From Candidatus Jettenia sp. AMX2 (GTDB lineage: Bacteria > Planctomycetota > Brocadiia > Brocadiales > Brocadiaceae), in contig CP129469.1 of NCBI GenBank assembly GCA_030583665.1, positions 2,533,043 to 2,597,042 on the forward strand: a stretch of DNA of 64,000 nucleotides. Reading direction: 5' to 3'. The notes beneath the pieces are model-generated. The model saw only the letters and a list, made by a program, of their open reading frames with translations, ran no database searches and was not told the DNA's origin. Positions 1 to 64,000 of the stretch are shown here, in pieces. Every line of letters starts with the position of its first letter. The stretch's first letter is position 1. The translations under genes and the position numbers were made by a program.

Positions 1-2
1 TT

Positions 3-491
3 GCAGGTTTTCTTGCCAATAATTACCTTTCAAGAAAACTGGAAGACAGATTTGCTTCGTTTATTCCACGAAATGGATTCCGATATCAGAAAAGTGGCAG
101 AAACCACAGCGTACCGCCAGGCATATACCCAACGAATATTGTTATAGAAGGCAGGGAAGAAACAGACAGCCAGTCGCTTTTATCAAAAATATACGATGGT
201 ATCTATATTGGCAGAATCTGGTATACGTATCCCATAAATGGTCTTGCTGCAGGAGATTTTACGAGTACCATCGTTGCCGATTCATATTTAGTGAGAGAAG
301 GAAAAATTGCCAGACCCCTGAAGCCTAACACTGTAAGGATAAACTGCAACATAAGGGATATACTGAATAACATCGTAGCCATTTCAAAAGACAAGAAACA
401 AACAATTGTCTGGGGAGGCGATGAGGTCGTGCTTGCACCGGAAATAGCAGTTCAGGGTGTTACGTTAGATACCATCGTATCTAACAGATGA
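3..491 (+). CDS. TldD/PmbA-family metalloprotease, C-terminal part (partial)
   Basis: The reading frame is open from the left edge and stops at 489-491, giving the last 162 residues of a longer protein. The C-terminal half has the look of the TldD/PmbA family: a GRIWYTYPINGLAAGDFT stretch, then REGKIARPLKPNTVRIN, then a domain ending in a beta-rich tail. Family members are cytosolic zinc-dependent proteases that act in pairs (TldD with TldE/PmbA) on peptide substrates such as microcins or other modified peptides. The metal-binding HExxxH motif would lie upstream, outside the window. Which of the two paralogues this is cannot be decided from the tail. The partner gene may lie upstream. Confidence 0.75.
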   Translation, partial: AGFLANNYLSRKLEDRFASFIPRNGFRYQKSGRNHSVPPGIYPTNIVIEGREETDSQSLLSKIYDGIYIGRIWYTYPINGLAAGDFTSTIVADSYLVREGKIARPLKPNTVRINCNIRDILNNIVAISKDKKQTIVWGGDEVVLAPEIAVQGVTLDTIVSNR

Positions 492-730
492 GAGAAGAGT
501 GCCAAAAGTTGGGCAGTATTAAAACCTTTTCCAAAGCCTTACGTAAAGTGGACTTCCAGACTCTATAAAAAATATTTTTGCTGAAGAAGTAATAAACACC
601 AAGATAGGGGCGGGTTTCAAACCAGCCTCTACTCACGAATTAGCAGGCATCAAGAAGGGAGGTGTATTAAAGGGAAGTTTTTTTATAAATTTACTGTATT
701 TCTTTCATAAACTTTAAAAGGAGATTAATC

Positions 731-919
731 ATGCGAGCAAAAGTAGATCCAGATATTTGTACCGGCTGTGAATTGTGCGTGCAGACGTGTCCGGAGATTT
801 TCCATATGGAAGGTGATTTGGCTGTAGCCAAAGATGTTGATGTACCACCAGAAACCCAGGATACCTGCAGGCAGGCTGCTGAAGAATGCCCGGTAGAAGC
901 AATTATAATTAGTGAATAA
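731..919 (+). CDS. Ferredoxin, single [4Fe-4S] type
   Basis: A 62-residue electron carrier of the cytosol. Cysteines stand at 10, 13, 16, 20, 46 and 53. The set CxxCxxCxxxCP plus a second Cys followed by Pro matches small monocluster ferredoxins such as those of Desulfovibrio and Pyrococcus. In those proteins one [4Fe-4S] cluster is bound by positions equivalent to 10/13/16/53, and the two remaining cysteines (20 and 46) can form a disulfide; that assignment is by analogy. A strong Shine-Dalgarno (AAAAGGAG at 716-723) precedes the ATG. The gene stands alone, in convergent orientation with rpmH, and shares a hairpin terminator with it. The redox partner is not evident from neighbours. Confidence 0.92.
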   Translation: MRAKVDPDICTGCELCVQTCPEIFHMEGDLAVAKDVDVPPETQDTCRQAAEECPVEAIIISE

Positions 920-935
920 TTCATGATGTAAATGG

Positions 936-982
936 AAAAGACCTTAAATATCTTATGTTAATATTTAAGGTCTTTTTATTTT
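936..982. terminator. Bidirectional rho-independent terminator between ferredoxin and rpmH
   Basis: A perfect 15-bp stem (936-950 with 962-976) around an 11-base loop. The right arm runs into a T-rich tract (972-984), which serves the ferredoxin gene. The left arm gives AAAA/TTTT on the other strand and could serve rpmH, whose stop codon lies at 983-985. Confidence 0.9.
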
Positions 983-1120
983 TTAAACATCCAGAAGCGG
1001 CCTTCTGCCAATCCTTCTTCTCCTCTTCAATATTGCACGACCGCCTTTCGTTCTCATTCGTTTCCTGAAACCGCACATTCTCTTATGTTTTATAGAACTT
1101 TTTCTCGTCTTAACCTTCAT
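983..1120 (-). CDS. rpmH: 50S ribosomal protein bL34
   Basis: A 45-residue, extremely basic protein starting MKVKTRKSSIKHKRMCGF and continuing FRKRMRTKGGRAILKRRRRR. This is the bL34 signature: a K/R-rich N-terminus, GFRxRM, a T-x-GGR turn and an Arg-rich helix. It sits in the large ribosomal subunit near the exit-tunnel side of 23S rRNA. Translation begins at the ATG at 1118-1120 behind a strong Shine-Dalgarno (AAGGAGGG read on the minus strand, about 1128-1135). The usual downstream partner rnpA is absent: the gene ends directly on the terminator shared with the convergent ferredoxin gene. It is too short for a 60-residue ORF cut-off. Confidence 0.95.
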   Translation of the reverse strand: MKVKTRKSSIKHKRMCGFRKRMRTKGGRAILKRRRRIGRRPLLDV

Positions 1121-1377
1121 AGTACTTTCCCTCCTTAAAATTTACCCATTATACCCATAATAATTTTTCAGAGACTTTATCAGCAATGATAATTCTTCGT
1201 TTGGCTGCATCGTTACAAAACCTGAACTATCACTACCATACTTTGATACGTTGATTACATTGAATAGTAAGGCTTTTTATAATACCAACTAGATTATTCT
1301 TCTGTCAATATATTTCAGGATAACAGTTAAATTACAAATATTCATAAATTTAGAATTCTAAAAGTGTTAAATTCGTA

Positions 1378-1406
1378 TTGACATTGTTCATTTGAATTGA
1401 TAATAT
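1378..1406 (+). promoter_or_regulatory. Sigma-70 type promoter for the HU-like gene
   Basis: TTGACA at 1378-1383, a 17-base spacer, and TAATAT at 1401-1406. This is a near-consensus housekeeping promoter pointing at the HU gene and would give a leader of roughly 165 bases. Confidence 0.7.
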
Positions 1407-1578
1407 GACCGAAAACTAATCATAACTATCATCCCCGGAAGTCAGTTAAGACCAGGAATATATCTTTTATTATCTATATTACGGGCGGTGGCACTGGCTT
1501 TTAGTACACTTTCATTATGAATTCATCCATAAGAAATCACCGCTTATATATTTATTGAGATAAAAAGGAGAGATTGTA

Positions 1579-1899
1579 ATGCAAACAACGACAAAAAGAG
1601 ACCTATGTGAAAAGATTGCCAGGAGAACAGACAACACGCATATGATCGTAAAAAAAACAATACAAATGTTTTTGGACGAGATCATATCAGAACTCGCACA
1701 GGGTAATCGCATCGAGTTGCGTGATTTCGGGGTCTTTGAAATACGGCAGCGTGCGGCCAGAAAGGCCAGGAATCCAAGGACAGGAGAAGTAGCTTTTGTA
1801 CCTTCCAAAAATGTAGTAGTGTTTAAGGTTGGTAAATTAATGCGGGAAAAGGTCGGAAATACCGTAAAAACAGAAACCCATCCTTCCCAGGAAGCTTAA
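1579..1899 (+). CDS. HU/IHF-family nucleoid DNA-binding protein
   Basis: A 106-residue histone-like protein. It shows the family order: an N-terminal helical dimerisation body (residues 1-45), the ELRDFGVFEIR turn (about 49-59), and a DNA-binding beta-arm with RxARNPRTGE (about 64-72), whose Asn-Pro is the proline that intercalates in HU and IHF. The C-terminal KVGKLMREKV helix follows. A short hydrophilic tail (TVKTETHPSQEA) extends beyond the usual 90-95 residues. Shine-Dalgarno AAAAGGAGAG lies at 1563-1572. It bends and compacts DNA as a dimer; HU versus IHF cannot be resolved here. The RseC-like gene follows after 16 bases, so they are probably co-transcribed from the promoter at 1378-1406. 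Confidence 0.93.
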   Translation: MQTTTKRDLCEKIARRTDNTHMIVKKTIQMFLDEIISELAQGNRIELRDFGVFEIRQRAARKARNPRTGEVAFVPSKNVVVFKVGKLMREKVGNTVKTETHPSQEA

Positions 1900-1915
1900 T
1901 GAGCAGTTTTAAAAC

Positions 1916-2359
1916 ATGTTTCAGCAAAGAGATAGTATCGAAAAAGGAATAATAAAATACGTATATGGTAATCGTGCAGGGGTAGAGATAATAAACCCTG
2001 ACTCAACGAACTGTAAAAGCTGCGGCATTTGCGTAGGTATCGAAACCGGGCAAAACCTATTGGAAGTAGACGCGGTACCCCATATAAGTGTGGGGCAGCA
2101 GGTAACAGTTCAGATATCTGAAAATTCTCCTTATAAAAGCATGATATTAATATTCATTCTGCCTATTCTCAGCTTATTAACCGGCAGTATACTTGGCCAA
2201 AAAATCCGGTTTCTCTATCCTGGTTCTGAAAATCTCCGAATGATATGCTTTAGTCTTATCTTTTTTCTGTTGTACATTGCATCGATAAGTCTCTATGATA
2301 AAAAAATGAGAAGCCAAAAACATCTGCACCGGAAAATCATATCAATAGATGCACCCTAA
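1916..2359 (+). CDS. RseC/MucC-like membrane protein (SoxR-reducing system family)
   Basis: A 147-residue protein with a cytosolic N-terminal domain carrying CKSCGIC at residues 33-39. Two adjacent transmembrane helices follow (about 76-97 and 105-125), then a basic tail. This is the RseC/MucC architecture: a beta-barrel-like domain with clustered cysteines and two TM helices. RseC proteins are linked to reduction of SoxR and to envelope-stress sigma regulation, and are often encoded with Rnf electron-transport genes. No rnf genes are in view here. The gene sits 16 bases after the HU gene, and its Shine-Dalgarno is weak, which suggests dependence on upstream translation. Confidence 0.72.
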   Translation: MFQQRDSIEKGIIKYVYGNRAGVEIINPDSTNCKSCGICVGIETGQNLLEVDAVPHISVGQQVTVQISENSPYKSMILIFILPILSLLTGSILGQKIRFLYPGSENLRMICFSLIFFLLYIASISLYDKKMRSQKHLHRKIISIDAP

Positions 2360-2409
2360 CTATCTGATACACCGCCGGCAAGGTTCATTAGCCACTGGAA
2401 ATAACACTA

Positions 2410-3897
2410 TCACTTATTCCATCGCAAGTTTGGTTCACGTGCAGCCTTAACTTCGTCGGGGCGACCTATGGTTGTGGTGGTTGGTGAATCCCTTAACACC
2501 TCGGGCTGACGCTCAGCATCAACTGCTATTTGAATCATGGCATCCGCAAAGGCATCCAATGTCTCACGCGATTCTGTCTCCGTAGGTTCAATCATTAACG
2601 CCTCTTCAACAATCAGCGGAAAGTAAATCGTAGGAGCATGGAATCCGTAATCAAGAAGCCTTTTGGCAATATCCAAAGCTGAAACACCTTTGGTCTTTTG
2701 TTTTACCGCCGAGAGGACAAATTCATGCATACAGGTCTTCCCATAAGGAACATCGTAATATTTTTCAAGCTTATACCTCAAGTAGTTGGCGTTTAATACA
2801 GCATATTCACTAACCCTGCCAAGACCTTCCTTCCCTAAAGATAAAAGATATGTATAGGTCCTTATCATCATTCCTGTATGACCATAAAAAGCTCTGACCC
2901 TTCCGATCGAATCCGGGTACTCATATTTTAAAATATATTTTTTCTCCGGGTCCGTTTCTGTACTACCAATGGTAACCCTTTCCTCCGTTTCTATCCTTGG
3001 AATGGGTAAGAATGTTTTTAGTTCCTCAGTAACACCAATAGGGCCGGCGCCCGGACCTCCCCCCCCGTGTGGCGTAGAAAAAGTCTTGTGGAGGTTCAGG
3101 TGAAGGATATCTATACCCATATCCCCCGGTCTTGCTATGCCCAGCAGTGCATTCATATTGGCCCCGTCACAGTAAACAAGTCCCCCTGCATCATGAGCAA
3201 TCCTGCAGATATCAAGGATATCTTTTTCAAATAAACCAAGGGTATTAGGATTGGTAATCATTATCGCCGCTGTATCACGGGTAAAAACCTCTTTGAGTTT
3301 TTTCAGATCGATAAGGCCATCAGCAGCAGACCGGACCGACTCCACTTCATAACCACAAAGAGCGGCAGAGGCAGGATTTGTGCCATGTGCCGAGTCAGGT
3401 ATAACAATCTTGTGTCTTTTTTCCCCCTTTTTCTCCAGATAGGCACGGATTATCAGCATCCCTGTTAGTTCACCATGCGCGCCTGCTGCCGGTTGCAAAG
3501 TAAAAGCCGGCATCCCGGTAATATCTTTGAGCATCTGCTCAAGGCCGTATAATAATTTCAGGATCCCCTGACATTGCCCTGCCGGCTGATACGGATGTAA
3601 TTTTGTAAATCCATCCAGCCTTGCTGTTTCTTCGTTAGTCCTGGGATTATATTTCATGGTACAGGAACCGAGAGGATAAAAATTCGTATCAACACAATAA
3701 TTTTTTTGAGAGAGTCTGGTAAAGTGCCGCACAACATCGATCTCCGAGACCTCCGGCAATCTGGCTTCATTATTCCTCATCATATCTTGCGGCAGGAGAT
3801 CTATTACAGGTTTAACCGGTACATCACAGGATGGAAGAATAAAGCATCGCCTGCCCGGAGAGGTTTTCTCAAAAATGAGTGGTTCAGTCTGATTCAT
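2410..3897 (-). CDS. gcvPB: Glycine dehydrogenase (decarboxylating) subunit 2
   Basis: Second half of the two-subunit P-protein of the glycine cleavage system, a cytosolic PLP enzyme that decarboxylates glycine and passes aminomethyl to lipoyl-GcvH. The motif HLNLHKTFSTPHGGGGPGAG contains the PLP lysine (residue 271 from the chosen start). SAHGTNPASAA and NPNTLGLFE are also typical. The open frame extends to 3918, but AAGG lies about 8 bases before the ATG at 3895-3897, and the protein then starts MNQTEPLIFEKTSPG like other family members. At 495 residues it has normal length. gcvPA lies upstream on the same strand across a 370-base repeat-filled gap; genes for H and T proteins are not in the window. 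Confidence 0.95.
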   Translation of the reverse strand: MNQTEPLIFEKTSPGRRCFILPSCDVPVKPVIDLLPQDMMRNNEARLPEVSEIDVVRHFTRLSQKNYCVDTNFYPLGSCTMKYNPRTNEETARLDGFTKLHPYQPAGQCQGILKLLYGLEQMLKDITGMPAFTLQPAAGAHGELTGMLIIRAYLEKKGEKRHKIVIPDSAHGTNPASAALCGYEVESVRSAADGLIDLKKLKEVFTRDTAAIMITNPNTLGLFEKDILDICRIAHDAGGLVYCDGANMNALLGIARPGDMGIDILHLNLHKTFSTPHGGGGPGAGPIGVTEELKTFLPIPRIETEERVTIGSTETDPEKKYILKYEYPDSIGRVRAFYGHTGMMIRTYTYLLSLGKEGLGRVSEYAVLNANYLRYKLEKYYDVPYGKTCMHEFVLSAVKQKTKGVSALDIAKRLLDYGFHAPTIYFPLIVEEALMIEPTETESRETLDAFADAMIQIAVDAERQPEVLRDSPTTTTIGRPDEVKAAREPNLRWNK

Positions 3898-3981
3898 TCT
3901 CATTACCTTCGTTCTCATGGAATTTAAATGAGGCTGCCTTTTTAAGCAACTTTTTCATTTCACGGCACATGGCGGTTAAAA

Positions 3982-4048
3982 ACAACCCCCTAACCCCCTT
4001 TATTAAGGGGGAATTCCTCTAGTCCCCCTTAACAAAGGAGGTTGTCTG
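3982..4048. repeat. Nested hairpin repeat between gcvPA and gcvPB (CCCCCTTTATTAAGGGGG family)
   Basis: Two C-rich/G-rich hairpins in tandem (CCCCCTTTATTAAGGGGG at about 3995-4011 and TCCCCCTTAACAAAGGAGG at about 4023-4041) lie between outer ACAACC and GGTTGT arms. The same C5TT-n-AAG5 module recurs at 10303-10329 and 39560-39597. The rest of 3919-4266 holds no gene, only further repeat pieces: AATTAGGCATTCGGCAACT near 4125-4143 and a GAGGGAATTAAGGGGGGG stretch near 4213-4230. Confidence 0.75.
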
Positions 4049-4266
4049 ACATATAACACATAGATTGAAGCTTGCGACTTCGTGACGTTTCACTCACTAC
4101 GTGCTTTGAAATTCATAAGCATTTAATTAGGCATTCGGCAACTTACATACCTTTTTCACATCGGGCCACCCCTTCATCTTCGCCGGGCGGGGACAGATAT
4201 TATCCCTCTCGCTGAGGGAATTAAGGGGGGGTTACAAGTTTGTAACTCCGATACAATCAAATCAGG

Positions 4267-5607
4267 CTAGATATTACCTAGCTCAGTAACCAAACGGTCG
4301 ATTGATTCTTTGGTTTTTGTCTCTGTTACGCAGAAAAGCATACAATTATCCATATCGGGATAAAATCCTGAAAGGTCTAATCCCCCGACAATCCCCTTTT
4401 TTAACAGATACTCATTTACCTCGCAGACACGGAGATTGCCCTGAAACCGTATGACAAATTCATGGAAAAAAGGTTTTTTTAAAATTGGTTTGATAATATC
4501 CAGGGTACACAGCCTCTCATAGGCGTAATGACTTTTTTGTATATTGAGATTAGCCAGCTCTTTCATGCCTGCCCTTCCCAATGCACACAGATAAATGCAC
4601 GCCCTCAGTGCAAGCAGTGCCTGATTGGTACAAATGTTGGAAGTGGCCTTCTGCCTCCGGATATGTTGCTCCCTGGCCTGCAGTGTGAGGACAAAGCACC
4701 TTCTGCCCTTAGTATCAACAGTCTCACCCGCAACCCTTCCGGGCATCTTACGTAAAAACTCTTTTTTAACCGTAAAGAAACCCAAATACGGCCCCCCGTA
4801 ATTCAGATAATTTCCCAGCACCTGTGCCTCCCCAACAGCTATATCGGCGTTATATTCCCCCGGTGGTTTTAGTATTCCAAGGGAAACCGGATTTACGCAG
4901 GCAATAAATAGCGCACCGTACCTGTGGGCAATATCAGAAAGGGCTTCCATCTCCTCAATACAGCCGAAAAAGTTTGGGTTCTGAACAAGCACGGCAGCCG
5001 TGTTATTGTCTATAATTTTCTTCAACTGGTCCTTGTTCGTTATCCCCTCAGGTGTATTTATTTCAATAAGTTCCGCAGGAAACCCTTTTAAATAAGTTCC
5101 AATCACATGCCGGTATTCCGGATGGATTGCCCCCGAAATAATAATTTTATTTTTCTCATTCAGCCGCAAGGAAAGGAGCGCAGCCTCTGCCAGAGCAGTA
5201 GAACCGTCATAGAGAGAGGCGTTCGAGACATCCATGCCAGTCAACTCACACATTAACGACTGGAATTCATAAATTACCTGAAGAGTACCCTGACTCACCT
5301 CTGGCTGATAAGGGGTGTAACAGGTATAAAATTCACTCCTTGACGCCAGATGGTCGACAACCGATGGAATAAAATGTTCATAGGCGCCTGCACCTAAAAA
5401 AGAAAGATATTTCTCTGTATTCAGATTTTTTTCACTGAGGCCCTTGACAATTCTTAATACCTCTGGCTCTGTAAGACCCCCACGGAGTGTTAATGAATAC
5501 TTCCGGAGTGATTCAGGGATATCGTCAAGAAGCGCTTCAAATGATGATACGCCCATCTCTCCGAGCATTATCTCTTTATCACGTTCAGTATTCGGAATAT
5601 AATCCAT
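4267..5607 (-). CDS. gcvPA: Glycine dehydrogenase (decarboxylating) subunit 1
   Basis: First subunit of the heterotetrameric P-protein; together with GcvPB it forms the PLP active site of the glycine cleavage complex. The protein begins MDYIPNTERDKEIMLGEMG, the standard opening of this subunit, if the ATG at 5605-5607 is used (GGTGAC about 5 bases upstream). A TTG-initiated version from 5643 would add 12 atypical residues. Motifs include the FLGAGAYEHFIPSVVDHL segment and YTPYQPEVSQGTLQ, both characteristic. Length 446 residues is normal. gcvPA precedes gcvPB in the direction of transcription. In anammox-type autotrophs the system could run toward glycine degradation or synthesis; the sequence does not decide this. 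Confidence 0.95.
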   Translation of the reverse strand: MDYIPNTERDKEIMLGEMGVSSFEALLDDIPESLRKYSLTLRGGLTEPEVLRIVKGLSEKNLNTEKYLSFLGAGAYEHFIPSVVDHLASRSEFYTCYTPYQPEVSQGTLQVIYEFQSLMCELTGMDVSNASLYDGSTALAEAALLSLRLNEKNKIIISGAIHPEYRHVIGTYLKGFPAELIEINTPEGITNKDQLKKIIDNNTAAVLVQNPNFFGCIEEMEALSDIAHRYGALFIACVNPVSLGILKPPGEYNADIAVGEAQVLGNYLNYGGPYLGFFTVKKEFLRKMPGRVAGETVDTKGRRCFVLTLQAREQHIRRQKATSNICTNQALLALRACIYLCALGRAGMKELANLNIQKSHYAYERLCTLDIIKPILKKPFFHEFVIRFQGNLRVCEVNEYLLKKGIVGGLDLSGFYPDMDNCMLFCVTETKTKESIDRLVTELGNI

Positions 5608-5877
5608 TGCGTCACCACAACAGGAACGATCAATATAAGGCAATTAAATTAAGTCTTCGGCAATTTTACCTGTTTTAGCAAAAAATCCAAATGCAGGGTG
5701 GGCTCGGCCCACCAAAAAATAATCACCATAACTAACGAAACGGTAATTGGCAGGCGATGCCTTGCCCTACATGTTGTAAAGTGGAACAACATCATTGCAA
5801 GGAGCACATTCGTTTTTACTCAATGTAAACTCTGCAACGAAGCAATCTCCTCCAAACCGGATTATTCTTTAATCAGC

Positions 5878-8800
5878 TCAAATCCCATGGTATTCCTGGA
5901 CAGATTTAACATCCAGGCTTCCGTTCCTTAATGCCTCAATAGCCTTAACAGCAGCCACGGCTCCGGCAACCGTTGTAAAATAAGGCACATGGTGAATAAG
6001 GGCTGTACGCCGTATGGAATAGGATGCCTTCTGGGCAGCTTTACCTTCTATCGTATTAATAACAAGTTGAACCTCATTATTTTTAATATGGTCAACGATA
6101 TTAGGCCGCCCTTCAATTACTTTTAAAACTGGTGTAACGGAAATATTATGTCCAAAGAGTACCTTTGCCGTACCCTGGGTAGCAACAATCCTGAAACCCA
6201 TTTGTAAGAGCTTCTTTGAAATGGATACCATAGACCTTTTATCCCTGTCTCTTACACTGATAAAAACCGTTCCTGTCAACGGGAGGCCGACATCCGCAGC
6301 GATTTGCGATTTGGCATAAGCCCGGCCAAAATCCATATCCATCCCCATCACTTCACCGGTTGATTTCATTTCGGGTCCCAATATCGTATCAACCCCTTTA
6401 AATTTTAAAAACGGAAAAACGGCCTCTTTTACAGCAACATGCTTAAACTCCCTGTTCGTGGGAATATTTAATTCACTAAGTTTTTCCCCTGCGATTACCT
6501 TTGCAGCAATCTTGGCCAGTGGAATACCTATCGCTTTACTCACAAAAGGTATCGTCCTTGATGCGCGGGGATTCACCTCCAGTACATATACTGTTTTGTC
6601 TTTCACTGCATACTGGATATTAATCAGTCCTCTCACATTTAAGGCCAAGGCAATAATCCGGGTCTGCCCTTTTAATTCGAGGATGACATCCTCTCCGATG
6701 GAATACGGCGGCAGGGAACATGCACTGTCCCCGGAATGGATACCAGCTTCTTCAATATGCTCCATTATGCCGCCGATAAAAACCTCTTCACCATCACAGA
6801 CAGCATCCGTATCAATTTCAATGGCATCTTCCAGAAATTTATCGATTAAGACAGGATACTCCGGTGAAACCTGTACAGCATGCCTCACGTAGTCCTCCAG
6901 GCCCATTTCGTCATACACAATCTGCATAGCCCTCCCACCAAGAACATAGGAAGGCCGCAACAGCACCGGATATCCTATCTTGTCGGCAATCAGCTTTGCC
7001 TCTTCTGTTGAACGTGCACAACCATTTTCCGGTTGTTTTAATTTTAACCGATTCATTAAGGCTGCAAACCGTTCGCGGTCTTCGGCGATATCGATACTAT
7101 CCGGCGAGGTACCCAGGATCCTTACCCCCTCTTTCTCTAAAGGTACAGCCAGTTTCAACGGCGTTTGTCCGCCGAACTGGACAATGACACCTTCGGGTTT
7201 TTCCTTATCGATAATCTCAAGCACATGCTCCAGCGTAAGCGGCTCAAAGTAAAGCCGGTCCGAAGTATCATAATCGGTACTTACCGTTTCCGGATTACAG
7301 TTAACCATGATAGTCTCATAACCCAGTTCTCTTAATGCAAAGACCCCGTGGACACAGCAGTAATCAAACTCAATACCCTGTCCGATTCGGTTCGGCCCGC
7401 TCCCCAGGATAATAATCTTCCTGTTCCCGGTAGGCTCCGCCTCGCACGAAGTTTCATAGGTAGAGTAAAGGTATGGGGTAAATGCCTTAAACTCTGCTGC
7501 ACAGGTATCCACATGTTTATATACGGGTCTGACATCCTCTTTTTTACGGTATTCACGTATCGTTTTTTCGGTGACATTAAAGAGACAGCCAAGGTATTTA
7601 TCAGAGTACCCATATTGTTTGGCTTCACGGAGTATCTCTCTGTCCAGTCTGAATATATCGTCATCCTGACCGTTTGCCGAATGCTCCTGTCTTATTTTGA
7701 CCTCCAAATCTAATATCTGCTTTATATTATAAAGAAACCAACGGTCAATACGGGTCCATTTATATATATCCTCAATGCCCGCTCCAATCCGGATTGCATC
7801 GGCAATATGCCAGAGTCTGTCAGGATTCGGAACCATGAGCCTCTCTCTCAGGAATTCGTACCGCTGTTCGTCAGGCCAATTTTCACTTCCCGGAGGCCAT
7901 AATGCATCAAATCCGTACCGTCCGGTCTCCAGGGAACAAATTGCCTTACCCACAGCCTCTTTAAAGGTACGGCCAATCGCCATAACCTCGCCAACGGATT
8001 TCATATGTATGGTAAGCTCCGGATCGGTATCCGGGAATTTCTCAAAATTAAATCTTGGAATTTTTACCACACAATAATCAATCATTGGTTCAAAACAGGC
8101 AGGGGTATAACGGGTAATGTCGTTGGGAATTTCATCGAGGGTATAGCCTACGGCAAGCTTTGCTGCAATTTTAGCAATAGGAAACCCCGTAGCTTTCGAG
8201 GCAAGCGCCGAACTCCTGGAAACCCGTGGATTCATCTCGATTGCCAGCATTTCACCGTTTTCGGGATTGACAGCAAACTGGACATTAGCTCCCCCCGTCT
8301 CAACCCCTATTTCCCTGATAATCTTAATTGCACCATCACGCATCCTTTGATATTCCATATCGGTAAGAGTTTGCGCCGGAGCTACGGTAATGCTGTCGCC
8401 GGTATGAACACCCATTGGATCAAAATTTTCAATAGAACAGACAATGACAACATTATCCTTTCTATCACGCATTACTTCCAATTCATATTCTTTCCATCCG
8501 AGGACAGAACGCTCTATGAGTACTTCGTGAACGGGACTGGCTTCGAGAGCTGCCCTGATATACTCCTTATACTCTTCAATATTATAAGCAGCATTTCCGC
8601 CGGTCCCTCCCAAAGTAAACGAGGGACGGATAATTGCGGGAAACCCTATCTTTTCAATAATCACCATCGCTTCATCATATGAACGGGCGTAACCACTCTC
8701 GGGTACAGAAATGCCGATCCGTTTCATAGCGGATTTGAACAACGACCGGTCTTCCGCCTTCTTAATAGCCTCTAATTTAGCACCGATCATCTCTACCTTG

Positions 8801-9132
8801 TATACGTCAAGTATCCCCTTTTCTGCAAGACCCACAGCAGTATTCAAACCTGTCTGCCCGCCTAAGGTGGGAAGCAATGCCTGCGGACGCTCTTTTGCAA
8901 TGATCTTTGCTATCATGTCGGGAATGATTGGTTCGATGTATGTCTTATCCGCAATCTCCGGATCTGTCATAATCGTTGCAGGATTGCTGTTTACAAGGAT
9001 AACTTTGTATCCCTCTTCACGGAGTGCTTTGCAGGCCTGAGTACCTGAGTAATCAAATTCACAGGCCTGGCCGATAACGATCGGACCGGAACCAATAATG
9101 AGAATTTTTTTAATATCTGTTCTCTTGGGCAT
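5878..9132 (-). CDS. carB: Carbamoyl-phosphate synthase large subunit
   Basis: A 1084-residue enzyme of full length. It has two homologous ATP-grasp halves: [21 protein letters not shown] near residue 10 and [20 protein letters not shown] near 570, each followed by an ATP-binding domain with [18 protein letters not shown] or [18 protein letters not shown]. The C-terminal allosteric MGS-like domain covers about residues 945-1084. It makes carbamoyl phosphate from bicarbonate, ATP and glutamine-derived ammonia for arginine and pyrimidine synthesis, in a cytosolic complex with CarA. carA lies directly upstream with two bases between stop and start, a classical operon. No truncation or frameshift seen. 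Confidence 0.98.
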
Positions 9133-9134
9133 CT

Positions 9135-10256
9135 TTAATGCCTCATCATTTCTATAAACTGGTCAAATAAATATTGTGCATCATGCGGGCCTGGCGACGC
9201 CTCCGGATGATATTGTATGGAAAAGGCTGGAATGGAACAGCATTTCAATCCCTCTACCGATTTATCATTAAGGTTCAGATGGGTAACCTCTACATCCCCA
9301 TATGCCGTTTTCTTTACCGTACCCTCAGATAGATTTTCAACAGCAAAACTATGGTTTTGGGCAGTAATTTCCACTTTTCCGGTAGCCAAATCCATCACAG
9401 GCTGATTGCCACCGTGATGTCCGAATTTAAGTTTATATGTCTTAAGCCCAAGGGTGAGCGCCAGCAACTGATGGCCAAGGCAAATTCCAAAAACCGGTTT
9501 TTTCCCCAATAAACCCTTAATATTCTCAACCATATATGGAACTGCCGCGGGGTCTCCCGGACCGTTTGAGACCACAACACCATCGGGATGCATATCCAAA
9601 ACAGCCTGGGGTGAGGTATGGGCAGGAACCACTCTTACAGAACAATCAATATTGCTCAGGCTTCTCAGAATATTGTATTTTACACCACAATCATAGACAA
9701 TGACCTTATACCGCCCGGTACTTTCCGAACCTTTGCCATTCCCGTTCCAATCATAGAAGCCATCACATGTTACAGCCTTTACAAGGTCTGTTCCTGCAAG
9801 GTCAGGGAATGAACGTACCTTTTTTAAAAGACCGGATATATCATCATCTCCATGAGAAATAATACCCTGCTGGGCACCGCAATCTCTTATGTGCGTTGTG
9901 AGCGCCCTTGTATCTATCCCCTGAATACCAACAATTCCATTTCTTTTGAGAAACTCATTTAGACCAAGCTGTGATCGCCAATTGCTGGGAAAGGGACTGC
10001 ACTCTTTTATAATAAAACCTTCCAGGAACGGCTTGCACGATTCGTTATCATCCTCATTAATACCATAATTACCAATAAGGGGATAGGTCATAACCACCAT
10101 CTGCCCTTTATATGAAGGATCAGTAAGTATTTCCTGATAACCCGTTGTGCTGGTATTAAAAACAATCTCACCGATAGCCTCGCCGGAAGCACCAAGTGGA
10201 TAACCAGTAAAAATTGTCCCGTCTGACAAAACAAGCATTGCTCTTTTTTTGCCCAT
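9135..10256 (-). CDS. carA: Carbamoyl-phosphate synthase small subunit
   Basis: The glutaminase subunit that supplies ammonia to CarB. The N-terminal CPSase small-chain domain starts [20 protein letters not shown]. The C-terminal class I amidotransferase domain has the nucleophile elbow GICLGHQLL and the His-Glu pair in [12 protein letters not shown]. The open frame reaches 10349, but that extension runs through a dispersed hairpin repeat (10303-10329) and has no family likeness. The ATG at 10254-10256 ([13 protein letters not shown]) gives 373 residues, the usual size, although its Shine-Dalgarno is weak. It forms an operon with carB, 2 bases apart. Confidence 0.96.
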
Positions 10257-10302
10257 GAGCTTTACATATTTCTCTAAAATCAAACACAAGTTATACCTTA
10301 TG

Positions 10303-10329
10303 AAGTCCCCCTTAACAAAGGGGGATTTT
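10303..10329. repeat. Short hairpin repeat (TCCCCCTTAACAAAGGGGGA)
   Basis: A near-perfect palindrome upstream of carA, of the same family as 3982-4048 and 39555-39600. It is followed at 10355-10385 by a second dispersed module (AAAACCGCTTACATAAAATG then AAAATTCCTATACGAT) that recurs near 21120-21155, 39607-39645 and 44688-44705. Apart from the pgsA promoter, nothing else was seen in 10257-10627. Confidence 0.7.
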
Positions 10330-10500
10330 ATGCCTGCTACCGTCTGCAAAACCGCTTACATAAAATGAAAATTCCTATACGATAAATTTATCGTTGAATA
10401 ACTACAAACCTTAACCTTTAAGCCTGATAAATAGTTAAATACTTTATTAGGACGCTAAATCCTACAAACAAAACCAAATGATGTCAAGCCAAAGTTTTGC

Positions 10501-10529
10501 TTGACTACCATAGTACCATTGCCTATAGT
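10501..10529 (+). promoter_or_regulatory. Sigma-70 type promoter for pgsA
   Basis: TTGACT at 10501-10506, a 17-base spacer and TATAGT at 10524-10529, about 100 bases before the pgsA start. Confidence 0.55.
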
Positions 10530-10627
10530 ACACTCTTAATCAAAGATTTTTTTCATTTCCTGAAAAGAGATTATCATTATGACAAGCGGGAACGTTTGCC
10601 CTATACGATTAAATCAGTTCTTTATAT

Positions 10628-11197
10628 ATGTTAACATTATCCAATAAAATCAGTCTTAGCAGGATACTGTTCATTCCACCACTTGTATTCTGCATCACTC
10701 AGGTACAGCATAATAACCATTACCGATATGCTTGCCTCCTCATCATGATTGTTATCGCCTTAAGTGATATGCTGGATGGTTATATAGCTAGGAAGAGAAA
10801 TGAAATAACAGTTTTAGGAAAATATCTTGACCCTTTCGCCGATAAGCTCGTCCTTATGATTTCCTGTGCCATACTCTCTTCGGACCGTATCTGGCCGGAA
10901 CCAAGATTTCCCAACTGGATTCCAACAATTATTATTTCCAGAGATATCTTTCTTATGGTTGGCACTGTTACGATCATGATCGTTACAGGGCGCTTGAATT
11001 GCCAGCCGATAATGCTTGGCAAGGTCTCAACATTCCTTCAGATTATTGCCGTAATATCTGTACTAATAGGAAACCATATTCCTCTGCCTGTCCTTGTTAC
11101 CATTTGGTGGACAACAGCTGTTTTTACCTTCGCTTCAGGTTTTCTTTACGCGTACAGGGGGATAAATTCACTATTCCACAGAGAGGCCTTGCTTTAA
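10628..11197 (+). CDS. pgsA: CDP-diacylglycerol--glycerol-3-phosphate 3-phosphatidyltransferase (CDP-alcohol phosphatidyltransferase)
   Basis: A 189-residue integral membrane enzyme. The diagnostic CDP-alcohol phosphotransferase motif DGxxARx8GxxxDxxxD is complete: DGYIAR, then eight residues, G, and DPFAD (about residues 41-63). Several hydrophobic helices surround it. Size and the N-terminal LSNKISLSRILFIP resemble PgsA, which makes phosphatidylglycerol phosphate, the precursor of phosphatidylglycerol and cardiolipin. Another CDP-alcohol transferase with a different acceptor cannot be excluded from sequence alone. It has its own promoter at 10501-10529; ribBA follows 109 bases later on the same strand. 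Confidence 0.85.
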   Translation: MLTLSNKISLSRILFIPPLVFCITQVQHNNHYRYACLLIMIVIALSDMLDGYIARKRNEITVLGKYLDPFADKLVLMISCAILSSDRIWPEPRFPNWIPTIIISRDIFLMVGTVTIMIVTGRLNCQPIMLGKVSTFLQIIAVISVLIGNHIPLPVLVTIWWTTAVFTFASGFLYAYRGINSLFHREALL

Positions 11198-11231
11198 CAA
11201 GGTTCCTCACCGGCACATAATATAAAAAGCC

Positions 11232-11260
11232 TTTACATCATCTGCCTTTTTTCATACTAT
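11232..11260 (+). promoter_or_regulatory. Possible promoter for ribBA
   Basis: TTTACA at 11232-11237, a 17-base spacer and TACTAT at 11255-11260, about 45 bases before the ribBA start codon. The leader is too short for an FMN riboswitch, and none of its conserved elements is visible. Confidence 0.35.
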
Positions 11261-11306
11261 TATATGAAAATTTACATCACTTTTCCGAAAGATGAAAGGT
11301 ATTTCC

Positions 11307-12545
11307 ATGCAATTGAATACGATACAAGAGGTTGTAGAAGACCTTAAACAGGGTAAAATGATCATTCTTATAGACGATGAGCACCGGGAAAACGAAGGAG
11401 ACATCGTCCTTGCAGCCGAAAAAGTCACACCGGATGCCATTAACTTTATCCTTACCCATGCACGCGGCATTCTTTGCCTTGCAATTAATGCCACACGGGC
11501 AGAAGAACTCGATCTCTATCCCATGGCATCAAACAACACTTCAAATTTTCAAACACCCTTTACCGTTTCTATCGATGCCAAAAGAGGTATTACAACAGGC
11601 GTTTCTTCCAAAGACCGGGCGACAACAATATTAACTGTTATTGATGATAACACTGTGGCCGAAGACCTTGTCAGGCCGGGCCACATCTTCCCTCTTAAAG
11701 CGCAGAAAGGCGGGGTATTGGTGCGAACAGGCCATACAGAAGGTGCAATAGACCTGACACGCGTCGCAGGCCTTAAACCCGCTGCAGTTATCTGTGAGAT
11801 TATGACGGAAGACGGGAATATGGCCAAGCTTCCCGAACTCAAAAAATTTGCAGAAAAGCACAATCTGAAGATCTGTACCATTGCAGATATTATTAAGTAC
11901 CGGCATGAGCAGGAGCGGCTCATTGAAAAACGGGTAACGGTTAATTTACCAACTATTTACGGAAATTTTATTCTCCACTTGTACAAATCTTTCGTTGATG
12001 AATACCTCCATCTGGCCCTTTGTCTTGGTGTTGGCGGCGAAAGTGGAAACAGCCCTTCACCCTTGCATGCCGAACCTGTACTGGTCAGGGTTCATGATGA
12101 ATGTCTGACGGGCGATATCTTTGGCTCTCTGCGCTGTGATTGCGGAGAACAACTTCATAATACACTCCGGATAATTCAAAAAAACGGAAAGGGTGTATTG
12201 CTATATATGCGGCAGGAAGGCAGGGGTATAGGTCTTGAAAACAAACTCCATGCCTATCTTTTACAGGAAAAGGGATTAGATACCGTTGAGGCAAATGAAA
12301 AACTGGGCTTCCCTGCTGACAAGCGTGATTATGGCATTGGTGCGCAAATATTGAGGGATCTTGGTATTACAAAAATGAGGCTACTTACAAACAATCCCAG
12401 AAAATTCACAGCGCTCGCAGGGTACGGGCTGGAGATCGTGGAAAGGGTACCCATTACTACAGCGCCTAAAGAAGAAAATAAACATTATCTCCGGACAAAG
12501 AAAGAAAAACTAGGCCATATTATTGATAATGATATCGTCATGTAG
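11307..12545 (+). CDS. ribBA: Bifunctional 3,4-dihydroxy-2-butanone-4-phosphate synthase / GTP cyclohydrolase II
   Basis: Catalyses both entry steps of riboflavin synthesis in one 412-residue cytosolic protein. The N-terminal RibB domain (about 1-200) has [16 protein letters not shown], the acidic metal-binding loop, and [16 protein letters not shown]. The C-terminal RibA domain (about 205-412) has the zinc cysteines in [16 protein letters not shown] and the catalytic [17 protein letters not shown] segment. The ATG at 11307 is preferred over that at 11292 because AAAGG lies 7 bases upstream of it. The stop codon lies inside a perfect palindrome (12541-12567). No other rib genes are adjacent. 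Confidence 0.96.
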
Positions 12546-12567
12546 GGCAGGCAGTGCCTGCCCTACA
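12541..12567. repeat. Perfect 27-bp palindrome at the ribBA stop (TAGGGCAGGCA family)
   Basis: Thirteen-base arms (12541-12553 and 12555-12567) around one base. The ribBA stop TAG is part of the left arm. It could act as a transcript-end hairpin but has no T-run. Degenerate relatives occur at 5752-5772, 17771-17842, 21209-21232 and 34482-34505. Confidence 0.75.
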
Positions 12568-12595
12568 TACAAGGAATTACCATATTTTTAAAGAT

Positions 12596-14278
12596 TCATC
12601 CGGGTATCGTTATCTCTGTTTCTGCTACATGTATAGCAGCCTCATAACCCGCATCCGCATATCTTGCAATGGCCAATCCCCGGTCTGAACCCAGAACCCT
12701 TTCGAGTTTTTCGTCCCTCTCCCTTGTACCATCAGCTACTATAGCCATGTCGGCGTGAAGAGAATTGCCAATCCCTACACCGCCCCCCTGCTGAAAACTT
12801 ACCCACGTAGCACCATTTGCACTATTTAAGGCCAGGTTTATCAGTGGCCAGTCAGCAACAGCATCACTGCCGTCTTTCATATCCTCTGTCTCCAGATAGG
12901 GAGATGCCGCAGTTCCACAACAATGGTAATCCCTGCTTATAACAACAGGCGCTTTGACGATGCCTTTCCTTATCATATCGTTTATCAGCAGGCCCATTTT
13001 AATAGAGTCATCATATCCAAACCAGGAGGATCTTGACGGAAGTCCTGATTGCGGCACTTTGTCTCTCACGAGGTGTATCCATTTCATAAGTGAGAGATCA
13101 GCAGGAAAATTTTTGATGACTGCATCATCGATTTTTTCAATATCAGCTCTATCACCCGATAATGACACCCACCGAAGCAGTCTTTTCCCCTCACAAAATA
13201 ATTGCCGCATGTATGCAGACATAAAGCCAGGATACCAATAACGACCCTGAGAATCCCTCATTGACACGCCGGCCATTTCTGCCTGTGACCTGAGATTGTT
13301 ACCGGAATCCAGGCACACCGCACCATTTCTCTGCATGGTCAGGATTGCTTTTGCATGATCAACAATAGCGTCTAATACCCTTTCTTTGTAAACCCGTTTA
13401 TTCTTTTCCCTCAGTTTATGGAGTTCTTCTATATCACCAATTGGCAGATAAGACATAAGATTATGCGCCGGAGTCTGGTCAGTCACAACATCAGGAGTAA
13501 TATTCCGGTTTACCAATTCGGGATAAATAACGGCAGTATTTCCGATAAGACCTATAGACAAAGGGTACAATTTGGATTTTGCATCCATTATCCAGCCGAG
13601 GGCCTCATCAAGATTGTCCGTCATCCTGTCACAACAACCATGCTGAACTTTCCTCTCTATTCGTTCTCTCTGCGCTTCAACACAAAGCATTATGCCTTCA
13701 TTCATGGTCACGGCAAGTGGCTGGGCGCCGCTCATCCCCCCCATCCCGGCACTCAGTACAAACTTACCCTTCAAAGTTTCGGAATGAAAAGTCTTCCTGG
13801 CAAGGGAAACAAAAGCTTCATAAAGGTAAGGCAAGCTGTCCTGGATGCCTGTGTATATCCACCCGCCTGCTGTTGTCTGACCGTGCATGGTCAAACCATT
13901 TTCATCATATTTGTCAAACACCTCCTGCTTGGCCCAAGCAGGAACCAAATTTCCGTTGGCTATGATAATACGTGGTGACCATTCATGGGTCTTCGCAACA
14001 TATACCGGCCTGCCTGATTGAATACAGAGCGTTTCATCTCCCTTTAATGATTTTAAAACATTTACAATTCTCTGATATTCTTTCCAGTTCCTTGCAATAC
14101 GGCCAGTGCCTCCGTAGACAATAAGTTCTTCAGGCTGGGTGGCAATATCAGGATCAAGACTATTCATAAACATCCTCAATGCTGCCTCAATATCCCAGGT
14201 CTTGCAGGTAAGGGACGTGCCGTCTGGTGATTTAATAGGCATCTGTGGTCTGAACTCGTAAAACATTGGCCGCGCCAT
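12596..14278 (-). CDS. hutU: Urocanate hydratase-like protein
   Basis: A 560-residue urocanase-family enzyme. Urocanases add water to urocanate in histidine breakdown, using tightly bound NAD+ as electrophile. Visible motifs: YGGTGRIARNW, GNLVPAWAKQE, TMHGQTTAGGWIYTGIQ, GGMSGAQPLA, DQTPAHNLMSY, MKDGSDAVADWPLINLALN and QQGGGVGIGNSLHADMAIVADG. The start at 14276-14278 (MARPMFYEFRP) is chosen for AAAGGAA 6 bases upstream; the open frame goes on to 14332. The segment that reads GLPARICW in characterised urocanases reads GLPSRSSW here, so the cysteine I recall as catalytic is a serine. No hutH, hutI or hutG is nearby, so the true substrate may be a urocanate analogue. Confidence 0.82.
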   Translation of the reverse strand: MARPMFYEFRPQMPIKSPDGTSLTCKTWDIEAALRMFMNSLDPDIATQPEELIVYGGTGRIARNWKEYQRIVNVLKSLKGDETLCIQSGRPVYVAKTHEWSPRIIIANGNLVPAWAKQEVFDKYDENGLTMHGQTTAGGWIYTGIQDSLPYLYEAFVSLARKTFHSETLKGKFVLSAGMGGMSGAQPLAVTMNEGIMLCVEAQRERIERKVQHGCCDRMTDNLDEALGWIMDAKSKLYPLSIGLIGNTAVIYPELVNRNITPDVVTDQTPAHNLMSYLPIGDIEELHKLREKNKRVYKERVLDAIVDHAKAILTMQRNGAVCLDSGNNLRSQAEMAGVSMRDSQGRYWYPGFMSAYMRQLFCEGKRLLRWVSLSGDRADIEKIDDAVIKNFPADLSLMKWIHLVRDKVPQSGLPSRSSWFGYDDSIKMGLLINDMIRKGIVKAPVVISRDYHCCGTAASPYLETEDMKDGSDAVADWPLINLALNSANGATWVSFQQGGGVGIGNSLHADMAIVADGTRERDEKLERVLGSDRGLAIARYADAGYEAAIHVAETEITIPG

Positions 14279-14384
14279 AGAATATTCCTTTCCGGAAACA
14301 GGTGTTTGTAAAATCGCTCCGATATTTTCCAATAAAAATATTTTTCTACCAATAAGAAGAAGTACTCACGCAAAGAATTTAATT

Positions 14385-14450
14385 TCGGATTTTGGATTTT
14401 GGATTTTGGATTACAGATTTTGGATCTGCCTTTTATTTCATAATTCAAAA
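14385..14450. repeat. GGATTTT-type simple repeat
   Basis: Several tandem copies of TTTTGGA upstream of the urocanase gene, followed by a reverse-oriented AATTCAAAATCCGCAATTC. The same AATCCGAAATTC/GGATTTTGGATT material recurs at 46318-46345, 46700-46738, 47353-47372, 50499-50590, 54225-54270 and 55888-55962. Confidence 0.6.
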
Positions 14451-14467
14451 TCCGCAATTCAGACCAA

Positions 14468-14635
14468 CTACATTTCGGGTAAGAATTTAGCTAATTCCTC
14501 CATCCATTTCCATGTTTCAGCTTTTACCTTTTCTGCTTCAACACTATTTTTAAAAGAATCTTCATTCTCCTCAATAAAGCAATAGACCTGTCCCAGGAAC
14601 TCTTTCAATTCTGCTACTTTTTTCAGAACATCCAT
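14468..14635 (-). CDS. Small hypothetical protein, 55 aa
   Basis: A short frame starting MDVLKKVAELKEFLGQ and ending LAKFLPEM. It is preceded by a strong purine-rich ribosome-binding region (GGAGGGAAAAAAGG directly before the ATG). The product is acidic, likely helical, without signal peptide or cysteine pairs, and contains an ETWKWMEELAKF amphipathic segment near the C-terminus. I do not recognise the family. It lies between the lipoprotein gene (upstream) and the urocanase gene (downstream) on the same strand, so all three may be co-transcribed. Support is the ribosome-binding site and protein-like composition only. Confidence 0.5.
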   Translation of the reverse strand: MDVLKKVAELKEFLGQVYCFIEENEDSFKNSVEAEKVKAETWKWMEELAKFLPEM

Positions 14636-14659
14636 CCTTTTTTCCCTCCAAAATTATCA

Positions 14660-15040
14660 TCAATGTTCTATAAAGACAACCTCAACAACAGCACTATATC
14701 CGTTAGCGGAAATGATGATATTGGTCGTACCGGGTGAGATACCTTTTACCGTAAACGTTGTTCTGCCACCAGCATCGGTTAATGCCTCCTGTGTAACCGT
14801 TGCAACTGCCGGAGAGGTGCTTTTTGCCCTGACTTTCATGCCAAAAAGGGGACCTCCCTGATTATCCAGCAACTGAACGTGTATCTTATCTTCCGACCCT
14901 GAATGGACACTCAGTTTACGGGGACTCACAATAATATTTATCTTTTCTTCGTAACGCGGATAGGGTGCACATGATGCTATGAGAAAAACTAAAAGGGCGG
15001 TTAAACAGAAGGATGCATACCTTTGACAAAATGATTTCAT
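14660..15040 (-). CDS. Lipoprotein with bacterial Ig-like domain
   Basis: A 126-residue secreted protein. MKSFCQRYASFCLTALLVFLIASC forms a signal peptide ending in a lipobox (IASC), so the mature protein is probably lipid-anchored at its first Cys. The remainder reads as one Big-1/Big-2-like immunoglobulin fold: ISPRKLSVHSGSED-type opening, LLDNQGGPLFGMKV, TDAGGRTTFTV and SPGTTNIIISANGYSA. Such domains serve as structural or adhesive modules on the cell surface. The start at 15038-15040 is chosen over an in-frame ATG at 15124 because of AAGGGGA just upstream and because it places the signal peptide at the N-terminus. No partner is known. Confidence 0.75.
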   Translation of the reverse strand: MKSFCQRYASFCLTALLVFLIASCAPYPRYEEKINIIVSPRKLSVHSGSEDKIHVQLLDNQGGPLFGMKVRAKSTSPAVATVTQEALTDAGGRTTFTVKGISPGTTNIIISANGYSAVVEVVFIEH

Positions 15041-15261
15041 GGTGTTCCCCTTATTTATAATTTGGTTTTTTAAAAACGCATTGCTTATAAGCTCCTTAGA
15101 GCAATCTGTTTGCATATCAATCACTATACAGGACGCTTATGCAGAGCTAATTGTATCTTAACTATTCATTAGGGTTATTTTTCAATAACTAAAATATTAG
15201 TACGGCTCTAATGTAAAGCTTTATTGGCCGGAATTCAATAGAATTTTAAACCGGATTGTTG

Positions 15262-15290
15262 TTGACATATATTTGTTTAATTGTCATTAT
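15262..15290 (+). promoter_or_regulatory. Promoter for the transglutaminase-TPR gene
   Basis: TTGACA at 15262-15267, a 17-base spacer and CATTAT at 15285-15290, about 125 bases ahead of the TPR gene. Confidence 0.45.
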
Positions 15291-15413
15291 GTAATATGTT
15301 ACAAAATCATCTGTTGTATAAATTACGTTGATGTTATAGTCGAATATCCGGTATCCGGTACTCATTCCTGAGTAACACAGATAGCCGGAACTCCTCATAC
15401 AAATCTGGTATAT

Positions 15414-17123
15414 ATGACCATGAACCTCCCTTGTGATCATCCTGGTGCAAGAAATGCATATTTTCAAAAATTCTTCAATACGTTTTACCCCAAGAAACTG
15501 ATTAAGGTATTGATATTTTTTATCTGTGTAATCTGTGGTTTCAAATGTTTTTTCACAGATTCCAAACATACCTTTTCGTATTTATTTGCATATGAATTGG
15601 AATCAAAACCAGTATGGGAAGCTGATGTCCTGGGACCCAGTCTGGCAGAAACAGTATTGGAAATTGCCCGTGATTCTTATCCGGAAATAGATATCAATCA
15701 TTATCTCGCAAATCTTGATACGATTATTCAAGATATGAAAGCAAATCTTTACGGAAAACAAGAACCCGAACAGGTTATTAATGCCATGAATACAATCATC
15801 TTCCATAAATTCCAGTTTAAATATGTACAAGCCGGTAACCTTGAATATATGTCCCTGAACAGGGTATTAGATACAAAGACCGGCAATTGTGAAGGTTTGT
15901 CAATTCTTTACCTTTGCATTGCGGAAGGCCTGCATCTTCCGATATACGGGGTAAGTGTACCAGAACATATATTCGTACGTTATGATGACGGGAAGTTCCG
16001 GAGAAATATCGAAACGGGCTACGAGGGTATGGCCATTCCTGATAGCTATTATATGAATATGCCCGGCAAACGCATCTCACCGGTGAGTGTCAAAAAAGGA
16101 TATTATCTAAAAAATCTAACCAGGAATGAGGTTATAGCCAATATATATCTCAATCGCTCGATAATACAAAAAAAGAAGGGAAACAGAGCGGCAGCACTAA
16201 GAGATGTAAACCATGCCATCGGATTGCATGCAGACGATGCCGTCGCTTATTGCAACCGTGGTGTGATTTATGAGGAAATGGGTAATATTGAAGAGGCCAT
16301 CTATGATTATAACAAGTCCATACTTCTGAATCCTGATTACGCGCCAGCTTATTACAACCGTGGATCACTTTATGCAGCAATAGAGAAGCTTGAACAGGCT
16401 ATTATGGATTATAATAAGGCATTGCATTTAGATCCAAATTCAACCCTTTCCTACTATAACCGTGGTATTGCATTTAAAATGATCGGAAGGGTGGATTTGA
16501 GCATTGAAGACCTGAGTAAGGCTATTTCATTAGACCCTGAGTTTTCAGCTGCTTATGCTCATCGCGGTATGGCATATGCTGAATCGGGAGAACCGGAAAA
16601 AGCCATGGAAGACTTTGACAGGTCACTGGAACTTGATCCAGGTAATGCAGATGTTTATATGAAAAGGGCAATTCTTCATGCTGATTTACGACACTTTGAC
16701 AACACAATTGAAGACATAAAGGTCTTTCTTACATTTGCACCAAATAATTCATTTGCCTATTATATCCGGGCAAAAGCTTATCGCGGAAAAGGTGATATCA
16801 AAGGAGCTATCAGAGATTATGATAAAGTAATTGAACTTAATCCAAGGATGGCTGGCGTGTATTTTGAACGGGGACAGGTAAAGGATCAGATGGGAAAACC
16901 CGATGAGGCGCTTATTGATTATACTGCCTACATCGAACTTTTTCCTTATAATCCTCTTGCCTATCTTCATCGCGGAAATAGTTACAAATTGTTAGGGAAC
17001 CATGAAGGCGCTTTAAAGGATTATTTAATCTATCTCAAACTTAATCCTAATGCATCCGATGCTGAAGAAATAAACAAGCAAATTAATGAATTGAAGGAAT
17101 CATTATCAAAAGAAAGGATGTGA
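15414..17123 (+). CDS. SirB1-like transglutaminase-fold / TPR-repeat protein
   Basis: A 569-residue protein. After a hydrophobic segment (about residues 29-45, likely export signal or anchor) comes a transglutaminase-like domain of the SirB1 type (about 65-235) with TKTGNCEGLSILYL (Cys159) and VPEHIFVRYDDG (His185). Nine TPR units fill residues 250-555, most with the AY.NRG...GN.E.AI.DY pattern. Proteins of this shape are thought to be protein-interaction scaffolds or peptidase-like factors; the substrate is unknown. The N-terminus is uncertain: the ATGs at 15414 and 15420 lack a clear ribosome-binding site, and bases 15515-15545 resemble an intergenic repeat also seen at 54200-54235. wrbA starts 5 bases after its stop. 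Confidence 0.8.
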   Translation: MTMNLPCDHPGARNAYFQKFFNTFYPKKLIKVLIFFICVICGFKCFFTDSKHTFSYLFAYELESKPVWEADVLGPSLAETVLEIARDSYPEIDINHYLANLDTIIQDMKANLYGKQEPEQVINAMNTIIFHKFQFKYVQAGNLEYMSLNRVLDTKTGNCEGLSILYLCIAEGLHLPIYGVSVPEHIFVRYDDGKFRRNIETGYEGMAIPDSYYMNMPGKRISPVSVKKGYYLKNLTRNEVIANIYLNRSIIQKKKGNRAAALRDVNHAIGLHADDAVAYCNRGVIYEEMGNIEEAIYDYNKSILLNPDYAPAYYNRGSLYAAIEKLEQAIMDYNKALHLDPNSTLSYYNRGIAFKMIGRVDLSIEDLSKAISLDPEFSAAYAHRGMAYAESGEPEKAMEDFDRSLELDPGNADVYMKRAILHADLRHFDNTIEDIKVFLTFAPNNSFAYYIRAKAYRGKGDIKGAIRDYDKVIELNPRMAGVYFERGQVKDQMGKPDEALIDYTAYIELFPYNPLAYLHRGNSYKLLGNHEGALKDYLIYLKLNPNASDAEEINKQINELKESLSKERM

Positions 17124-17127
17124 TTTT

Positions 17128-17739
17128 ATGAAAGTATTAATCGTTTATTACAGTACCTATGGTAATGTTTACAAAATGACAAAGCTTGTAGCGGAAGGGG
17201 TTAAAGAAGTTGAAGGGGCAGAACCACTGATCCGCAAGGTTCCGGAACTGATACCTCAATCGGTTATCGAGCCACGCGAAGATATGAGAGCGGGGAGGAA
17301 TATGCAGAAAGACGTTCCCCTTGTTACCCTGGATGACTTTAAGGAAGCAGGGGCTATTGCTTTTGGCACACCGACAAGATTCGGGAATGTTTCTTCACAA
17401 TTGAAAAACCAGATCGATCAACTTTCACCGCTATGGCTCGCAGGGGAATTGGAGGGCAAGCCGGCAGGCGTCTTTACCTCTACAGGAAGCATTCACGGAG
17501 GACAGGAAACCACCATACTTACCCTGGCAGCGCCCTTAATCCATCTTGGTATGATTATCGTTGGGGTACCTTACTCTGTTAAGGAGCTTTTCTTAACCAC
17601 TGGCGGAGGCTCTCCTTACGGACCAGGCCACGTTGCAGGACAGGATAATAAGCGTGAAATAGATCAGCAGGAAGCGGTAATTTGCCGCGTTCTTGGCCGT
17701 CGCCTCGCTCAGATCGGGCTTTTACTTCAGAGGAAATAA
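17128..17739 (+). CDS. wrbA: NAD(P)H:quinone oxidoreductase, WrbA family
   Basis: A 203-residue flavodoxin-like protein. The FMN phosphate loop is at the N-terminus (VYYSTYGNVYKM). Later motifs are typical of WrbA: FGTPTRFGNVSSQLKNQID and FTSTGSIHGGQETT. WrbA is a tetrameric cytosolic FMN enzyme that reduces quinones by two electrons and so limits oxidative damage. The start lies 5 bases after the stop of the TPR gene, with AAAGGATGTGA as ribosome-binding region, so translation is probably coupled. The functional link to the TPR protein is not apparent. Confidence 0.93.
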   Translation: MKVLIVYYSTYGNVYKMTKLVAEGVKEVEGAEPLIRKVPELIPQSVIEPREDMRAGRNMQKDVPLVTLDDFKEAGAIAFGTPTRFGNVSSQLKNQIDQLSPLWLAGELEGKPAGVFTSTGSIHGGQETTILTLAAPLIHLGMIIVGVPYSVKELFLTTGGGSPYGPGHVAGQDNKREIDQQEAVICRVLGRRLAQIGLLLQRK

Positions 17740-17770
17740 TAATTGAAAAAATATTTACGTAATTATTTTT

Positions 17771-17842
17771 GGTAGGGCAGAACCCACCCTACATTGGATT
17801 TTTTGGACAGCACGCAGGGCACTGCCTGCCAAATAATGAACC
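17771..17842. repeat. Dispersed TAGGGCAG/CTGCCCTAC-type repeat
   Basis: GGTAGGGCAGAACCCACCCTAC and GCAGGGCACTGCCTGCC belong to the same loosely conserved family as the palindrome at the ribBA stop. They fill the gap between wrbA and the radical SAM gene. Confidence 0.5.
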
Positions 17843-17921
17843 TGCCTTGGTATAGGTTGCTTCCTGTCAAGGAGTTTATACCAGGTAAAAAACGAACGTG
17901 CTTCCCGCAATAAGGTTCACT

Positions 17922-19349
17922 ATGAATATTCTTATCATTATTACAAATCGTCATAAGAACCCCGTACCGGTTATCCCTATCGGCGCCTGCCTCGTTGCAG
18001 AAGCAGCCAGACATGCCGGCTATCATGTTCAGGTCATTGACCTGATGTTTAAAAAAAACCCTTTACAAGCGCTGGAATCCGAACTAACTAGGGTTAACTG
18101 GGATGTAGTCGGTCTCTCTGTCCGCAACATTGATAATAATGACATGCAAAATCCGGTAACATTTATCAGGGATCTGATACCGATAGTGGAAATTATCCGC
18201 AACAAAACACGGGCGGCTCTTGTTCTTGGGGGTTCAGCAGTTTCTGTAATGCCGGAGGAATTACTTCGTTATACAAAAGCGGATTGGGCGGTACTGGGTG
18301 ACGGGGAAATTGTTTTCCCGCAATTATTGGCAATGCTTTCCCAGAGAGAAATACCTGATAAAGTTTCCGGGATTGCATGGCTGGAAGACGGCATATTCAG
18401 AAAGAACACGGCGTACGTGGAACGTTTTCTGGATGGATATATGGTTCCTGATTTCTATCGATGGATTGATGTCCGTGCATACCTGTCCAGGTTATCTACT
18501 ATTCCTGTCCAGACAAAACTCGGATGTCATTTTAAATGTATCTACTGCACTTACAGAAAGATCGAAGGACACGATTATCGTTTGTGCGATTCCCGGGTCG
18601 TAGTTGATGCTGTCAAATATCTTGCTTCCCAGGGATTCCGTGATATAGAATTCGTTGATAATGTATTTAATTCTCCTTATGATCATGCCGTGGCCATATG
18701 CAAAGGGCTTGCTGAAATCAAATCTGATATTCGTCTCCAAAGCCTGGAACTGAATCCGCTATTTATAGATGACAACCTTCTCACCGTGATGGAGAGAGCC
18801 GGTTTTACCGGTATCGGTATCACCGCAGAAAGTGCGTCTGATGTTGTTCTGGAAGGACTTAACAAGGGTTTTACCTCAAAAAATATTTACCATGCGGCTT
18901 GCACAATACAACGCCACAAATTGCCTTGCCTTTGGATCTTCATGATCGGAGGTCCCCGTGAAACAAAGGAAACGGTTCGGGAAACCCTGCTGTTTGCAGA
19001 ACAATACATACGCCCGGAAGATACTGCTTTTTTTAATACAGGGATACGCATATATCCGGGTACCGAACTTGAACATATTGCACGGAAAGAAGGTGTTCTG
19101 TCAGTCCCTTCAGAAGAAATGCTCGAGCCGGCATTTTACCTGTCTCCGGCCCTTGACCGGGATTGGTTGTCAAATACCATGCGGCATGCCCTGTCAACCC
19201 ATATGAACTTTATTGATTCAGGCTCCCTTGGTTTGTCATTTCTCCCGGCAATCAACCGTCTTGGTTACAGGCTTGGTGTCCGGCCTCCGCTGTGGAGATA
19301 TACACGCTCCATCCGGCGTTTACTCAAATCGTTAGGAATACCAGCATGA
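17922..19349 (+). CDS. B12-binding radical SAM protein
   Basis: A 475-residue enzyme. An N-terminal cobalamin-binding-type Rossmann domain (about 1-145) contains PIGACLVAEAARHAGYHVQVIDLMF and LGGSAVSVMPEELL; it lacks an obvious DxHxxG, so B12 binding is not certain. The radical SAM core follows, with KLGCHFKCIYCTYR giving CxxxCxxC for the [4Fe-4S] cluster, then EFVDNVFN and GITAESASD elements. Class B-like members methylate or rearrange unreactive carbons. The ATG at 17922 has AAGG 7 bases upstream, whereas that at 17898 has none. The stop overlaps the start of the type III PKS gene (ATGA), so the two proteins are translationally coupled and likely act in one pathway. Confidence 0.88.
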   Translation: MNILIIITNRHKNPVPVIPIGACLVAEAARHAGYHVQVIDLMFKKNPLQALESELTRVNWDVVGLSVRNIDNNDMQNPVTFIRDLIPIVEIIRNKTRAALVLGGSAVSVMPEELLRYTKADWAVLGDGEIVFPQLLAMLSQREIPDKVSGIAWLEDGIFRKNTAYVERFLDGYMVPDFYRWIDVRAYLSRLSTIPVQTKLGCHFKCIYCTYRKIEGHDYRLCDSRVVVDAVKYLASQGFRDIEFVDNVFNSPYDHAVAICKGLAEIKSDIRLQSLELNPLFIDDNLLTVMERAGFTGIGITAESASDVVLEGLNKGFTSKNIYHAACTIQRHKLPCLWIFMIGGPRETKETVRETLLFAEQYIRPEDTAFFNTGIRIYPGTELEHIARKEGVLSVPSEEMLEPAFYLSPALDRDWLSNTMRHALSTHMNFIDSGSLGLSFLPAINRLGYRLGVRPPLWRYTRSIRRLLKSLGIPA

Positions 19350-20443
19350 AAAAACCCATCGATAAAACAGGAACCTCGGGGTCGTTAAACGAAGATGTGT
19401 ATATAGCATCTATTGCAATTACTACGCCGCCATACACTGTCGACCAGCCCCGGGCAGAAGCATTTCTGATAAAACATTATGCAAAAAAGCTAAGCCCTGA
19501 AAGACTAGCAATTATGCATAGAATGTTTTCTCATCCGGGCATAGCACGCCGGCACCTTGCAGTTGATGATCTGGAACAGCTTGTTAATGAGCATCCTGAC
19601 GACCGCATAGCTCGCTTTACAAACAGGGCAGTTGATCTCTCTTCCGAAGCAATTAATGATGCCCTGGCACAGGTTGATTTACCGGTTGATGCTATTTCAG
19701 GACTAGTGGTTAATACCTGTACGGGATATATTTGCCCCGGCATATCGACGTATCTTATAGAAAAGTTGGGAATCTCTCATCAGATACAGGCTTATGACCT
19801 GGTTGGCAGCGGTTGCGGAGGGGCAATTCCCAATTTACAAATGTGCAGGAATATGGCTAACAAAACTGCGGCAGGTGTAATAATGAGTGTCTCTGTTGAG
19901 ATATGCAGCGCCACATTTCAAATGGACGATGATTTGAGTCTGATAGTCTCAAATGCAATCTTTGCAGACGGTGCATCGGCAGCCTTGATCTGGCAGCGTC
20001 CTGTGGGATTAGGATTAACCCTTATTGATTCGGTCAGTCGTTTTGACCCCAAATACCGTGATGATATACGCTATATTTATAAGAACGGAAAACTGTATAA
20101 TCAAATCTCTGTTTTGATACCAAAGATAGCCGGTAAGCTGGTTGCCAAAGTAATATCGGATCTGTTTAAACCCAGAGGATTACGGATAGAAGATATAAGA
20201 TACTGGGTTTTTCATCCGGGAGGAACAAAGGTTATTAATGCGATAAGGGATGAGGTTGGGCTCTCTGAAAAACATTTCCAGGCAACACGCAAGATACTGG
20301 CTAACTTCGGTAATATGTCTTCACCAACCGTATGGTTTGTTTTGAAAGAGATACTAAATGAGGGAACTACACCAGGAGATTGGTGTGTCATGGTGTCCTT
20401 TGGTGCCGGCATGTCTGCACATGCGTTCCTTTTGAAAACATAA
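19346..20443 (+). CDS. Type III polyketide synthase (chalcone/stilbene synthase-like)
   Basis: A 365-residue thiolase-fold condensing enzyme. The catalytic triad of the chalcone synthase family can be read: Cys157 in GSGCGGAIPN, His290 in VFHPGGTKVI and Asn323 in FGNMSSPTVWF. The GNMSS block and the VVNTCTGYICPG segment favour type III PKS over FabH. Such enzymes extend an acyl-CoA starter with malonyl-CoA units and cyclise the product into resorcinol, pyrone or phloroglucinol types. The start ATG overlaps the preceding stop by ATGA and has AGGAA 7 bases upstream; the frame open to 19292 is a shadow of the upstream gene. The product cannot be predicted from sequence. Confidence 0.9.
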   Translation: MKKPIDKTGTSGSLNEDVYIASIAITTPPYTVDQPRAEAFLIKHYAKKLSPERLAIMHRMFSHPGIARRHLAVDDLEQLVNEHPDDRIARFTNRAVDLSSEAINDALAQVDLPVDAISGLVVNTCTGYICPGISTYLIEKLGISHQIQAYDLVGSGCGGAIPNLQMCRNMANKTAAGVIMSVSVEICSATFQMDDDLSLIVSNAIFADGASAALIWQRPVGLGLTLIDSVSRFDPKYRDDIRYIYKNGKLYNQISVLIPKIAGKLVAKVISDLFKPRGLRIEDIRYWVFHPGGTKVINAIRDEVGLSEKHFQATRKILANFGNMSSPTVWFVLKEILNEGTTPGDWCVMVSFGAGMSAHAFLLKT

Positions 20444-20519
20444 ATATGCAGGGGAAGGTATTACGGACCGTCCCCTGTCACATAGTGTATCGTTCCACAA
20501 ATATGTTTACATATGTTGT

Positions 20520-20695
20520 TGTCATTGCGAGCGACAGCGAAGCAATCTTAAGTCTTTGTGGAATAAAAGATTGCGGAGCTTGTTCCGGGCCTTTTTAGAG
20601 ATTGCTTCGTCGCTTCGCTCCTCGCAATGACAGACGAAAAATCTTAGCGACCTTACAATGTCAGGCGAGGAATCTTCACTCCTCGCAATGACATT
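20520..20695. repeat. Clustered CATTGCGAGnAGCGAAG...GAAGCAATC repeats
   Basis: Three to four copies of the palindromic pair GTCATTGCGAG...GAAGCAATCTT / GATTGCTTCG...CTCGCAATGAC, in both orientations. Further copies occur at 34396-34465, 41578-41612 and 44333-44500. The family is of the REP type: short, intergenic and hairpin-forming. Confidence 0.8.
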
Positions 20696-20808
20696 CGTTT
20701 TTGTATAGGTTTTTATGAAACGTTCTAATAGTTTGCAAAATTTTTTTAACTTCCCCACCTGACCAGAACGATTTAGGGTGGGATTTGATAAGTTGCCACT
20801 TTTTTAAT

Positions 20809-20945
20809 CCCGAAGGGATGTTATGATTATAGTAAAAGATACAAAACATAGGTTAAACCCCGAAGGGGTGACAGAGAATACAGATTCTTCATACTATCCC
20901 TTCGGAATTATCGTTGTTTTATACTACCCCTTCGGGGTTACCTCA
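20809..20945. repeat. CCCGAAGGG repeat block, copy 1
   Basis: Starts AATCCCGAAGGGATG, followed by ATGATTATAGTAAAAG, then ACCCCGAAGGGGTGACA, TATCCCTTCGGAATTAT and ACCCCTTCGGGGTTA. A second block with the same order is at 50652-50815. Each unit is a small hairpin with a GAAGGG/CCCTTC arm. Confidence 0.75.
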
Positions 20946-21011
20946 TATTTACCCATAAATTAGGCCTTCGGCGACTTTGTTTGTAGCCACACGTAGGATC
21001 AAATGGAAATT

Positions 21012-21044
21012 AACACTGTCAGGGTTCTCAACCCTGACAGTGTT
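21012..21044. repeat. Perfect 15-bp inverted repeat (AACACTGTCAGGGTT)
   Basis: Arms 21012-21026 and 21030-21044 with a 3-base loop. A cousin with arms AACCCTGACAGGGTT is at 47197-47229. The rest of 20444-21354 holds further repeat pieces (AAATTAGGCCTTCGGCGAC at 20957-20975, AAAATTCCTATACAATC near 21135) and no gene. Confidence 0.8.
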
Positions 21045-21354
21045 CTGATCATTAACTGGGACAAACACTATCGTATCATATTACCATCACCAACCTTATA
21101 ACTACACCTCCCCGCAAACCCGTTTCATTAAATTGAAAATTCCTATACAATCGAGTTATAAGAACCTTAATCGTTGCTTGGAGCAAGCCCTGCTACGTCC
21201 AGTTAATTGACAGGCAGGCCTGCCCTACATGCAAGGAAATCAACATTATGACAAGCGGGCAACCGCTGTGAAGCAGAACAACATCATACTCAAAAGCCTT
21301 ATGTAAAATCGATAACATTTTGCCGTTATTGAGACGCTATGCGCCTAAAAGCAG

Positions 21355-21894
21355 TTAACCTCCGGTTATACGCATCCATTCTGGCCATTCGGGCCATTTT
21401 GCCCGGAAGGCCTCATGGCAGCCAAAACATGCATTGCGCAGCATCGCATCAAAACTTTTATAGGTTTCAACAATATTTTGGCTCTTAGCCGTTTCAGCAA
21501 TATTCTTTGATGCTTCGGCAACCACTTTTAAATATTTTTCAAAGTCTTTTTTTACTGCTGCGATATCTTCCGGCTTTCCCGGGTCCTTGCCTGTTTCTTT
21601 GAACCATTCACCAACGTTCCCGCTCTCCGGAAAGAAACTTTTTAATACATTCCCGGTACTTTCCGCAATTAACCGGGATTCATTGGTTACCGTATCGTAA
21701 TCGCCGGTTATGATAGCATCAAGCATCCTTGATGTTTTAGAACTTATTATCTGCATTACTGCACGGGTGGGAGAAAGTTCTTCTTTATGAAAAGATTCAA
21801 TAGTATCACTTGCATTTATGCTGCCCTTTCCCGTACAGATCAGTATTCCCGCTATTACAGCAAAAGAATACTTTAATAAAAGACGCTTTTTCAT
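21355..21894 (-). CDS. Periplasmic cytochrome c, class II (cytochrome c'-like)
   Basis: A 179-residue exported haem protein. MKKRLLLKYSFAVIAGILIC begins a signal peptide, with cleavage likely around INA-SD (residues 27-28). A single CFGCH haem-binding motif is near the C-terminus (156-160), and the body is predicted all-helical, both hallmarks of class II cytochromes. Members of this class carry electrons (c-556 type) or bind NO (c' type). The motif preceding CxxCH and the residue giving the sixth ligand cannot be judged by eye. AAAGGAG lies 7 bases before the ATG. It lies 121 bases downstream of the NnrS-like gene on the same strand, which suggests a joint role in NO or haem handling. Confidence 0.85.
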   Translation of the reverse strand: MKKRLLLKYSFAVIAGILICTGKGSINASDTIESFHKEELSPTRAVMQIISSKTSRMLDAIITGDYDTVTNESRLIAESTGNVLKSFFPESGNVGEWFKETGKDPGKPEDIAAVKKDFEKYLKVVAEASKNIAETAKSQNIVETYKSFDAMLRNACFGCHEAFRAKWPEWPEWMRITGG

Positions 21895-22015
21895 AAATTT
21901 CTCCTTTCATAAATAATTGTTTGGAATTTTATTGTACAGGTATGAATGTTGGGTGTAGTGCTTTAGGTTAGGTAGTACCGGAGGCCAATAAAATCCTGTC
22001 TCTCATTTTACAAAT

Positions 22016-23767
22016 TTAACTTTTTGCGCTAATGGTATCATTAAGGATTTTGAGAAATTTATCAAGATCTATATTGTGCATCTTTGTCGCCATCTCAATG
22101 CTTGCAACCTTGCCCATGGTTTTTCTCATGACAGGGTTTGCCATCTGTGTGAAACCAAAGTCAAGAAAAACCTTAAGTGTCTCCGGATGTTGATCTACAA
22201 CGTCGGATACTTTTGTATCTTTTGTAATATTGGCCTGCCTCAGGATTGCAGTTGGTTTAACCTCCTGGGTTAAATTCATCGTTCTCCACAAGTTATATCC
22301 AAAAATACCCAATGCTGCCAGTTCAAACCATCCTGATGTCCCGGCTGCTGCATAAAATAAGGGGTTTCCACCAGTAATACCAACCATAATTTGTGAAAAC
22401 ACCCTCATAAAACAACCAACATTTATTAGGACAAAGGTTGTGTTTGATAGTCTTAAACTATACATATTGACACCCTTAAAAGTCGGTACCATTTTAGAGG
22501 CATAGCCAATAATCATCATAGTTACAAAACCTACGGTAACAGCATGATTTAAAGAGCCGTGGAAGAATTTTTGTATCTCTGTGCCATGTTCCAAAAAGGA
22601 CATGGAAGCGAGTATCATTGTACTAACCATAAGCCAGATATATGCGGTACGGATCGTTTTTGCATAGCTTCTGTCCATGACAACATCATCGAGTTCTTTT
22701 GTGGATCTTTCAAAGACCCGAAGACCCCAGATAAATGAAAAAATCGCAAATGCCATAGGAAGAGCAATAATTTGTGAACACCAAAGCGCTATGATATTTT
22801 TATCGGCAAATATCTGCGAAATAAAATAGATCGGAAGGGATAAATTTAAGACCCAAAAAGCCGTATCAACTGCTTCTTCTCTGACAGGTTTCGTATCGAG
22901 AAATGCATATACCGTCCTTATGTTAACGGCAAAAATAAACATAAATACAAAACCAAAAAGGTAAAGATGAACATAAGGGCTGAAAATGGCCCGTGGAATC
23001 TCATAAAGAGAATGGATATTTATATAAAATATCATCCCTAAATTGATTAGGGCTGCAACTACAAGCCACATAATTCCTGCTTTGAAAAACTTATCAAAGA
23101 TACCAATCTTTTCTTTGCTTGACCGGATAGTTTGTAAAATGATAAACGTAAACAAACCAATTGATGTAGCTTCAAAAACAGCAGAGGCAGGAAGTAAGAA
23201 TCTGATGAACTTAAAGGGTTCAAAAGGAAAAGGTTGCGTGATTGTTCTTAAGATAATGCCGGCAGTTATAAGCCCGTAACAAGCGGTCACTAGATTTTTA
23301 TGCCTGATCTCGGCATTTTTTACTCTTGGAATAATATATAGAGCGAATCCCATAACAAAAAGGCCAAGCCATCCGTAAAGTTGTGCATGACCATGAGCCT
23401 GGATGAGGGCATAATATATTGCATCAAAATTTGATTTAAGGGCAATATAGCTAAGAATAAGGGTGCCAAAAGTCACACCAACGGTAAGTGTTATAATAAT
23501 TGCTGTTTTGGCAAAAACCTCATAAACCTTATCTTCTTCAAGCTTTGGTATTTCGATATGTTCCCCACCGCCATTCGCAATAGCCTCGTTCAATTCTTTA
23601 ACAAGGGTTTCGTAATCAACCTCGTGAGCCTTCGCAAAAAAGGCAATCGGCTCATTAGGTCCACGGACACCTCCTGCGATAACAAGATTATATTTCCTGA
23701 ATACTGCTATTGTTTCAGGATGAGACTCAATAAGGTCCTTTATTATCGTATTTCTGTTTATTTCCAT
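22016..23767 (-). CDS. NnrS-like membrane protein flanked by two DUF1858-type domains
   Basis: A 583-residue protein in three parts. Residues 1-70 are a DUF1858-type helical domain (TIIKDLIESHPETIAVFRKY). About 80-500 is a polytopic membrane region of 11-12 helices with AHGHAQLYGWLGLFVMGFALYIIPR (His125, His127), SPYVHLYLFGF and HGSLNHAVTVGF, the pattern of NnrS-type haem/copper membrane proteins. Residues about 515-583 are a second DUF1858-type domain (TKVSDVVDQHPETLKVFLDF). NnrS proteins are linked to NO tolerance in denitrifiers; DUF1858 (as in ScdA/Ric) is linked to nitrosative damage repair. The function here is inferred. No ribosome-binding site precedes the ATG; the promoter lies so close that the message may be leaderless. 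Confidence 0.78.
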   Translation of the reverse strand: MEINRNTIIKDLIESHPETIAVFRKYNLVIAGGVRGPNEPIAFFAKAHEVDYETLVKELNEAIANGGGEHIEIPKLEEDKVYEVFAKTAIIITLTVGVTFGTLILSYIALKSNFDAIYYALIQAHGHAQLYGWLGLFVMGFALYIIPRVKNAEIRHKNLVTACYGLITAGIILRTITQPFPFEPFKFIRFLLPASAVFEATSIGLFTFIILQTIRSSKEKIGIFDKFFKAGIMWLVVAALINLGMIFYINIHSLYEIPRAIFSPYVHLYLFGFVFMFIFAVNIRTVYAFLDTKPVREEAVDTAFWVLNLSLPIYFISQIFADKNIIALWCSQIIALPMAFAIFSFIWGLRVFERSTKELDDVVMDRSYAKTIRTAYIWLMVSTMILASMSFLEHGTEIQKFFHGSLNHAVTVGFVTMMIIGYASKMVPTFKGVNMYSLRLSNTTFVLINVGCFMRVFSQIMVGITGGNPLFYAAAGTSGWFELAALGIFGYNLWRTMNLTQEVKPTAILRQANITKDTKVSDVVDQHPETLKVFLDFGFTQMANPVMRKTMGKVASIEMATKMHNIDLDKFLKILNDTISAKS

Positions 23768-23778
23768 AATAAATAATT

Positions 23779-23806
23779 ATAATACAAACTTTATCAAATC
23801 TTTCAA
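23779..23806 (-). promoter_or_regulatory. Promoter immediately upstream of the NnrS-like gene
   Basis: Read on the minus strand: TTGAAA (23806-23801), a 16-base spacer and TATTAT (23784-23779), overlapping an alternative TATAAT. The start codon at 23767 lies only about 11 bases beyond the -10 box. Confidence 0.5.
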
Positions 23807-23961
23807 GAAAATAAAAAATTAGTAGTTTTAACCAGTGGAGGGTTGTGCGTAGGAGGAGGATATTTATCGGAAATGAATATACAATGGAAATTTTACAATA
23901 TCATTCATTGCTAAAAATATCATGGCATATTAAGGTTAATTCCCGGGCAGCCTGTTTGTTT

Positions 23962-23990
23962 TTGACATTGGTTTGTGTAAATGATATTAT
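23962..23990 (+). promoter_or_regulatory. Sigma-70 type promoter
   Basis: TTGACA at 23962-23967, a 17-base spacer and TATTAT at 23985-23990. The first gene on this strand begins at 24347, giving a long leader of about 350 bases. I see no gene, riboswitch or terminator in 23991-24340, so a small RNA or a structured leader is possible. Confidence 0.55.
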
Positions 23991-24346
23991 ATTTTCAATC
24001 TTTTGCAATTTTCTGTGATTAAGGATATTTTAAGGATATTTATCGAAAGGTGCAGCGGCGAAACATTTGTTATAACTGACATAAATGCACTCAACCCAAC
24101 CAGGCAAATACTTCACCCCTGCTTTTTCAAAAACAAAAGTGTTACTATTATTCGGCAATAGAATCAGTGGCGATATGTTTCCTGAATATCATGGAACTTC
24201 CGCATCCATGTAAAATACAACCTCATTAAATATTTAATATTCGGAAAATAATGCATTATCTTGAACTCCGCCAGCAGAACACAAAGAGCAAGAGTGTTAA
24301 CCTGCTAAGGTTCTAACCAAACACTGAAAGGAGAAAGGAAAAAAAG

Positions 24347-24541
24347 ATGATGAATCCGGAGAAAATAATTGAAGGCTTATCAAACGAATTAAGTTCAGCG
24401 ATGAAAGCAATATCCAAAGCCAAAACTGTGGAAGAAAAGGTCGCATACAGTCAAATTGTAAAAAACATCAGTGAATCATTGGGCGTTTTCTTCAACTTAG
24501 CAACCGACATGATAGCTCAAGGTTTTGATGACGAACCTTAA
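24347..24541 (+). CDS. Small hypothetical protein, 64 aa
   Basis: A soluble, acidic, all-helical-looking protein (EKIIEGLSNELSSAMKAISK ... FFNLATDMIAQGFDDEP) with no signal peptide, cysteine or recognised motif. Translation is well supported by a strong Shine-Dalgarno (AAAGGAGAAAGG) before two adjacent ATGs. It sits 98 bases before a gene for a small exported PepSY-like protein on the same strand, and may share the promoter at 23962-23990. Function unknown. Confidence 0.65.
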   Translation: MMNPEKIIEGLSNELSSAMKAISKAKTVEEKVAYSQIVKNISESLGVFFNLATDMIAQGFDDEP

Positions 24542-24639
24542 GAAATGAATTTCTAACGCTGTATAAAATTGTGTTGCTGGTCAGAACCTTTGGAAAGGAG
24601 TGGTATGTCAATATCTAACAAAGGAAAGGAAGGAATAGC

Positions 24640-25095
24640 ATGAAAATCAAAAACATCACGGCAATTCTGTTAACGTTCAGCCTGTTACTTGCTCCAATCT
24701 CTGTAGCAAAAGCAGGTGAGGTTCCAACACCAGGCAGTAAACCACTCTCTGAAATCCTTAAAACGGTTGAAGAGATGAACATTGGGGTCATTACGGAGGC
24801 AGAGTTCGACGACGGCATATGGGAGATGAAGGTCTGCGATGCCGGTACCTGCCAGAAACTTTACATTGCTCCGGAATCCGGTAAGGAAACTCGCCGGAGG
24901 AAGACGGAAGCCGGTGAAATACCGCCACCAAGCGCCCTGCCGCTCTCAACGGTCATACGGTCTGTTGAAGCCAGTGTACCGGGAATCATAAAGGAAGTTG
25001 AGTTCGAGGATGGATTTTGGGAAGTCGAGCTTCGCAAGGACGGTCAAAAGATCAAGCTGACTATCGATCCCGGGACCGGAGAGGCGAGGCGTTGA
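24640..25095 (+). CDS. Exported protein with two PepSY-like repeats
   Basis: A 151-residue protein with an N-terminal signal peptide (MKIKNITAILLTFSLLLAPI, cleavage likely after AKA near residue 25). Two repeats of about 60 residues follow, each PLSxxxxxVE...G.I.E.EF.DG.WE, then KL.I.P.(S/T)G: residues 31-85 and 95-150. The pattern resembles the PepSY fold of small periplasmic proteins, where tandem copies often bind and inhibit or sense. The first repeat carries a CDAGTC cysteine pair missing from the second. Shine-Dalgarno AAAGGAAGGA precedes the ATG. 25096-25758 downstream contains no gene that I can support. Confidence 0.65.
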   Translation: MKIKNITAILLTFSLLLAPISVAKAGEVPTPGSKPLSEILKTVEEMNIGVITEAEFDDGIWEMKVCDAGTCQKLYIAPESGKETRRRKTEAGEIPPPSALPLSTVIRSVEASVPGIIKEVEFEDGFWEVELRKDGQKIKLTIDPGTGEARR

Positions 25096-25758
25096 ATACG
25101 AAGAGATGAGCAACTAAACCTGACAACCGGTTGCAATGGCAAAAAGCAGGGTGTGCTGCGGAAGCGCAACTCATCCTTTCTTACTGTTTTACTGTTTCTC
25201 TGGCGATGTATTTTTGATACAAGTTGGCACCGCTTTGTAAAGAAGCCTTGTATTATGGTTATAACACCTTGTTTCGTGTTTATTTATTGACAATAAAAGG
25301 CCCCTTGATATTTACCTGCCATTGCAAGATGCGGCTTACCACCGTTTCCTATCACCTAGTAAAAAATGGTTTTGACAAAAATGTATTCTGGCAGACAATT
25401 CCCCTCCCTGTCTGCCTTTTTACCAGAAGTACCTCGCCGGAATAAATCCTCGTCAGCGATCTTCTTCGGGCATAAAGAACGTGATCATGAGCATTTTTGA
25501 CAACCTGAGGTTGCGTACTGTGCATCATTCTTACTATGGGCAAATGCGAGGCACATTCCACCACAGCCAAATCCTTTATATCCGGTTGGCTGCCGTGGCT
25601 TTTGTATAGTGTATGGTTGAGGACAATGAGTTGATCATCCCGACATAAAACAACTTAATTTATTTGTGCCACCAACATTCCAAGAGGAAGCTCACTTTCA
25701 TTGTTGTTGCTAAGGCATCATTAGAAGTTATGAAACTCTCTGAAAAAGGAGAATCAGG

Positions 25759-28700
25759 ATGAAAAGAAAAAAACAAAGATCAGCGGTTTTGCTGGAAAAG
25801 ATGCTAATCCGGTTTTTTTGTGCTTGCCTTACATTATTTCTTTTTCTGTGGTTCTTCTTTTGTTGCCACGCACCATTGGTGGCCGAGGCGAACAAAGCGG
25901 CCTTGAGCGATCCCTTTTCCGTTGATGGGCTGTATCTTACACGGGACCGCTTGCAGGCAGTATACAATAATGTGCAAGAGCGCCTGGCTGAAGTGTCACA
26001 GGAAAAGGATCGGCTCGTCGCTTTGTATGAACGGCTTCGGATCGATGCGGAAGAACTCGAAGCCGAGTTGGATATCCGCCCCGACACCACAAGTCCTACC
26101 CGTTTCCTGCCGCTCGAGCCTCCATCCAAGCTTGAGCCGGCCGTGGCCATCCCACCCAATATCATCCACACCACCGAATTTTGGAGTCTGGAACAATCCT
26201 ATCAAAATGCAAAGGATGAATCGAAAAGCGCCCGGTCACGTTCGTTTTTCACCCAAACCACTGGACTTCAGGCATGGGGAATGCTTCTTCGGGCCCCGGA
26301 GGCAAGCTATCGCTATGAAATCGCTCTGGCAAAAGCCCGCGCTACGATCATCGCCTACCGGAATTATTTGGAAAAATGGGAATTAGCCAAAACATACCTG
26401 TTCGATGCCATGGAAATCGTACGAAGTTTTCCGGACGATGAAAATAAGGAGATGGCAAGGGAGCGACGGATCCGAATTGAGGACCTTCGGGGAAGATATG
26501 CCACAAAGGAACGCCAAATTGATCTTCGCGATTATGCTGAATGGCAGGATACGGTGCTGACCCTCGAGAGTAAAAGAAACCCGGTAATCGATGAACTGGA
26601 AACAGTGTTCGAAACACTTGCAAAGCATTATCCATGGACATCAACTCAATGGAAGCTGGACGACACGGAAACGCCGTCCGCACCCATCACGCCTGAACGT
26701 CCCCGCCTGATGCTGCCTCGTTTACCATCATCTCCGCCATGGGTTGACCTGGCTCCTCTTGGTCTCCGGCAGATCAACGATACTCTCTACGCTGCCAGGA
26801 AGTTTCGTGCTTTTTTACAAGAGCCTGCCTGGGAGACCTTTGCATCAGAGAGTGTTGACACCAGGCTTTCAGAACTGAATTTCTGGGACGGAGAAATCCC
26901 CCCGGTAACCTTCCGATCCGGATGGTCTGGACCCGAAGGTCTTGTTCCCCGTTTTCGCGGCGAACCGGTAAGGTATCATGCAGCCGTCAGCACACTGCTT
27001 CAGCTGGAAGATTTTAAAGATGTGAGAATATCCATCCTTCATCCCCCCTACGTGGTGTGCGGCGTTGCCTACTATCTGCCTGAACCGGAGGCCGATGAAA
27101 AGATCGAAACAGACACGAGGCGCGCCGAAGGTACACCGGATCTCGCGCAACTTCGGGACCGATCCGAATCTGCGTTTCGCCTGGTGACCGATCGCATCGA
27201 AACACACCAAAGAGAACTCGAAACTTCGTTACAATTGGAACAGCGGCTTCGTGAAACCTATAAAAAATACGGGGAACAAGCCCGGCTTATGCAAAATGAG
27301 CTGCAACAAATACCTGATCTGGCAATTCTCGAGCCATATCCCCCGACCTTCGATCGCAGCCCTTTTGACCTGCATAACATGTCGATGCTCGAACAGCAGC
27401 GTCAGTTGGCTACCGACATGTTTCAAGCGTTAGCCTCTACATTTGATCATTTGCTGAATCCCGGGTTTTCTTCCGATGCTCTCAAACGGGCAGGACGATG
27501 GGCTGAGCGGCACGCTCTCGATTTTCTTTATGCCGCTCCTGTTCTTTTGATCGATGGTCATCTCCTGATGACCCAAAGGCTGCTCGATGTGTTGGATTAC
27601 CGGGATTACCTGGAAAAGTGGAATCTTCACCGCGAGTTTATCGAAAGAGCCCGCGCCCTGCATCTACAACGAGCTTCACGAAACGGAAGATCCGGTCTGA
27701 ATGAACGTGAGCAGCTCCACAATGAGTACGGGGAAAAGGAAAAGCTGCTGCATGCCGCAAGTCGCGATGCCTGGGAAGAGATTGTCACCGCACGCACTGC
27801 GAGCTTGAATGAGTTGTTCAGGCAAGTGGAGCAATTGTTGCAAGGCATACCGCCTAAATCCTGGGATGACCGTCCATGGCTCTACAAACTACCTGTGTCG
27901 AACCTGAACTGGCCGCAAGGCCTGGACTTCAAACGTATAAATGACCGGTTCGATGAGACCCGATCAGACTGGGTCAATCTCACGTCACTTCATTTGTACC
28001 TGTTTTTCAGACATCCTCTGGACTTTGGAGTGTTGAGATCAGAAGCCGAAATTTCGGCACCCGCTCTTCCGACCTTCGAGGAGAGTGAACCCGATCCCGG
28101 TAAAAGCGAGCCTTCCCTTATTCCACCGCCCGCACCACATGAAGTGCCCGGCCACCCGTTTGTCATCATATCTCGTGATACACCCAGGCCGGAGAATCCG
28201 AGGATGGTCGTTCTTCCTAGAACCAGGGATCCTTTCGGGAAATTCTCCGAACATCAGGAGGCCCCGGAAAATGCGCCCTTTGCCGGCATTGGCGTGCATC
28301 TGGCGGATGGTTCCTTTGTACACCGAACCTCAGATCTGACACTTCATTCCCGGGATGATGAGGATTTCGATTTCGAGCGAACCTACCGGAGCAATATCAA
28401 GTACCAAGGAACATTGGGGCCTAATTGGGACTTCAAGTACAATCAGCGCATCGTTGAGGTGGAAGACATTCTCATCCCCATCAAAGACGCGCCATTGACC
28501 TGCGGCCAAGAGTTTCCCCGTGATGACGGAACAGGTCAAGGAAATGATCTCCGGTTCTTTGACGGTAACGGCCGTCTCTTTCTTTATACTTTCAAAAAAG
28601 CCGAGCAGAAAAATATAGTCCTCTGGGGCGTATGGAAAGGAGACGCTCTGGTTTCGACCTATAATTCTCCTGCAGGTCGCTTTGATGAATTGCTCCGAAT

Positions 28701-31700
28701 CGTTATCATGCCCGAAGGAAACCGTGAGTTCTCTACCGACCTCGATAGTTCAATCGTTCCGTCTTGGATCTTCTATGTGCGTCGGGAAAAAGACGGAACC
28801 CGTTATTTTTATAATTGCCATGGCCTTCTCACCCGCATTTTGGATCGGAATATGTTTCGTGAGCTTCAATTCGGATATGACGGACCATACAATCCCCTTA
28901 CACTCACGCAGACCTTGAGTGCCATAAAAATTGTTCATACCGGTATGCTCATCAAATTGGAATATGAGCTGCTTTCTGAAAAAGAACCTCCGCGGCTGAA
29001 AGGGCTGGTCGTCCGAAGCTATCGCGGATTGAAAAAATTCATCGGGTACGCATACGACGAACAGGGGAGATTGCACGAAGTGACGCTTCCGGGAAGTACG
29101 GAACAGAATCCGGTCATGCTCAGGTACCATTACCGTGACGAAAACCTGCTCACCGAAATCACCGCACCACGGGAAGTTGCCCGCAATGGGGTACCCTTCC
29201 TGAAAAATGATTACTCCAGTGGTCGTGTCGTTCTGCAAACGTGGGGAGTGCCTCCTGAAGATGGCGGGACGTATACATTCAAATATGAGGGTCTATCCGT
29301 TGAAGTTAAGGATCCGAGGAAAAACACGACGGTCTATACATTAAAATCGGTAAATGAAAATATCGTTACGGAACGAATCACTGAAATAGGAACTGAGGAA
29401 GGTAAATCATGGACGACGTCATTCGATTACTACCCTTTCCTTCTCTGGCGCCGCATCGAATTCCCAAAGGGTAATGTTTTGGAATATGAAAGGGATAAAG
29501 AGAATGATTTCATTACACTCGATGGTGAACCTTACAACAGATTAAATCAGGGTAATATCCGTTCCATTGCGCGAATCGGTAAAAACGGGAACAAACTCGA
29601 ACAGTTAACTTACACTTATGAGTCATATTTCAATGAAGTGGAAACGGTCACTGACGGACGCCGGTATACGACGACCTACAAATATGAACCAGGCTTCAAA
29701 CGCCCAGAAGCTTACCGGAACGGCCGGGCCGTCAGGGTCATCTATCCAGATTTGACTACCGCCGGGGGCACGGTTCACAAAGATATCCACGAGATCATTG
29801 AATGGACTCCCTTCGGACCTCTCAGGATCACCGATGTTGGAAAACATGAAACCAATTTCATTTACGCAAGCACACCGGAAGGTCTCTTTTCCATCACCCG
29901 GCAGCATCCCGATTTGACAACCCGGACCACAACCTTTGACGAATGGTGGAACGTGCGAACTATCAAAGACGAGCGTAATATTGTGACAAAATTTGAATAT
30001 GACGGACGCGACCGCCCCACCGATCATTATGATGATACTGATGGTTTCAATATCCACACTTCCTATAAATATGACGAAAACGACAATGTTATACGGGTGG
30101 AGCGTGAATGGAAAGATATGTTCGACAGCAGCGCCCATCCCGCGCTTTCACGGCTTCCCCAGCAACCAAAAAAACATATTCGCACTTACGACTATTATGT
30201 CCGGGGTATGCTGAAGTCAGAGACCGTAGAGTTGGATGACACTACGACTCTTACAACCTCCTTTTACTATGACGGCTACGGCAATCTGCGAAGAATCGAA
30301 TCCCCTTTGACCGGCGTCACCCAACGGTTTTTCAACGAGCGCAATCAACTCTCGCGGATCAGCAGTGGCTCCCAATCAGATGTGCTGGTCAGTGAAAAAT
30401 TGGACTATGATGACAACGGTAATTTGGAAAAGCACATCGATGGAAGAAATAGCATCACCACCTACCTTTATGATGAATTTGACCGATTTGAAGGGTTTAT
30501 CGATGCCGCAGGCAATAAAGTCGAACATATATTGGATGATGCCGATAACATCAAGAGGGCAAGAGTCTTGGGCCACCCCGGAGGGCCGACACCTTCTGCG
30601 GACAATAACCCGAAGATCCTCTTAAGCGATGTCGAATTCGAGATTGACGAGCATAATCAGGTGCATACCCGGCATGAACACGTTTTGGAAATCAAAAACG
30701 GAGAGAGCGTCAAGACCGGCACACTGTCTACCCGTTATATATACGACAGGGAGGGGCTACTCGACATCATTGTCGATCCTTACGGTCACAAGACAGATCA
30801 TGATTATGACAAGCGGCGCCGGTTGACGAAGGTCACTGATGCAACCGGAAATTACACCAGGTGGGTTCTCGATAGAAACGGAAATATCGAGGAACTTCAT
30901 GAGCATGAGGCAGCTCAGGAAGGCGCGTCGGAACCCTCCCGGACCTATGTTACCAAGTGGGCATACAACAGCCTGAACGATCAAATCGCCGAAACAGACC
31001 CGCTGAATCGGGCTACCCGCTTCTTCAGGGACAGTCTCGGCAATCTCAGGGCTCAGATCAGAAAGCGTGGAACTGCCAACGGCTTCCCCGCCCTCTATGG
31101 CTGGGATGCATTACACCGGAAAAAAGAGGTGCGGGTCGAATGGGTACGCGATGAAAAAGAGGGCGAGGGACGGAGACCACGGTGGAACGATCTGGTAACC
31201 ATATATAATTATGATTTGACAAACGGCACCCTTTTACTCACCGTCGCGGAAAAACTGGAGGATTGGCAAAACGGCGGTAATGATGACGATTTTTTCCGCA
31301 CAACCGAGCTTCATCACGATGCATTGGGACGGCTCATCAAGACTGTTCGCCCTGACGGAACGATCTTTGAAGTCATGGAGTACTACCCCGACGGTCATCC
31401 TTTGCGCACAAAAGACGCCAATGAGACAAAAGTCACCAACACATACGATGTCCTCAACCGCCTGGTCAAGCGCACGATCGAACCGGGTGAGGGCATCGAA
31501 GGCGTTACGGTGGAACACTATGAATATGACGGGCTGGGACGAATAACCGCGGCCGGCGGTGACGGGTACGCGGATTTCAGCTACGACTCCCTTGGGCGCG
31601 TATTGAGCGAACAGCAGGCATTGCGGGCCAGAGTTGACGAGGAAGATGATGGACGGCTCAAACCAACGGTTGTCCTCCATGCCGGAAGGACGATCACACC

Positions 31701-34095
31701 CCGGGAACCGAAAGTGGTCACAACGACATACAAAGATACCGCCCCCATGACGGTAACACACACCTATCCTGCCGATCGGTTTCAAGTTGAGAAAGAGTAC
31801 GACCCTTTGGAACGGGTACGTTCAATTGTCCTCCGTTCCAATGGTGAGGAACGGGACCGTATAGATTACCGTTACATCGGGAAAACCCGCGTAAGCACAC
31901 GGGCTTATAACAACAACACAAAAACCCGCTATTTTTATTCCGATGATCGCCTTTTAAAGAGCGTCGCCCACTTCAGCCCCCAGGGAAGAAAGCTCCCCCG
32001 CGGACTGGAACCGCCCTTGAGCCCCGAAGAAATGAAAGTTGTCTGGGATGCTGTCCGCGATCTTCCGCGAGGCGAAGATCCTATATTTTCAACGAGTGAA
32101 CCGCTTCTTGCCGCCTATTTTGCACTTCGCGACGAGGAAGGGAATGTTTTCCTTCAGGATCACATCCATCCTCTACCCCAAACCAGACCCGGTACGGATC
32201 ATTGGCACGGGGAAAGAAGAATTTTCGGGTATGACAGTTTAAATCAGCTTCAAATCCAGAAACATTTCATCTCCCTGTATCGAAGAGAAATGGCCGGAGG
32301 CTCGCCTCTTTCGGAAACATCGGCCCAATACCATCAATACCTTCCAACGGGAGCTCGAATGATCACCGAGAGTGTCGAACATTACGATCCCCCGGCGGGT
32401 TTGGGAGGAAACGTGAAGCGCCGTGAACTCACCATCGCTCGCACGCCTGTCGGTAAGGATGTCCGGTACGACCCGATCAGGGTGGATCGGATAGACAGTC
32501 TGACGGATATGATTCCACCGACAGAAGAGCGGTTTTCCGAATCGTTCGGCTACAAATTCGACAAAGCAGGAAACCTGACTAGCGATACATTGAACAACAT
32601 CGAGTATCGTTACGATTACCGGGGAAGGCTGGTGTCGGTGAACTACACTGATGACGGCACAAGTGTACACTACCGGTATGATCCATTCGACCGTCTGATA
32701 TTACGGGACATCGAACTCAGACCCGGAAGTAAGCCTAGAACAATCCGGACATGGCTTATTTACAGCGGTGAGACCTGCATCGAGGAGTTTCCATTTGACG
32801 GCGATGCGGCACCTCTCGGAAAGGGCCGGACCCGATATGTCTGGGGCGGCGACCCCGACGAGCTTGTATGGATAAGTCGTGTGCGGGACGTTTCGGCAGA
32901 TACTGAACCAATAGAGGGAAACTATTTTGTTCATGAAGATTTGAATGGCTCATGGCAGTTTTTCACAACTCCCCGGTCGATAGAAAAGGCCGGTATGATT
33001 GAAATTCGGGATTGGCGGTGGAAAAGGCAGGCCCCAAGCATCGGAAGCCATACGATCCTGCCGCTGCCGGTTGTCGGCACCCGCTATGAGGCCTATTTCG
33101 AAGGGAATCTTCTTGGGGGCCGCCCTCTGTTCGATTTCGAAAAGCCCGTCAACTTCTCATCTCGGCACATGGAGCAGTTCAGGGCGGAACTCACTCGTAG
33201 AAGGTGGGAAATGGATTCGTGGGTACTGACCAGGATACTCGCTCCCTTCGGAGGACCCTTATCTGCAGGAATTGAAGGGCTGGGGTGGGCTGCCAGGCTG
33301 GGATTGATAGCAACGGGGAATATATCCCCGGAGTGGGATGACAGGCTTGAAAAAGCGCTTTTTATTGCTGATGTATCTGCCGGCATCGGTTCTCTGGCTT
33401 TTGCTATTGCACGCCCCGATAAATGGACGCGTATGGCTGCCTCAGTTGGAGGAAGCCCTGAAAAATGGCTCAGAACTCGATGGATGCGGAGCCTTGTCTA
33501 TCAGCGTGTGCTGGACCGGAGTATCGAACTGCGCCGGTTTGTAGCGACCGGGTTCCCGGGCCGTGCCGGAGGACATATTACCTTTGGCACTGCAGGTCGC
33601 ATCGGGAAGGAAGGTGTTCAGCGGTATGTCTCGGTGAATGTTGGGATCAGAGGTATTCCGTGGTGGGAATATGCCGAGCGGGGTATCGTCAGGAAAAATG
33701 AAATCCTCGTACTTACCCTGGGTCGTGCTGCGGGCGGGGGATCGGTGCATGCCGAGGCATCGCTGTTACGGCACCTTGTCCATGAAGGCGGATACCTCGT
33801 AGTCGGAGCTAGCCGGCATATCTGTCCCGAATGTGCCGCCCGATTATTTCAACATAATATACAAAGCGCCGTTCCGTTCCGGCTACTCGGAACAGATCCT
33901 AATCCCAGGATGCTCAAATCAGGTAAAATAAGGTATTCAGGAATGGTGCGTTTTCTGCACGTTTTGACCGGTGCCGATGAGGCAGCGATTAGCGGACTGG
34001 GACGAGCTGGACTGGAAGACTTGCGAAATTATTTCTTTCCTAAATATCCGCGCAGAGCCGGCCCCGGGTTCGGTAAACCCTTTCCAGGCAGATAG
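25759..34095 (+). CDS. Giant RHS/YD-repeat protein with C-terminal deaminase-like toxin domain
   Basis: 2778 residues. A hydrophobic N-terminus (about 18-42) suggests export or anchoring. Residues 45-790 form a charged, coiled-coil-rich region made of two divergent copies of one module (YRNYLEKWEL at 200, YRDYLEKWNL at 614). From about 840 an RHS opening (GSFVHRTSDLTLHSR...FERTYRS) leads into many YD repeats up to about 2310, which in RHS proteins build a hollow shell around the toxin. After a hydrophobic linker (2500-2550), the tail has HAE (2664-2666) and CPEC (2689-2692), the zinc motif of the cytidine-deaminase fold used by nucleic-acid deaminase toxins. No PAAR, VgrG or immunity gene is adjacent. 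Base composition is visibly richer in G+C than neighbours, suggesting acquisition. Confidence 0.87.
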   Translation: MKRKKQRSAVLLEKMLIRFFCACLTLFLFLWFFFCCHAPLVAEANKAALSDPFSVDGLYLTRDRLQAVYNNVQERLAEVSQEKDRLVALYERLRIDAEELEAELDIRPDTTSPTRFLPLEPPSKLEPAVAIPPNIIHTTEFWSLEQSYQNAKDESKSARSRSFFTQTTGLQAWGMLLRAPEASYRYEIALAKARATIIAYRNYLEKWELAKTYLFDAMEIVRSFPDDENKEMARERRIRIEDLRGRYATKERQIDLRDYAEWQDTVLTLESKRNPVIDELETVFETLAKHYPWTSTQWKLDDTETPSAPITPERPRLMLPRLPSSPPWVDLAPLGLRQINDTLYAARKFRAFLQEPAWETFASESVDTRLSELNFWDGEIPPVTFRSGWSGPEGLVPRFRGEPVRYHAAVSTLLQLEDFKDVRISILHPPYVVCGVAYYLPEPEADEKIETDTRRAEGTPDLAQLRDRSESAFRLVTDRIETHQRELETSLQLEQRLRETYKKYGEQARLMQNELQQIPDLAILEPYPPTFDRSPFDLHNMSMLEQQRQLATDMFQALASTFDHLLNPGFSSDALKRAGRWAERHALDFLYAAPVLLIDGHLLMTQRLLDVLDYRDYLEKWNLHREFIERARALHLQRASRNGRSGLNEREQLHNEYGEKEKLLHAASRDAWEEIVTARTASLNELFRQVEQLLQGIPPKSWDDRPWLYKLPVSNLNWPQGLDFKRINDRFDETRSDWVNLTSLHLYLFFRHPLDFGVLRSEAEISAPALPTFEESEPDPGKSEPSLIPPPAPHEVPGHPFVIISRDTPRPENPRMVVLPRTRDPFGKFSEHQEAPENAPFAGIGVHLADGSFVHRTSDLTLHSRDDEDFDFERTYRSNIKYQGTLGPNWDFKYNQRIVEVEDILIPIKDAPLTCGQEFPRDDGTGQGNDLRFFDGNGRLFLYTFKKAEQKNIVLWGVWKGDALVSTYNSPAGRFDELLRIVIMPEGNREFSTDLDSSIVPSWIFYVRREKDGTRYFYNCHGLLTRILDRNMFRELQFGYDGPYNPLTLTQTLSAIKIVHTGMLIKLEYELLSEKEPPRLKGLVVRSYRGLKKFIGYAYDEQGRLHEVTLPGSTEQNPVMLRYHYRDENLLTEITAPREVARNGVPFLKNDYSSGRVVLQTWGVPPEDGGTYTFKYEGLSVEVKDPRKNTTVYTLKSVNENIVTERITEIGTEEGKSWTTSFDYYPFLLWRRIEFPKGNVLEYERDKENDFITLDGEPYNRLNQGNIRSIARIGKNGNKLEQLTYTYESYFNEVETVTDGRRYTTTYKYEPGFKRPEAYRNGRAVRVIYPDLTTAGGTVHKDIHEIIEWTPFGPLRITDVGKHETNFIYASTPEGLFSITRQHPDLTTRTTTFDEWWNVRTIKDERNIVTKFEYDGRDRPTDHYDDTDGFNIHTSYKYDENDNVIRVEREWKDMFDSSAHPALSRLPQQPKKHIRTYDYYVRGMLKSETVELDDTTTLTTSFYYDGYGNLRRIESPLTGVTQRFFNERNQLSRISSGSQSDVLVSEKLDYDDNGNLEKHIDGRNSITTYLYDEFDRFEGFIDAAGNKVEHILDDADNIKRARVLGHPGGPTPSADNNPKILLSDVEFEIDEHNQVHTRHEHVLEIKNGESVKTGTLSTRYIYDREGLLDIIVDPYGHKTDHDYDKRRRLTKVTDATGNYTRWVLDRNGNIEELHEHEAAQEGASEPSRTYVTKWAYNSLNDQIAETDPLNRATRFFRDSLGNLRAQIRKRGTANGFPALYGWDALHRKKEVRVEWVRDEKEGEGRRPRWNDLVTIYNYDLTNGTLLLTVAEKLEDWQNGGNDDDFFRTTELHHDALGRLIKTVRPDGTIFEVMEYYPDGHPLRTKDANETKVTNTYDVLNRLVKRTIEPGEGIEGVTVEHYEYDGLGRITAAGGDGYADFSYDSLGRVLSEQQALRARVDEEDDGRLKPTVVLHAGRTITPREPKVVTTTYKDTAPMTVTHTYPADRFQVEKEYDPLERVRSIVLRSNGEERDRIDYRYIGKTRVSTRAYNNNTKTRYFYSDDRLLKSVAHFSPQGRKLPRGLEPPLSPEEMKVVWDAVRDLPRGEDPIFSTSEPLLAAYFALRDEEGNVFLQDHIHPLPQTRPGTDHWHGERRIFGYDSLNQLQIQKHFISLYRREMAGGSPLSETSAQYHQYLPTGARMITESVEHYDPPAGLGGNVKRRELTIARTPVGKDVRYDPIRVDRIDSLTDMIPPTEERFSESFGYKFDKAGNLTSDTLNNIEYRYDYRGRLVSVNYTDDGTSVHYRYDPFDRLILRDIELRPGSKPRTIRTWLIYSGETCIEEFPFDGDAAPLGKGRTRYVWGGDPDELVWISRVRDVSADTEPIEGNYFVHEDLNGSWQFFTTPRSIEKAGMIEIRDWRWKRQAPSIGSHTILPLPVVGTRYEAYFEGNLLGGRPLFDFEKPVNFSSRHMEQFRAELTRRRWEMDSWVLTRILAPFGGPLSAGIEGLGWAARLGLIATGNISPEWDDRLEKALFIADVSAGIGSLAFAIARPDKWTRMAASVGGSPEKWLRTRWMRSLVYQRVLDRSIELRRFVATGFPGRAGGHITFGTAGRIGKEGVQRYVSVNVGIRGIPWWEYAERGIVRKNEILVLTLGRAAGGGSVHAEASLLRHLVHEGGYLVVGASRHICPECAARLFQHNIQSAVPFRLLGTDPNPRMLKSGKIRYSGMVRFLHVLTGADEAAISGLGRAGLEDLRNYFFPKYPRRAGPGFGKPFPGR

Positions 34096-34395
34096 TTCCC
34101 GAACGGAGTAGAAGTAAAATCAACGCTTACAAGTATACTTCTGTGAAGGAGATTAAAAGGTATAGATTTAATGTCACATTTGGTATACTCACCAAGGGTG
34201 TTGAAGCTTTTATTGGTGCAAGGGACGCACCCTACTACTACGTTCAGGTTTTAACACCACGAAGATGAAGATTACGAAGAATAATTTATAAAACAAATCT
34301 TTTGATTTTGTTTATTTTAATATTTTTTCCCAAATATTCATATACATCATAACATATAAGGGTGGACTCTACTCACCAAAAAAGACTATTTCTGT

Positions 34396-34465
34396 CATTG
34401 CAAGAAGCGAAGCGACGAAGTAATCTCTGCCTTTGGGATTGCTTCGGAAAAGACCCTCGCAATGA
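34396..34465. repeat. CATTGCAAG...GAAGTAATC repeat copy
   Basis: GTCATTGCAAGAAGCGAAG followed by GATTGCTTCGGAAAAGACC and CTCGCAATGACC, a copy of the family at 20520-20695. A TGGCAGACAGTGCCTGCC copy of the GGCAGG family follows at 34482-34505. Apart from these, 34096-34640 shows only a 27-codon frame at 34169, too short and compositionally poor to be called. Confidence 0.7.
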
Positions 34466-34640
34466 CCGGTGGAACAGGTAATTGGCAGACAGTGCCTGCC
34501 TTACATAAAAAAACATGTTTTAAACGAAGAACGCAAAGCTAACGAAGAGAAAGATTAGAAACCGAATCTATAAAATCCTGTCCTTTTTCGTGTCCTTCAT
34601 AAACTTCGTACTACAATCCATCAACTTCATGTTTTTTGTG

Positions 34641-34940
34641 CTCGTTTTTCAAAATGCATAAGCTTGATAAATTCCCCTCCCTCGATGGGAGGGGTTAGGG
34701 GAGGGTGGGTCAATCAATCAATGCTTTTCTTATGACTTCCCATACTCCCTGGGTATTCTTCAAAACTTCATTATCGGTGGGTCGTTTTCTGAGAATTTTT
34801 GCTCTATGCCGTAGTTCTTATTCACCCTCATCTGGCCTCCCCCATCAAGCCTGCCTGTGCGTCACCGCACGCAGACAGGGGGGAGGAAATTTTAGTATTT
34901 CTAATTTGGTTGCGTCCAAAGGCCGCGCCAGGACCTTCGT
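34641..34940. repeat. Long inverted repeat, arm A (partner 50813-51075)
   Basis: Reads as the reverse complement of 50813-51075 through several landmarks: CTCCCTCGATGGGAGGGG, CAATGCTTTTCTTATGACTT, CCTGGGTATTCTTC, CGGTGGGTCGTTTTCTGAG, GGGGAGGAAATTTTAGTATT and GGCCGCGCCA. An extra 30 bases (a CCTGCCTGTGCG/CGCAGACAGG hairpin, near 34850-34880) are unique to this arm. Its outer end (34641-34672) matches 52729-52762 instead. Confidence 0.8.
34710..34817 (-). pseudogene. Relic of a DUF559-type endonuclease gene, copy A
   Basis: Minus-strand codons read ELRHRAKILRKRPTD followed by NEVLKNTQGVWEVIRKALID. The first part resembles the N-terminus of DUF559 (Vsr-like) proteins and the second their C-terminal tail, so the catalytic core is missing. 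A stop codon directly precedes the relic and no start is available. The identification rests on remembered family sequence. Confidence 0.4.
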
Positions 34941-35079
34941 GGTTAAATCTTTTTGGTTGTGGTTACGCCACGCTAGGCGCTTCGTGGTAAAAACTATTAG
35001 AAGAACCGGGAAGATATTACATCAATCATTAATATCCGGCAGACCGGTATATCACCATAAAACTTGCTATGCTGCCGCT

Positions 35080-38000
35080 TCATGTCTTCTCAATCTTACG
35101 TTTCCTGCCAAAAGGCATATAGTGCCATATCCTGTCATGTAACTGGTCAACCAGCGTATATACTACCGGAATAACAACAAGCGTCAGCAGCGTGGCTACC
35201 AAAAGACCAAACACAACCGCCACACCCATCGGCATCCTCACCTCGCCGCCAACACCAAACCCAAACGCTATCGGACTTATTCCGAGTACCGTAGACATGG
35301 TCGTCATCATCACCGGACGGAATCTGATCCCGGCTGCTGATTGTACAGCCTCAAAAAGCCCCTGACCACGCACCCGCAGCACGTTGCTGTAGTCAACCAG
35401 AAGAATCGCATTCTTGGTAGCCATCCCCATCAGCATAATAAGACCGATAAACGCCTCTATTCCAAACGGCATACGAAAGATCCAGAGCGCCCCGAATGCC
35501 CCGGCCAGCGTAAGCGGCAATGAAAGCAGTATCGTAAACGGATGCAGAAAAGACTCAAACTGCGCCGCGAGTACCAGAAAAATAAACACAACAGCAAACA
35601 CTATCGCAATCTTTAAATAGTAAAACGCCTCCTCAAATTCTTTCGCCTGGCCAGTAAAGGTATACGTAACATCAGCGGGCAACAGCTCAGGAAGCTTCGC
35701 CCTTAGCAGTGCAAGGGAATCGCCCAGTGCAGCACCGGGCGGATTAGAAGCCGATATTGTTGCTGCCCGCAGCCGTTCATAACGATTTATCTCACTTGGT
35801 CCAATCGCTTCCATTATCTCTATAAGATTATCCAGAGAAACAAGCTGTTCGTCCGCCGTTCTGACATAAATGTCCCTCACTCCATCCGGCACCATTCTCC
35901 CCCGATGGGTAATCTCCGTAATGATATCATAAAGGCGAAACTCCCTCTCAATTTTAGATATCTCCGTTTCAGAGAGCAAAAAACGCAAGGTATTTGATAT
36001 ATCAGCCACATATATACCCATCTGCGAAGCCTTATCACGGTCGATCCTTATCGTAACCTGAGGCCTGTTCATACGAAGATTAGACCTGATACCGATAAAC
36101 TCAGGCTGCCTGGCCATCCAGCCCATTACCTCTTCCTGAACAGAAGCCAGCTTTTCAAGATCCGGGTGCTGAAGTACCAGTTGAATGGGTTCCTGTACAC
36201 CAACCGGTCCTGCTGCACCTTCTATAACGAACGCACGGCCTGCAGGAATTTCCCTCAGCCGGCTTCGTAATTCAGAAACAACCTCGCTTTGGCTACGGTC
36301 ACGCTCCCCATGGGGTTTAAGGCGGACAAAAGAAATGCCACGGCTGACCCTGCCGGGACCTGCCCCTCTTGCCGCAAGGCCCACCGCCAGAAAGTAGTAA
36401 TCAACCTCAGGTGTCTTATCAAGAACATGCTCTATCTGCTTTGCAAACGCATCTGTCTCCGGGAGCGTAGCACCCTCCGGTGTTTCAAATGAGATAACAA
36501 ACTGACCGGTGTCCGCTACCGGCGCGAATTCGGTCGATAACCGTGTGAACAGAAACAACCCCAGAAAAAATGCTCCAAGACCCAGCAGCACCGTCAGAAA
36601 ACGATGGCGAAAACCAGACGCCAGAATCATCGAGTAAGCACTTTCTATCCACCGGAAAATCAGCTCAGACCACTGAAATATCCTGCTACGCTTTTCAGGA
36701 ACCTTAAGCACCAGAGAGCTGATCATCGGACTCAGGGTAAGTGCCGTAAATGTTGATGCGCACACCGTAACCACAACCGTCAGCCCGAACTCAAAAAAGT
36801 ACTGTCCGATAATACCGCCGGTAAAAGCTACCGGTATAAATACCGCGGCAAGTGACAGTGTATTGGCAATCGTCGGAAAGGCAACTTCCGCAGTGCCAAC
36901 CATGGCAGCCAGCTTTGCCTCTTCCCCGTGTTCCACCTGCCGGTAACAGCTCTCAACAACAACAATCGCATCATCGACAACGATTCCAATAGCCAATATC
37001 AACCCCAGCATTGTAAGCGTATTTACGCTGAAACCAAAAACGTACATCGTAGCAAGGCCTGCCAGCAGTGAAGTTGGTATCGCAAGGCCCGTTATTGTTG
37101 TACTCCAGGCGTTTCGAAGCAGCAGCATTACCACAATAACAACTATTACAGCAGCCATTAAAATAGTAATGATAAGATCACGGATATTCGCTACGATAAA
37201 CTCCGATTCATCCGTCGCAATAGCATACGTAAGCCCGGGCGGAAAATTCTCTTCCAACGCTGCCATACGCAGTCTGACCTCACGGGCCAATTCAACAATA
37301 TGAGCATCTGCATGGCGCACAACACCAAGCCCGACCGTCGGCTCTCCCCTGAACCGCGCAAACTGGCGTTTGTTTTCAACAGAATCCTCTACCTGCGCAA
37401 CATGGGAAATACGCACCGGCGAGTCACCCCTGTCAATAATTACCAGATTTTTCAGTTCTTCCGTCTCCCTTATTCTGCCGTGAACCTTCACCAGAAACTC
37501 GCGCCTGACGCCTTCTATCCTTCCTCCCGGTATATCTATACTATTAGCCCGAACTGTATTGACAACATCCTGAATAGTCAGGTAATGAGCTGCCAGTTTT
37601 TCGGGATCAACGATAATCCGCATCGCGTAACGCTGCTCGCCGCCGATAATAACGCGTCCCACCCCCCTGAGAGATTCCAACTGCTCCTTAAGATATTCTG
37701 CGTAGCCAGACATGCTAAGCGTATTCCAACGGTGGTCACCCTGAAGCGTAAGCCACATAATAGGAAATACGTCAGGGTCCACCTTGACTACGATTGGCTC
37801 TTCGGCTTCACTGGCTATTCGCCGGCGGGCCCTGCTTACAGCATCCCGAACATCCTGGGCCGCCAGATCTATATTACGCCAAAGCTCAAACTCAGCCGTC
37901 ACAATGCCAACCTGTTCACGTGCCACAGAACGGAGTGTACGGAGCCCCTCCACGGTGCCGATCTCCTCTTCAAGCGGCACAAGTATCTCTGTCTCGATAA

Positions 38001-38169
38001 CTTCGGGATCCGCCCCGATAAGCACCACACTCACACTTACCACAGGGATATCCACATCAGGATATTCACGCACCGGCATCTGGTAATAACCATAAAAACC
38101 GAATATCGCTATTACCAGAAACATTACCACCGTAAAAACCGGTCTGCGAATACAAAAATTCCATATCAT
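35080..38169 (-). CDS. RND multidrug efflux transporter, inner-membrane pump (HAE-1 family)
   Basis: 1029 residues, full length for an AcrB-type pump. It has twelve expected membrane helices and two large periplasmic loops. The proton-relay acidic pair lies in GLILAIGIVVDDAIVVVESC (TM4) and the partner Lys in MATKNAILLVDYSN (TM10). The opening MIWNFCIRRPVFTVVMFLVI and PVREYPDVDIPVVSVSV is typical. It exports hydrophobic compounds as a trimer, driven by protons, with the adaptor encoded just upstream (4-base ATGA overlap). No outer-membrane TolC-type gene is adjacent, so the channel must be encoded elsewhere. Substrates cannot be told from sequence. Confidence 0.96.
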   Translation of the reverse strand: MIWNFCIRRPVFTVVMFLVIAIFGFYGYYQMPVREYPDVDIPVVSVSVVLIGADPEVIETEILVPLEEEIGTVEGLRTLRSVAREQVGIVTAEFELWRNIDLAAQDVRDAVSRARRRIASEAEEPIVVKVDPDVFPIMWLTLQGDHRWNTLSMSGYAEYLKEQLESLRGVGRVIIGGEQRYAMRIIVDPEKLAAHYLTIQDVVNTVRANSIDIPGGRIEGVRREFLVKVHGRIRETEELKNLVIIDRGDSPVRISHVAQVEDSVENKRQFARFRGEPTVGLGVVRHADAHIVELAREVRLRMAALEENFPPGLTYAIATDESEFIVANIRDLIITILMAAVIVVIVVMLLLRNAWSTTITGLAIPTSLLAGLATMYVFGFSVNTLTMLGLILAIGIVVDDAIVVVESCYRQVEHGEEAKLAAMVGTAEVAFPTIANTLSLAAVFIPVAFTGGIIGQYFFEFGLTVVVTVCASTFTALTLSPMISSLVLKVPEKRSRIFQWSELIFRWIESAYSMILASGFRHRFLTVLLGLGAFFLGLFLFTRLSTEFAPVADTGQFVISFETPEGATLPETDAFAKQIEHVLDKTPEVDYYFLAVGLAARGAGPGRVSRGISFVRLKPHGERDRSQSEVVSELRSRLREIPAGRAFVIEGAAGPVGVQEPIQLVLQHPDLEKLASVQEEVMGWMARQPEFIGIRSNLRMNRPQVTIRIDRDKASQMGIYVADISNTLRFLLSETEISKIEREFRLYDIITEITHRGRMVPDGVRDIYVRTADEQLVSLDNLIEIMEAIGPSEINRYERLRAATISASNPPGAALGDSLALLRAKLPELLPADVTYTFTGQAKEFEEAFYYLKIAIVFAVVFIFLVLAAQFESFLHPFTILLSLPLTLAGAFGALWIFRMPFGIEAFIGLIMLMGMATKNAILLVDYSNVLRVRGQGLFEAVQSAAGIRFRPVMMTTMSTVLGISPIAFGFGVGGEVRMPMGVAVVFGLLVATLLTLVVIPVVYTLVDQLHDRIWHYMPFGRKRKIEKT

Positions 38170-39296
38170 TGCCTGACGCCCCTCAGTGTATTACCAGGGT
38201 CTCCCTGAACAATCTTTACCCTGGAGCCGTCCCGTAAGTCAATATGGCCAGCCGAAACCACCTTATCACCGGGTGAAACGCCCCTGATGACTTGAGCGGT
38301 ACCGGGACGGCGAAGTCCCACCTCAACTTCACGTTCATATGCAATATTGTCCGCTACGACAAAGACTTTATAACCCACCTGTGTACCTATAAGCGCATTT
38401 TCCGGCACAGCAGGCTTATCCTCAAGCACTTCAACGGTAACAACTGCCGTAGCGAAACCCCCTGGCTTAAGCAATCCGTCTTTGTTTCCCAACCGGGCCT
38501 TAACGGTAAAATTACGCGTTGCCTCATCGATATCCGGACTAATAAATGTTGTCTCCGCCCCAAATCGCCGGTCTGGATAGGCGGCAACCATTATTTCAAC
38601 TGCCTGTCCATATTCCACTTCGCCAATGTACCGCTCCGGCAGCGCAAAAGTCATCTCAAGCTCCCTGCTGAAAAGCCTTACCAGCGGCTGACCAGGCCGT
38701 ACAAAATCACCAATGTCAACCATCCTTACTGACAAAGTCCCGGAAAAAGGCGCCCTCACCATGGTATCATTAATCTGCTCCTCTATCAGTAAAATATCAG
38801 CATTAATTCCCTCAACCATAGCAAGGGCAGATAGAAACGCCGCCCGCTGACGCTCATAATCTTCAACAGAAACCGCCCCGTCTTTATGTAACTTGCTGAA
38901 CCGCTCATATGTTTGACCGGCGTATTCAAGCTCCGATTCCGCACCTTTCAGCGATGCCTGCGCCGATGCAAGCCTCATCCGAAGTTTTTCACCACGGACA
39001 ACCACCAGAAGCTCACCCTCCTCAACGGTTTGACCTTCCCGAAACAGGATCTGTTCGACAAGACCTTCAGCCTCGCCCGCAACCTCAACAGACTGCACCG
39101 CCCGCAGCGTACCTATCCCCCGCACGCGCCGCTCAAATGTCTCCGTCCGGACCTCTGCTACTTCAACCACTACCGCACGCACTTTCATTTCAACCGGCAG
39201 TTCTTCACCACACCCCCCGGTAAAAACCATAACGAGCATAGCCATCGTCACTAATGCTATGTTATATATGTTCTTAAAATTGATATTATTGAGCAT
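38166..39296 (-). CDS. RND efflux periplasmic adaptor (membrane fusion protein)
   Basis: 376 residues. A signal peptide ends in a lipobox (VFTGGC), so the protein is probably an inner-membrane-attached lipoprotein like AcrA. Next come the barrel-sandwich/lipoyl half-motifs (GIGTLRAVQSVEVAGEAEGL and APFSGTLSVRMVDIGDFV), a helical hairpin between them, then the beta-barrel and membrane-proximal domain (GYKVFVVADNIAYEREVEVG). It links the RND pump to an outer-membrane channel. Its stop overlaps the pump start codon by four bases, so synthesis is coupled. Confidence 0.95.
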   Translation of the reverse strand: MLNNINFKNIYNIALVTMAMLVMVFTGGCGEELPVEMKVRAVVVEVAEVRTETFERRVRGIGTLRAVQSVEVAGEAEGLVEQILFREGQTVEEGELLVVVRGEKLRMRLASAQASLKGAESELEYAGQTYERFSKLHKDGAVSVEDYERQRAAFLSALAMVEGINADILLIEEQINDTMVRAPFSGTLSVRMVDIGDFVRPGQPLVRLFSRELEMTFALPERYIGEVEYGQAVEIMVAAYPDRRFGAETTFISPDIDEATRNFTVKARLGNKDGLLKPGGFATAVVTVEVLEDKPAVPENALIGTQVGYKVFVVADNIAYEREVEVGLRRPGTAQVIRGVSPGDKVVSAGHIDLRDGSRVKIVQGDPGNTLRGVRQ

Positions 39297-39404
39297 ATCT
39301 CCTGCCCACCTTCCAACATAAGGTAAACATCATAAGCTTCCCTGTAACGATGAAGATAACCGAAAACTACTGGTTCACCATCCACACAGCACGGGCTAAT
39401 TTTT

Positions 39405-39475
39405 GAATTAGGCCTTCGGCGACTAAAAAACACATTTTCCCTCCCTTGACGGGAGGGATTAAGGGAGGGTGACAG
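39405..39475. repeat. Composite repeat: AATTAGGCCTTCGGCGACT plus GGGAGGGATTAAGGGAGGG
   Basis: The 70 bases from GAATTAGGCCTTCGGCGACT through CCCTCCCTTGACGGGAGGG to AAGGGAGGGTGA recur almost unchanged at 44563-44630, so two modules travel together as a unit. The first module alone recurs at 4122-4145, 5645-5665, 20957-20976, 44706-44727 and (reverse) 54119-54137. Confidence 0.8.
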
Positions 39476-39554
39476 AGCTTGGAACTGTTCTTTTCCTTTA
39501 CCCCCACCTTTGGCAGTGGCTTTTTCATTACACGGCACATACCGGTAAAAGCGA

Positions 39555-39645
39555 CCCCCACGGCCCCCCTTTACCAAGCTTTACTAAGGGGGATTTAGGT
39601 GGTTGCCGTAAAACCGCTTAAATAACATAAAAATTCCTATACAAT
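39555..39645. repeat. CCCCCCTTTACC...ACTAAGGGGG hairpin with AAAATTCCTATACAATTA tail
   Basis: A member of the hairpin family seen at 3982-4048 and 10303-10329, followed by the AAACCGCTTAAATAACAT and AAAATTCCTATACAATTA modules that also follow the copy at 10303. The rest of 39297-39947 shows no gene. Confidence 0.7.
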
Positions 39646-39859
39646 TAATTACACCGGTACGGAGAGGATTTTATTTTAAACTATTCCGCCAGTAAATCTA
39701 CAGATGTTTTTTTATAATAACAACATGACGGTAAAATCGGATATTTCCTGCTTTTTCAACTACCCTTCTTAACTAATCAACCACTCCTTACCCAAGAAAT
39801 CTATGAATCCAACATTACAACGTTATTCTGAGAAAAGGGTTAAGTTCAACTGATTTAGT

Positions 39860-39888
39860 TTGACAACCGGTATGGCATGATATAATAT
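39860..39888 (+). promoter_or_regulatory. Promoter for the K+/H+ antiporter gene
   Basis: TTGACA at 39860-39865 with TAATAT at 39883-39888 (17-base spacer) overlapping TATAAT at 39881-39886 (15-base spacer). It lies about 60 bases before the start codon. Confidence 0.6.
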
Positions 39889-39947
39889 ACCCCGATTTAT
39901 ACTAAAAATATGAAGGTCTTTGTTGTAGGAATCCTGATTACAAGATT

Positions 39948-41414
39948 ATGAACGAATACATTCTCATTGGCGCTTCCATTTTGCTGCTCATAAGTGTTTT
40001 TGTCAGCAAAATCTCCGACCGGTTCGGTATACCTGCACTCCTATTATTCCTGATATTAGGGATGCTTGCAGGTTCAGATGGACCCGGAGGCATCCATTTC
40101 GACGACCCTGCCCTGACACAATTTATTGGCGTTATCGCGCTGGTACTGATTTTATTCTCCGGAGGACTTAGCACAGAATGGAATCATGTCCGCCCCGTTA
40201 TCAAAGAAGGCCTGATTCTTTCTATTCTCGGAGTTTTTATTACAGCGCTTATAGTTGGTCTTTTTGTAAGTGTACTTTTTGGCTTTTCATTGTTTGAGGG
40301 TCTGCTGCTTGGTTCGATAGTCTCATCTACAGACGCTGCGGCAGTATTTTCCATACTGCGTTCCAAAGGCGTTAGTTTAAAAGGACGGTTGAAACCGCTG
40401 CTGGAACTTGAGTCGGGCAGCAATGACCCCATGGCAATATTCCTTACAATTGGTCTGATCCAGTTTATTACCAAACCAGACTTATCGTCTTTAAACTTAA
40501 TTGTTTTTTTTATCCAACAATTGCTCGTCGGCGCAGTTCTGGGTTACGGTATGGGCAGGGCAACACTTTTTCTCATTAATCGTTTGAAGTTAGGTCACGA
40601 AGGTCTCTATCCTGTCCTGACGCTATCGTTAGTATTTTTTACCTATGGATTAACCGATGTAATTGGCGGCAGTGGTTTCCTGGCTGTCTACATGACTGGG
40701 ATAATTCTGGGCAAGCATGATTTCATCCACAAAAGAAGCCTGTTGCATTTTCACGACGGTTTAGCCTGGCTCATGCAAATCGCCATGTTCCTGACCCTGG
40801 GCTTGCTTGTTTTCCCTTCACTCCTGGTCCCTATAATAGACATCGGTTTGCTTATCGCAGTATTTCTGATGCTTATAGCACGTCCTGTTAGCATTTTTGT
40901 GGGTTTGCTGCCAAGTGCTTTTAACTGGCGTGAAAAGACTTTAATATCCTGGGTCGGCCTGCGCGGAGCAGTCCCCATTATATTGGCAACCTTTCCTTTG
41001 CTGGCAAGAATCCCACAGGCTGACTTGATTTTTAACGTGGTTTTTTTCATTGTGCTGACTTCGGTGTTACTGCAGGGAACATCTATTCCCTTGATTGCTC
41101 GATGGTTAAGGGTTGATGCACCGATAATGCCCAAACGGCTGTATCCCCTCGAATACACACCCATGGATGGGTTGAAAAGCGAACTAAAGGAATTGTACAT
41201 ACCGCCTGACTCAAATATTGCTGAAAAAGCCATTGTCGAACTGGGACTTCCTGCCAATTTTTTGATAATCCTTATCGTCAGAGGCAATGATTTTGTGCTG
41301 CCAAGTGGGAAAACAATTCTGCAAGCCAACGACACGTTACTGGCGCTATCAGACAAACAATCCTTTGCTGAAGTTCAGGTGAAGTTCAACCTTCTGGAAA
41401 AGGTATCAAAATAA
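39948..41414 (+). CDS. CPA1/NhaP2-type K+ (Na+)/H+ antiporter with TrkA-C domain
   Basis: 488 residues. The first about 385 form a 12-13 helix exchanger: ISDRFGIPALLLFLILGMLAG, LILFSGGLST, VSSTDAAAVFSILR (the conserved acidic helix) and GLRGAVPIILATFPL. The C-terminal about 90 residues form an RCK/TrkA-C-like regulatory domain (ELYIPPDSNIAEKAIVELGL ... LPSGKTILQANDTLLAL). This order matches NhaP2/CvrA cation-proton antiporters, which adjust cytoplasmic pH and K+ or Na+. Ion preference cannot be read from the sequence. It stands alone with its own promoter. Confidence 0.92.
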   Translation: MNEYILIGASILLLISVFVSKISDRFGIPALLLFLILGMLAGSDGPGGIHFDDPALTQFIGVIALVLILFSGGLSTEWNHVRPVIKEGLILSILGVFITALIVGLFVSVLFGFSLFEGLLLGSIVSSTDAAAVFSILRSKGVSLKGRLKPLLELESGSNDPMAIFLTIGLIQFITKPDLSSLNLIVFFIQQLLVGAVLGYGMGRATLFLINRLKLGHEGLYPVLTLSLVFFTYGLTDVIGGSGFLAVYMTGIILGKHDFIHKRSLLHFHDGLAWLMQIAMFLTLGLLVFPSLLVPIIDIGLLIAVFLMLIARPVSIFVGLLPSAFNWREKTLISWVGLRGAVPIILATFPLLARIPQADLIFNVVFFIVLTSVLLQGTSIPLIARWLRVDAPIMPKRLYPLEYTPMDGLKSELKELYIPPDSNIAEKAIVELGLPANFLIILIVRGNDFVLPSGKTILQANDTLLALSDKQSFAEVQVKFNLLEKVSK

Positions 41415-41577
41415 TTTTGTGAAGATATCAATATGCAAAATACAAAACCTCCAACCCTTCAATTCCAATTGTACGTTACACGTAGATGAAGTAGCGCGCG
41501 GACAAGTTGATCCTTAATCCAGCGCCGGGGGAAGGGATTTCTTTGTTTGTCGCATGTAATGACATTCCTCAACAGTC

Positions 41578-41830
41578 TTTACGAGGAGCGAAGCAACGAA
41601 GCAATCTCTAATGACCGCGGTGGGATAGTTTTCTCGTCGGTTGAAGATATGTTCGGTTTGCTATAGCCTTCAGATACATTCCCATCAACATACTTCTGAA
41701 ACAATGTATCTATTCAGCATAATTTATAACACACCCCTAAATCCCCTCTTAATAGATGGGACTTACACGTTAATATAAAACGTATACCGGTTTTAAATCC
41801 CCTTTAAAAAGAGGGGTGGTAGCGTAGCTG
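41578..41830. repeat. Repeat-filled intergenic region
   Basis: Holds AGGAGCGAAGCAACGAAGC (REP family) at 41581-41599. A GTTGAAGATATGTTCGGTTTG block at 41640-41660 is shared with 44525-44546. A long imperfect hairpin from CACCCCTAAATCCCC (41740) to AGAGGGGTGGTAGCG (41810-41825) follows. No convincing gene lies in 41415-42219. Confidence 0.6.
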
Positions 41831-42219
41831 ACGGTGTGTGTATATTAACACGCTGAATAGATACGAAATCTCACAAAATTATTATCCAAAAAAGATATCT
41901 TCTTTGTTTGAGCAATATATTGAAGTTTTTGGGCACGCATACTGTATGGATGTTACATCTGAGAGACAAAGGATAGCAAAAATGCTTTATTTTTTATTAT
42001 GTGAATTAAAAACAGTCAAGCTGATTGTTGTTTTCCATTTAACCGTTTAATACACCATGCCTTTTTGATACAATGTGACATAAGAGTATGAAAAACAGTT
42101 AGTCAAATCACCGGTATTTTGGCAGACAATGACCGCCCTCATCAGAAAAGGGTAGTCAAGAGTACAGATACATTTGACGTTATTTAATTTTTCTGATAAA
42201 AAGCGGCGGAGGAATGATA

Positions 42220-43842
42220 ATGACAGATCAACTTTTTTCATCCATAATCCCTGCAGATGAGATGATACCGGAACGCTTCCGCATCACATCCCCAATCGCG
42301 CAGCGTCACTATCTCTGTAACGGGGTACTCAGGGAAGCAATCGGTCCCCGGCAGGATGTTTTGTCCCCAATATGCAAAGCAAACGGCGAAGCTGTTAAAC
42401 AACGGGTAATTGGCAGCTACCCTTTGCTAAACGAAAAAGACGCTATCGAAGTGCTGGATGCGGCGTGCAAGGCTTATGATTACGGAAGGGGAACATGGCC
42501 AACCATGACAGTCGAGGAACGCATTAGACATGTGGAGGATTTTGCCTACCGGATGAAAGAGAAACGCGAAGATGTCGTCAAGCTCCTGATGTGGGAGATT
42601 GGGAAGACATTCCCTGATGCCGGAAAAGAGTTTGACCGTACGATTGATTATATTGATGATACCATTGATGCGATGAAGGATCTTGATCGTGTATCATCGC
42701 GGTTTGTCATCGAGCAGGGCTTTATTGCGCAGATCCGCAGGGCGCCTCTTGGCGTGGTGCTGTGCATGGGACCCTTCAACTATCCTCTTAACGAAACCTT
42801 CACAACCCTGATTCCTGCCCTTATCATGGGCAATACCATTATATTCAAACCTCCGAAACTGGGTGTTCTGCTGCACGAACCGCTTCTTGAGGCATTCCGG
42901 GACTCCTTTCCGCCGGGGGTTGTCAACACAGTTTATGGCGAGGGAAAAACGGTTGTTGGCCCCCTTATGCGATCGGGAAAGATTGATGTGCTGGCATTCA
43001 TCGGCAGCAGCCGGGTAGCCGATATCCTTAAGCACCAACACCCGAAACCGCACCGCCTCAGATGTGTCCTCGGACTCGAAGCCAAGAACCCCGGATTCGT
43101 TCTTCAGGATGCCGACCTGGACCATTCGGTTAAGGAGTGCGTGCTGGGTACCCTGTCATACAACGGCCAGCGGTGTACTGCGCTTAAAATACTTTTTGTA
43201 CATGAAAGCATTGTTGACTCATTCATAGCGAAATTCAGCGATGCTGTTAACAAACTCAAAGGCGGCATGCCATGGGATGCGAAAGTTCAGGTCACACCAT
43301 TGCCTGAACCTGACAAAACAAAATACCTTACAGAACTGATACAGGATGCCTGTGCCAAAGGCGCCCGCATTGTCAACAAGGGTGGTGGTACGGTAATAGG
43401 GACTTATATGTCACCAGCAGTTGTGTATCCGGTTTTAGCAGGCATGAGGCTGTACACCGAGGAACAGTTCGGCCCGGTTGTTCCGATCGCTTCGTTCAGG
43501 GATATCGAAGAACCCATGAGCTATGTCATTCAGTCTGACTACGGGCAACAGGTAAGCCTGTTCGGGACCAATGCAGAAATCATCGCAAAACTTATAGACC
43601 CTCTGGTCAATCAGGTATGCCGGGTCAATATAAACAGTCAATGCCAGCGCGGTCCCGATACGTTTCCTTATACGGGCAGAAAAAGTTCGGCAGAAGGTAC
43701 TCTTTCCGTTTCAGATGCGTTGCGGGCCTTCACCATACGAACACTTGTTGCAGCCAAGGAAACGGAAGCAAACAGGCATATCATCAAATCAATTGTAACA
43801 GAACGGCAATCCCGGTTTCTTTCAACGGATTTTATCCTGTAG
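42220..43842 (+). CDS. gapN: NADP-dependent non-phosphorylating glyceraldehyde-3-phosphate dehydrogenase (GapN-type aldehyde dehydrogenase)
   Basis: About 540 residues of the aldehyde dehydrogenase superfamily. Catalytic residues are visible: the general-base Glu in LGLEAKNPGFV and the nucleophile Cys in YNGQRCTALK. The FNYPLNETFTTLIPALIMGN block is the GapN form of the substrate/coenzyme-binding loop, so oxidation of glyceraldehyde-3-phosphate to 3-phosphoglycerate with NADP+ is the best guess. The protein is somewhat longer than usual (about 480-500) because of an N-terminal extension before the Rossmann part. The second of two near-adjacent ATGs is preferred because GGAGGA sits 7 bases before it. 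Stands alone, flanked by repeat-rich DNA. Confidence 0.85.
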   Translation: MTDQLFSSIIPADEMIPERFRITSPIAQRHYLCNGVLREAIGPRQDVLSPICKANGEAVKQRVIGSYPLLNEKDAIEVLDAACKAYDYGRGTWPTMTVEERIRHVEDFAYRMKEKREDVVKLLMWEIGKTFPDAGKEFDRTIDYIDDTIDAMKDLDRVSSRFVIEQGFIAQIRRAPLGVVLCMGPFNYPLNETFTTLIPALIMGNTIIFKPPKLGVLLHEPLLEAFRDSFPPGVVNTVYGEGKTVVGPLMRSGKIDVLAFIGSSRVADILKHQHPKPHRLRCVLGLEAKNPGFVLQDADLDHSVKECVLGTLSYNGQRCTALKILFVHESIVDSFIAKFSDAVNKLKGGMPWDAKVQVTPLPEPDKTKYLTELIQDACAKGARIVNKGGGTVIGTYMSPAVVYPVLAGMRLYTEEQFGPVVPIASFRDIEEPMSYVIQSDYGQQVSLFGTNAEIIAKLIDPLVNQVCRVNINSQCQRGPDTFPYTGRKSSAEGTLSVSDALRAFTIRTLVAAKETEANRHIIKSIVTERQSRFLSTDFIL

Positions 43843-44162
43843 CACCGTGTTAACCGGGAACAATTGCCAGCTACATCACCGGCACTGGTTTTTATTGCTA
43901 TTACATTGACACCATCATTATCAATAACGGTGACCCTGCTGATCGCATACCATGGAATGATAAAGACTTTACAGGGAGATGCAAGGTGCATCCCCCATAC
44001 CTAAAAACGCTTGTTTGCAAAAGGCAAATTTACATCTTGCTTTTGTTTGGATTTTGTACCGTTTACGTGCAACAAATACATAGACACATCACACTATATC
44101 CCTCCATGATTGCAGCAAACCCGGAATTATTCACTTTTTATAAAATTTTATAATATTTACCC

Positions 44163-44189
44163 TAAAGTCTTCCGGCCACTAGCCGATAA
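44163..44189 (+). promoter_or_regulatory. Sigma-28 type promoter, upstream orphan copy
   Basis: TAAAGTCT at 44163-44170, exactly 11 bases, GCCGATAA at 44182-44189. This is one base from the flagellar sigma-28 consensus (TAAAGTTT-N11-GCCGATAA). The surrounding 70 bases resemble the fliC promoter region at 44800-44875, but no gene follows it for 900 bases. Confidence 0.7.
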
Positions 44190-44332
44190 TATAATTGCAT
44201 TCAGGAATTTCCAGCAAAGTCAAATGGCAGGTGATATCGTACCTAACAGATGAGGCCGAGCAGGATATGGTTAACCTTGTTTCTTTGGTTTGTATACAGG
44301 TATATGGGACATGGTAAATCCTGAAATAAATG

Positions 44333-44500
44333 TCATTGCGAGGAGCGAAGCGACGAAGCAATCTCACGGTCATGGGGGAAGGGATTGCTTCAGGTTTTGC
44401 CTTCGCAATGACGGGTACGGCAGGAGGGGATTGCTTCGGAAAAGACCATCGCAATGACAAGCACACAGTCATTGCGAACGTAAGCAAAGCAATCTTTCAA
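44333..44500. repeat. Array of CATTGCGAGGAGCGAAGCGA repeats
   Basis: Four alternating-orientation units: GTCATTGCGAGGAGCGAAGC (44333), GATTGCTTCAGG...CGCAATGACGG (44384-44413), GATTGCTTCGG...CGCAATGACAAG (44428-44461) and GTCATTGCGAACG...AAGCAATC (44468-44494). Adjacent units can fold into larger hairpins. Confidence 0.8.
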
Positions 44501-44562
44501 GACCAGCGGGATCGTTTTCCCGTAGATTGAAGATATGTTCGGTTTGATACTTTGAGTACTAT

Positions 44563-44727
44563 AATTAAGCCTTCGGCGACTAAAAAACACATTTTCCCTC
44601 CCTTGACGGGAGGGATTAAGGGAGGGTGATCACAGATTGTTCCTTTCACCCCCACCGAACCTCCCCCTCGATGGGGAGGAACTAACAGTTTGAAATTCCT
44701 ATACATTTAATTAAGCCTTCGGCGGCT
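44563..44727. repeat. Composite TTCGGCGACT / GGGAGGG repeat, second copy
   Basis: 44563-44630 duplicates 39405-39475. It is followed by CCTCCCCCTCGATGGGGAGG (44651-44670), an AAATTCCTATACATTTAATT module and another AAGCCTTCGGCGGCT (44713-44727). No gene was found in 43843-45092. Confidence 0.75.
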
Positions 44728-44824
44728 TTTACTTACGTAATAACAAGGCGCGTCTTGTCACTACAGGGTTGGTTTTAAATTTCCTCTGTTGGATGTTATT
44801 TATTAAATTTCATAAAATTTACAC

Positions 44825-44851
44825 TAAAGTCTTCAGGTAATTAACCGATAA
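44825..44851 (+). promoter_or_regulatory. Sigma-28 (FliA) promoter of fliC
   Basis: TAAAGTCT at 44825-44832, 11 bases, ACCGATAA at 44844-44851. Lies about 240 bases before the flagellin start codon on the same strand. fliA itself is encoded at 58974-59732. Confidence 0.82.
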
Positions 44852-45092
44852 TATGTTTGCATTCAGGAGTTTCTTATGAAACCAATTGAGGATATTCATT
44901 ATATTAAGGAGGTGATGCATGGGAAATGGTTAAATAAAGTAGTATTTTGTTAAGACTGGATTATGTGTTTTTCTTTCTTATTGTTTTCGTTTGCTGAATT
45001 TGGCATGGACGCTAAATCAGCCAGGTACTTAAAATTAACCGTGTAGCCGGTGTTTCAGTAACGCCGTACACAAAAATCAGGGAGGATTTAAA

Positions 45093-46223
45093 ATGAGTTT
45101 AAGAATACAAAATAACATAGCAGCCCTTAATACGCATCGAAATCTTCAGTTAGCCGGCTCAAATCTATCAAAGTCTTTGGAAAGACTGTCTTCGGGTTTC
45201 AGGATTAACAAGGCATCGGATGATGCAGCCGGCCTTGCCGTATCTATGCGATTCAGATCGCAAATAGGAAGTTTGAAACAGGGTGCAAGGAATGCATCCG
45301 AGGCAACTTCAATGCTGCAGATTGCTGAAGGTGCAGCCGATCAGATCACAAACATCCTGCAGAGGATGAAAGAACTTGCAACACAGGCGGCATCATCAAA
45401 CACAAGTCAGGCAGATCGCGTGAATATAGATAATGAAGTTACAAGTCTCAGATCTGAAATAGACCGAATTGCCACTTCCACCAAATATTCAGGTACGCGC
45501 TTGATAGACGGAAGTTTTGGAACGCTTGGTGTTTCTACTTGGGGAGGCTTGAATAATCCGTCGCTTGGTATAGTGGATATTGACGTTTCCGGTGCAGCAG
45601 CGGGCACAACATATACAGTCACTATTTCCAGTGTTGGCGGCGCCGGTACGGCTACTAACACCTTGACAATTACACAAAATGGCTCTTCACAAACTATTGA
45701 ACGAGGTGCATTAAGTGGTTTGGATACGAACGTCCTGAATTTCTCGACTTTTGGTATCAAAGTTACCGTAAACAACTTATTTGCTACTGCCAACACTACA
45801 ACCACGATGTCTACTACGGCAGCAGCAACGGCATCATTCCAGGTTGGCTATGAAGATGCGTCGGATAATAGAATCTCTTTCTCAATAGGTGATCTGACAG
45901 AAAACGGATTAAGTTTAACTGGTATTGATGTAAGTTCGATAACCGGCGCCCAAACCGCTTTGACAACGATTGATGACGCTATCAATGACTTAGCAGACGT
46001 CCGTGCTTCGATCGGTGGAGCACAAAACCGGCTTGAGTTTGCAAGGGCAAACCTTTCTACCATGATTGAAAACATGAGCGCCGCAGAATCGGTCATTCGT
46101 GATGCCGATATGGCCCAGGAAACCGTAGATTTTACAAAGAACCGAATCCTGACGCAAGCTGGCATTGCTATGCTTGCTCAAGCCAATATGGCACCAGAGG
46201 GCGTACTAAGCTTGCTCAGATAA
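45093..46223 (+). CDS. fliC: Flagellin
   Basis: 376 residues, the filament subunit. The conserved N-terminal D0/D1 part (about 1-145) reads LRIQNNIAALNTHRNLQLAG, then LERLSSGFRINKASDDAAGL. The C-terminal D1/D0 part (about 290-376) contains ASIGGAQNRLEFARANLSTM and ends QANMAPEGVLSLLR. The middle (about 150-285) is Thr/Ser/Gly-rich and variable, as expected for the surface-exposed domain. It is secreted through the flagellar export gate (FlhA/FlhB here) with FliS as chaperone. Shine-Dalgarno GGGAGG precedes the ATG; a sigma-28 promoter lies at 44825-44851 and a terminator at 46279-46319. Confidence 0.98.
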   Translation: MSLRIQNNIAALNTHRNLQLAGSNLSKSLERLSSGFRINKASDDAAGLAVSMRFRSQIGSLKQGARNASEATSMLQIAEGAADQITNILQRMKELATQAASSNTSQADRVNIDNEVTSLRSEIDRIATSTKYSGTRLIDGSFGTLGVSTWGGLNNPSLGIVDIDVSGAAAGTTYTVTISSVGGAGTATNTLTITQNGSSQTIERGALSGLDTNVLNFSTFGIKVTVNNLFATANTTTTMSTTAAATASFQVGYEDASDNRISFSIGDLTENGLSLTGIDVSSITGAQTALTTIDDAINDLADVRASIGGAQNRLEFARANLSTMIENMSAAESVIRDADMAQETVDFTKNRILTQAGIAMLAQANMAPEGVLSLLR

Positions 46224-46278
46224 GATACAAATACAGATTTTCGTTAGTATTAATTCTTTGATTTGATGAAGCTTCAAC

Positions 46279-46319
46279 AAAGGGGGGAATGGATAGTATA
46301 ACCTTCCCCCCTTTAATTT
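46279..46319 (+). terminator. Rho-independent terminator of fliC
   Basis: An 11-bp stem AAAGGGGGGAA (46279-46289) with TTCCCCCCTTT (46304-46314), a 14-base loop and a T-rich end (AATTT). Confidence 0.85.
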
Positions 46320-46349
46320 CGGATTGCGGATTGCGGATTGGAATGAAGG

Positions 46350-46739
46350 ATGGATAAAGATGGATTGAAGCGTAGGACAAAACGGTTTGCACTTTGTGTT
46401 ATTCGCCTTGTCAGATCATTGCCCACGGGGAAAACTGCTGATGTGCTTGGCAAACAATTGTTGCGTTCAGGCACTTCCGTAGGAGCAAATTATAGGGCTG
46501 CATGCAGGGCTAAATCGACTGCTGATTTCGTTTATAAGATGGAAATTGTAGAAGAAGAAACGGACGAATCCCTTTACTGGATGGAACTCTTCTGTGAGGC
46601 AGGAATTATGAAACCCAAAGAGCTGGAGCCTATCATGAAAGAAGCTACTGAACTTTTAGCCATTACTGTTGCATCTATCAAAACTGTAAAAAACAGAATA
46701 AAATCCGAAATCCGAAATTCAAAATCCGAAATTCAATAA
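46350..46739 (+). CDS. Four-helix bundle protein (23S rRNA intervening-sequence / S23 family)
   Basis: 129 residues. The core (about 8-115) has the family pattern: FALCVIRLVRSLPTGKTADVL, LLRSGTSVGANYRAA, KMEIVEEETDESLYWMELF and a final helix with TELLAITVASIKT. Members were first found inside 23S rRNA intervening sequences and are also free-standing in many genomes; they form pentameric four-helix bundles and their role is unknown. The last about 12 residues (KSEIRNSKSEIQ) are encoded by an AATCCGAAATTC dispersed repeat, so the natural C-terminus has been extended by repeat sequence. It sits between fliC and fliD, but no flagellar role is implied. Confidence 0.88.
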   Translation: MDKDGLKRRTKRFALCVIRLVRSLPTGKTADVLGKQLLRSGTSVGANYRAACRAKSTADFVYKMEIVEEETDESLYWMELFCEAGIMKPKELEPIMKEATELLAITVASIKTVKNRIKSEIRNSKSEIQ

Positions 46740-46754
46740 AGGGTAGAAAAATAG

Positions 46755-46790
46755 ATCATGGTGTGTAAATATTACCCACCATGATTTTAC
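46755..46790 (+). terminator. Possible terminator after the four-helix gene
   Basis: ATCATGGTG (46755-46763) pairs with CACCATGAT (46777-46785), followed by TTTTA. The stem is only 9 bp and the loop 13 bases. Confidence 0.4.
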
Positions 46791-46925
46791 CTACAGAACA
46801 AACAGAAATACCATAAGTTATTGCTAATACAATGGATAAATCAACATTAATTTATTTAGTCTTTTGGAATGAGTATTGCATAACGAAACATTGTGTATAA
46901 GGAATTTTAAAAAGGACGAACAAGC

Positions 46926-47093
46926 ATGAAGAATAATATAGACAGAAGGAATTTTCTTGCCTGGTATTGTTTGTATGCTACCTCAGAAGAAATTAAAAGG
47001 GCAGAACAAACAAACAAGGAAACAATAAACAGATTAGTGAGTGAATATTCTAATGAAATTGAGATGCTGCAGACAGCAAAAATATTCTTATAA
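46926..47093 (+). CDS. Small hypothetical protein, 55 aa
   Basis: Reads MKNNIDRRNFLAWYCLYATS, then a charged helix (EEIKRAEQTNKETINRLVSE) and ends MLQTAKIFL. AAAGGA lies about 9 bases upstream of the ATG. No family is recognised. Its placement ahead of fliD and its helical, chaperone-like composition would fit a small flagellar accessory protein, but that is guesswork. Confidence 0.4.
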   Translation: MKNNIDRRNFLAWYCLYATSEEIKRAEQTNKETINRLVSEYSNEIEMLQTAKIFL

Positions 47094-47196
47094 TAGCATT
47101 TCAATTGCAGATGAAAGTAACAGTTCACCGCAAAGGCGCAAAGGGCGCAAAGAGGGAGGCAGAAGTTGAGAATATGTGAAGTTAAGAAACTGAGAC

Positions 47197-47229
47197 AACC
47201 CTGACAGGGTTCCAAACCCTGTCAGGGTT
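47197..47229. repeat. Perfect 15-bp inverted repeat (AACCCTGACAGGGTT)
   Basis: Arms 47197-47211 and 47215-47229 with loop CCA. Each arm is itself nearly palindromic. It is related to 21012-21044. Nearby are two oppositely oriented copies of a CACCGCAAAGGCGCAAAG repeat (47129-47155 and 47322-47347), also present at 50604-50628 (reverse) and 63349-63378. Confidence 0.8.
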
Positions 47230-47386
47230 AACACCCCGTCCACCAAAAATAAGCTGAAGTTACAAAAAATCGGGAATGCTCCCACCTCTTAACCTCTCAA
47301 CATCCTAAGTTCTTTTTCTTTACGTCCTTTGCGTCTTTGCGGTGAGATAAACTTTTATAAAATCCGAAATTTAAAAAGGGGATCTT

Positions 47387-50300
47387 ATGCAGGGAACAAG
47401 CGCTATAGGCGGTTTGATTTCAGGCATTGATACGAAAACTATCGTAGAACAGTTTATAGCCATCAGCAGAAGGCGCGTAAACCTTGTCGTGAAAAACCAG
47501 GAGAAACATGACAGCAAACTAGCAGCCTTTCAATCGCTGAAAACCATGCTGTCAGACTTCCATTCAAAGGCAAATACACTCAGGGACATAAAAACCTTCA
47601 ATAGCTTTAAAACATCATTATCTACTGACTCAACCACTTTTAATGCTAATGACCTTTTATCAGTCACAACAACGTCTGATGCAAGCAAGGGATCTCATAC
47701 GATCGCATTCACATCTTCCTCACAACTGGCGCAGGCAAGACGGCTGTCATCCGGGAGTTTTAGCAGCTCAACAACTGCATTGGGACTTTCCGGAGAGTTC
47801 ACTATAAATGGTAAGGCAATAGCCGTTTCTTCAACTGATACGCTTGCTGATATTGCATCAATAATCAACAGGGCAAATTCAGGCTTAAATGCAACAGGGG
47901 TAACGGCCAGCGTAATAACCATTTCAGACACAGACAAACGTCTGATTCTTACAAGTGATCATACCGGTAAAGACAAATTCAATATTCTCGATGCATCATC
48001 AGTCAATATATTGCAGTCATTAGGCTTTACCAATGGCAGCACCACCATTAAGAATGCAACAAGTAACGGGGCATCATCCGATGAATTTTCTAGCAGCACT
48101 GCTGCTGTAGGATCACTGCTTGGGCTGTCAGACGCTCAGAGCAGTACAACCGTAGGAATTGCAGGAACAAATGTATCTATCGATCTTTCCACCGATTCGC
48201 TGACTGAGATTGCCGCCGCAATAGACGCAGTTAACGGTGTAAGCGCTTCAGTTACCAGTACCACAACAGATGGTAATACTACTTATAAGCTGGTCATCAG
48301 CGGTACCACTTCATTTAACGACAGTAATAATATACTTGAGACATTGGGTATTTTAAAAGGGTTGCAAAATTCCGTTGCACAGGTGCACACAGCGTCTGTA
48401 TCAAATACGGAAACCAGTACAGGAACAGGCACTTTTATCACCAGCAGTACAACATTTTCCGCAATTAATACCGACGGCGATGATAATAATGTCACTAATA
48501 ATGATACAATAACCTTTTCCGGAACAAACCATAACGGAAGTGCCGTCTCCGGGACATACCAGATAACAGACAGAACCGCAGATACCATAGGCAACCTGCT
48601 GACACAAATAGAAACAACCTTCGGGCTGGAAGCCGGCAGTGCAACGGTAAATGCAAACGGACAAATTGTCATAACGAACAGCACACCGGGAGACAGCCAG
48701 TTAAGTATTTCAATAATAACCAATAATGAGGGCGGAGGGACCCTCGATTTCGGCACCGTTTCGGTAACTACCCGCGGTTATGACATGGAAATAACGGCAG
48801 GACAGGATGCAAGGGTAAACATTAACGGAGTGAACGTTACCCGGAGCAGCAATGTTATAGAAGACGTCATAAGCGGTGTTACGATTGACTTAAAAAGGGT
48901 AGAGGCCGGTAAGACGGTAAACCTGACCATATCCAGAAATACAGATAATATAAAATCACATATCACTAATTTTACCACGGCATATAATCGCATAATCGAA
49001 TTTATAAACCAACAATTTACGTATAACGAAAACACCGAAGAATCAGGTATCCTGGCTGGCGAAAGTACCTTATCAACAATTAAACGCATTTTGCAATCAA
49101 CCATTACGAATACTATTCCTTTGCTTCCTCCCGGTTCTAATACCCTTTCCCTGATCGGTATAATATCAGACAGGGATGGTAAGCTATCGGTAGAAGAAGA
49201 CGTATTTTTATCAAAGATTAATTCTGATTTTGATACGGTGAAAAGGATGTTTATTGCCGAGGGCGCCACAACAAACAGTGAAATCAGATATGTAAATCAT
49301 ACAAAAAATACCGTTCCAGGGGACTATGAAGTAGTTATCACCACAGTCGCTGCCCGGGCAGCTGCGACTGGAAGCGAAGTCCTTACCAATGGAATAGGAA
49401 TGGGAAATACTGAGACGTTGACTATTACAGATACCGGTACTAACAGGATTGCGACAATAAACCTTAACGGAGATGGCGGAGAAAACGGCAGTTCTATAGA
49501 CACTATCATACAGGCAATCAACTCAGAACTTAATACAGAATACACACAGGCCCTTATAGGAGATGTGGAAAACACTGCAGGTGGAATTGCAATAACCGAC
49601 AATACTCTATTTTCCGGTATTGATGGCACATCGCTGAATGACGGCGATGTAATATCTTTCAGTGGAACAACCCGGTCGGGGCGAGTCGTAAGTGGCAGCT
49701 TTGCCATCAATGACGTTAATACAGATACAGTCCGCGATTTTCTTTCTGCAATAGAAGATGCATACAGTAACAACGTAACAGCAACGATTAATGACGGCAA
49801 GATCGTTTTAACAGATAATATAACCGGAGACAGCCAGCTCTCAATTACCATAACTGGTCCCTCAGGTAGCGGACTGGATTTCGGAACGATTTTGGAAACA
49901 AATCCTGATGGCGTTAAGGGCAGATTCGCAATGGAGATTACAGCATCAAAAGATGAGGACGACCGTCTAGTACTTACCCATAAAAGTTACGGAAGCAGAT
50001 ATGGTTTTACCACAACCGAGACAAATAACTTACTAGGCACATCCGGCACGCATACCGGTGTTGACGTAGCCGGTACAATACATGGTGAAGCGGCCACAGG
50101 TACCGGAAGACTTCTGGTTGGAGACGCTCCACACGATTCTTCGTCTGCAACAAGTGTTGAAGGTCTTACGATAGAAGTTAATTCTACAACCACCGGATCA
50201 AAAGGCCAGATAAAATTAACGAAGGGAATCGGTGAAATCATGTATGACAATCTCGATTCCATTATCGATCAGTTCGATGGCCTGCTTACCATAAGAATGG

Positions 50301-50491
50301 ATGGCCTCCAGAAGTCAATTGAAAATATGCAGAAATCTATTGATGCGATGGAGGAGCGCCTTTCTATGGAAGCCTCAAGGTTATACAACCAATTCGTACA
50401 ATTGGAGTTAAACCTTTCAAAACTTCAATCACAGGGCGAATTCATGGAACAACAGCTTATGTCGCTGAGTATTTCACCGGCACGCAAATAA
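47387..50491 (+). CDS. fliD: Flagellar hook-associated protein 2 (filament cap)
   Basis: 1034 residues, well above the usual 450-700. The N-terminal FliD domain is clear (GLISGIDTKTIVEQFI, about residues 8-100), as is the coiled-coil C-terminal domain (GEIMYDNLDSIIDQFDGL ... QLELNLSKLQSQGEFMEQQL). The surplus is in the middle, where a module (SGTxxxGxxVSGxxxIxDxxxDTxxxxLxxIE ... TGDSQLSI(S/T)I ... LDFGT) occurs twice, near 380-460 and 755-850. FliD pentamers cap the filament and guide flagellin insertion; the middle is exposed and could serve adhesion. Shine-Dalgarno AAGGGG precedes the ATG. fliS follows 2.3 kb later, beyond an inserted IS element. Confidence 0.93.
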   Translation: MQGTSAIGGLISGIDTKTIVEQFIAISRRRVNLVVKNQEKHDSKLAAFQSLKTMLSDFHSKANTLRDIKTFNSFKTSLSTDSTTFNANDLLSVTTTSDASKGSHTIAFTSSSQLAQARRLSSGSFSSSTTALGLSGEFTINGKAIAVSSTDTLADIASIINRANSGLNATGVTASVITISDTDKRLILTSDHTGKDKFNILDASSVNILQSLGFTNGSTTIKNATSNGASSDEFSSSTAAVGSLLGLSDAQSSTTVGIAGTNVSIDLSTDSLTEIAAAIDAVNGVSASVTSTTTDGNTTYKLVISGTTSFNDSNNILETLGILKGLQNSVAQVHTASVSNTETSTGTGTFITSSTTFSAINTDGDDNNVTNNDTITFSGTNHNGSAVSGTYQITDRTADTIGNLLTQIETTFGLEAGSATVNANGQIVITNSTPGDSQLSISIITNNEGGGTLDFGTVSVTTRGYDMEITAGQDARVNINGVNVTRSSNVIEDVISGVTIDLKRVEAGKTVNLTISRNTDNIKSHITNFTTAYNRIIEFINQQFTYNENTEESGILAGESTLSTIKRILQSTITNTIPLLPPGSNTLSLIGIISDRDGKLSVEEDVFLSKINSDFDTVKRMFIAEGATTNSEIRYVNHTKNTVPGDYEVVITTVAARAAATGSEVLTNGIGMGNTETLTITDTGTNRIATINLNGDGGENGSSIDTIIQAINSELNTEYTQALIGDVENTAGGIAITDNTLFSGIDGTSLNDGDVISFSGTTRSGRVVSGSFAINDVNTDTVRDFLSAIEDAYSNNVTATINDGKIVLTDNITGDSQLSITITGPSGSGLDFGTILETNPDGVKGRFAMEITASKDEDDRLVLTHKSYGSRYGFTTTETNNLLGTSGTHTGVDVAGTIHGEAATGTGRLLVGDAPHDSSSATSVEGLTIEVNSTTTGSKGQIKLTKGIGEIMYDNLDSIIDQFDGLLTIRMDGLQKSIENMQKSIDAMEERLSMEASRLYNQFVQLELNLSKLQSQGEFMEQQLMSLSISPARK

Positions 50492-50498
50492 CAAACAA

Positions 50499-50630
50499 TT
50501 TCGGATTGCGAAATGGAAAAATATTCCGAAATCTGCAATCTGAAATTGCTTGGCGCGGCCTTTGGCCGCAACCAAATTCGAAATACGAAACAATTTCTAA
50601 TGCGTTCTTTGCACCTTTGCGGTGAACTAT
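50499..50630. repeat. Cluster of short dispersed repeats after fliD
   Basis: TTTCGGATTGCGAAATGG and CGAAATCTGCAATCTGAAAT (AATCCGAAATTC family), GCGCGGCCTTTGGCCGC (also at 50817-50833 and, reversed, 34918-34934) and TTTGCACCTTTGCGGTGAAC. Confidence 0.6.
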
Positions 50631-50651
50631 TACGATTTATTTTTTGTTTTC

Positions 50652-50815
50652 TAATCCCGAAGGGATGTCATGATTATAGCAAAAGTCATACAAAAGATTT
50701 CTAACCCTGAAGGGGTGACATAGGGAAACCCACGATCATCTTACAATCATACCACCCCTTCGGGGTTGTTGGTTTTTGTTTGTTCATTTACTATAATCAT
50801 GTCAGCCCTTCGGGC
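50652..50815. repeat. CCCGAAGGG repeat block, copy 2
   Basis: AATCCCGAAGGGATGTCATG, then ATTATAGCAAAAG, ACCCTGAAGGGGTGACA, ACCACCCCTTCGGGGTTG and, in reverse, CTATAATCATG with AGCCCTTCGGGCTT. Same order as 20809-20945. Confidence 0.75.
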
Positions 50816-51075
50816 TTGGCGCGGCCTTTGGCCGCAACCAAGTTCGAAATACTAAAATTTCCTCCCCCTTGATGGGGAAGGCCAGGTGGGGGAGAATAAG
50901 AATTGAAAAAAGAACTACGGCATAGAGCAAAAATTCTCAGAAAACGACCCACCGATAATGAAGTTTTGAAGAATACCCAGGGAGTATGGGAAGTCATAAG
51001 AAAAGCATTGATTCATTGACCCACCCTCCCCTAACCCCTCCCATTGAAGGGAGGGGAATTTGTCAAGCTTATTCC
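50813..51075. repeat. Long inverted repeat, arm B (partner 34641-34940)
   Basis: Reverse complement of arm A over about 260 bases with a few mismatches; includes GGCGCGGCCTTTGGCCGC, CCTCCCCCTTGATGGGG, the DUF559 relic and a CCCATTGAAGGGAGGGG hairpin. Confidence 0.8.
50903..51019 (+). pseudogene. Relic of a DUF559-type endonuclease gene, copy B
   Basis: A 38-codon frame from TTG reading LKKELRHRAKILRKRPTD then NEVLKNTQGVWEVIRKALIH and stop. The N-terminal part matches the start and the C-terminal part the tail of DUF559 (Vsr-like) proteins as I remember them, with the catalytic middle deleted. GGGGGAG lies 8 bases before the TTG, so translation as a micro-protein is conceivable. The same deletion is present in copy A, so it predates the duplication. 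Confidence 0.45.
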
Positions 51076-51177
51076 TTGTTATTCGAGTCGCTTTCTTGTA
51101 GCTGGCTACCTACTCTCATTGGAGGGAGGCGGAATGTGTCAATGAAAATTAGACATTTTTTTAAAGAATTTAGACTC

Positions 51178-52173
51178 TCACGATAGTGTATTTTCCCGTT
51201 TTGGTTGATTAATCCATGCAGCCTGTGGTAAACGTGGAGGTTCAGGTACTTTTCCCTTGAACCGTTCCGGATGTTTTTCAAAAGCGGTCTTTAACACACG
51301 GCTTCGTTCTTTCACAATATGATCTGTACGTCCATAATGAACAGATTCGGGAGTAAAGAGTCCGATGCCTGAATGATAGTGTTCCGTATTGTACCAGAGA
51401 AAGAAATTCTTACAGAATATTCTGGAAGATTCAATAGAGGTAAAAAATCCAGGGAATTCAGGATGATACTTAAGGGTTTTAAACTGTGATTCAGAATAGG
51501 GATTATCATTACTGACGTAAGGCCTGGAGTGGCTTTTTGTAATCCCCAGGTCAGAGAGCAGAAAGGCAACTGGTTTAGAAGTCATACTTGATCCCCGGTC
51601 AGCATGAATAATCAGTTGTCCAGGTTGAATACCCTGTTTGTTGGCAGTCTCACGTATCAACCTTTCAGCCAGAGCCGCTTGTTCCCTGTGTGCAACCATC
51701 CAGCCGACCACATAGCGACTGAAGATGTCAAGGATCACATAGAGATAAAAATAACTCCATTTTGTTGGCCCTTTCAGTTTTGTGATATCCCAGGACCATA
51801 CCTGATTGGGAGCAGTTGCCAGGAGTTCAGGTTTCTGATATACGGGGTGACGTAACAGGTTTCTTCGTTCCCTTACCTCGTGGTGTTTTTCCAGGAGACG
51901 ATACAGAGTTCTTACAGAACACAGATAGACCCCTTCATCCAGGAGGGTTGTATATACTTGCCGGGGAGACTTATCACAAAAACGCTCAGAGTGTAAGGTA
52001 TCAAGTATGATGTGTTCCTCCGTGGGAGACAATGCCAGAGGTGGTTTTACCGTGATACGCCTTTGCTGAATATTTTTCTGGTAGTAGTAATAACTTGCCC
52101 GTGGGATGCCCAACGTTTCACAGGCATTTTTCATACGAATCTCTTTGGCAAGTGATTCAACGGCAAGCATCAT
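51178..52173 (-). CDS. IS3-family transposase OrfB (DDE integrase core)
   Basis: 331 residues. An N-terminal HTH-like region (AKEIRMKNACETLGIPRASYYY) precedes the integrase core. The catalytic triad is present: Asp in VWSWDITKL, Asp in IIHADRGSSM and Glu in NPYSESQFKTLK. The C-terminal WYNTEHYHSGIG segment is typical of IS3 transposases. It catalyses copy-out/paste-in transposition together with OrfA. Its start codon overlaps the stop of OrfA (ATGA, 52170-52173). An OrfAB fusion by frameshifting is usual in the family; no clear A-rich slippery site was picked out here. Confidence 0.93.
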   Translation of the reverse strand: MMLAVESLAKEIRMKNACETLGIPRASYYYYQKNIQQRRITVKPPLALSPTEEHIILDTLHSERFCDKSPRQVYTTLLDEGVYLCSVRTLYRLLEKHHEVRERRNLLRHPVYQKPELLATAPNQVWSWDITKLKGPTKWSYFYLYVILDIFSRYVVGWMVAHREQAALAERLIRETANKQGIQPGQLIIHADRGSSMTSKPVAFLLSDLGITKSHSRPYVSNDNPYSESQFKTLKYHPEFPGFFTSIESSRIFCKNFFLWYNTEHYHSGIGLFTPESVHYGRTDHIVKERSRVLKTAFEKHPERFKGKVPEPPRLPQAAWINQPKRENTLS

Positions 52174-52658
52174 CTGTTTTCTCCTATCAGAGTGGAATGG
52201 ATATTCAACATTTCTGAGATTTTTTTTTGAATCTCGATAATGGTTTCAGCCTGTTTGAGCCTTTGCTGAAGAGAATTAATTTCGCATTCAAGTTCTTTGA
52301 TACGTCGTGCTGCCGGATCAGATTTTTTCTCCTTTGGTCCGCGTCGTTTTGGAGAAAGCGCCTCCAGGGTGCCACGTTCCAGTTGACGGCGCCAGGTAGT
52401 GAGATTAGACGAATAAAGACCTTCCCTTCTCAAGAGTGCTCCAATCTGCCCGAGATTTGTGCAGGCATCGGCCTCCCGAAGGATGCGAATCTTATACTGT
52501 GCAGTAAACTTACGTCTTGCTGCTTTTTCTGACACCTCTGGGTCGGGGACACAATTGCCAGCAGGAGCGTTGGTGGAACCTCCGTTCGCCCTACGGGCTC
52601 TCTCCGGTTCCACCAACGCTTGTAAAGTATTTTCTTTGCTTTTCTCATTATTTTTCAT
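52170..52658 (-). CDS. IS3-family transposase OrfA (DNA-binding)
   Basis: 162 residues. A helix-turn-helix domain (RKFTAQYKIRILREADACT ... LYSSNLTTWRRQLERG, about 49-95) is followed by a leucine-zipper-like coiled coil (IKELECEINSLQQRLKQAE). The N-terminal about 45 residues are an extension rich in Ala, Glu and Arg. It binds the terminal repeats and partners with OrfB. Confidence 0.88.
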   Translation of the reverse strand: MKNNEKSKENTLQALVEPERARRANGGSTNAPAGNCVPDPEVSEKAARRKFTAQYKIRILREADACTNLGQIGALLRREGLYSSNLTTWRRQLERGTLEALSPKRRGPKEKKSDPAARRIKELECEINSLQQRLKQAETIIEIQKKISEMLNIHSTLIGENR

Positions 52659-52815
52659 AGTTGTTTTCCTCCTTGCCCTACACTAAACTATTACAAGGAA
52701 AATGTCCAACTATTATAGACACAGAGGGAGGGGAATTTATCAAACTTATGCATTTTGAAAAAAAAGCACAAAAAACAAGAAGTTGATGGATTGTAGCACA
52801 AAGGAGAACAAATGT

Positions 52816-53241
52816 ATGGAAACACAATTTACTAATTCATACAAAAAAATGCAGGTAGAAACGGCTGATCCCTTGACTCTGATTATTATGCTGTATGACA
52901 AGGTAATTATCCTGCTTGAAAAGGCAAAAAAAGATATTACTGAAAAAAAGTATGAGGAAAAAAACATTGCCCTGAACAAGGCAAGCGATATACTTTTTGA
53001 ACTTGCAGCAACATTAGACAGGGACAACGGCAGGGAAATTGCCGTTTCATTGGCTGGATTGTACCTCTATATAATACAGGAGATAACAGATGCCAATGTA
53101 AACCTGAATACAAAGGCGCTGGATAATGCAAAAAGAATCATGTCTGAATTAAGAGAATCCTGGTCAGGCATACGAAATAGTCAGAATACACTATCAAGCA
53201 AGGCTGATACTGTAACAACCGACATTAATCTATCCGGTTAG
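52816..53241 (+). CDS. fliS: Flagellar export chaperone FliS
   Basis: 141 residues, small and helical. METQFTNSYKKMQVETADPL, LIIMLYDKVIILLEKAKKDI and the later ELAATLDRDNGREIAVSLAGLYLYI follow the FliS pattern. FliS binds the flagellin C-terminus in the cytosol, prevents early polymerisation and delivers it to FlhA. The ATG at 52816 with AAAGGAG upstream is preferred to the in-frame start at 52783. The gene begins 95 bases after the end of the IS element, which separates it from fliD, its usual operon partner. Confidence 0.92.
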   Translation: METQFTNSYKKMQVETADPLTLIIMLYDKVIILLEKAKKDITEKKYEEKNIALNKASDILFELAATLDRDNGREIAVSLAGLYLYIIQEITDANVNLNTKALDNAKRIMSELRESWSGIRNSQNTLSSKADTVTTDINLSG

Positions 53242-53458
53242 TTCCGGAAAAATCATAACGGTAGGTCAATAGTCACCGATTGGCATCATGATTTTACCTT
53301 GATAATTTTTCAAGGAATTATATACAGCGACTTAAATAATGCCGAATAATTTCCGTAAGGTATTGTTTGGTTTTTCATAATATCAAAGATTTTAGACATT
53401 GTTTATGTCGTTATGTATAAAAAGAATTTAAGAAATATTTTAATTCAGAAGAGGTGGC

Positions 53459-53953
53459 ATGATTGTAATATCAGCCGGAAAAGTAAACAAGATAAGGATA
53501 ATAAACAACATGAAACACCTGGATGCAACAGAAGAAATAATTTCTTTTTTAAATCAAAAGAAGGCATATTATAAAAAAATTCTCAGTCTTACGCAGGATC
53601 AGGAGAAGGCTATAAAATCAAACAACATAAATGGCCTGAATAGTATTATAAAGGAAAAGGAAGGTGTCATCGGAAATATCAGGCATTTAGACAGACTGAA
53701 TAAAAAAACACAAAAAGAAATCTTTACAAAAAATGAGTACCGGGAGGATATACGTATAAGCTCACTTCTGAAACAATTACAATCCCTTATTACCGATATA
53801 ATGAATCACGACAGAAAGGATTTGAACATACTATACGTATTAATAAGCACAACAAAAACTAAGTTTGACAACTTAAGCAACATGCAGAGATCACAAATAT
53901 CAATGAGAACGCAAACACTGTATACACCAGGCTATGTTGATGTCGTCCGGTAA
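53459..53953 (+). CDS. FlgN/FliT-like flagellar chaperone
   Basis: 164 residues, almost entirely helical. An EEIISFLNQKKAYYKKILSL helix is followed by a repeating charged coiled coil (KEKEGVIGNIRHLDRLNKKT) and a C-terminal stretch with KTKFDNLSNMQRSQISMRTQ and a YTPGYVDV ending. Size, position after fliS and a C-terminus ending in a Tyr/Pro-containing tail resemble FlgN-type chaperones for the hook-junction proteins FlgK/FlgL. Sequence identity in this family is low, so the call rests on context and shape. GAGGTGGC precedes the ATG. 53954-54271 downstream contains only repeat pieces (GCCGCCGAAGG, and AATCTGTGTAATCAGTG at 54199-54215). Confidence 0.6.
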   Translation: MIVISAGKVNKIRIINNMKHLDATEEIISFLNQKKAYYKKILSLTQDQEKAIKSNNINGLNSIIKEKEGVIGNIRHLDRLNKKTQKEIFTKNEYREDIRISSLLKQLQSLITDIMNHDRKDLNILYVLISTTKTKFDNLSNMQRSQISMRTQTLYTPGYVDVVR

Positions 53954-54271
53954 GTGTGTTTATTATTTTTGCTGTACTTGAACCTTTCACACCGCATAAC
54001 CGACACAAGCCAGGATTAAACAAGAAATCTGAGCGGAGCGAAAGGATATGAAACAAATTCTAAATTTATGTTAATGTTAAGGAATTTCAATGTTTGTTGT
54101 AGGGGAGACATAAACAAAGCCGCCGAAGGTTTAATTTACAATTGTTCAAAACCTAGAAGCTATCCCAAAACCTATTTTGGAAACTCTTGAACCCGTTTTC
54201 TATAATCTGTGTAATCAGTGAAATCTGTGGTTTCAGATTTGTTTTTTATTCCACAATCCGAAATTGAATAA

Positions 54272-55816
54272 TTACCCTTTGGCAGACTTCAAGAATTCCG
54301 TGAAGCACTCCAATAACTCCGGGTCAAACAACTCTTTCATATTTTTTGTCATTCCCTCACATGCATCTTCAGAAGGTATGGCCTTTGCATATGGCCTGTC
54401 AGAGGTAAGAGCACTATATACATCTACGATACGAGATATCCTTGCATAGTAGCTGATTGCGTTTCTTTTCAGTCCATGAGGATAACCGCTACCGTCGTAG
54501 TTTTCATGATGAAGCAGGACTAACAGACAGGACTCCGTAGAAACCTTTCCGGTTTCCTGCAATAATTGAAATCCTGTTTCCACGTGTTTCTTAATTATCT
54601 TATATTCCTCATTGCTCAATTGATCAGGTTTGTTCACGATAGAAGGACCAACTGTCCTCATGCCAATATCCTGAAGAAACAAACCCAGACCAAATTCGTT
54701 GAGTTTCTCAACCTTCATTCCCAGGTACCTAGCAAAAAGCAGTCCGGTTATGGTAACCGTAAAGAAATGTGTGTTAAGATACTGGCCACTGATTCTGGCA
54801 TTTCTTAAACCGATATAATCACCCTGGGCGCTATAAATAAGATCCAGTACATTGTTTATCAGTTGCCTGGCCCTTTCTATATTGGACATCTCCTCCGGTG
54901 CAGCAATTAAATCACTCATGATATTCACGGCTACATCTCTAAAGACAGCAATCTTTTCTGCCTGACTGGTTATTTTATCCTCCATAACCCTGTCGAGATA
55001 TGCTTCCATAAATCGTAAATATTGTTCTTTACCACCTTTGGGAACATAGAGACTGCCGATATTCTTCCTGATAAACGCTTCTCTTTTTTCGCTGTCAAAT
55101 AATTTGTCTTCACCTTTCCAATATAATACATAATTTCTTTTGCCGTTACTGACACTTTCCAGAAATAATTCACTTTTGTTGAACGGCCCTATCATTAGGC
55201 TTTTCAGGGTAACAGGCAGAAATTTCACGGACTTGTCATGATAATTGTTGTTCAGTTGCTGAATAATTGTCTGCTTCTTTGTTTTCTCAATCAAAGTAAC
55301 ATTTCTTATCCCAATTGCCGAATATTTTGCAACAACCTTCAGCACCCGCAGATCGTCTTCCTGAAATACTTCACCGGTAATTTTTTCGTTCACATTTATT
55401 ACACCCAAAACCTTTTCGTTAACAATTAAGGGTATAGATATAAATGATTTGCTTAAATACTTTTCATTATTCCATTGTATAGGTACCGGACTGTCTTCCC
55501 TATCCAGAACAAGCAGCGGCTTCTTTGTTAAGGCGACATATCCCGATATCCCTGTTCCTGTTTTCACACTGCTTTCCCTCAGTATTTCTTCGGAAAGATG
55601 GTTGGAATACTGTACGGTAAGGGTATCTCCTTCCATGATCATTAAAGACGCATACTTCGCCTTCAGCATATCTGTTGTTAAATCGATGATCAGCTTATAA
55701 AGCTTTCCGCGATCAAGCACTGAGGTCAATGCTTTTTCAATCTCTTTTTCATCTGGCACAAAAACACCTCCAGCATGATTTCTTTCAGGCTTATCTTCAT
55801 GCTTAACAATCAACAC
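54272..55816 (-). CDS. GAF / HD-GYP-like protein, tandem copy 1
   Basis: 514 residues: a GAF domain (about 35-180), a middle segment (about 195-275, NYVLYWKGEDKLFDSEKREA) shared with the third HD-GYP gene, and an HD-GYP domain (about 325-510). HD-GYP proteins hydrolyse cyclic-di-GMP. The GYP part is intact (HHENYDGSGYPHG), but the HD dyad reads FLQDIGM instead of the usual LHDIGK, so a metal ligand His is Gln and the conserved Lys is Met. It may be a sensor rather than an enzyme. It begins with GTG after GGGGAG. 54294-55735 is almost identical to 55985-57426 in the next gene; the N-terminal 28 codons differ. Confidence 0.88.
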   Translation of the reverse strand: MLIVKHEDKPERNHAGGVFVPDEKEIEKALTSVLDRGKLYKLIIDLTTDMLKAKYASLMIMEGDTLTVQYSNHLSEEILRESSVKTGTGISGYVALTKKPLLVLDREDSPVPIQWNNEKYLSKSFISIPLIVNEKVLGVINVNEKITGEVFQEDDLRVLKVVAKYSAIGIRNVTLIEKTKKQTIIQQLNNNYHDKSVKFLPVTLKSLMIGPFNKSELFLESVSNGKRNYVLYWKGEDKLFDSEKREAFIRKNIGSLYVPKGGKEQYLRFMEAYLDRVMEDKITSQAEKIAVFRDVAVNIMSDLIAAPEEMSNIERARQLINNVLDLIYSAQGDYIGLRNARISGQYLNTHFFTVTITGLLFARYLGMKVEKLNEFGLGLFLQDIGMRTVGPSIVNKPDQLSNEEYKIIKKHVETGFQLLQETGKVSTESCLLVLLHHENYDGSGYPHGLKRNAISYYARISRIVDVYSALTSDRPYAKAIPSEDACEGMTKNMKELFDPELLECFTEFLKSAKG

Positions 55817-55962
55817 TTTGATCTCCCCTACTACTAAACTAAATCATTTTCTATTTATAAGTGTTTTTTTGCCAACATACTCAGATAGCGGATTGTGAAT
55901 TGTTTCAATTACAGATTTCGAATTGCCTGATAATCCGTAATCTGGAATCTGAAATTGTGTAA

Positions 55963-57549
55963 TTACCCTTTGAAGGATTTCAGGAATTCCGTGAAGCACT
56001 CCAATAACTCCGGGTCAAACAACTCTTTCATATTTTTTGTCATTCCCTCACATGCATCTTCAGAAGGTATGGCCTTCGCATATGGCCTGTCAGAGGTAAG
56101 AGCACTATATACATCTACGATACGTGATATCCTTGCATAGTAGCTGATTGCGTTTCTTTTCAGTCCATGAGGATAACCGCTACCGTCGTAGTTTTCATGA
56201 TGAAGCAGGACTAACAGACAGGACTCCGTAGAAACCTTTCCGGTTTCCTGCAATAATTGAAATCCTGTTTCCACGTGTTTCTTAATTATCTTATATTCCT
56301 CATTGCTCAATTGATCAGGTTTGTTCACGATAGAAGGACCAACTGTCCTCATGCCAATATCCTGAAGAAACAAACCCAGACCAAATTCGTTGAGTTTCTC
56401 AACCTTCATTCCCAGGTACCTAGCAAAAAGCAGTCCGGTTATGGTAACCGTAAAGAAATGTGTGTTAAGATACTGGCCACTGATTCTGGCATTTCTTAAA
56501 CCGATATAATCACCCTGGGCGCTATAAATAAGATCCAGTACATTGTTTATCAGTTGCCTGGCCCTTTCTATATTGGACATCTCCTCCGGTGCAGCAATTA
56601 AATCACTCATGATATTCACGGCTACATCTCTAAAGACAGCAATCTTTTCTGCCTGACTGGTTATTTTATCCTCCATAACCCTGTCGAGATATGCTTCCAT
56701 AAATCGTAAATATTGTTCTTTACCACCTTTGGGAACATAGAGACTGCCGATATTCTTCCTGATAAACGCTTCTCTTTTTTCGCTGTCAAATAATTTGTCT
56801 TCACCTTTCCAATATAATACATAATTTCTTTTGCCGTTACTGACACTTTCCAGAAATAATTCACTTTTGTTGAACGGCCCTATCATTAGGCTTTTCAGGG
56901 TAACAGGCAGAAATTTCACGGACTTGTCATGATAATTGTTGTTCAGTTGCTGAATAATTGTCTGCTTCTTTGTTTTCTCAATCAAAGTAACATTTCTTAT
57001 CCCAATTGCCGAATATTTTGCAACAACCTTCAGCACCCGCAGATCGTCTTCCTGAAATACTTCACCGGTAATTTTTTCGTTCACATTTATTACACCCAAA
57101 ACCTTTTCGTTAACAATTAAGGGTATAGATATAAATGATTTGCTTAAATACTTTTCATTATTCCATTGTATAGGTACCGGACTGTCTTCCCTATCCAGAA
57201 CAAGCAGCGGCTTCTTTGTTAAGGCGACATATCCCGATATCCCTGTTCCTGTTTTCACACTGCTTTCCCTCAGTATTTCTTCGGAAAGATGGTTGGAATA
57301 CTGTACGGTAAGGGTATCTCCTTCCATGATCATTAAAGACGCATACTTCGCCTTCAGCATATCTGTTGTTAAATCGATGATCAGCTTGTAAAGCTTTCCT
57401 CGATCAAGCACTGAGGTCAATGCTATACCAATCTCTGCCCTATATACACTTCTGTTAAATATTGTGTTATTGATTTTAACCGCACATGATCCAAAACTAT
57501 TTTTACGATCCTTTCTTCCGGCTCTGTCTTCATGGGTAACAATCAACAC
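55963..57549 (-). CDS. GAF / HD-GYP-like protein, tandem copy 2
   Basis: 528 residues. It has the same domain order as copy 1 (GAF, middle segment, degenerate HD-GYP with QD in place of HD) and is identical over nearly all residues from ALTSVLDRGKLYKL to the end. The start differs: about 42 residues (MLIVTHEDRAGRKDRKNSFG ...) against 28 in copy 1, although both open MLIVxHED. It begins with GTG after GGAGAG. The intergenic stretch between the copies (55817-55962) is not shared. Within the flagellar cluster it could tie c-di-GMP level to motility; this is inference. Confidence 0.88.
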   Translation of the reverse strand: MLIVTHEDRAGRKDRKNSFGSCAVKINNTIFNRSVYRAEIGIALTSVLDRGKLYKLIIDLTTDMLKAKYASLMIMEGDTLTVQYSNHLSEEILRESSVKTGTGISGYVALTKKPLLVLDREDSPVPIQWNNEKYLSKSFISIPLIVNEKVLGVINVNEKITGEVFQEDDLRVLKVVAKYSAIGIRNVTLIEKTKKQTIIQQLNNNYHDKSVKFLPVTLKSLMIGPFNKSELFLESVSNGKRNYVLYWKGEDKLFDSEKREAFIRKNIGSLYVPKGGKEQYLRFMEAYLDRVMEDKITSQAEKIAVFRDVAVNIMSDLIAAPEEMSNIERARQLINNVLDLIYSAQGDYIGLRNARISGQYLNTHFFTVTITGLLFARYLGMKVEKLNEFGLGLFLQDIGMRTVGPSIVNKPDQLSNEEYKIIKKHVETGFQLLQETGKVSTESCLLVLLHHENYDGSGYPHGLKRNAISYYARISRIVDVYSALTSDRPYAKAIPSEDACEGMTKNMKELFDPELLECFTEFLKSFKG

Positions 57550-57770
57550 TTTTATCTCTCCTCATAAAATATCTTTCTACCTTGAGCGTCTTTCCTGTTT
57601 TGTATTAAATGCTTCCTAATGTTTCTATTGGAATATTAAGCAACTTTTATGCCCAATGCCATGATAAAACATTCTACCCGCTTTATTACCAATAAAGTCT
57701 TTCATGGTAACAGATTACCGTTCATTTACAAACCAGTCATACAGAAAGATATCGCGTTCCCTGCTAAGAA

Positions 57771-58766
57771 TTAATGAAAGGTTTTCAATTTTTTCCCACT
57801 TGCTGTTAAAATTTTCCCGCTGCCCAGGAAACATATAAATTCCCGAAATAATTCCATATCAAAATGATTCTTCATGCATTCTTTCATTATACTTAAAGCC
57901 TCAAACGGGTTTCTTGCTTTGGCATAGCACCTGTTTGTTGTCATGGCATCAAAAGTGTCAATTATTCTGGAAATCCTTCCATTCAAATCTATTTCTTCCC
58001 CGCCAATACCATAAGGATAGCCGGTACCATCGTAATTTTCGTGATGTTGAATAATTGGTATAAGTGGTTTTCCGTTTATATCCTTTTTATCCTTTAAAAG
58101 GTTATACCCTGCTTCGGGATGACGCATTATAATCCCAAATTCATCCTTCGTCAGCTTACCAGCCTTGTTAAGAATTCCTAAAGGAGTATCAACCTTTCCA
58201 ACATCGTGCAATAACATACCCTTTCCTAACGTATTTAAATTCTCTGAAGGCAAGCCGAGATATTTACCAAACAACAATCCGTATACCGCAACATTTACTA
58301 AATGGGTATACGTATAATAATCGTGGGATGTCATCCTTATCAGACCTGAGAAGGCATTCTCATCATTTAAAACAAACCCTAAAGTATGCTTGACCCAGTA
58401 ATCAACCTTGTGAAAATCAGTGTCTGTTAAGCTTACGTTTTGCAGAATGCCTTTGGTTAAGTTTTTCGCCGTATGGTAAATGGCCTGTGATTTTGCTACG
58501 AAGTTTACGGTATTACTTGCAAGAATGTCGGACAGGTTCCTTTCCTGATATATCAAACATTTGTGAGAATCCGACGGAATAACATAAAGTTTTTCTATGT
58601 TTTTTTCCAGTAATACATTTTTTCTATTTTCATTGAATGGTTCATCTTTTCTGCAAAATAAAATATATTTGGGAACACCGTCGGAGTAGCTCTTCAGATA
58701 TACGTCACAACCAATGGTTACGCCTTCCACAAGTATATCTTTGGATATCTCGACATATTGTTGCAT
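57771..58766 (-). CDS. HD-GYP domain protein with intact catalytic motif
   Basis: 331 residues. The N-terminal part (about 5-125) has the same layout as the middle segment of the two neighbours (KYILFCRKDEPFNENRKNVL ... EKLYVIPS). The HD-GYP domain (about 145-320) is complete: YTYTHLVNVAVYG, MLLHDVGKVDTPLGILNKAG, HHENYDGTGYPYGIGGEE and RCYAKARNPFEAL. It is therefore a plausible cyclic-di-GMP phosphodiesterase, in contrast to its degenerate neighbours. AGGGAG lies 7 bases before the ATG. The same strand carries fliA 207 bases upstream; that gap shows no supportable gene. Confidence 0.92.
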   Translation of the reverse strand: MQQYVEISKDILVEGVTIGCDVYLKSYSDGVPKYILFCRKDEPFNENRKNVLLEKNIEKLYVIPSDSHKCLIYQERNLSDILASNTVNFVAKSQAIYHTAKNLTKGILQNVSLTDTDFHKVDYWVKHTLGFVLNDENAFSGLIRMTSHDYYTYTHLVNVAVYGLLFGKYLGLPSENLNTLGKGMLLHDVGKVDTPLGILNKAGKLTKDEFGIIMRHPEAGYNLLKDKKDINGKPLIPIIQHHENYDGTGYPYGIGGEEIDLNGRISRIIDTFDAMTTNRCYAKARNPFEALSIMKECMKNHFDMELFREFICFLGSGKILTASGKKLKTFH

Positions 58767-58973
58767 TCTCTATCTCCCTGTCTATAAGAGAACCGCAGGC
58801 ATCCTCCCGGTTATGTTTTTTGTTTGAGCTGAACAGGAGAAATATCATCGCTCATAAAGAAACACTTCATATTATTTACCGCGTGAGAACATTGCCAGAT
58901 GTCTTTCATCCTTTTCTGCACCCGTTTCATCACTATGGAGTACAAAAAAGTGCGCTCGGCTTCAAATCTATCA

Positions 58974-59732
58974 TCATTTTCCCATCTTTGCCCTGATTGA
59001 CATCAGTGCCCTATGATGCAACTGAGAGACCCTGGAAACAGAAGAATTCATAACTTCTGCAATTTCCTTCAAAAGCATGTCCTCATAATAATATAAAACA
59101 ATAACCAGCCTTTCTTTTGGGTTAAGACTGGCAATAGCACTCTCCAGCATGTTCTGTTCTTCTGCTAATTCCAGGTTGTTTAACGGGTCACTTGATTTAT
59201 TATCCTTTAAGGTTTCATAGGCATTTACCTCTGAATTACCGTTATTTCCAAAGTTAATGTCATCAAAGTAAAGAAGGGAATGCAGATTAATTTCTATCAG
59301 CATCTTATCCAGTTCGTCGCCATGAATACCCATTGCCTCCGCAATCTCTTCCGGAAGTGGAGTTCTGGCAAGCTGTTGCTCAAGACAGTTATATGTTTTT
59401 TTGATTACATTCTCTTTTTCCCTGACCGAACGGGGTGCCCAATCCTGTAAACGAAGATAATCCAAAACAGAGCCTCTGATCCGGTAAAAAGCGTATGTTT
59501 TAAAGCTGACATTCATATCTTCTCTGAATCTTTCAGAAGCCTCTATTAAACCCAAAATGCCTACGTCAATCAAATCTTCCTGATCAATGTAGGAAGGGAG
59601 AAAAATCGCAATTTTTCCGACAACATGCTTAACAAGCGGCAAATATTTTATTATATATGTATCACGTTTTTCTCTATTTGCTGCCTTGTGATCTCCCTGC
59701 GCTATCTTCTTCTGCTCTATATACGCTTGCAC
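58974..59732 (-). CDS. fliA: RNA polymerase sigma-28 factor for flagellar genes
   Basis: 252 residues. Region 2 (YLPLVKHVVGKIAIFLPSYI, DQEDLIDVGILGLIEASERF, FKTYAFYRIRGSVLDYLR), region 3 (RTPLPEEIAEAMGIHGDEL) and region 4 (LNPKERLVIVLYYYEDMLLK, SSVSRVSQLHHRALMSIR) are complete. Absence of region 1.1 and the IRGSVLDYLR sequence are features of the FliA/WhiG group. It directs RNA polymerase to TAAA-N15-CCGATAA promoters such as those at 44163 and 44825. Translation begins at GTG (59730-59732) behind GAGG. The HD-GYP genes lie downstream, the flhF-linked membrane protein upstream. No FlgM anti-sigma gene is in view. Confidence 0.95.
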   Translation of the reverse strand: MQAYIEQKKIAQGDHKAANREKRDTYIIKYLPLVKHVVGKIAIFLPSYIDQEDLIDVGILGLIEASERFREDMNVSFKTYAFYRIRGSVLDYLRLQDWAPRSVREKENVIKKTYNCLEQQLARTPLPEEIAEAMGIHGDELDKMLIEINLHSLLYFDDINFGNNGNSEVNAYETLKDNKSSDPLNNLELAEEQNMLESAIASLNPKERLVIVLYYYEDMLLKEIAEVMNSSVSRVSQLHHRALMSIRAKMGK

Positions 59733-59833
59733 TGAAGTTTCCTCAATGATTATTCCTGCTTAATAATATTTGCCTGCTACCCGTACATCTGGTTTAAATG
59801 AAAGAATATTTCTCTCAATAAACACCTGTATTT

Positions 59834-60073
59834 TTACTTATTAATACTTTTATGGTTTTCCATAACAATATTTTCCGGAACATACCCCACCAGCATTTTT
59901 ATTATCAGAAAAGAGGTCATGCCAAAAGCACAACCGGCTATAACCGACTTTTGAATAAGTGTCTCAAAATCCAGATTTGAAGCATACCCAAGGAAGCATG
60001 CAAGAAAAAATACAAAGAGCGCAATATAGATGCTGATTTTATATCCTAGTAAAAATAATAATTTATGTATCAT
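59834..60073 (-). CDS. Small membrane protein coupled to flhF
   Basis: 79 residues with two predicted transmembrane helices (about 14-32 and 43-62) and a hydrophilic tail (VPENIVMENHKSINK). Its ATG overlaps the stop of flhF (ATGA), so it is translated with it. The place is that normally held by flhG (MinD-like), but the protein has no P-loop or similarity to FlhG. I do not recognise it. It may be an anchor or modulator for FlhF or the flagellar base. Confidence 0.6.
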   Translation of the reverse strand: MIHKLLFLLGYKISIYIALFVFFLACFLGYASNLDFETLIQKSVIAGCAFGMTSFLIIKMLVGYVPENIVMENHKSINK

Positions 60074-61203
60074 AATCTCAAAACCATTTCCGCAACCATT
60101 TCTGTTGTTGCCGGTCTGATTCCCATTGAACTATCATCACCACCCGTGATGAAAGAAACCGGTATTTGCGTTTCCATTGCCACACTGAACAGCGTACCAT
60201 ACAAATCCGTTTCGTCAGCCCTGGTAAAAAGTAATTTATGAACAGGAAATGCAGTACACTTTCTCACAATCTTAATACTATCGATGTATCTCGTTACAGC
60301 GCTAACAACAAGATGTATCTCCCTGTCGGGTATGACATCAAAAAACATTTTTAAACCTGCGGATGTATCGTTATAAAGATAATTGATCCCTGGAGTATCG
60401 ATAAAAATGTGCGCGAAATTTTTGAATTCGTCCATTATCTCCCTCAGTTCCTGCGGGGTTGTAACCACCCATACTGTCGCACCGGTAAAATCTGCAATTT
60501 TATGTAACTTCTCAATCGAGTTGCCTTTGATACTGATTAACAGTATATCTTTGTCAGAATATTCCCTGGTTTTCTGCACCATCCTGGAAATTACCGTTGT
60601 TTTCCCAATTCCTGCGGTGCCAATTAATGCCATAACATTATATTTCTCACAGTTACCTGAATTTGCATTGTGTGTAGGGATGTTACGAATAATACTTTCT
60701 CTAATCATTTGATATTGCAAACCCATTTTTCCGGTATCATTTTTTCCCTGTCTTTGTATCGCCTCATTTATTAATGTTTTGCAATGAGATATCTCCATCT
60801 GCTGATCACAAAGGTGTTGAAAAATCGCCTGCCAGTCTTCAGGCCAGGAATCATTCAATATCAGGCTGGCATTGTCATTCTGCATTATGCCATGAGATTC
60901 CTTCCGGCTCTTGAATTGTTCAGGGTTTTGATCATTATCCAGATCCTTACCCTGGCAAGAGTTTCCTCCCATCACCTCGTTTTTCTCTTTCTCTTTGCCT
61001 TTGTCTTTCTCTTTATTATTCCCATCACTGTACTTAACATTCACTGCAGCAACAACCTCAACAAGGTTTTGTCCCTCGTTACTCTTTATGTCCCCATGCT
61101 CTATGTTTCTTGTTTCAAGGATTATAGAGTCGTTCCCCATTTCTCTTTTAATATCTTCCAATGCCTTTTGTATTGTTGGCGCAATAAAAGATTTAATTCT
61201 CAT
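60070..61203 (-). CDS. flhF: Flagellar biosynthesis GTPase FlhF
   Basis: 377 residues. The N-terminal segment (MRIKSFIAPTIQKALEDIKR ... DSIILETRN) is the FlhF basic domain. A long charged linker follows (KEKDKGKEKEKNE, about 64-76), then an SRP-type GTPase domain: P-loop GTAGIGKTT at 195-203, DTPG and TRADE. FlhF sets the place and number of flagella at the cell pole with FlhG. The P-loop is slightly off the usual GPTGVGKTT, and the GTPase is short. The start codon lies inside the 3' end of flhA (11-base overlap). No flhG follows. Confidence 0.9.
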   Translation of the reverse strand: MRIKSFIAPTIQKALEDIKREMGNDSIILETRNIEHGDIKSNEGQNLVEVVAAVNVKYSDGNNKEKDKGKEKEKNEVMGGNSCQGKDLDNDQNPEQFKSRKESHGIMQNDNASLILNDSWPEDWQAIFQHLCDQQMEISHCKTLINEAIQRQGKNDTGKMGLQYQMIRESIIRNIPTHNANSGNCEKYNVMALIGTAGIGKTTVISRMVQKTREYSDKDILLISIKGNSIEKLHKIADFTGATVWVVTTPQELREIMDEFKNFAHIFIDTPGINYLYNDTSAGLKMFFDVIPDREIHLVVSAVTRYIDSIKIVRKCTAFPVHKLLFTRADETDLYGTLFSVAMETQIPVSFITGGDDSSMGIRPATTEMVAEMVLRL

Positions 61204-63289
61204 TTTTCAGACTCACAATTCCGAGAGACTCTATCTGGACACCTGGCGCTATTTCCTTATATGATAATATTGGTAAAAATGGCAGTGCAGCTTCTGTAAG
61301 TCTTCTTATATGACTCCTTAATGCAGAAGATGTCAGAAGTACCGCCCTGTCGGTGGACATGTATGCCTTCCTCATAGAATCGGCGACGGCATCAATTATC
61401 TTCTGGGCATACTGAGGCTCCAGTGCAAGCAGGGATTTGTTCCCCCCCACTTCGTGGAGTGATTTCATTATTTCCTGTTCGAGCCCGGGTTCAAAAGAAA
61501 TTGCACATATCTTGTTATATTCACTCTGATATTGACCGCATAATGTCCTGCATAATCTCTGCCGCACATATTCAGTGAGAACTTCAGGGTCTTTGGTAGT
61601 ATGGGCATAATCAATAAGAGTTTCCAGTATGGTTACAAAATCTTTTACAGAAACCCTCTCCCTCAACAACCTTCTCACCACTTCATGAATTGCTCCCAGA
61701 CTAATAACATTAGGAGTCAATTCATTGACAAGGGCTGGCGAGTCCTTTTTGGTATTATCTATTAACTTTTGAATATCTTCTCTGGTTATTATTTCGTGGG
61801 CATGAGATTTAATGATTTCTGTTAAATGCGTTACCATGACTGAAGTCGGGTCGATTACCGTATAACCTGCAGCCTCAGCAGATTCTTTTTTGGATTCGGT
61901 TATCCACAGACCCGGTAAGCCGTAAGTCGGGTCTGTGGTTCTGATACCTTCAATCTGGCTTGTTTCGCTTTCACCAAGCGCCAGAAATCTATCGGGAATC
62001 AACTCTCCCTTCCCGACAACTTGTCCCTTTATCTTTATAGTATACCTGTTCAGGGGGAGTTGCAGGTTGTCCCTCAGGCGTATCGGCGGAATTATCATAC
62101 CAATATCCCGGCAAAGCTGCCTTCTGAGAGCACTAATCCTGTTCAGAATACTATCTGGTTTCTCCGGGTCCATCATAGAAATCAGTTTGTGCCCTACTTC
62201 GACTCCCATCCTGTCAACCTGTAACAACTTTTCGAATTCATCTTCAGGCCTGTTCAACTGTTTTGTTTCTCCCGTTTCTTTTGCTGCATCCTCCCCTCCA
62301 TCATCAACACCGGAAGAACTTTTTTTTGCCATAAAGGACAGAAGACCAAAGAGCGTTGACATAATAAAAAAAGGGCTTTTCGGCAAACCAGGGACGAGAC
62401 AAAAAAATAACAGAATTCCTGAGGCAAACCCCAATGCCTTCGGAATGGTTAATAGTTGTGAGGCCAACTCCTGTCCCAGTCTGTTTTCTGACGTTGATTT
62501 TGTTATGATCAGTGCGGCCGAGGTTGCATTAATCAAAGACGGAATCTGGGTTACCAACCCATCCCCTACCGTTAAAATTGTATAGACAGACATTGCATCA
62601 ATAATATTCATGCCCCGCATAACTACCCCAACTACAATGCCACCGGCAATGTTTATCATTGTAATAACAATTCCGGCAATCGCATCGCCGCTCACAAACT
62701 TACTTGCACCGTCCATTGAGCCATAGAACTCTGCTTCTTTTGTTATGGTATTCCTTCTTTTTCGTGCAACATCTTCTGTAATTACACCCGAATTTAAATC
62801 AGCATCAATACTCATCTGTTTACCTGGCATAGAATCCAAAGTAAACCTTGCAGATACTTCTGAAATTCTCGTAGTACCTTTTGTTATTACAATGAACTGA
62901 ATAACTGTCAGAATTATGAAAATTACCATTCCGATTACCACATTGCCGCCAACCACAAAATTACCAAAGGCTTCTATTACCTGACCTGCGTTTGCATTCA
63001 TAAGAATGAGCCGGGTAGATGCAACATTAAGTGCCAGCCGCAACAGTGTCAGGAATAATAACAAAGATGGAAATGCAGAAAGCTCCAGGGAGCACTTTAC
63101 CTGCAATACGACCAGAAGTACCAGAAAGGAAATTGAGATGTTAACCGTAATCAGAATGTCAAGCAGAAATGCCGGCAACGGTACGATAAGGAACACGATA
63201 ATACACAGCATTCCGACTGCCATGACAAACTCACTATGCCTCAATAATGGCTTTGTTTGTCTTCCTGCCCTATTCATTTCTTTTGTCAT
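61193..63289 (-). CDS. flhA: Flagellar export gate protein FlhA
   Basis: 698 residues, full length. The N-terminal half has eight transmembrane helices with LLVVLQVKCSLELSAFPSLL, GQVIEAFGNFVVGGNVVIG and the FHIPEP-like loop (ISEVSARFTLDSMPGKQMSI) typical of FlhA/FlhA-like secretion proteins. The cytosolic half (about 345-698) carries chaperone/substrate-docking subdomains (IRTTDPTYGLPGLWITESKK). As a nonamer in the export apparatus it receives FliS- and FlgN-bound cargo. The ATG at 63289 has GGGAG 8 bases upstream. flhB lies upstream across 113 bases that contain a CACCGCAAAGACACAAAG repeat. Confidence 0.97.
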   Translation of the reverse strand: MTKEMNRAGRQTKPLLRHSEFVMAVGMLCIIVFLIVPLPAFLLDILITVNISISFLVLLVVLQVKCSLELSAFPSLLLFLTLLRLALNVASTRLILMNANAGQVIEAFGNFVVGGNVVIGMVIFIILTVIQFIVITKGTTRISEVSARFTLDSMPGKQMSIDADLNSGVITEDVARKRRNTITKEAEFYGSMDGASKFVSGDAIAGIVITMINIAGGIVVGVVMRGMNIIDAMSVYTILTVGDGLVTQIPSLINATSAALIITKSTSENRLGQELASQLLTIPKALGFASGILLFFCLVPGLPKSPFFIMSTLFGLLSFMAKKSSSGVDDGGEDAAKETGETKQLNRPEDEFEKLLQVDRMGVEVGHKLISMMDPEKPDSILNRISALRRQLCRDIGMIIPPIRLRDNLQLPLNRYTIKIKGQVVGKGELIPDRFLALGESETSQIEGIRTTDPTYGLPGLWITESKKESAEAAGYTVIDPTSVMVTHLTEIIKSHAHEIITREDIQKLIDNTKKDSPALVNELTPNVISLGAIHEVVRRLLRERVSVKDFVTILETLIDYAHTTKDPEVLTEYVRQRLCRTLCGQYQSEYNKICAISFEPGLEQEIMKSLHEVGGNKSLLALEPQYAQKIIDAVADSMRKAYMSTDRAVLLTSSALRSHIRRLTEAALPFLPILSYKEIAPGVQIESLGIVSLKNEN

Positions 63290-63402
63290 TTTGTTCTCCC
63301 GGATTCCTGCTGTTGGGTGTTACCGGTAATTTCGGATTTTCGTATAAGTTCACCGCAAAGACACAAAGAACGCAAAGATAGTTTAAAGATTATTGACAAT
63401 CC

Positions 63403-64000
63403 TCATCCCTGATTTGCAACCATATTACGCAACTGATACACATACGAAAGCACCTTTGCAACTGCCTGATAAAGTTTAGGTGGTATTTCTTCGTCAATTT
63501 CCGTTGTGCTGTATAAAACACGGGCAAGGATACTATCCTCTACTATTGGAATATTATTATTTTCTGCGATTTCCCGTATTTTTAATGCAAGATAATCTGC
63601 CCCTTTCGCAATGACCTTCGATGCTTCCATTGTGATGGCATCATATTTAAGCGCTACTGCATAGTGCGTGGGGTTGGTAACTACCACGTCTGCATCAGGT
63701 ATGGCGTTCATCATTCTCTTGTTTGACATCTGGCGCTGTACTGCCCTGATCCTTGATTTTGTCTGAGGATCTCCTTCTGCCTGCTTTGTCTCCTGCTTAA
63801 CTTCATTTTTGGTCATCATCATATCCCTGGAATATTGCCACCGCTGATACAGCAAATCGAAAAGGGACAGTATGAACAGAATAATACCAATCTTCAGGGT
63901 AATGCCAAATATCAAACCAGATACGGAACTGAAGATTACCTCCATTCGCATACTTGTTAACTCCATGAGCGGTTCCAAATCTTTCCTCACGGAAAGATAT
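63403..64000 (-). CDS. flhB: Flagellar export switch protein FlhB, C-terminal part (partial)
   Basis: The frame remains open at the right edge of the window; about 199 residues of the C-terminus are visible. They include the last membrane helix (GITLKIGIILFILSLFDLLY), the linker (RWQYSRDMMMTKNEVKQETK), and the cytosolic domain with the self-cleavage motif NPTHYAVAL, followed by the ILARVLYSTTEIDEEIPPKL pattern. FlhB cleaves itself between Asn and Pro and switches export from rod/hook to filament substrates. The end reads YQLRNMVANQG. Confidence 0.96.
   Translation of the reverse strand, partial: YLSVRKDLEPLMELTSMRMEVIFSSVSGLIFGITLKIGIILFILSLFDLLYQRWQYSRDMMMTKNEVKQETKQAEGDPQTKSRIRAVQRQMSNKRMMNAIPDADVVVTNPTHYAVALKYDAITMEASKVIAKGADYLALKIREIAENNNIPIVEDSILARVLYSTTEIDEEIPPKLYQAVAKVLSYVYQLRNMVANQG

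Follow-up and report, generated by a model that had tools for sequence, protein, structure and literature searches.

Two neighbouring genes of an anammox bacterium, encoding a B12-type radical SAM protein and a type III polyketide synthase (PKS), raise the question of whether they form a functional unit and, if so, what this unit produces. In the first-pass annotation the radical SAM enzyme was proposed to act on the product of the PKS, for example by methylating it. The window, i.e. the whole stretch of DNA that was analysed, comprises 64,000 nucleotides of a Brocadiales genome that consists of one 3.46 Mb contig and encodes hydrazine synthase. Chance open reading frames can be ruled out for the two genes, because both frames are conserved across Brocadiales (about 57-74% identity) and both proteins are predicted to fold with high pLDDT in AlphaFold2 models (mean 92.7 for the radical SAM protein and 91.9 for the PKS). 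Pfam assigns a B12-binding domain to residues 17-135 (E = 2.3e-16) and a Radical_SAM domain to residues 201-358 (E = 2e-14) of the former; together with the alignment, this confirms the N-terminal B12-binding domain and the CxxxCxxC motif (C202-C206-C209) that had been read from the sequence at the outset. The latter matches Chal_sti_synt_C (E = 7.7e-19) and FAE1_CUT1_RppA (E = 8.6e-16). The positions of the two genes and of their characteristic residues are listed in the table.

Table. Genes and residues of the PKS-radical SAM locus, in window coordinates
Feature	Position	Strand	Remarks
B12-binding domain/radical SAM protein, 475 aa	17922..19349	+	ATG start; PKS-linked sister family of TIGR04072; predicted TsrM-like fold
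Type III polyketide synthase, 365 aa	19346..20443	+	ATG start; own subfamily; start overlaps upstream stop (ATGA)
Arg68 codon, equivalent of TsrM Arg69 (under cobalamin)	18123..18125	+	within RNxD motif, invariant in 38/38 relatives
CxxxCxxC [4Fe-4S] motif (C202, C206, C209)	18525..18548	+	
Val248 codon, aligned with TsrM Glu273	18663..18665	+	35 Val, 3 Ile among 38
Catalytic Cys157 of PKS	19814..19816	+	
Catalytic His290 of PKS	20213..20215	+	
Catalytic Asn323 of PKS	20312..20314	+	
WrbA-type NAD(P)H:quinone oxidoreductase, upstream of the pair	17128..17739	+	membership in the system uncertain

The immediate neighbours of the PKS in the window are the radical SAM gene and the WrbA-type gene upstream and a gene for cytochrome c' (21355-21894) downstream. 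The latter adjoins a COX1/NnrS-like membrane protein with two DUF1858 domains (22016-23767, minus strand), and an ORF of 2778 residues resembling an RHS/YD-repeat protein lies further downstream (25759-34095, plus strand). Neither a cobalamin riboswitch nor another RNA was detected in the window at the gathering threshold. A pattern scan of the window was uninformative, yielding 7 promoter-like sites versus 6.2 expected and 5 terminator-like sites versus 2.9 expected.

Joint inheritance of the two genes was followed in 62 Brocadiales genomes, with one survey per protein. Both occur in the identical 31 of these 62 genomes, which share ancestry and do not represent 62 independent trials. The PKS was counted at at least 55% identity, fragments in incomplete genomes included, and the radical SAM protein at at least 58% identity, one of the latter being a 108-residue fragment; a genome with merely a 42-residue PKS remnant containing a stop was left out of the count (G020). 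By family code, the pair is found in 24/33 genomes of f1, 7/17 of f4, 0/9 of f3, 0/2 of f2 and 0/1 of f5. The two PKSs of f2 are of another kind, as judged from their identity of 28-29% and their placement with the reference enzymes in the PKS tree. In one genome (G038), the two genes reside on separate contigs, and the radical SAM contig extends for 4.6 kb on the PKS side without a PKS; both genes are kept nevertheless, so that they are linked through joint retention as well as through position. Isolated paralogues of the radical SAM protein with 37% identity also exist in anammox bacteria (L124:7318-8709, minus strand; L128:2918-4309, plus strand), and no PKS or lipid genes were seen beside the former.

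For a view beyond Brocadiales, PKS patterns were run against named genomes and yielded 133 relatives; the 80 best of these were taken as named loci, most of them from metagenome bins. The patterns were derived from the PKS only and did not select for a radical SAM neighbour. In 57 of these best 80 loci, a radical SAM gene of the window type (at least 45% identity) lies directly upstream on the same strand; the next commonest neighbour family occurs in 14. The remaining loci have a related gene elsewhere nearby (10 loci: nine of a type found in Geomonas and one on the opposite strand), are cut by a contig end (3) or contain no radical SAM gene in the stretch (10). According to record titles, the genes are adjacent in 20/22 loci of Nitrospirota, 17/20 of Planctomycetota, 6/15 of Thermodesulfobacteriota, 7/7 of Elusimicrobiota, 3/4 of Myxococcota, 1/2 of Nitrospinota, 1/1 of Pseudomonadota and 2/3 of unassigned origin, as well as in 0/4 of Fibrobacterota, 0/1 of Lentisphaerota and 0/1 of Omnitrophota (contig end). 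The carriers of the pair are thus anammox bacteria and members of several other phyla, mostly anaerobic, and the remark in the first-pass annotation that planctomycetes make unusual lipids turns out to be too narrow, since most named loci belong to other phyla. The expectation that the pair is conserved as neighbours is borne out by both surveys. The ATGA overlap by which the two genes had been described as coupled is present in the window, but it is not a general feature: only 17 of the 57 adjacent pairs show it, and the spacing in anammox loci ranges from overlap up to several hundred bases.

Pairwise distances of the two proteins correlate with r = 0.579 (29 rows), with r = 0.867 when the Geomonas type is left out (27 rows) and with r = 0.94 outside anammox bacteria (18 rows). 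None of 2000 permutations reached such a value, although a correlation would also be expected under plain vertical descent. The PKS and the radical SAM gene are a conserved two-gene unit, although the pairing is not strict: the Fibrobacterota loci (L118, L120, L102 and L106) lack a radical SAM gene within the stretch (4/4), and the Geomonas-type operon uses another radical SAM subfamily. The Fibrobacterota loci contain a U32 gene (4/4), a FabF-like ketosynthase (3/4) and a UbiE-like methyltransferase (3/4); in several Nitrospirota loci, a DUF5714 protein, kin of the double selenoprotein MbdU, is encoded downstream of the PKS (L066:2567-3418, plus strand). That the two genes are mere neighbours without a common product, through chance or shared regulation, is very improbable: some loci do carry just one of them, but presence and absence coincide over the 62 genomes and adjacency recurs in several phyla.

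What does the PKS contribute? The first-pass annotation classified it as a type III enzyme with the full catalytic triad, and both statements hold. The triad (C157, H290 and N323) is invariant in 40/40 aligned relatives; for residue counts, 40 PKSs and 38 radical SAM proteins were picked for spread from the 80 loci. Its best PDB matches in sequence and profile searches are type III PKSs, as are all of the top 50 PDB matches listed by Foldseek for the model. In a VIA-align comparison, the best match is the alkylpyrone synthase PKS11 (Z 48.5, 344 residues, 1.6 Å), followed by the resorcinol synthase CylI (Z 47.1). The 93 rows of the PKS tree are made up of the window, the named loci except L084, which was too short (79 of 80), 10 plasmid references (matches below 60% identity from a plasmid search for closer relatives), the two f2 PKSs and the FabH of the genome itself. 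In this tree, from which OleA is absent, the family separates from FabH/KASIII (support 100) and likewise from the references DpgA, PhlD-annotated, Rhizobium, Sphingobium, Nitrobacter, Tsukamurella, Hyphomicrobiales and Streptomyces (support 100). Built quickly and with long branches leading to the references, the tree supports these splits and not the assignment to a nearest type III family. The nearest named relative of the window PKS is that of Candidatus Loosdrechtia aerotolerans, with which it shares a fork (support 93).

Two other identities of the PKS were considered and rejected. A FabH-like ketoacyl synthase is at odds with Pfam, tree and fold matches. DpgA (NF042429), the top NCBIfam match, scores 170 bits against a cut-off of 425, and dpgB-D do not lie beside the window PKS. 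No second type III PKS was found in the window genome, where the sole other match is FabH-like (26% identity) and PF02797 has one match. Judged by sequence and predicted structure, the protein is a genuine type III PKS that forms its own subfamily.

With PKS11, PKS18 and CylI the window PKS shares the fold, the triad and small residues: T126, C130 and C187, invariant in 40/40 sequences, align with T144, A148 and C205 of PKS18, which line its acyl tunnel. These residues are consistent with an open acyl tunnel. The enzyme differs from the three synthases in its low identity (24-27%) and in an invariant Asn252 (40/40) at the position of the chalcone synthase (CHS) gatekeeper Phe265; a Tyr or Phe (position 243) occupies the place of CHS Gly256, where the CHS numbers follow the alignment and the usual numbering. 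The cyclisation pocket is thus unusual, so that the ring formed is a guess and known enzymes offer no guide to its chemistry.

The radical SAM protein matches three NCBIfam families in the order TIGR04072 (rSAM_ladder_B12; 326.5 bits, cut-off 360), BzaD (162.2 bits, cut-off 450) and the tryptophan 2-C-methyltransferase TIGR04428 (102.8 bits, cut-off 500). With TIGR04072 it shares full-length homology, domain order and an RNxD motif. The difference lies in context and score: TIGR04072 is linked to the FASII/ladderane cluster and the window protein to the PKS; the PKS-linked proteins tested score 240-326 bits, the ladderane-cluster proteins L125 and L127 440 and 411 bits. In the radical SAM tree, likewise a quick one, the window type separates from ladderane-cluster proteins, isolated anammox paralogues and Geomonas-operon proteins (support 98); long branches are flagged at the junction of the Geomonas-type and ladderane rows. 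On sequence grounds, the protein is therefore a PKS-linked sister of the TIGR04072 family, below its cut-off. The RNxD motif is absent from 8/8 further radical SAM proteins that were retrieved from the window genome and could be read (three more were unreadable) and from 13/13 proteins of a second radical SAM family in Desulfuromonadales loci; it is present in L125, L127 and the isolated paralogue L124, and hence marks a wider group, not the PKS-linked type alone.

This kinship, in an anammox host, could suggest that the pair belongs to ladderane biosynthesis, which was rejected on cut-off, distribution and neighbours and is the least probable of all readings. L125, the ladderane-cluster member from the genome assigned to K. 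stuttgartiensis MBR1, exceeds the cut-off that the window protein misses, and no other TIGR04072 match above 105.4 bits exists in the window genome. KAS, FabG/FabZ and desaturase genes, which adjoin the ladderane-type paralogue in L125 according to the ORFs read, were not found beside the pair in the window. Hydrazine synthase (PF18582) occurs in 40/62 Brocadiales genomes, among them 6/9 of f3; the pair is missing in 31/62, including all nine of f3, and is found in many non-anammox bacteria. With many hydrazine-synthase-bearing lineages lacking it, the pair is not required for ladderanes. At L125, the TIGR04072 B12-radical SAM gene (7352-8713) is carried by the canonical ladderane-type cluster.

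The predicted structure points to another relative. The closest solved fold is that of TsrM, a tryptophan C2-methyltransferase (Z 36.7, 2.6 Å over 464 residues), followed by MgmA (28.6) and AprD4 (28.5). TsrM uses Arg69 to block cobalamin on its lower face and Glu273 to prevent SAM from coordinating the cluster (PMC8992657, PMC13331322). Profile alignment of the sequences equates Arg68 with Arg69 and Val248 with Glu273; position 68 is Arg in 38/38 relatives, and position 248 is Val in 35 and Ile in 3. The resemblance to TsrM hence appears to be confined to the cobalamin side and does not extend to the cluster side. Further differences from TsrM are the family score (103 bits versus a cut-off of 500) and the lack of a tryptophan/RiPP context. 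BzaD acts in aromatic (benzimidazole) methylation (PMC9306752, PMC6461909). As far as enzyme class goes, C-methylation, as first proposed, fits: TsrM is the nearest structure, and BzaD and the tryptophan 2-C-methyltransferase are the next families after TIGR04072.

The B12-radical enzyme most likely adds a methyl group to the product of a lipid-type PKS. In the preferred reading, to which a probability of roughly 40% may be assigned, a long-chain lipid of the resorcinol or pyrone type, made by the PKS, is C-methylated by the radical SAM partner, probably on the ring. The two genes together would produce one modified polyketide lipid in the following manner: The PKS would load a long-chain acyl starter, extend it with malonyl units and cyclise the chain, giving an alkylresorcinol (or alkylpyrone). 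Its radical SAM partner would then methylate a carbon of this compound via methylcobalamin; an electron-rich carbon of the ring is the most likely target.

Not every B12-radical SAM enzyme is a methylase. The enzyme could instead modify the acyl chain, before or after the PKS, by a methyl branch, cyclisation or other sp3 chemistry, which is a serious if rather unlikely alternative. Replacement of Glu273 by Val or Ile leaves the cluster free for ordinary SAM cleavage; the enzyme may thus depart from the non-radical mechanism of TsrM, which leaves room for radical chemistry on the alkyl chain as well. AprD4, a radical dehydratase, shares a DxVF stretch, and the sister family TIGR04072 is located in FASII/ladderane clusters. 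The invariant equivalent of Arg69 argues for ring methylation, as does the fact that the nearest named families, BzaD and TsrM, target aromatic carbons.

Ring methylation of such lipids may have a counterpart in aerobes. In aerobic Planctomycetia and picocyanobacteria, an operon of methyltransferase, FAD oxidoreductase and PKS makes alkylresorcinols, and ring C-methylation has been suggested for the G. maris cluster (Milke 2024, PMC10896814). In the hierridin-type hidABC operon as in the pair, a type III PKS is joined by a modifying enzyme, and the product of the pair would likewise be a long-chain alkylresorcinol; where hidABC relies on an ordinary methyltransferase together with an FAD oxidoreductase, the pair has a B12-radical SAM enzyme. 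No methyltransferase and FAD oxidoreductase lie directly beside the PKS in the window. The window PKS falls in a clade apart from the Sphingobium PKS-monooxygenase-methyltransferase reference, in a tree that HidC itself is outside of. In anaerobes, the radical SAM step would replace the ring C-methylation that is seemingly carried out by an ordinary methyltransferase in some aerobic Planctomycetia clusters.

The Geomonas-type loci resemble hidABC more closely. Their order is radical SAM gene, an extra protein in some, methyltransferase (best match PRK06202), U32-family protein and PKS. Methyltransferase, U32 and PKS thereby repeat the order of hidABC, with U32 replacing the FAD oxidoreductase; in two loci (L087 and L093), the methyltransferase is instead flanked by a gene resembling FAD monooxygenases. 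These Desulfuromonadales-type loci also contain a second B12-radical SAM gene, convergent with the PKS (L077:9128-10543, minus strand; best NCBIfam match BchE, below cut-off). The U32-family protein directly before the PKS (L077:6772-8004, plus strand) has two four-Cys sets and is a possible O2-independent hydroxylase of the polyketide: C180, C184, C212 and C216 (L077 numbering) are invariant in 14/14 sequences, and four further Cys near the C-terminus are kept in 13/14. Its place, that of the oxidoreductase, recalls UbiU and UbiV, O2-independent hydroxylases of the U32 family that replace flavin hydroxylases in ubiquinone synthesis (PMC6747719). By analogy, the methyltransferase and the U32 protein before the PKS suggest an O2-independent variant of a quinone-lipid route.

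Could the pair in anammox bacteria be the core of such a route to methylated alkyl-hydroquinone/quinone redox lipids, with the remaining steps encoded elsewhere or absent? This is unlikely. A WrbA-type quinone oxidoreductase does lie upstream in the window (TIGR01755, 196.5 bits, cut-off 132.5), but WrbA is common and found upstream in just 9/20 Planctomycetota loci. The Geomonas-locus U32 family is represented in the 62 Brocadiales genomes by merely two fragments and no full-length homologue, and its Cys spacing is unlike that of UbiU and UbiV. A broader scenario is slightly less probable still: many anaerobes would form a methylated hydroquinone/quinone lipid of polyketide origin in an oxygen-independent way, the PKS providing an alkylresorcinol, the TsrM-like enzyme C-methylating its ring and, in Geomonas relatives, the U32 iron-sulfur protein hydroxylating it, with anammox bacteria holding a two-gene core.

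Published accounts state that no polyketide synthase-like enzyme was found in K. stuttgartiensis (Rattray 2009, PMC2649909), an absence repeated later (Javidpour 2016, PMC4790861). The pair is present at 364328-366821 (G032:C1) of the genome assigned to K. stuttgartiensis MBR1, a finding that corrects this view. Milke 2024 (PMC10896814) describes a lower PKS abundance in Ca. Brocadiae, and the terms "radical SAM" and "anammox" do not occur in its main text. Searches of the open-licence literature found no description of the combination of PKS and B12-radical SAM enzyme. A conserved, putative two-gene lipid pathway across several phyla can now be named, and the pair represents a small, testable system for the function of the TsrM-like/ladderane B12-radical SAM family, which has hitherto been hampered by unknown substrates.

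Follow-up and report, generated by a model that had tools for sequence, protein, structure and literature searches.

RHS proteins that carry deaminases as C-terminal tips are already known, and polymorphic RHS toxins have been described that are exported by signal peptides and independently of a T6SS (PMC3482391). The Rhs effectors of the T6SS, for example Photorhabdus Rhs1, are built in three parts, an N-terminal part, a YD shell and a C-terminal toxin, and classical Rhs proteins cut off the toxin at a boundary motif, PxxxxDPxGL (PMC8636562). The gene examined for the current report, ~8.3 kb long and located in the genome of an anammox bacterium, encodes an RHS protein of 2778 aa that has the three-part layout in common with the T6SS effectors and shares a signal-like start, YD repeats and a variable C-terminal tip with the signal-peptide-exported toxins. 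It differs from the former in having no PAAR domain, no T6SS sheath gene in its genome and no PxxxxDPxGL boundary, and from the latter in its N-terminal duplicated region of no known family, its lack of a DPxGL boundary and a tip that has no adjoining immunity gene. Further RHS proteins from this anammox family (L033, L034, L036 and L037) also have signal-like starts and YD repeats, but they keep a classical core end with DPxG, which is missing from the host protein and from the single homologue described below. We regard the protein as a likely exported polymorphic RHS toxin with an exchangeable tip that would attack nucleic acids and that is predicted from its sequence to be, in this instance, a deaminase.

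The gene extends over positions 25759..34095 of the window (the whole stretch of 64,000 nucleotides that was analysed) as one uninterrupted ORF on the + strand, which is also the strand of all its features given below; AAAAGGAGAATCAGG stands 5' of the ATG. The host genome consists of one 3.46-Mb contig, and its assignment to an anammox bacterium in the initial annotation was confirmed by a profile search, since it contains hydrazine synthase alpha (PF18582, 3.5e-27). The latter gene occurs at two places (L062 and L063; G000:C1:383159 and 1143185), where 2586 bases that include it are 100% identical, so that the second copy must be recent or have been kept identical. The reported absence of PAAR and VgrG also held, in that Pfam detected neither domain in the 2778 aa protein; furthermore, no T6SS sheath gene (VipA) was detected in the single-contig genome by a search for which the E. 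coli control was positive.

The carrier portion of the protein begins with a signal-like N-terminus (residues 1-44; 25759..25890), as had been noticed at the outset. A K/R-rich start is followed by residues 16-34, which exceed every other 19-residue stretch of the whole protein in hydrophobicity (KD mean 2.31), and this layout, which is the same in the homologue, resembles a Sec signal or signal anchor. Residues 45-845 (25891..28293) belong to no known family and are internally duplicated, with units at residues 62-287 and 466-697 that match each other at E 2e-6 and 44.3 bits in a self-comparison, as compared with at most 27.7 bits in 200 shuffles. Among 392 genomes of the phylum this duplicated region of ~800 residues was found only in the host genome (G000) and in genome G020, and neither plasmids nor viral contigs contained a match to it; PHROGs, NCBIfam and PADLOC returned nothing for it or for the tip of either protein. 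It is followed by DUF6531 (residues 846-902; 28294..28464; Pfam 2.3e-8) and by the RHS/YD repeat region (residues ~903-2314; 28465..32700), which was recognized by NCBIfam YD_repeat_2x (1.2e-17) and by Pfam RHS_repeat (3.1e-27; 94.8 bits in 10 stretches, with a cut-off of 22) and which bears out the original description of a giant RHS protein with YD repeats. By analogy with solved RHS proteins, these repeats are expected to form a shell. A conserved junction (residues ~2441-2572; 33079..33473) that includes a hydrophobic stretch at residues 2533-2551 precedes the tip. It has no DPxG, and the PxxxxDPxGL motif is absent from the shell/toxin boundary, the only DPxG sequences of the protein being at residues 824 and 1673.

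The gene was found in two of the 33 genomes of the family, namely the host and G020, which represents another genus; it is missing from G001, the other genome of the host genus that was examined. A whole-protein search identified the G020 protein as the one full-length homologue among the 33 genomes, aligned over residues 1-2576. The two carriers are 73% identical in protein sequence, and the DNA identity of 77% begins at the ATG and extends exactly to position 33473 (residue ~2572), where the similarity stops; beyond this point the tails of the two proteins are unrelated, and on neither side of the gene do the flanks have anything in common. Purifying selection acts on the carrier (dN/dS 0.18 for the host and G020), and its most constrained part is formed by the 140 codons immediately preceding the break (dN/dS 0.07, with synonymous sites near saturation). 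Polymorphic toxins are defined by unrelated tips on a conserved carrier, and by this pattern we assign the gene to them and the difference between the tips to exchange; the evidence is clear but not deep, because it comes from one pair of genomes. The earlier view of the tail as toxin-like finds its strongest evidence in the replacement of this tail in the homologue. A profile of the junction matched nothing in GTDB contigs and, apart from the host/G020 pair, only generic RHS repeats in genomes of the phylum. No remnants of the G020 tip or of the ORF next to it were seen near the host gene, nor any of the host tip near the G020 gene.

How the two genomes came to share the gene was approached through neighbouring genes as yardsticks. 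An RND pump was dropped for this purpose because it had no ortholog in relatives. A COX1/NnrS-like gene showed 74-75% DNA identity, and the 77% of the RHS gene is thus no sign of recent transfer; the gene may have been transferred long ago, or it may be an old inheritance that other lineages have lost. A 64-base stretch upstream of a small ORF in the window (10353-10415) is 78% identical to one (L039:9251-9313) that precedes the RHS start codon of G020 by 110-170 bases, and it is perhaps a shared repeat or a promoter region.

The tip of the G020 protein (L022:9253-9918) resembles a PIN nuclease. It matches the Pfam PIN profile at E 1.6e-4 to 2.1e-4, the better value corresponding to 22.7 bits, about one bit under the curated cut-off of 23.6, and it presents acidic residues in the order expected for PIN (D2642, E2676, D2722 and D2740). 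The occurrence of the same carrier with a PIN-like tip in a related genus suggests that the carrier serves as a general-purpose vehicle, with its tip replaced by recombination near residue 2572. According to a survey from 2012, PIN domains are apparently not used in polymorphic toxins (PMC3482391), and no later paper that reports such tips was found in the part of the literature that was searched; the G020 protein would add PIN domains to the known tips. An ORF of 132 aa (L022:9929-10327) begins 10 bases after the tip gene, is preceded by a ribosome-binding-like site and is a candidate for the immunity gene of this tip. It matches no family and has no homologue in the host genome or in any other of the 392 genomes. 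A second RHS gene of G020 (L038:5806-8897) appears to be split into several shorter frames.

Neither the ORF list nor the sequence of the stretch downstream of the host gene (34096..35079) revealed a credible gene, for immunity or otherwise. Dispersed repeats occur there at 34607-34661 and 34889-34954, and several G001 contigs carry copies of each at 85-96% identity. A PepSY protein encoded upstream of the RHS gene (24640-25095) was considered as an immunity protein, and no evidence for this role was found. The missing immunity gene fits with a target other than sister cells, with immunity encoded elsewhere or with loss. The first of these might mean that the toxin is aimed at eukaryotes, such as grazing protists or other predators of biofilms, rather than at rival bacteria; no immunity gene would then be needed, because the target is eukaryotic. 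Host-directed deaminase toxins without immunity genes have been described for Wolbachia, and divergent deaminase toxins for Orientia and Rickettsia (PMC3482391), and the profile nearest to the host tip, OTT_1508, also points in this direction. We nevertheless consider a eukaryotic target unlikely, since the sister gene of G020, with its PIN-like tip, has an adjoining small ORF of the kind seen in bacterial competition systems.

The exchanged tip of the host protein comprises residues ~2573-2778 (33474..34092), as delimited by the end of the DNA similarity, and contains a deaminase-like core at residues 2596-2738. The HAE (residues 2664-2666; 33748..33756) and CPEC (residues 2689-2692; 33823..33834) sequences, with 22 residues between them, are where the initial annotation had located them, and each occurs once in the 2778 aa protein. 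Suitably spaced HxE and CxxC sequences are the motifs of the deaminase superfamily, and those of the tip would represent the first and second of them, respectively. When the 219-residue tail was shuffled 200,000 times, the chance frequency of an HAE...CxxC pattern (15-40 apart) was 3.5e-5, and the 42,696 residues read from open segments in all six frames of the window contain H[ACPV]E...CxxC (15-32 apart) only here. In the deaminase fold the metal is bound by the H and the two C residues, and the E serves as a catalytic proton shuttle. Of the single metal site once proposed for H2664, E2666, C2689 and C2692, the histidine and both cysteines can therefore be retained as predicted ligands on general grounds, and the glutamate cannot.

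Among the 24,736 families of Pfam, the tip core matched just two, both of them deaminases and both below threshold: OTT_1508_deam (PF14441; E 0.0036, 17.7 bits against a cut-off of 27, with 43 of 64 positions covered) and dCMP_cyt_deam_1 (E 0.17, 12.2 bits against a cut-off of 25). With longer queries the E-value of the deaminase match was 0.0075 (219-residue tail) and 0.13 (whole protein), and no deaminase profile of Pfam passed its curated cut-off on the tip. When the core was shuffled with HAE and CPEC kept in place, none of 10 sequences matched a deaminase. The families that had been suggested for comparison (YwqJ, SCP1.201/DddA, BURPS668_1122 and MafB19) did not match the tail up to E = 10, OTT_1508 being the nearest. 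Searches of 59 relatives, 392 phylum genomes, plasmids, phages, GTDB contigs and viral contigs disclosed no real relative of the tip; weak matches in the phylum were rejected as relatives, as they were without HAE/CxxC. Seven plasmid matches at noise level (E 7-9) include two copies of an Aeromonas nucleoside deaminase, which can be aligned over 78 residues so that its HAE and CPMC stand opposite the HAE and CPEC of the tip, an alignment that none of 300 shuffles equalled and that was picked from noise-level results. PF14441 itself yielded one sub-threshold fragment in 294 genomes of the phylum, and a PDB sequence search with the tip found no deaminase. A custom profile made from TadA, RibD and eight nucleoside deaminases gave only 1.7 bits for the tip core. 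Among 5000 plain shuffles 16 scored at least as high, and so did 283 among 5000 in which the motifs were kept; the profile is a poor test, because TadA has its second motif split in the underlying alignment. Single-sequence AlphaFold2 models of the tail in two lengths, for which there were no relatives to align, were of unusable confidence (pLDDT 36 and 42), and a PDB fold search on such a low-confidence model was meaningless. In the second model (pLDDT 42), the order strand, HAE helix, strand, CPEC helix, strand is that of a deaminase, at low confidence.

The sub-threshold scores, the failure of the structure prediction and the weak score on the profile of metabolic deaminases might also mean that the exchangeable toxin tip is another fast-evolving domain, in which HAE and CPEC have arisen by coincidence or hold a stabilizing zinc. 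This seems rather improbable to us, given that the only two matched families are deaminases, that motif-keeping shuffles match none and that the HAE/CPEC pair is rare by chance. The proposal that the tail has a deaminase fold thus stands on its motifs, its sub-threshold Pfam matches and the order of elements in the weak model, and falls short in that no profile exceeds its cut-off; we judge such a fold to be likely. The tip shares HxE...CxxC with the OTT_1508-like deaminases, which provide its best, if sub-threshold, profile match and which include the OLD proteins of fungi (PMC12754623). Adenosine in RNA is possible as a substrate, because the fungal proteins are A-to-I editors of mRNA (PMC12754623).

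It is highly improbable that the gene encodes a structural protein of the surface or cell envelope (for adhesion, an S-layer or the paryphoplasm) with a binding or metabolic tail and no toxin, as its signal-like start, very large size and lack of a linked immunity gene might suggest, since polymorphic toxins show just this pattern of a whole tail replaced at a fixed point, here by a nuclease-like alternative and after the most conserved segment of the carrier, and since the gene occurs in just two of the 33 genomes of the family.

As an exported polymorphic toxin, the RHS protein would cross the inner membrane by means of its N-terminal signal, presumably through Sec, and its duplicated N-terminal domain would probably anchor or present it. 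The YD repeats might then make a hollow shell that encloses the C-terminal tip, as RHS biology suggests, and the tip could be delivered on contact and attack a target cell. In the host, the tip would probably be a zinc-dependent deaminase, modifying bases of RNA or DNA, and in the related genus a PIN-like nuclease.

Toxin-based competition is hardly described for anammox bacteria, and no paper on it was found in the open literature that was searched. We would give about even chances to the broader proposal that these bacteria possess a distinct class of exported RHS toxins, characterized by a duplicated N-terminal domain and a boundary without DPxGL and swapping PIN tips with deaminase tips of an undescribed family. 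A carrier that swaps PIN-like and deaminase-like tips would add a class of RHS vehicles that do without the usual cleavage motif, and the host tip, if active, would offer for study a new base-changing enzyme, a deaminase without close sequence relatives. Elsewhere, a B12-binding radical SAM gene and a chalcone/type III polyketide synthase-like gene overlap each other (17898-20443 of the window) and are possibly a small biosynthetic pair.
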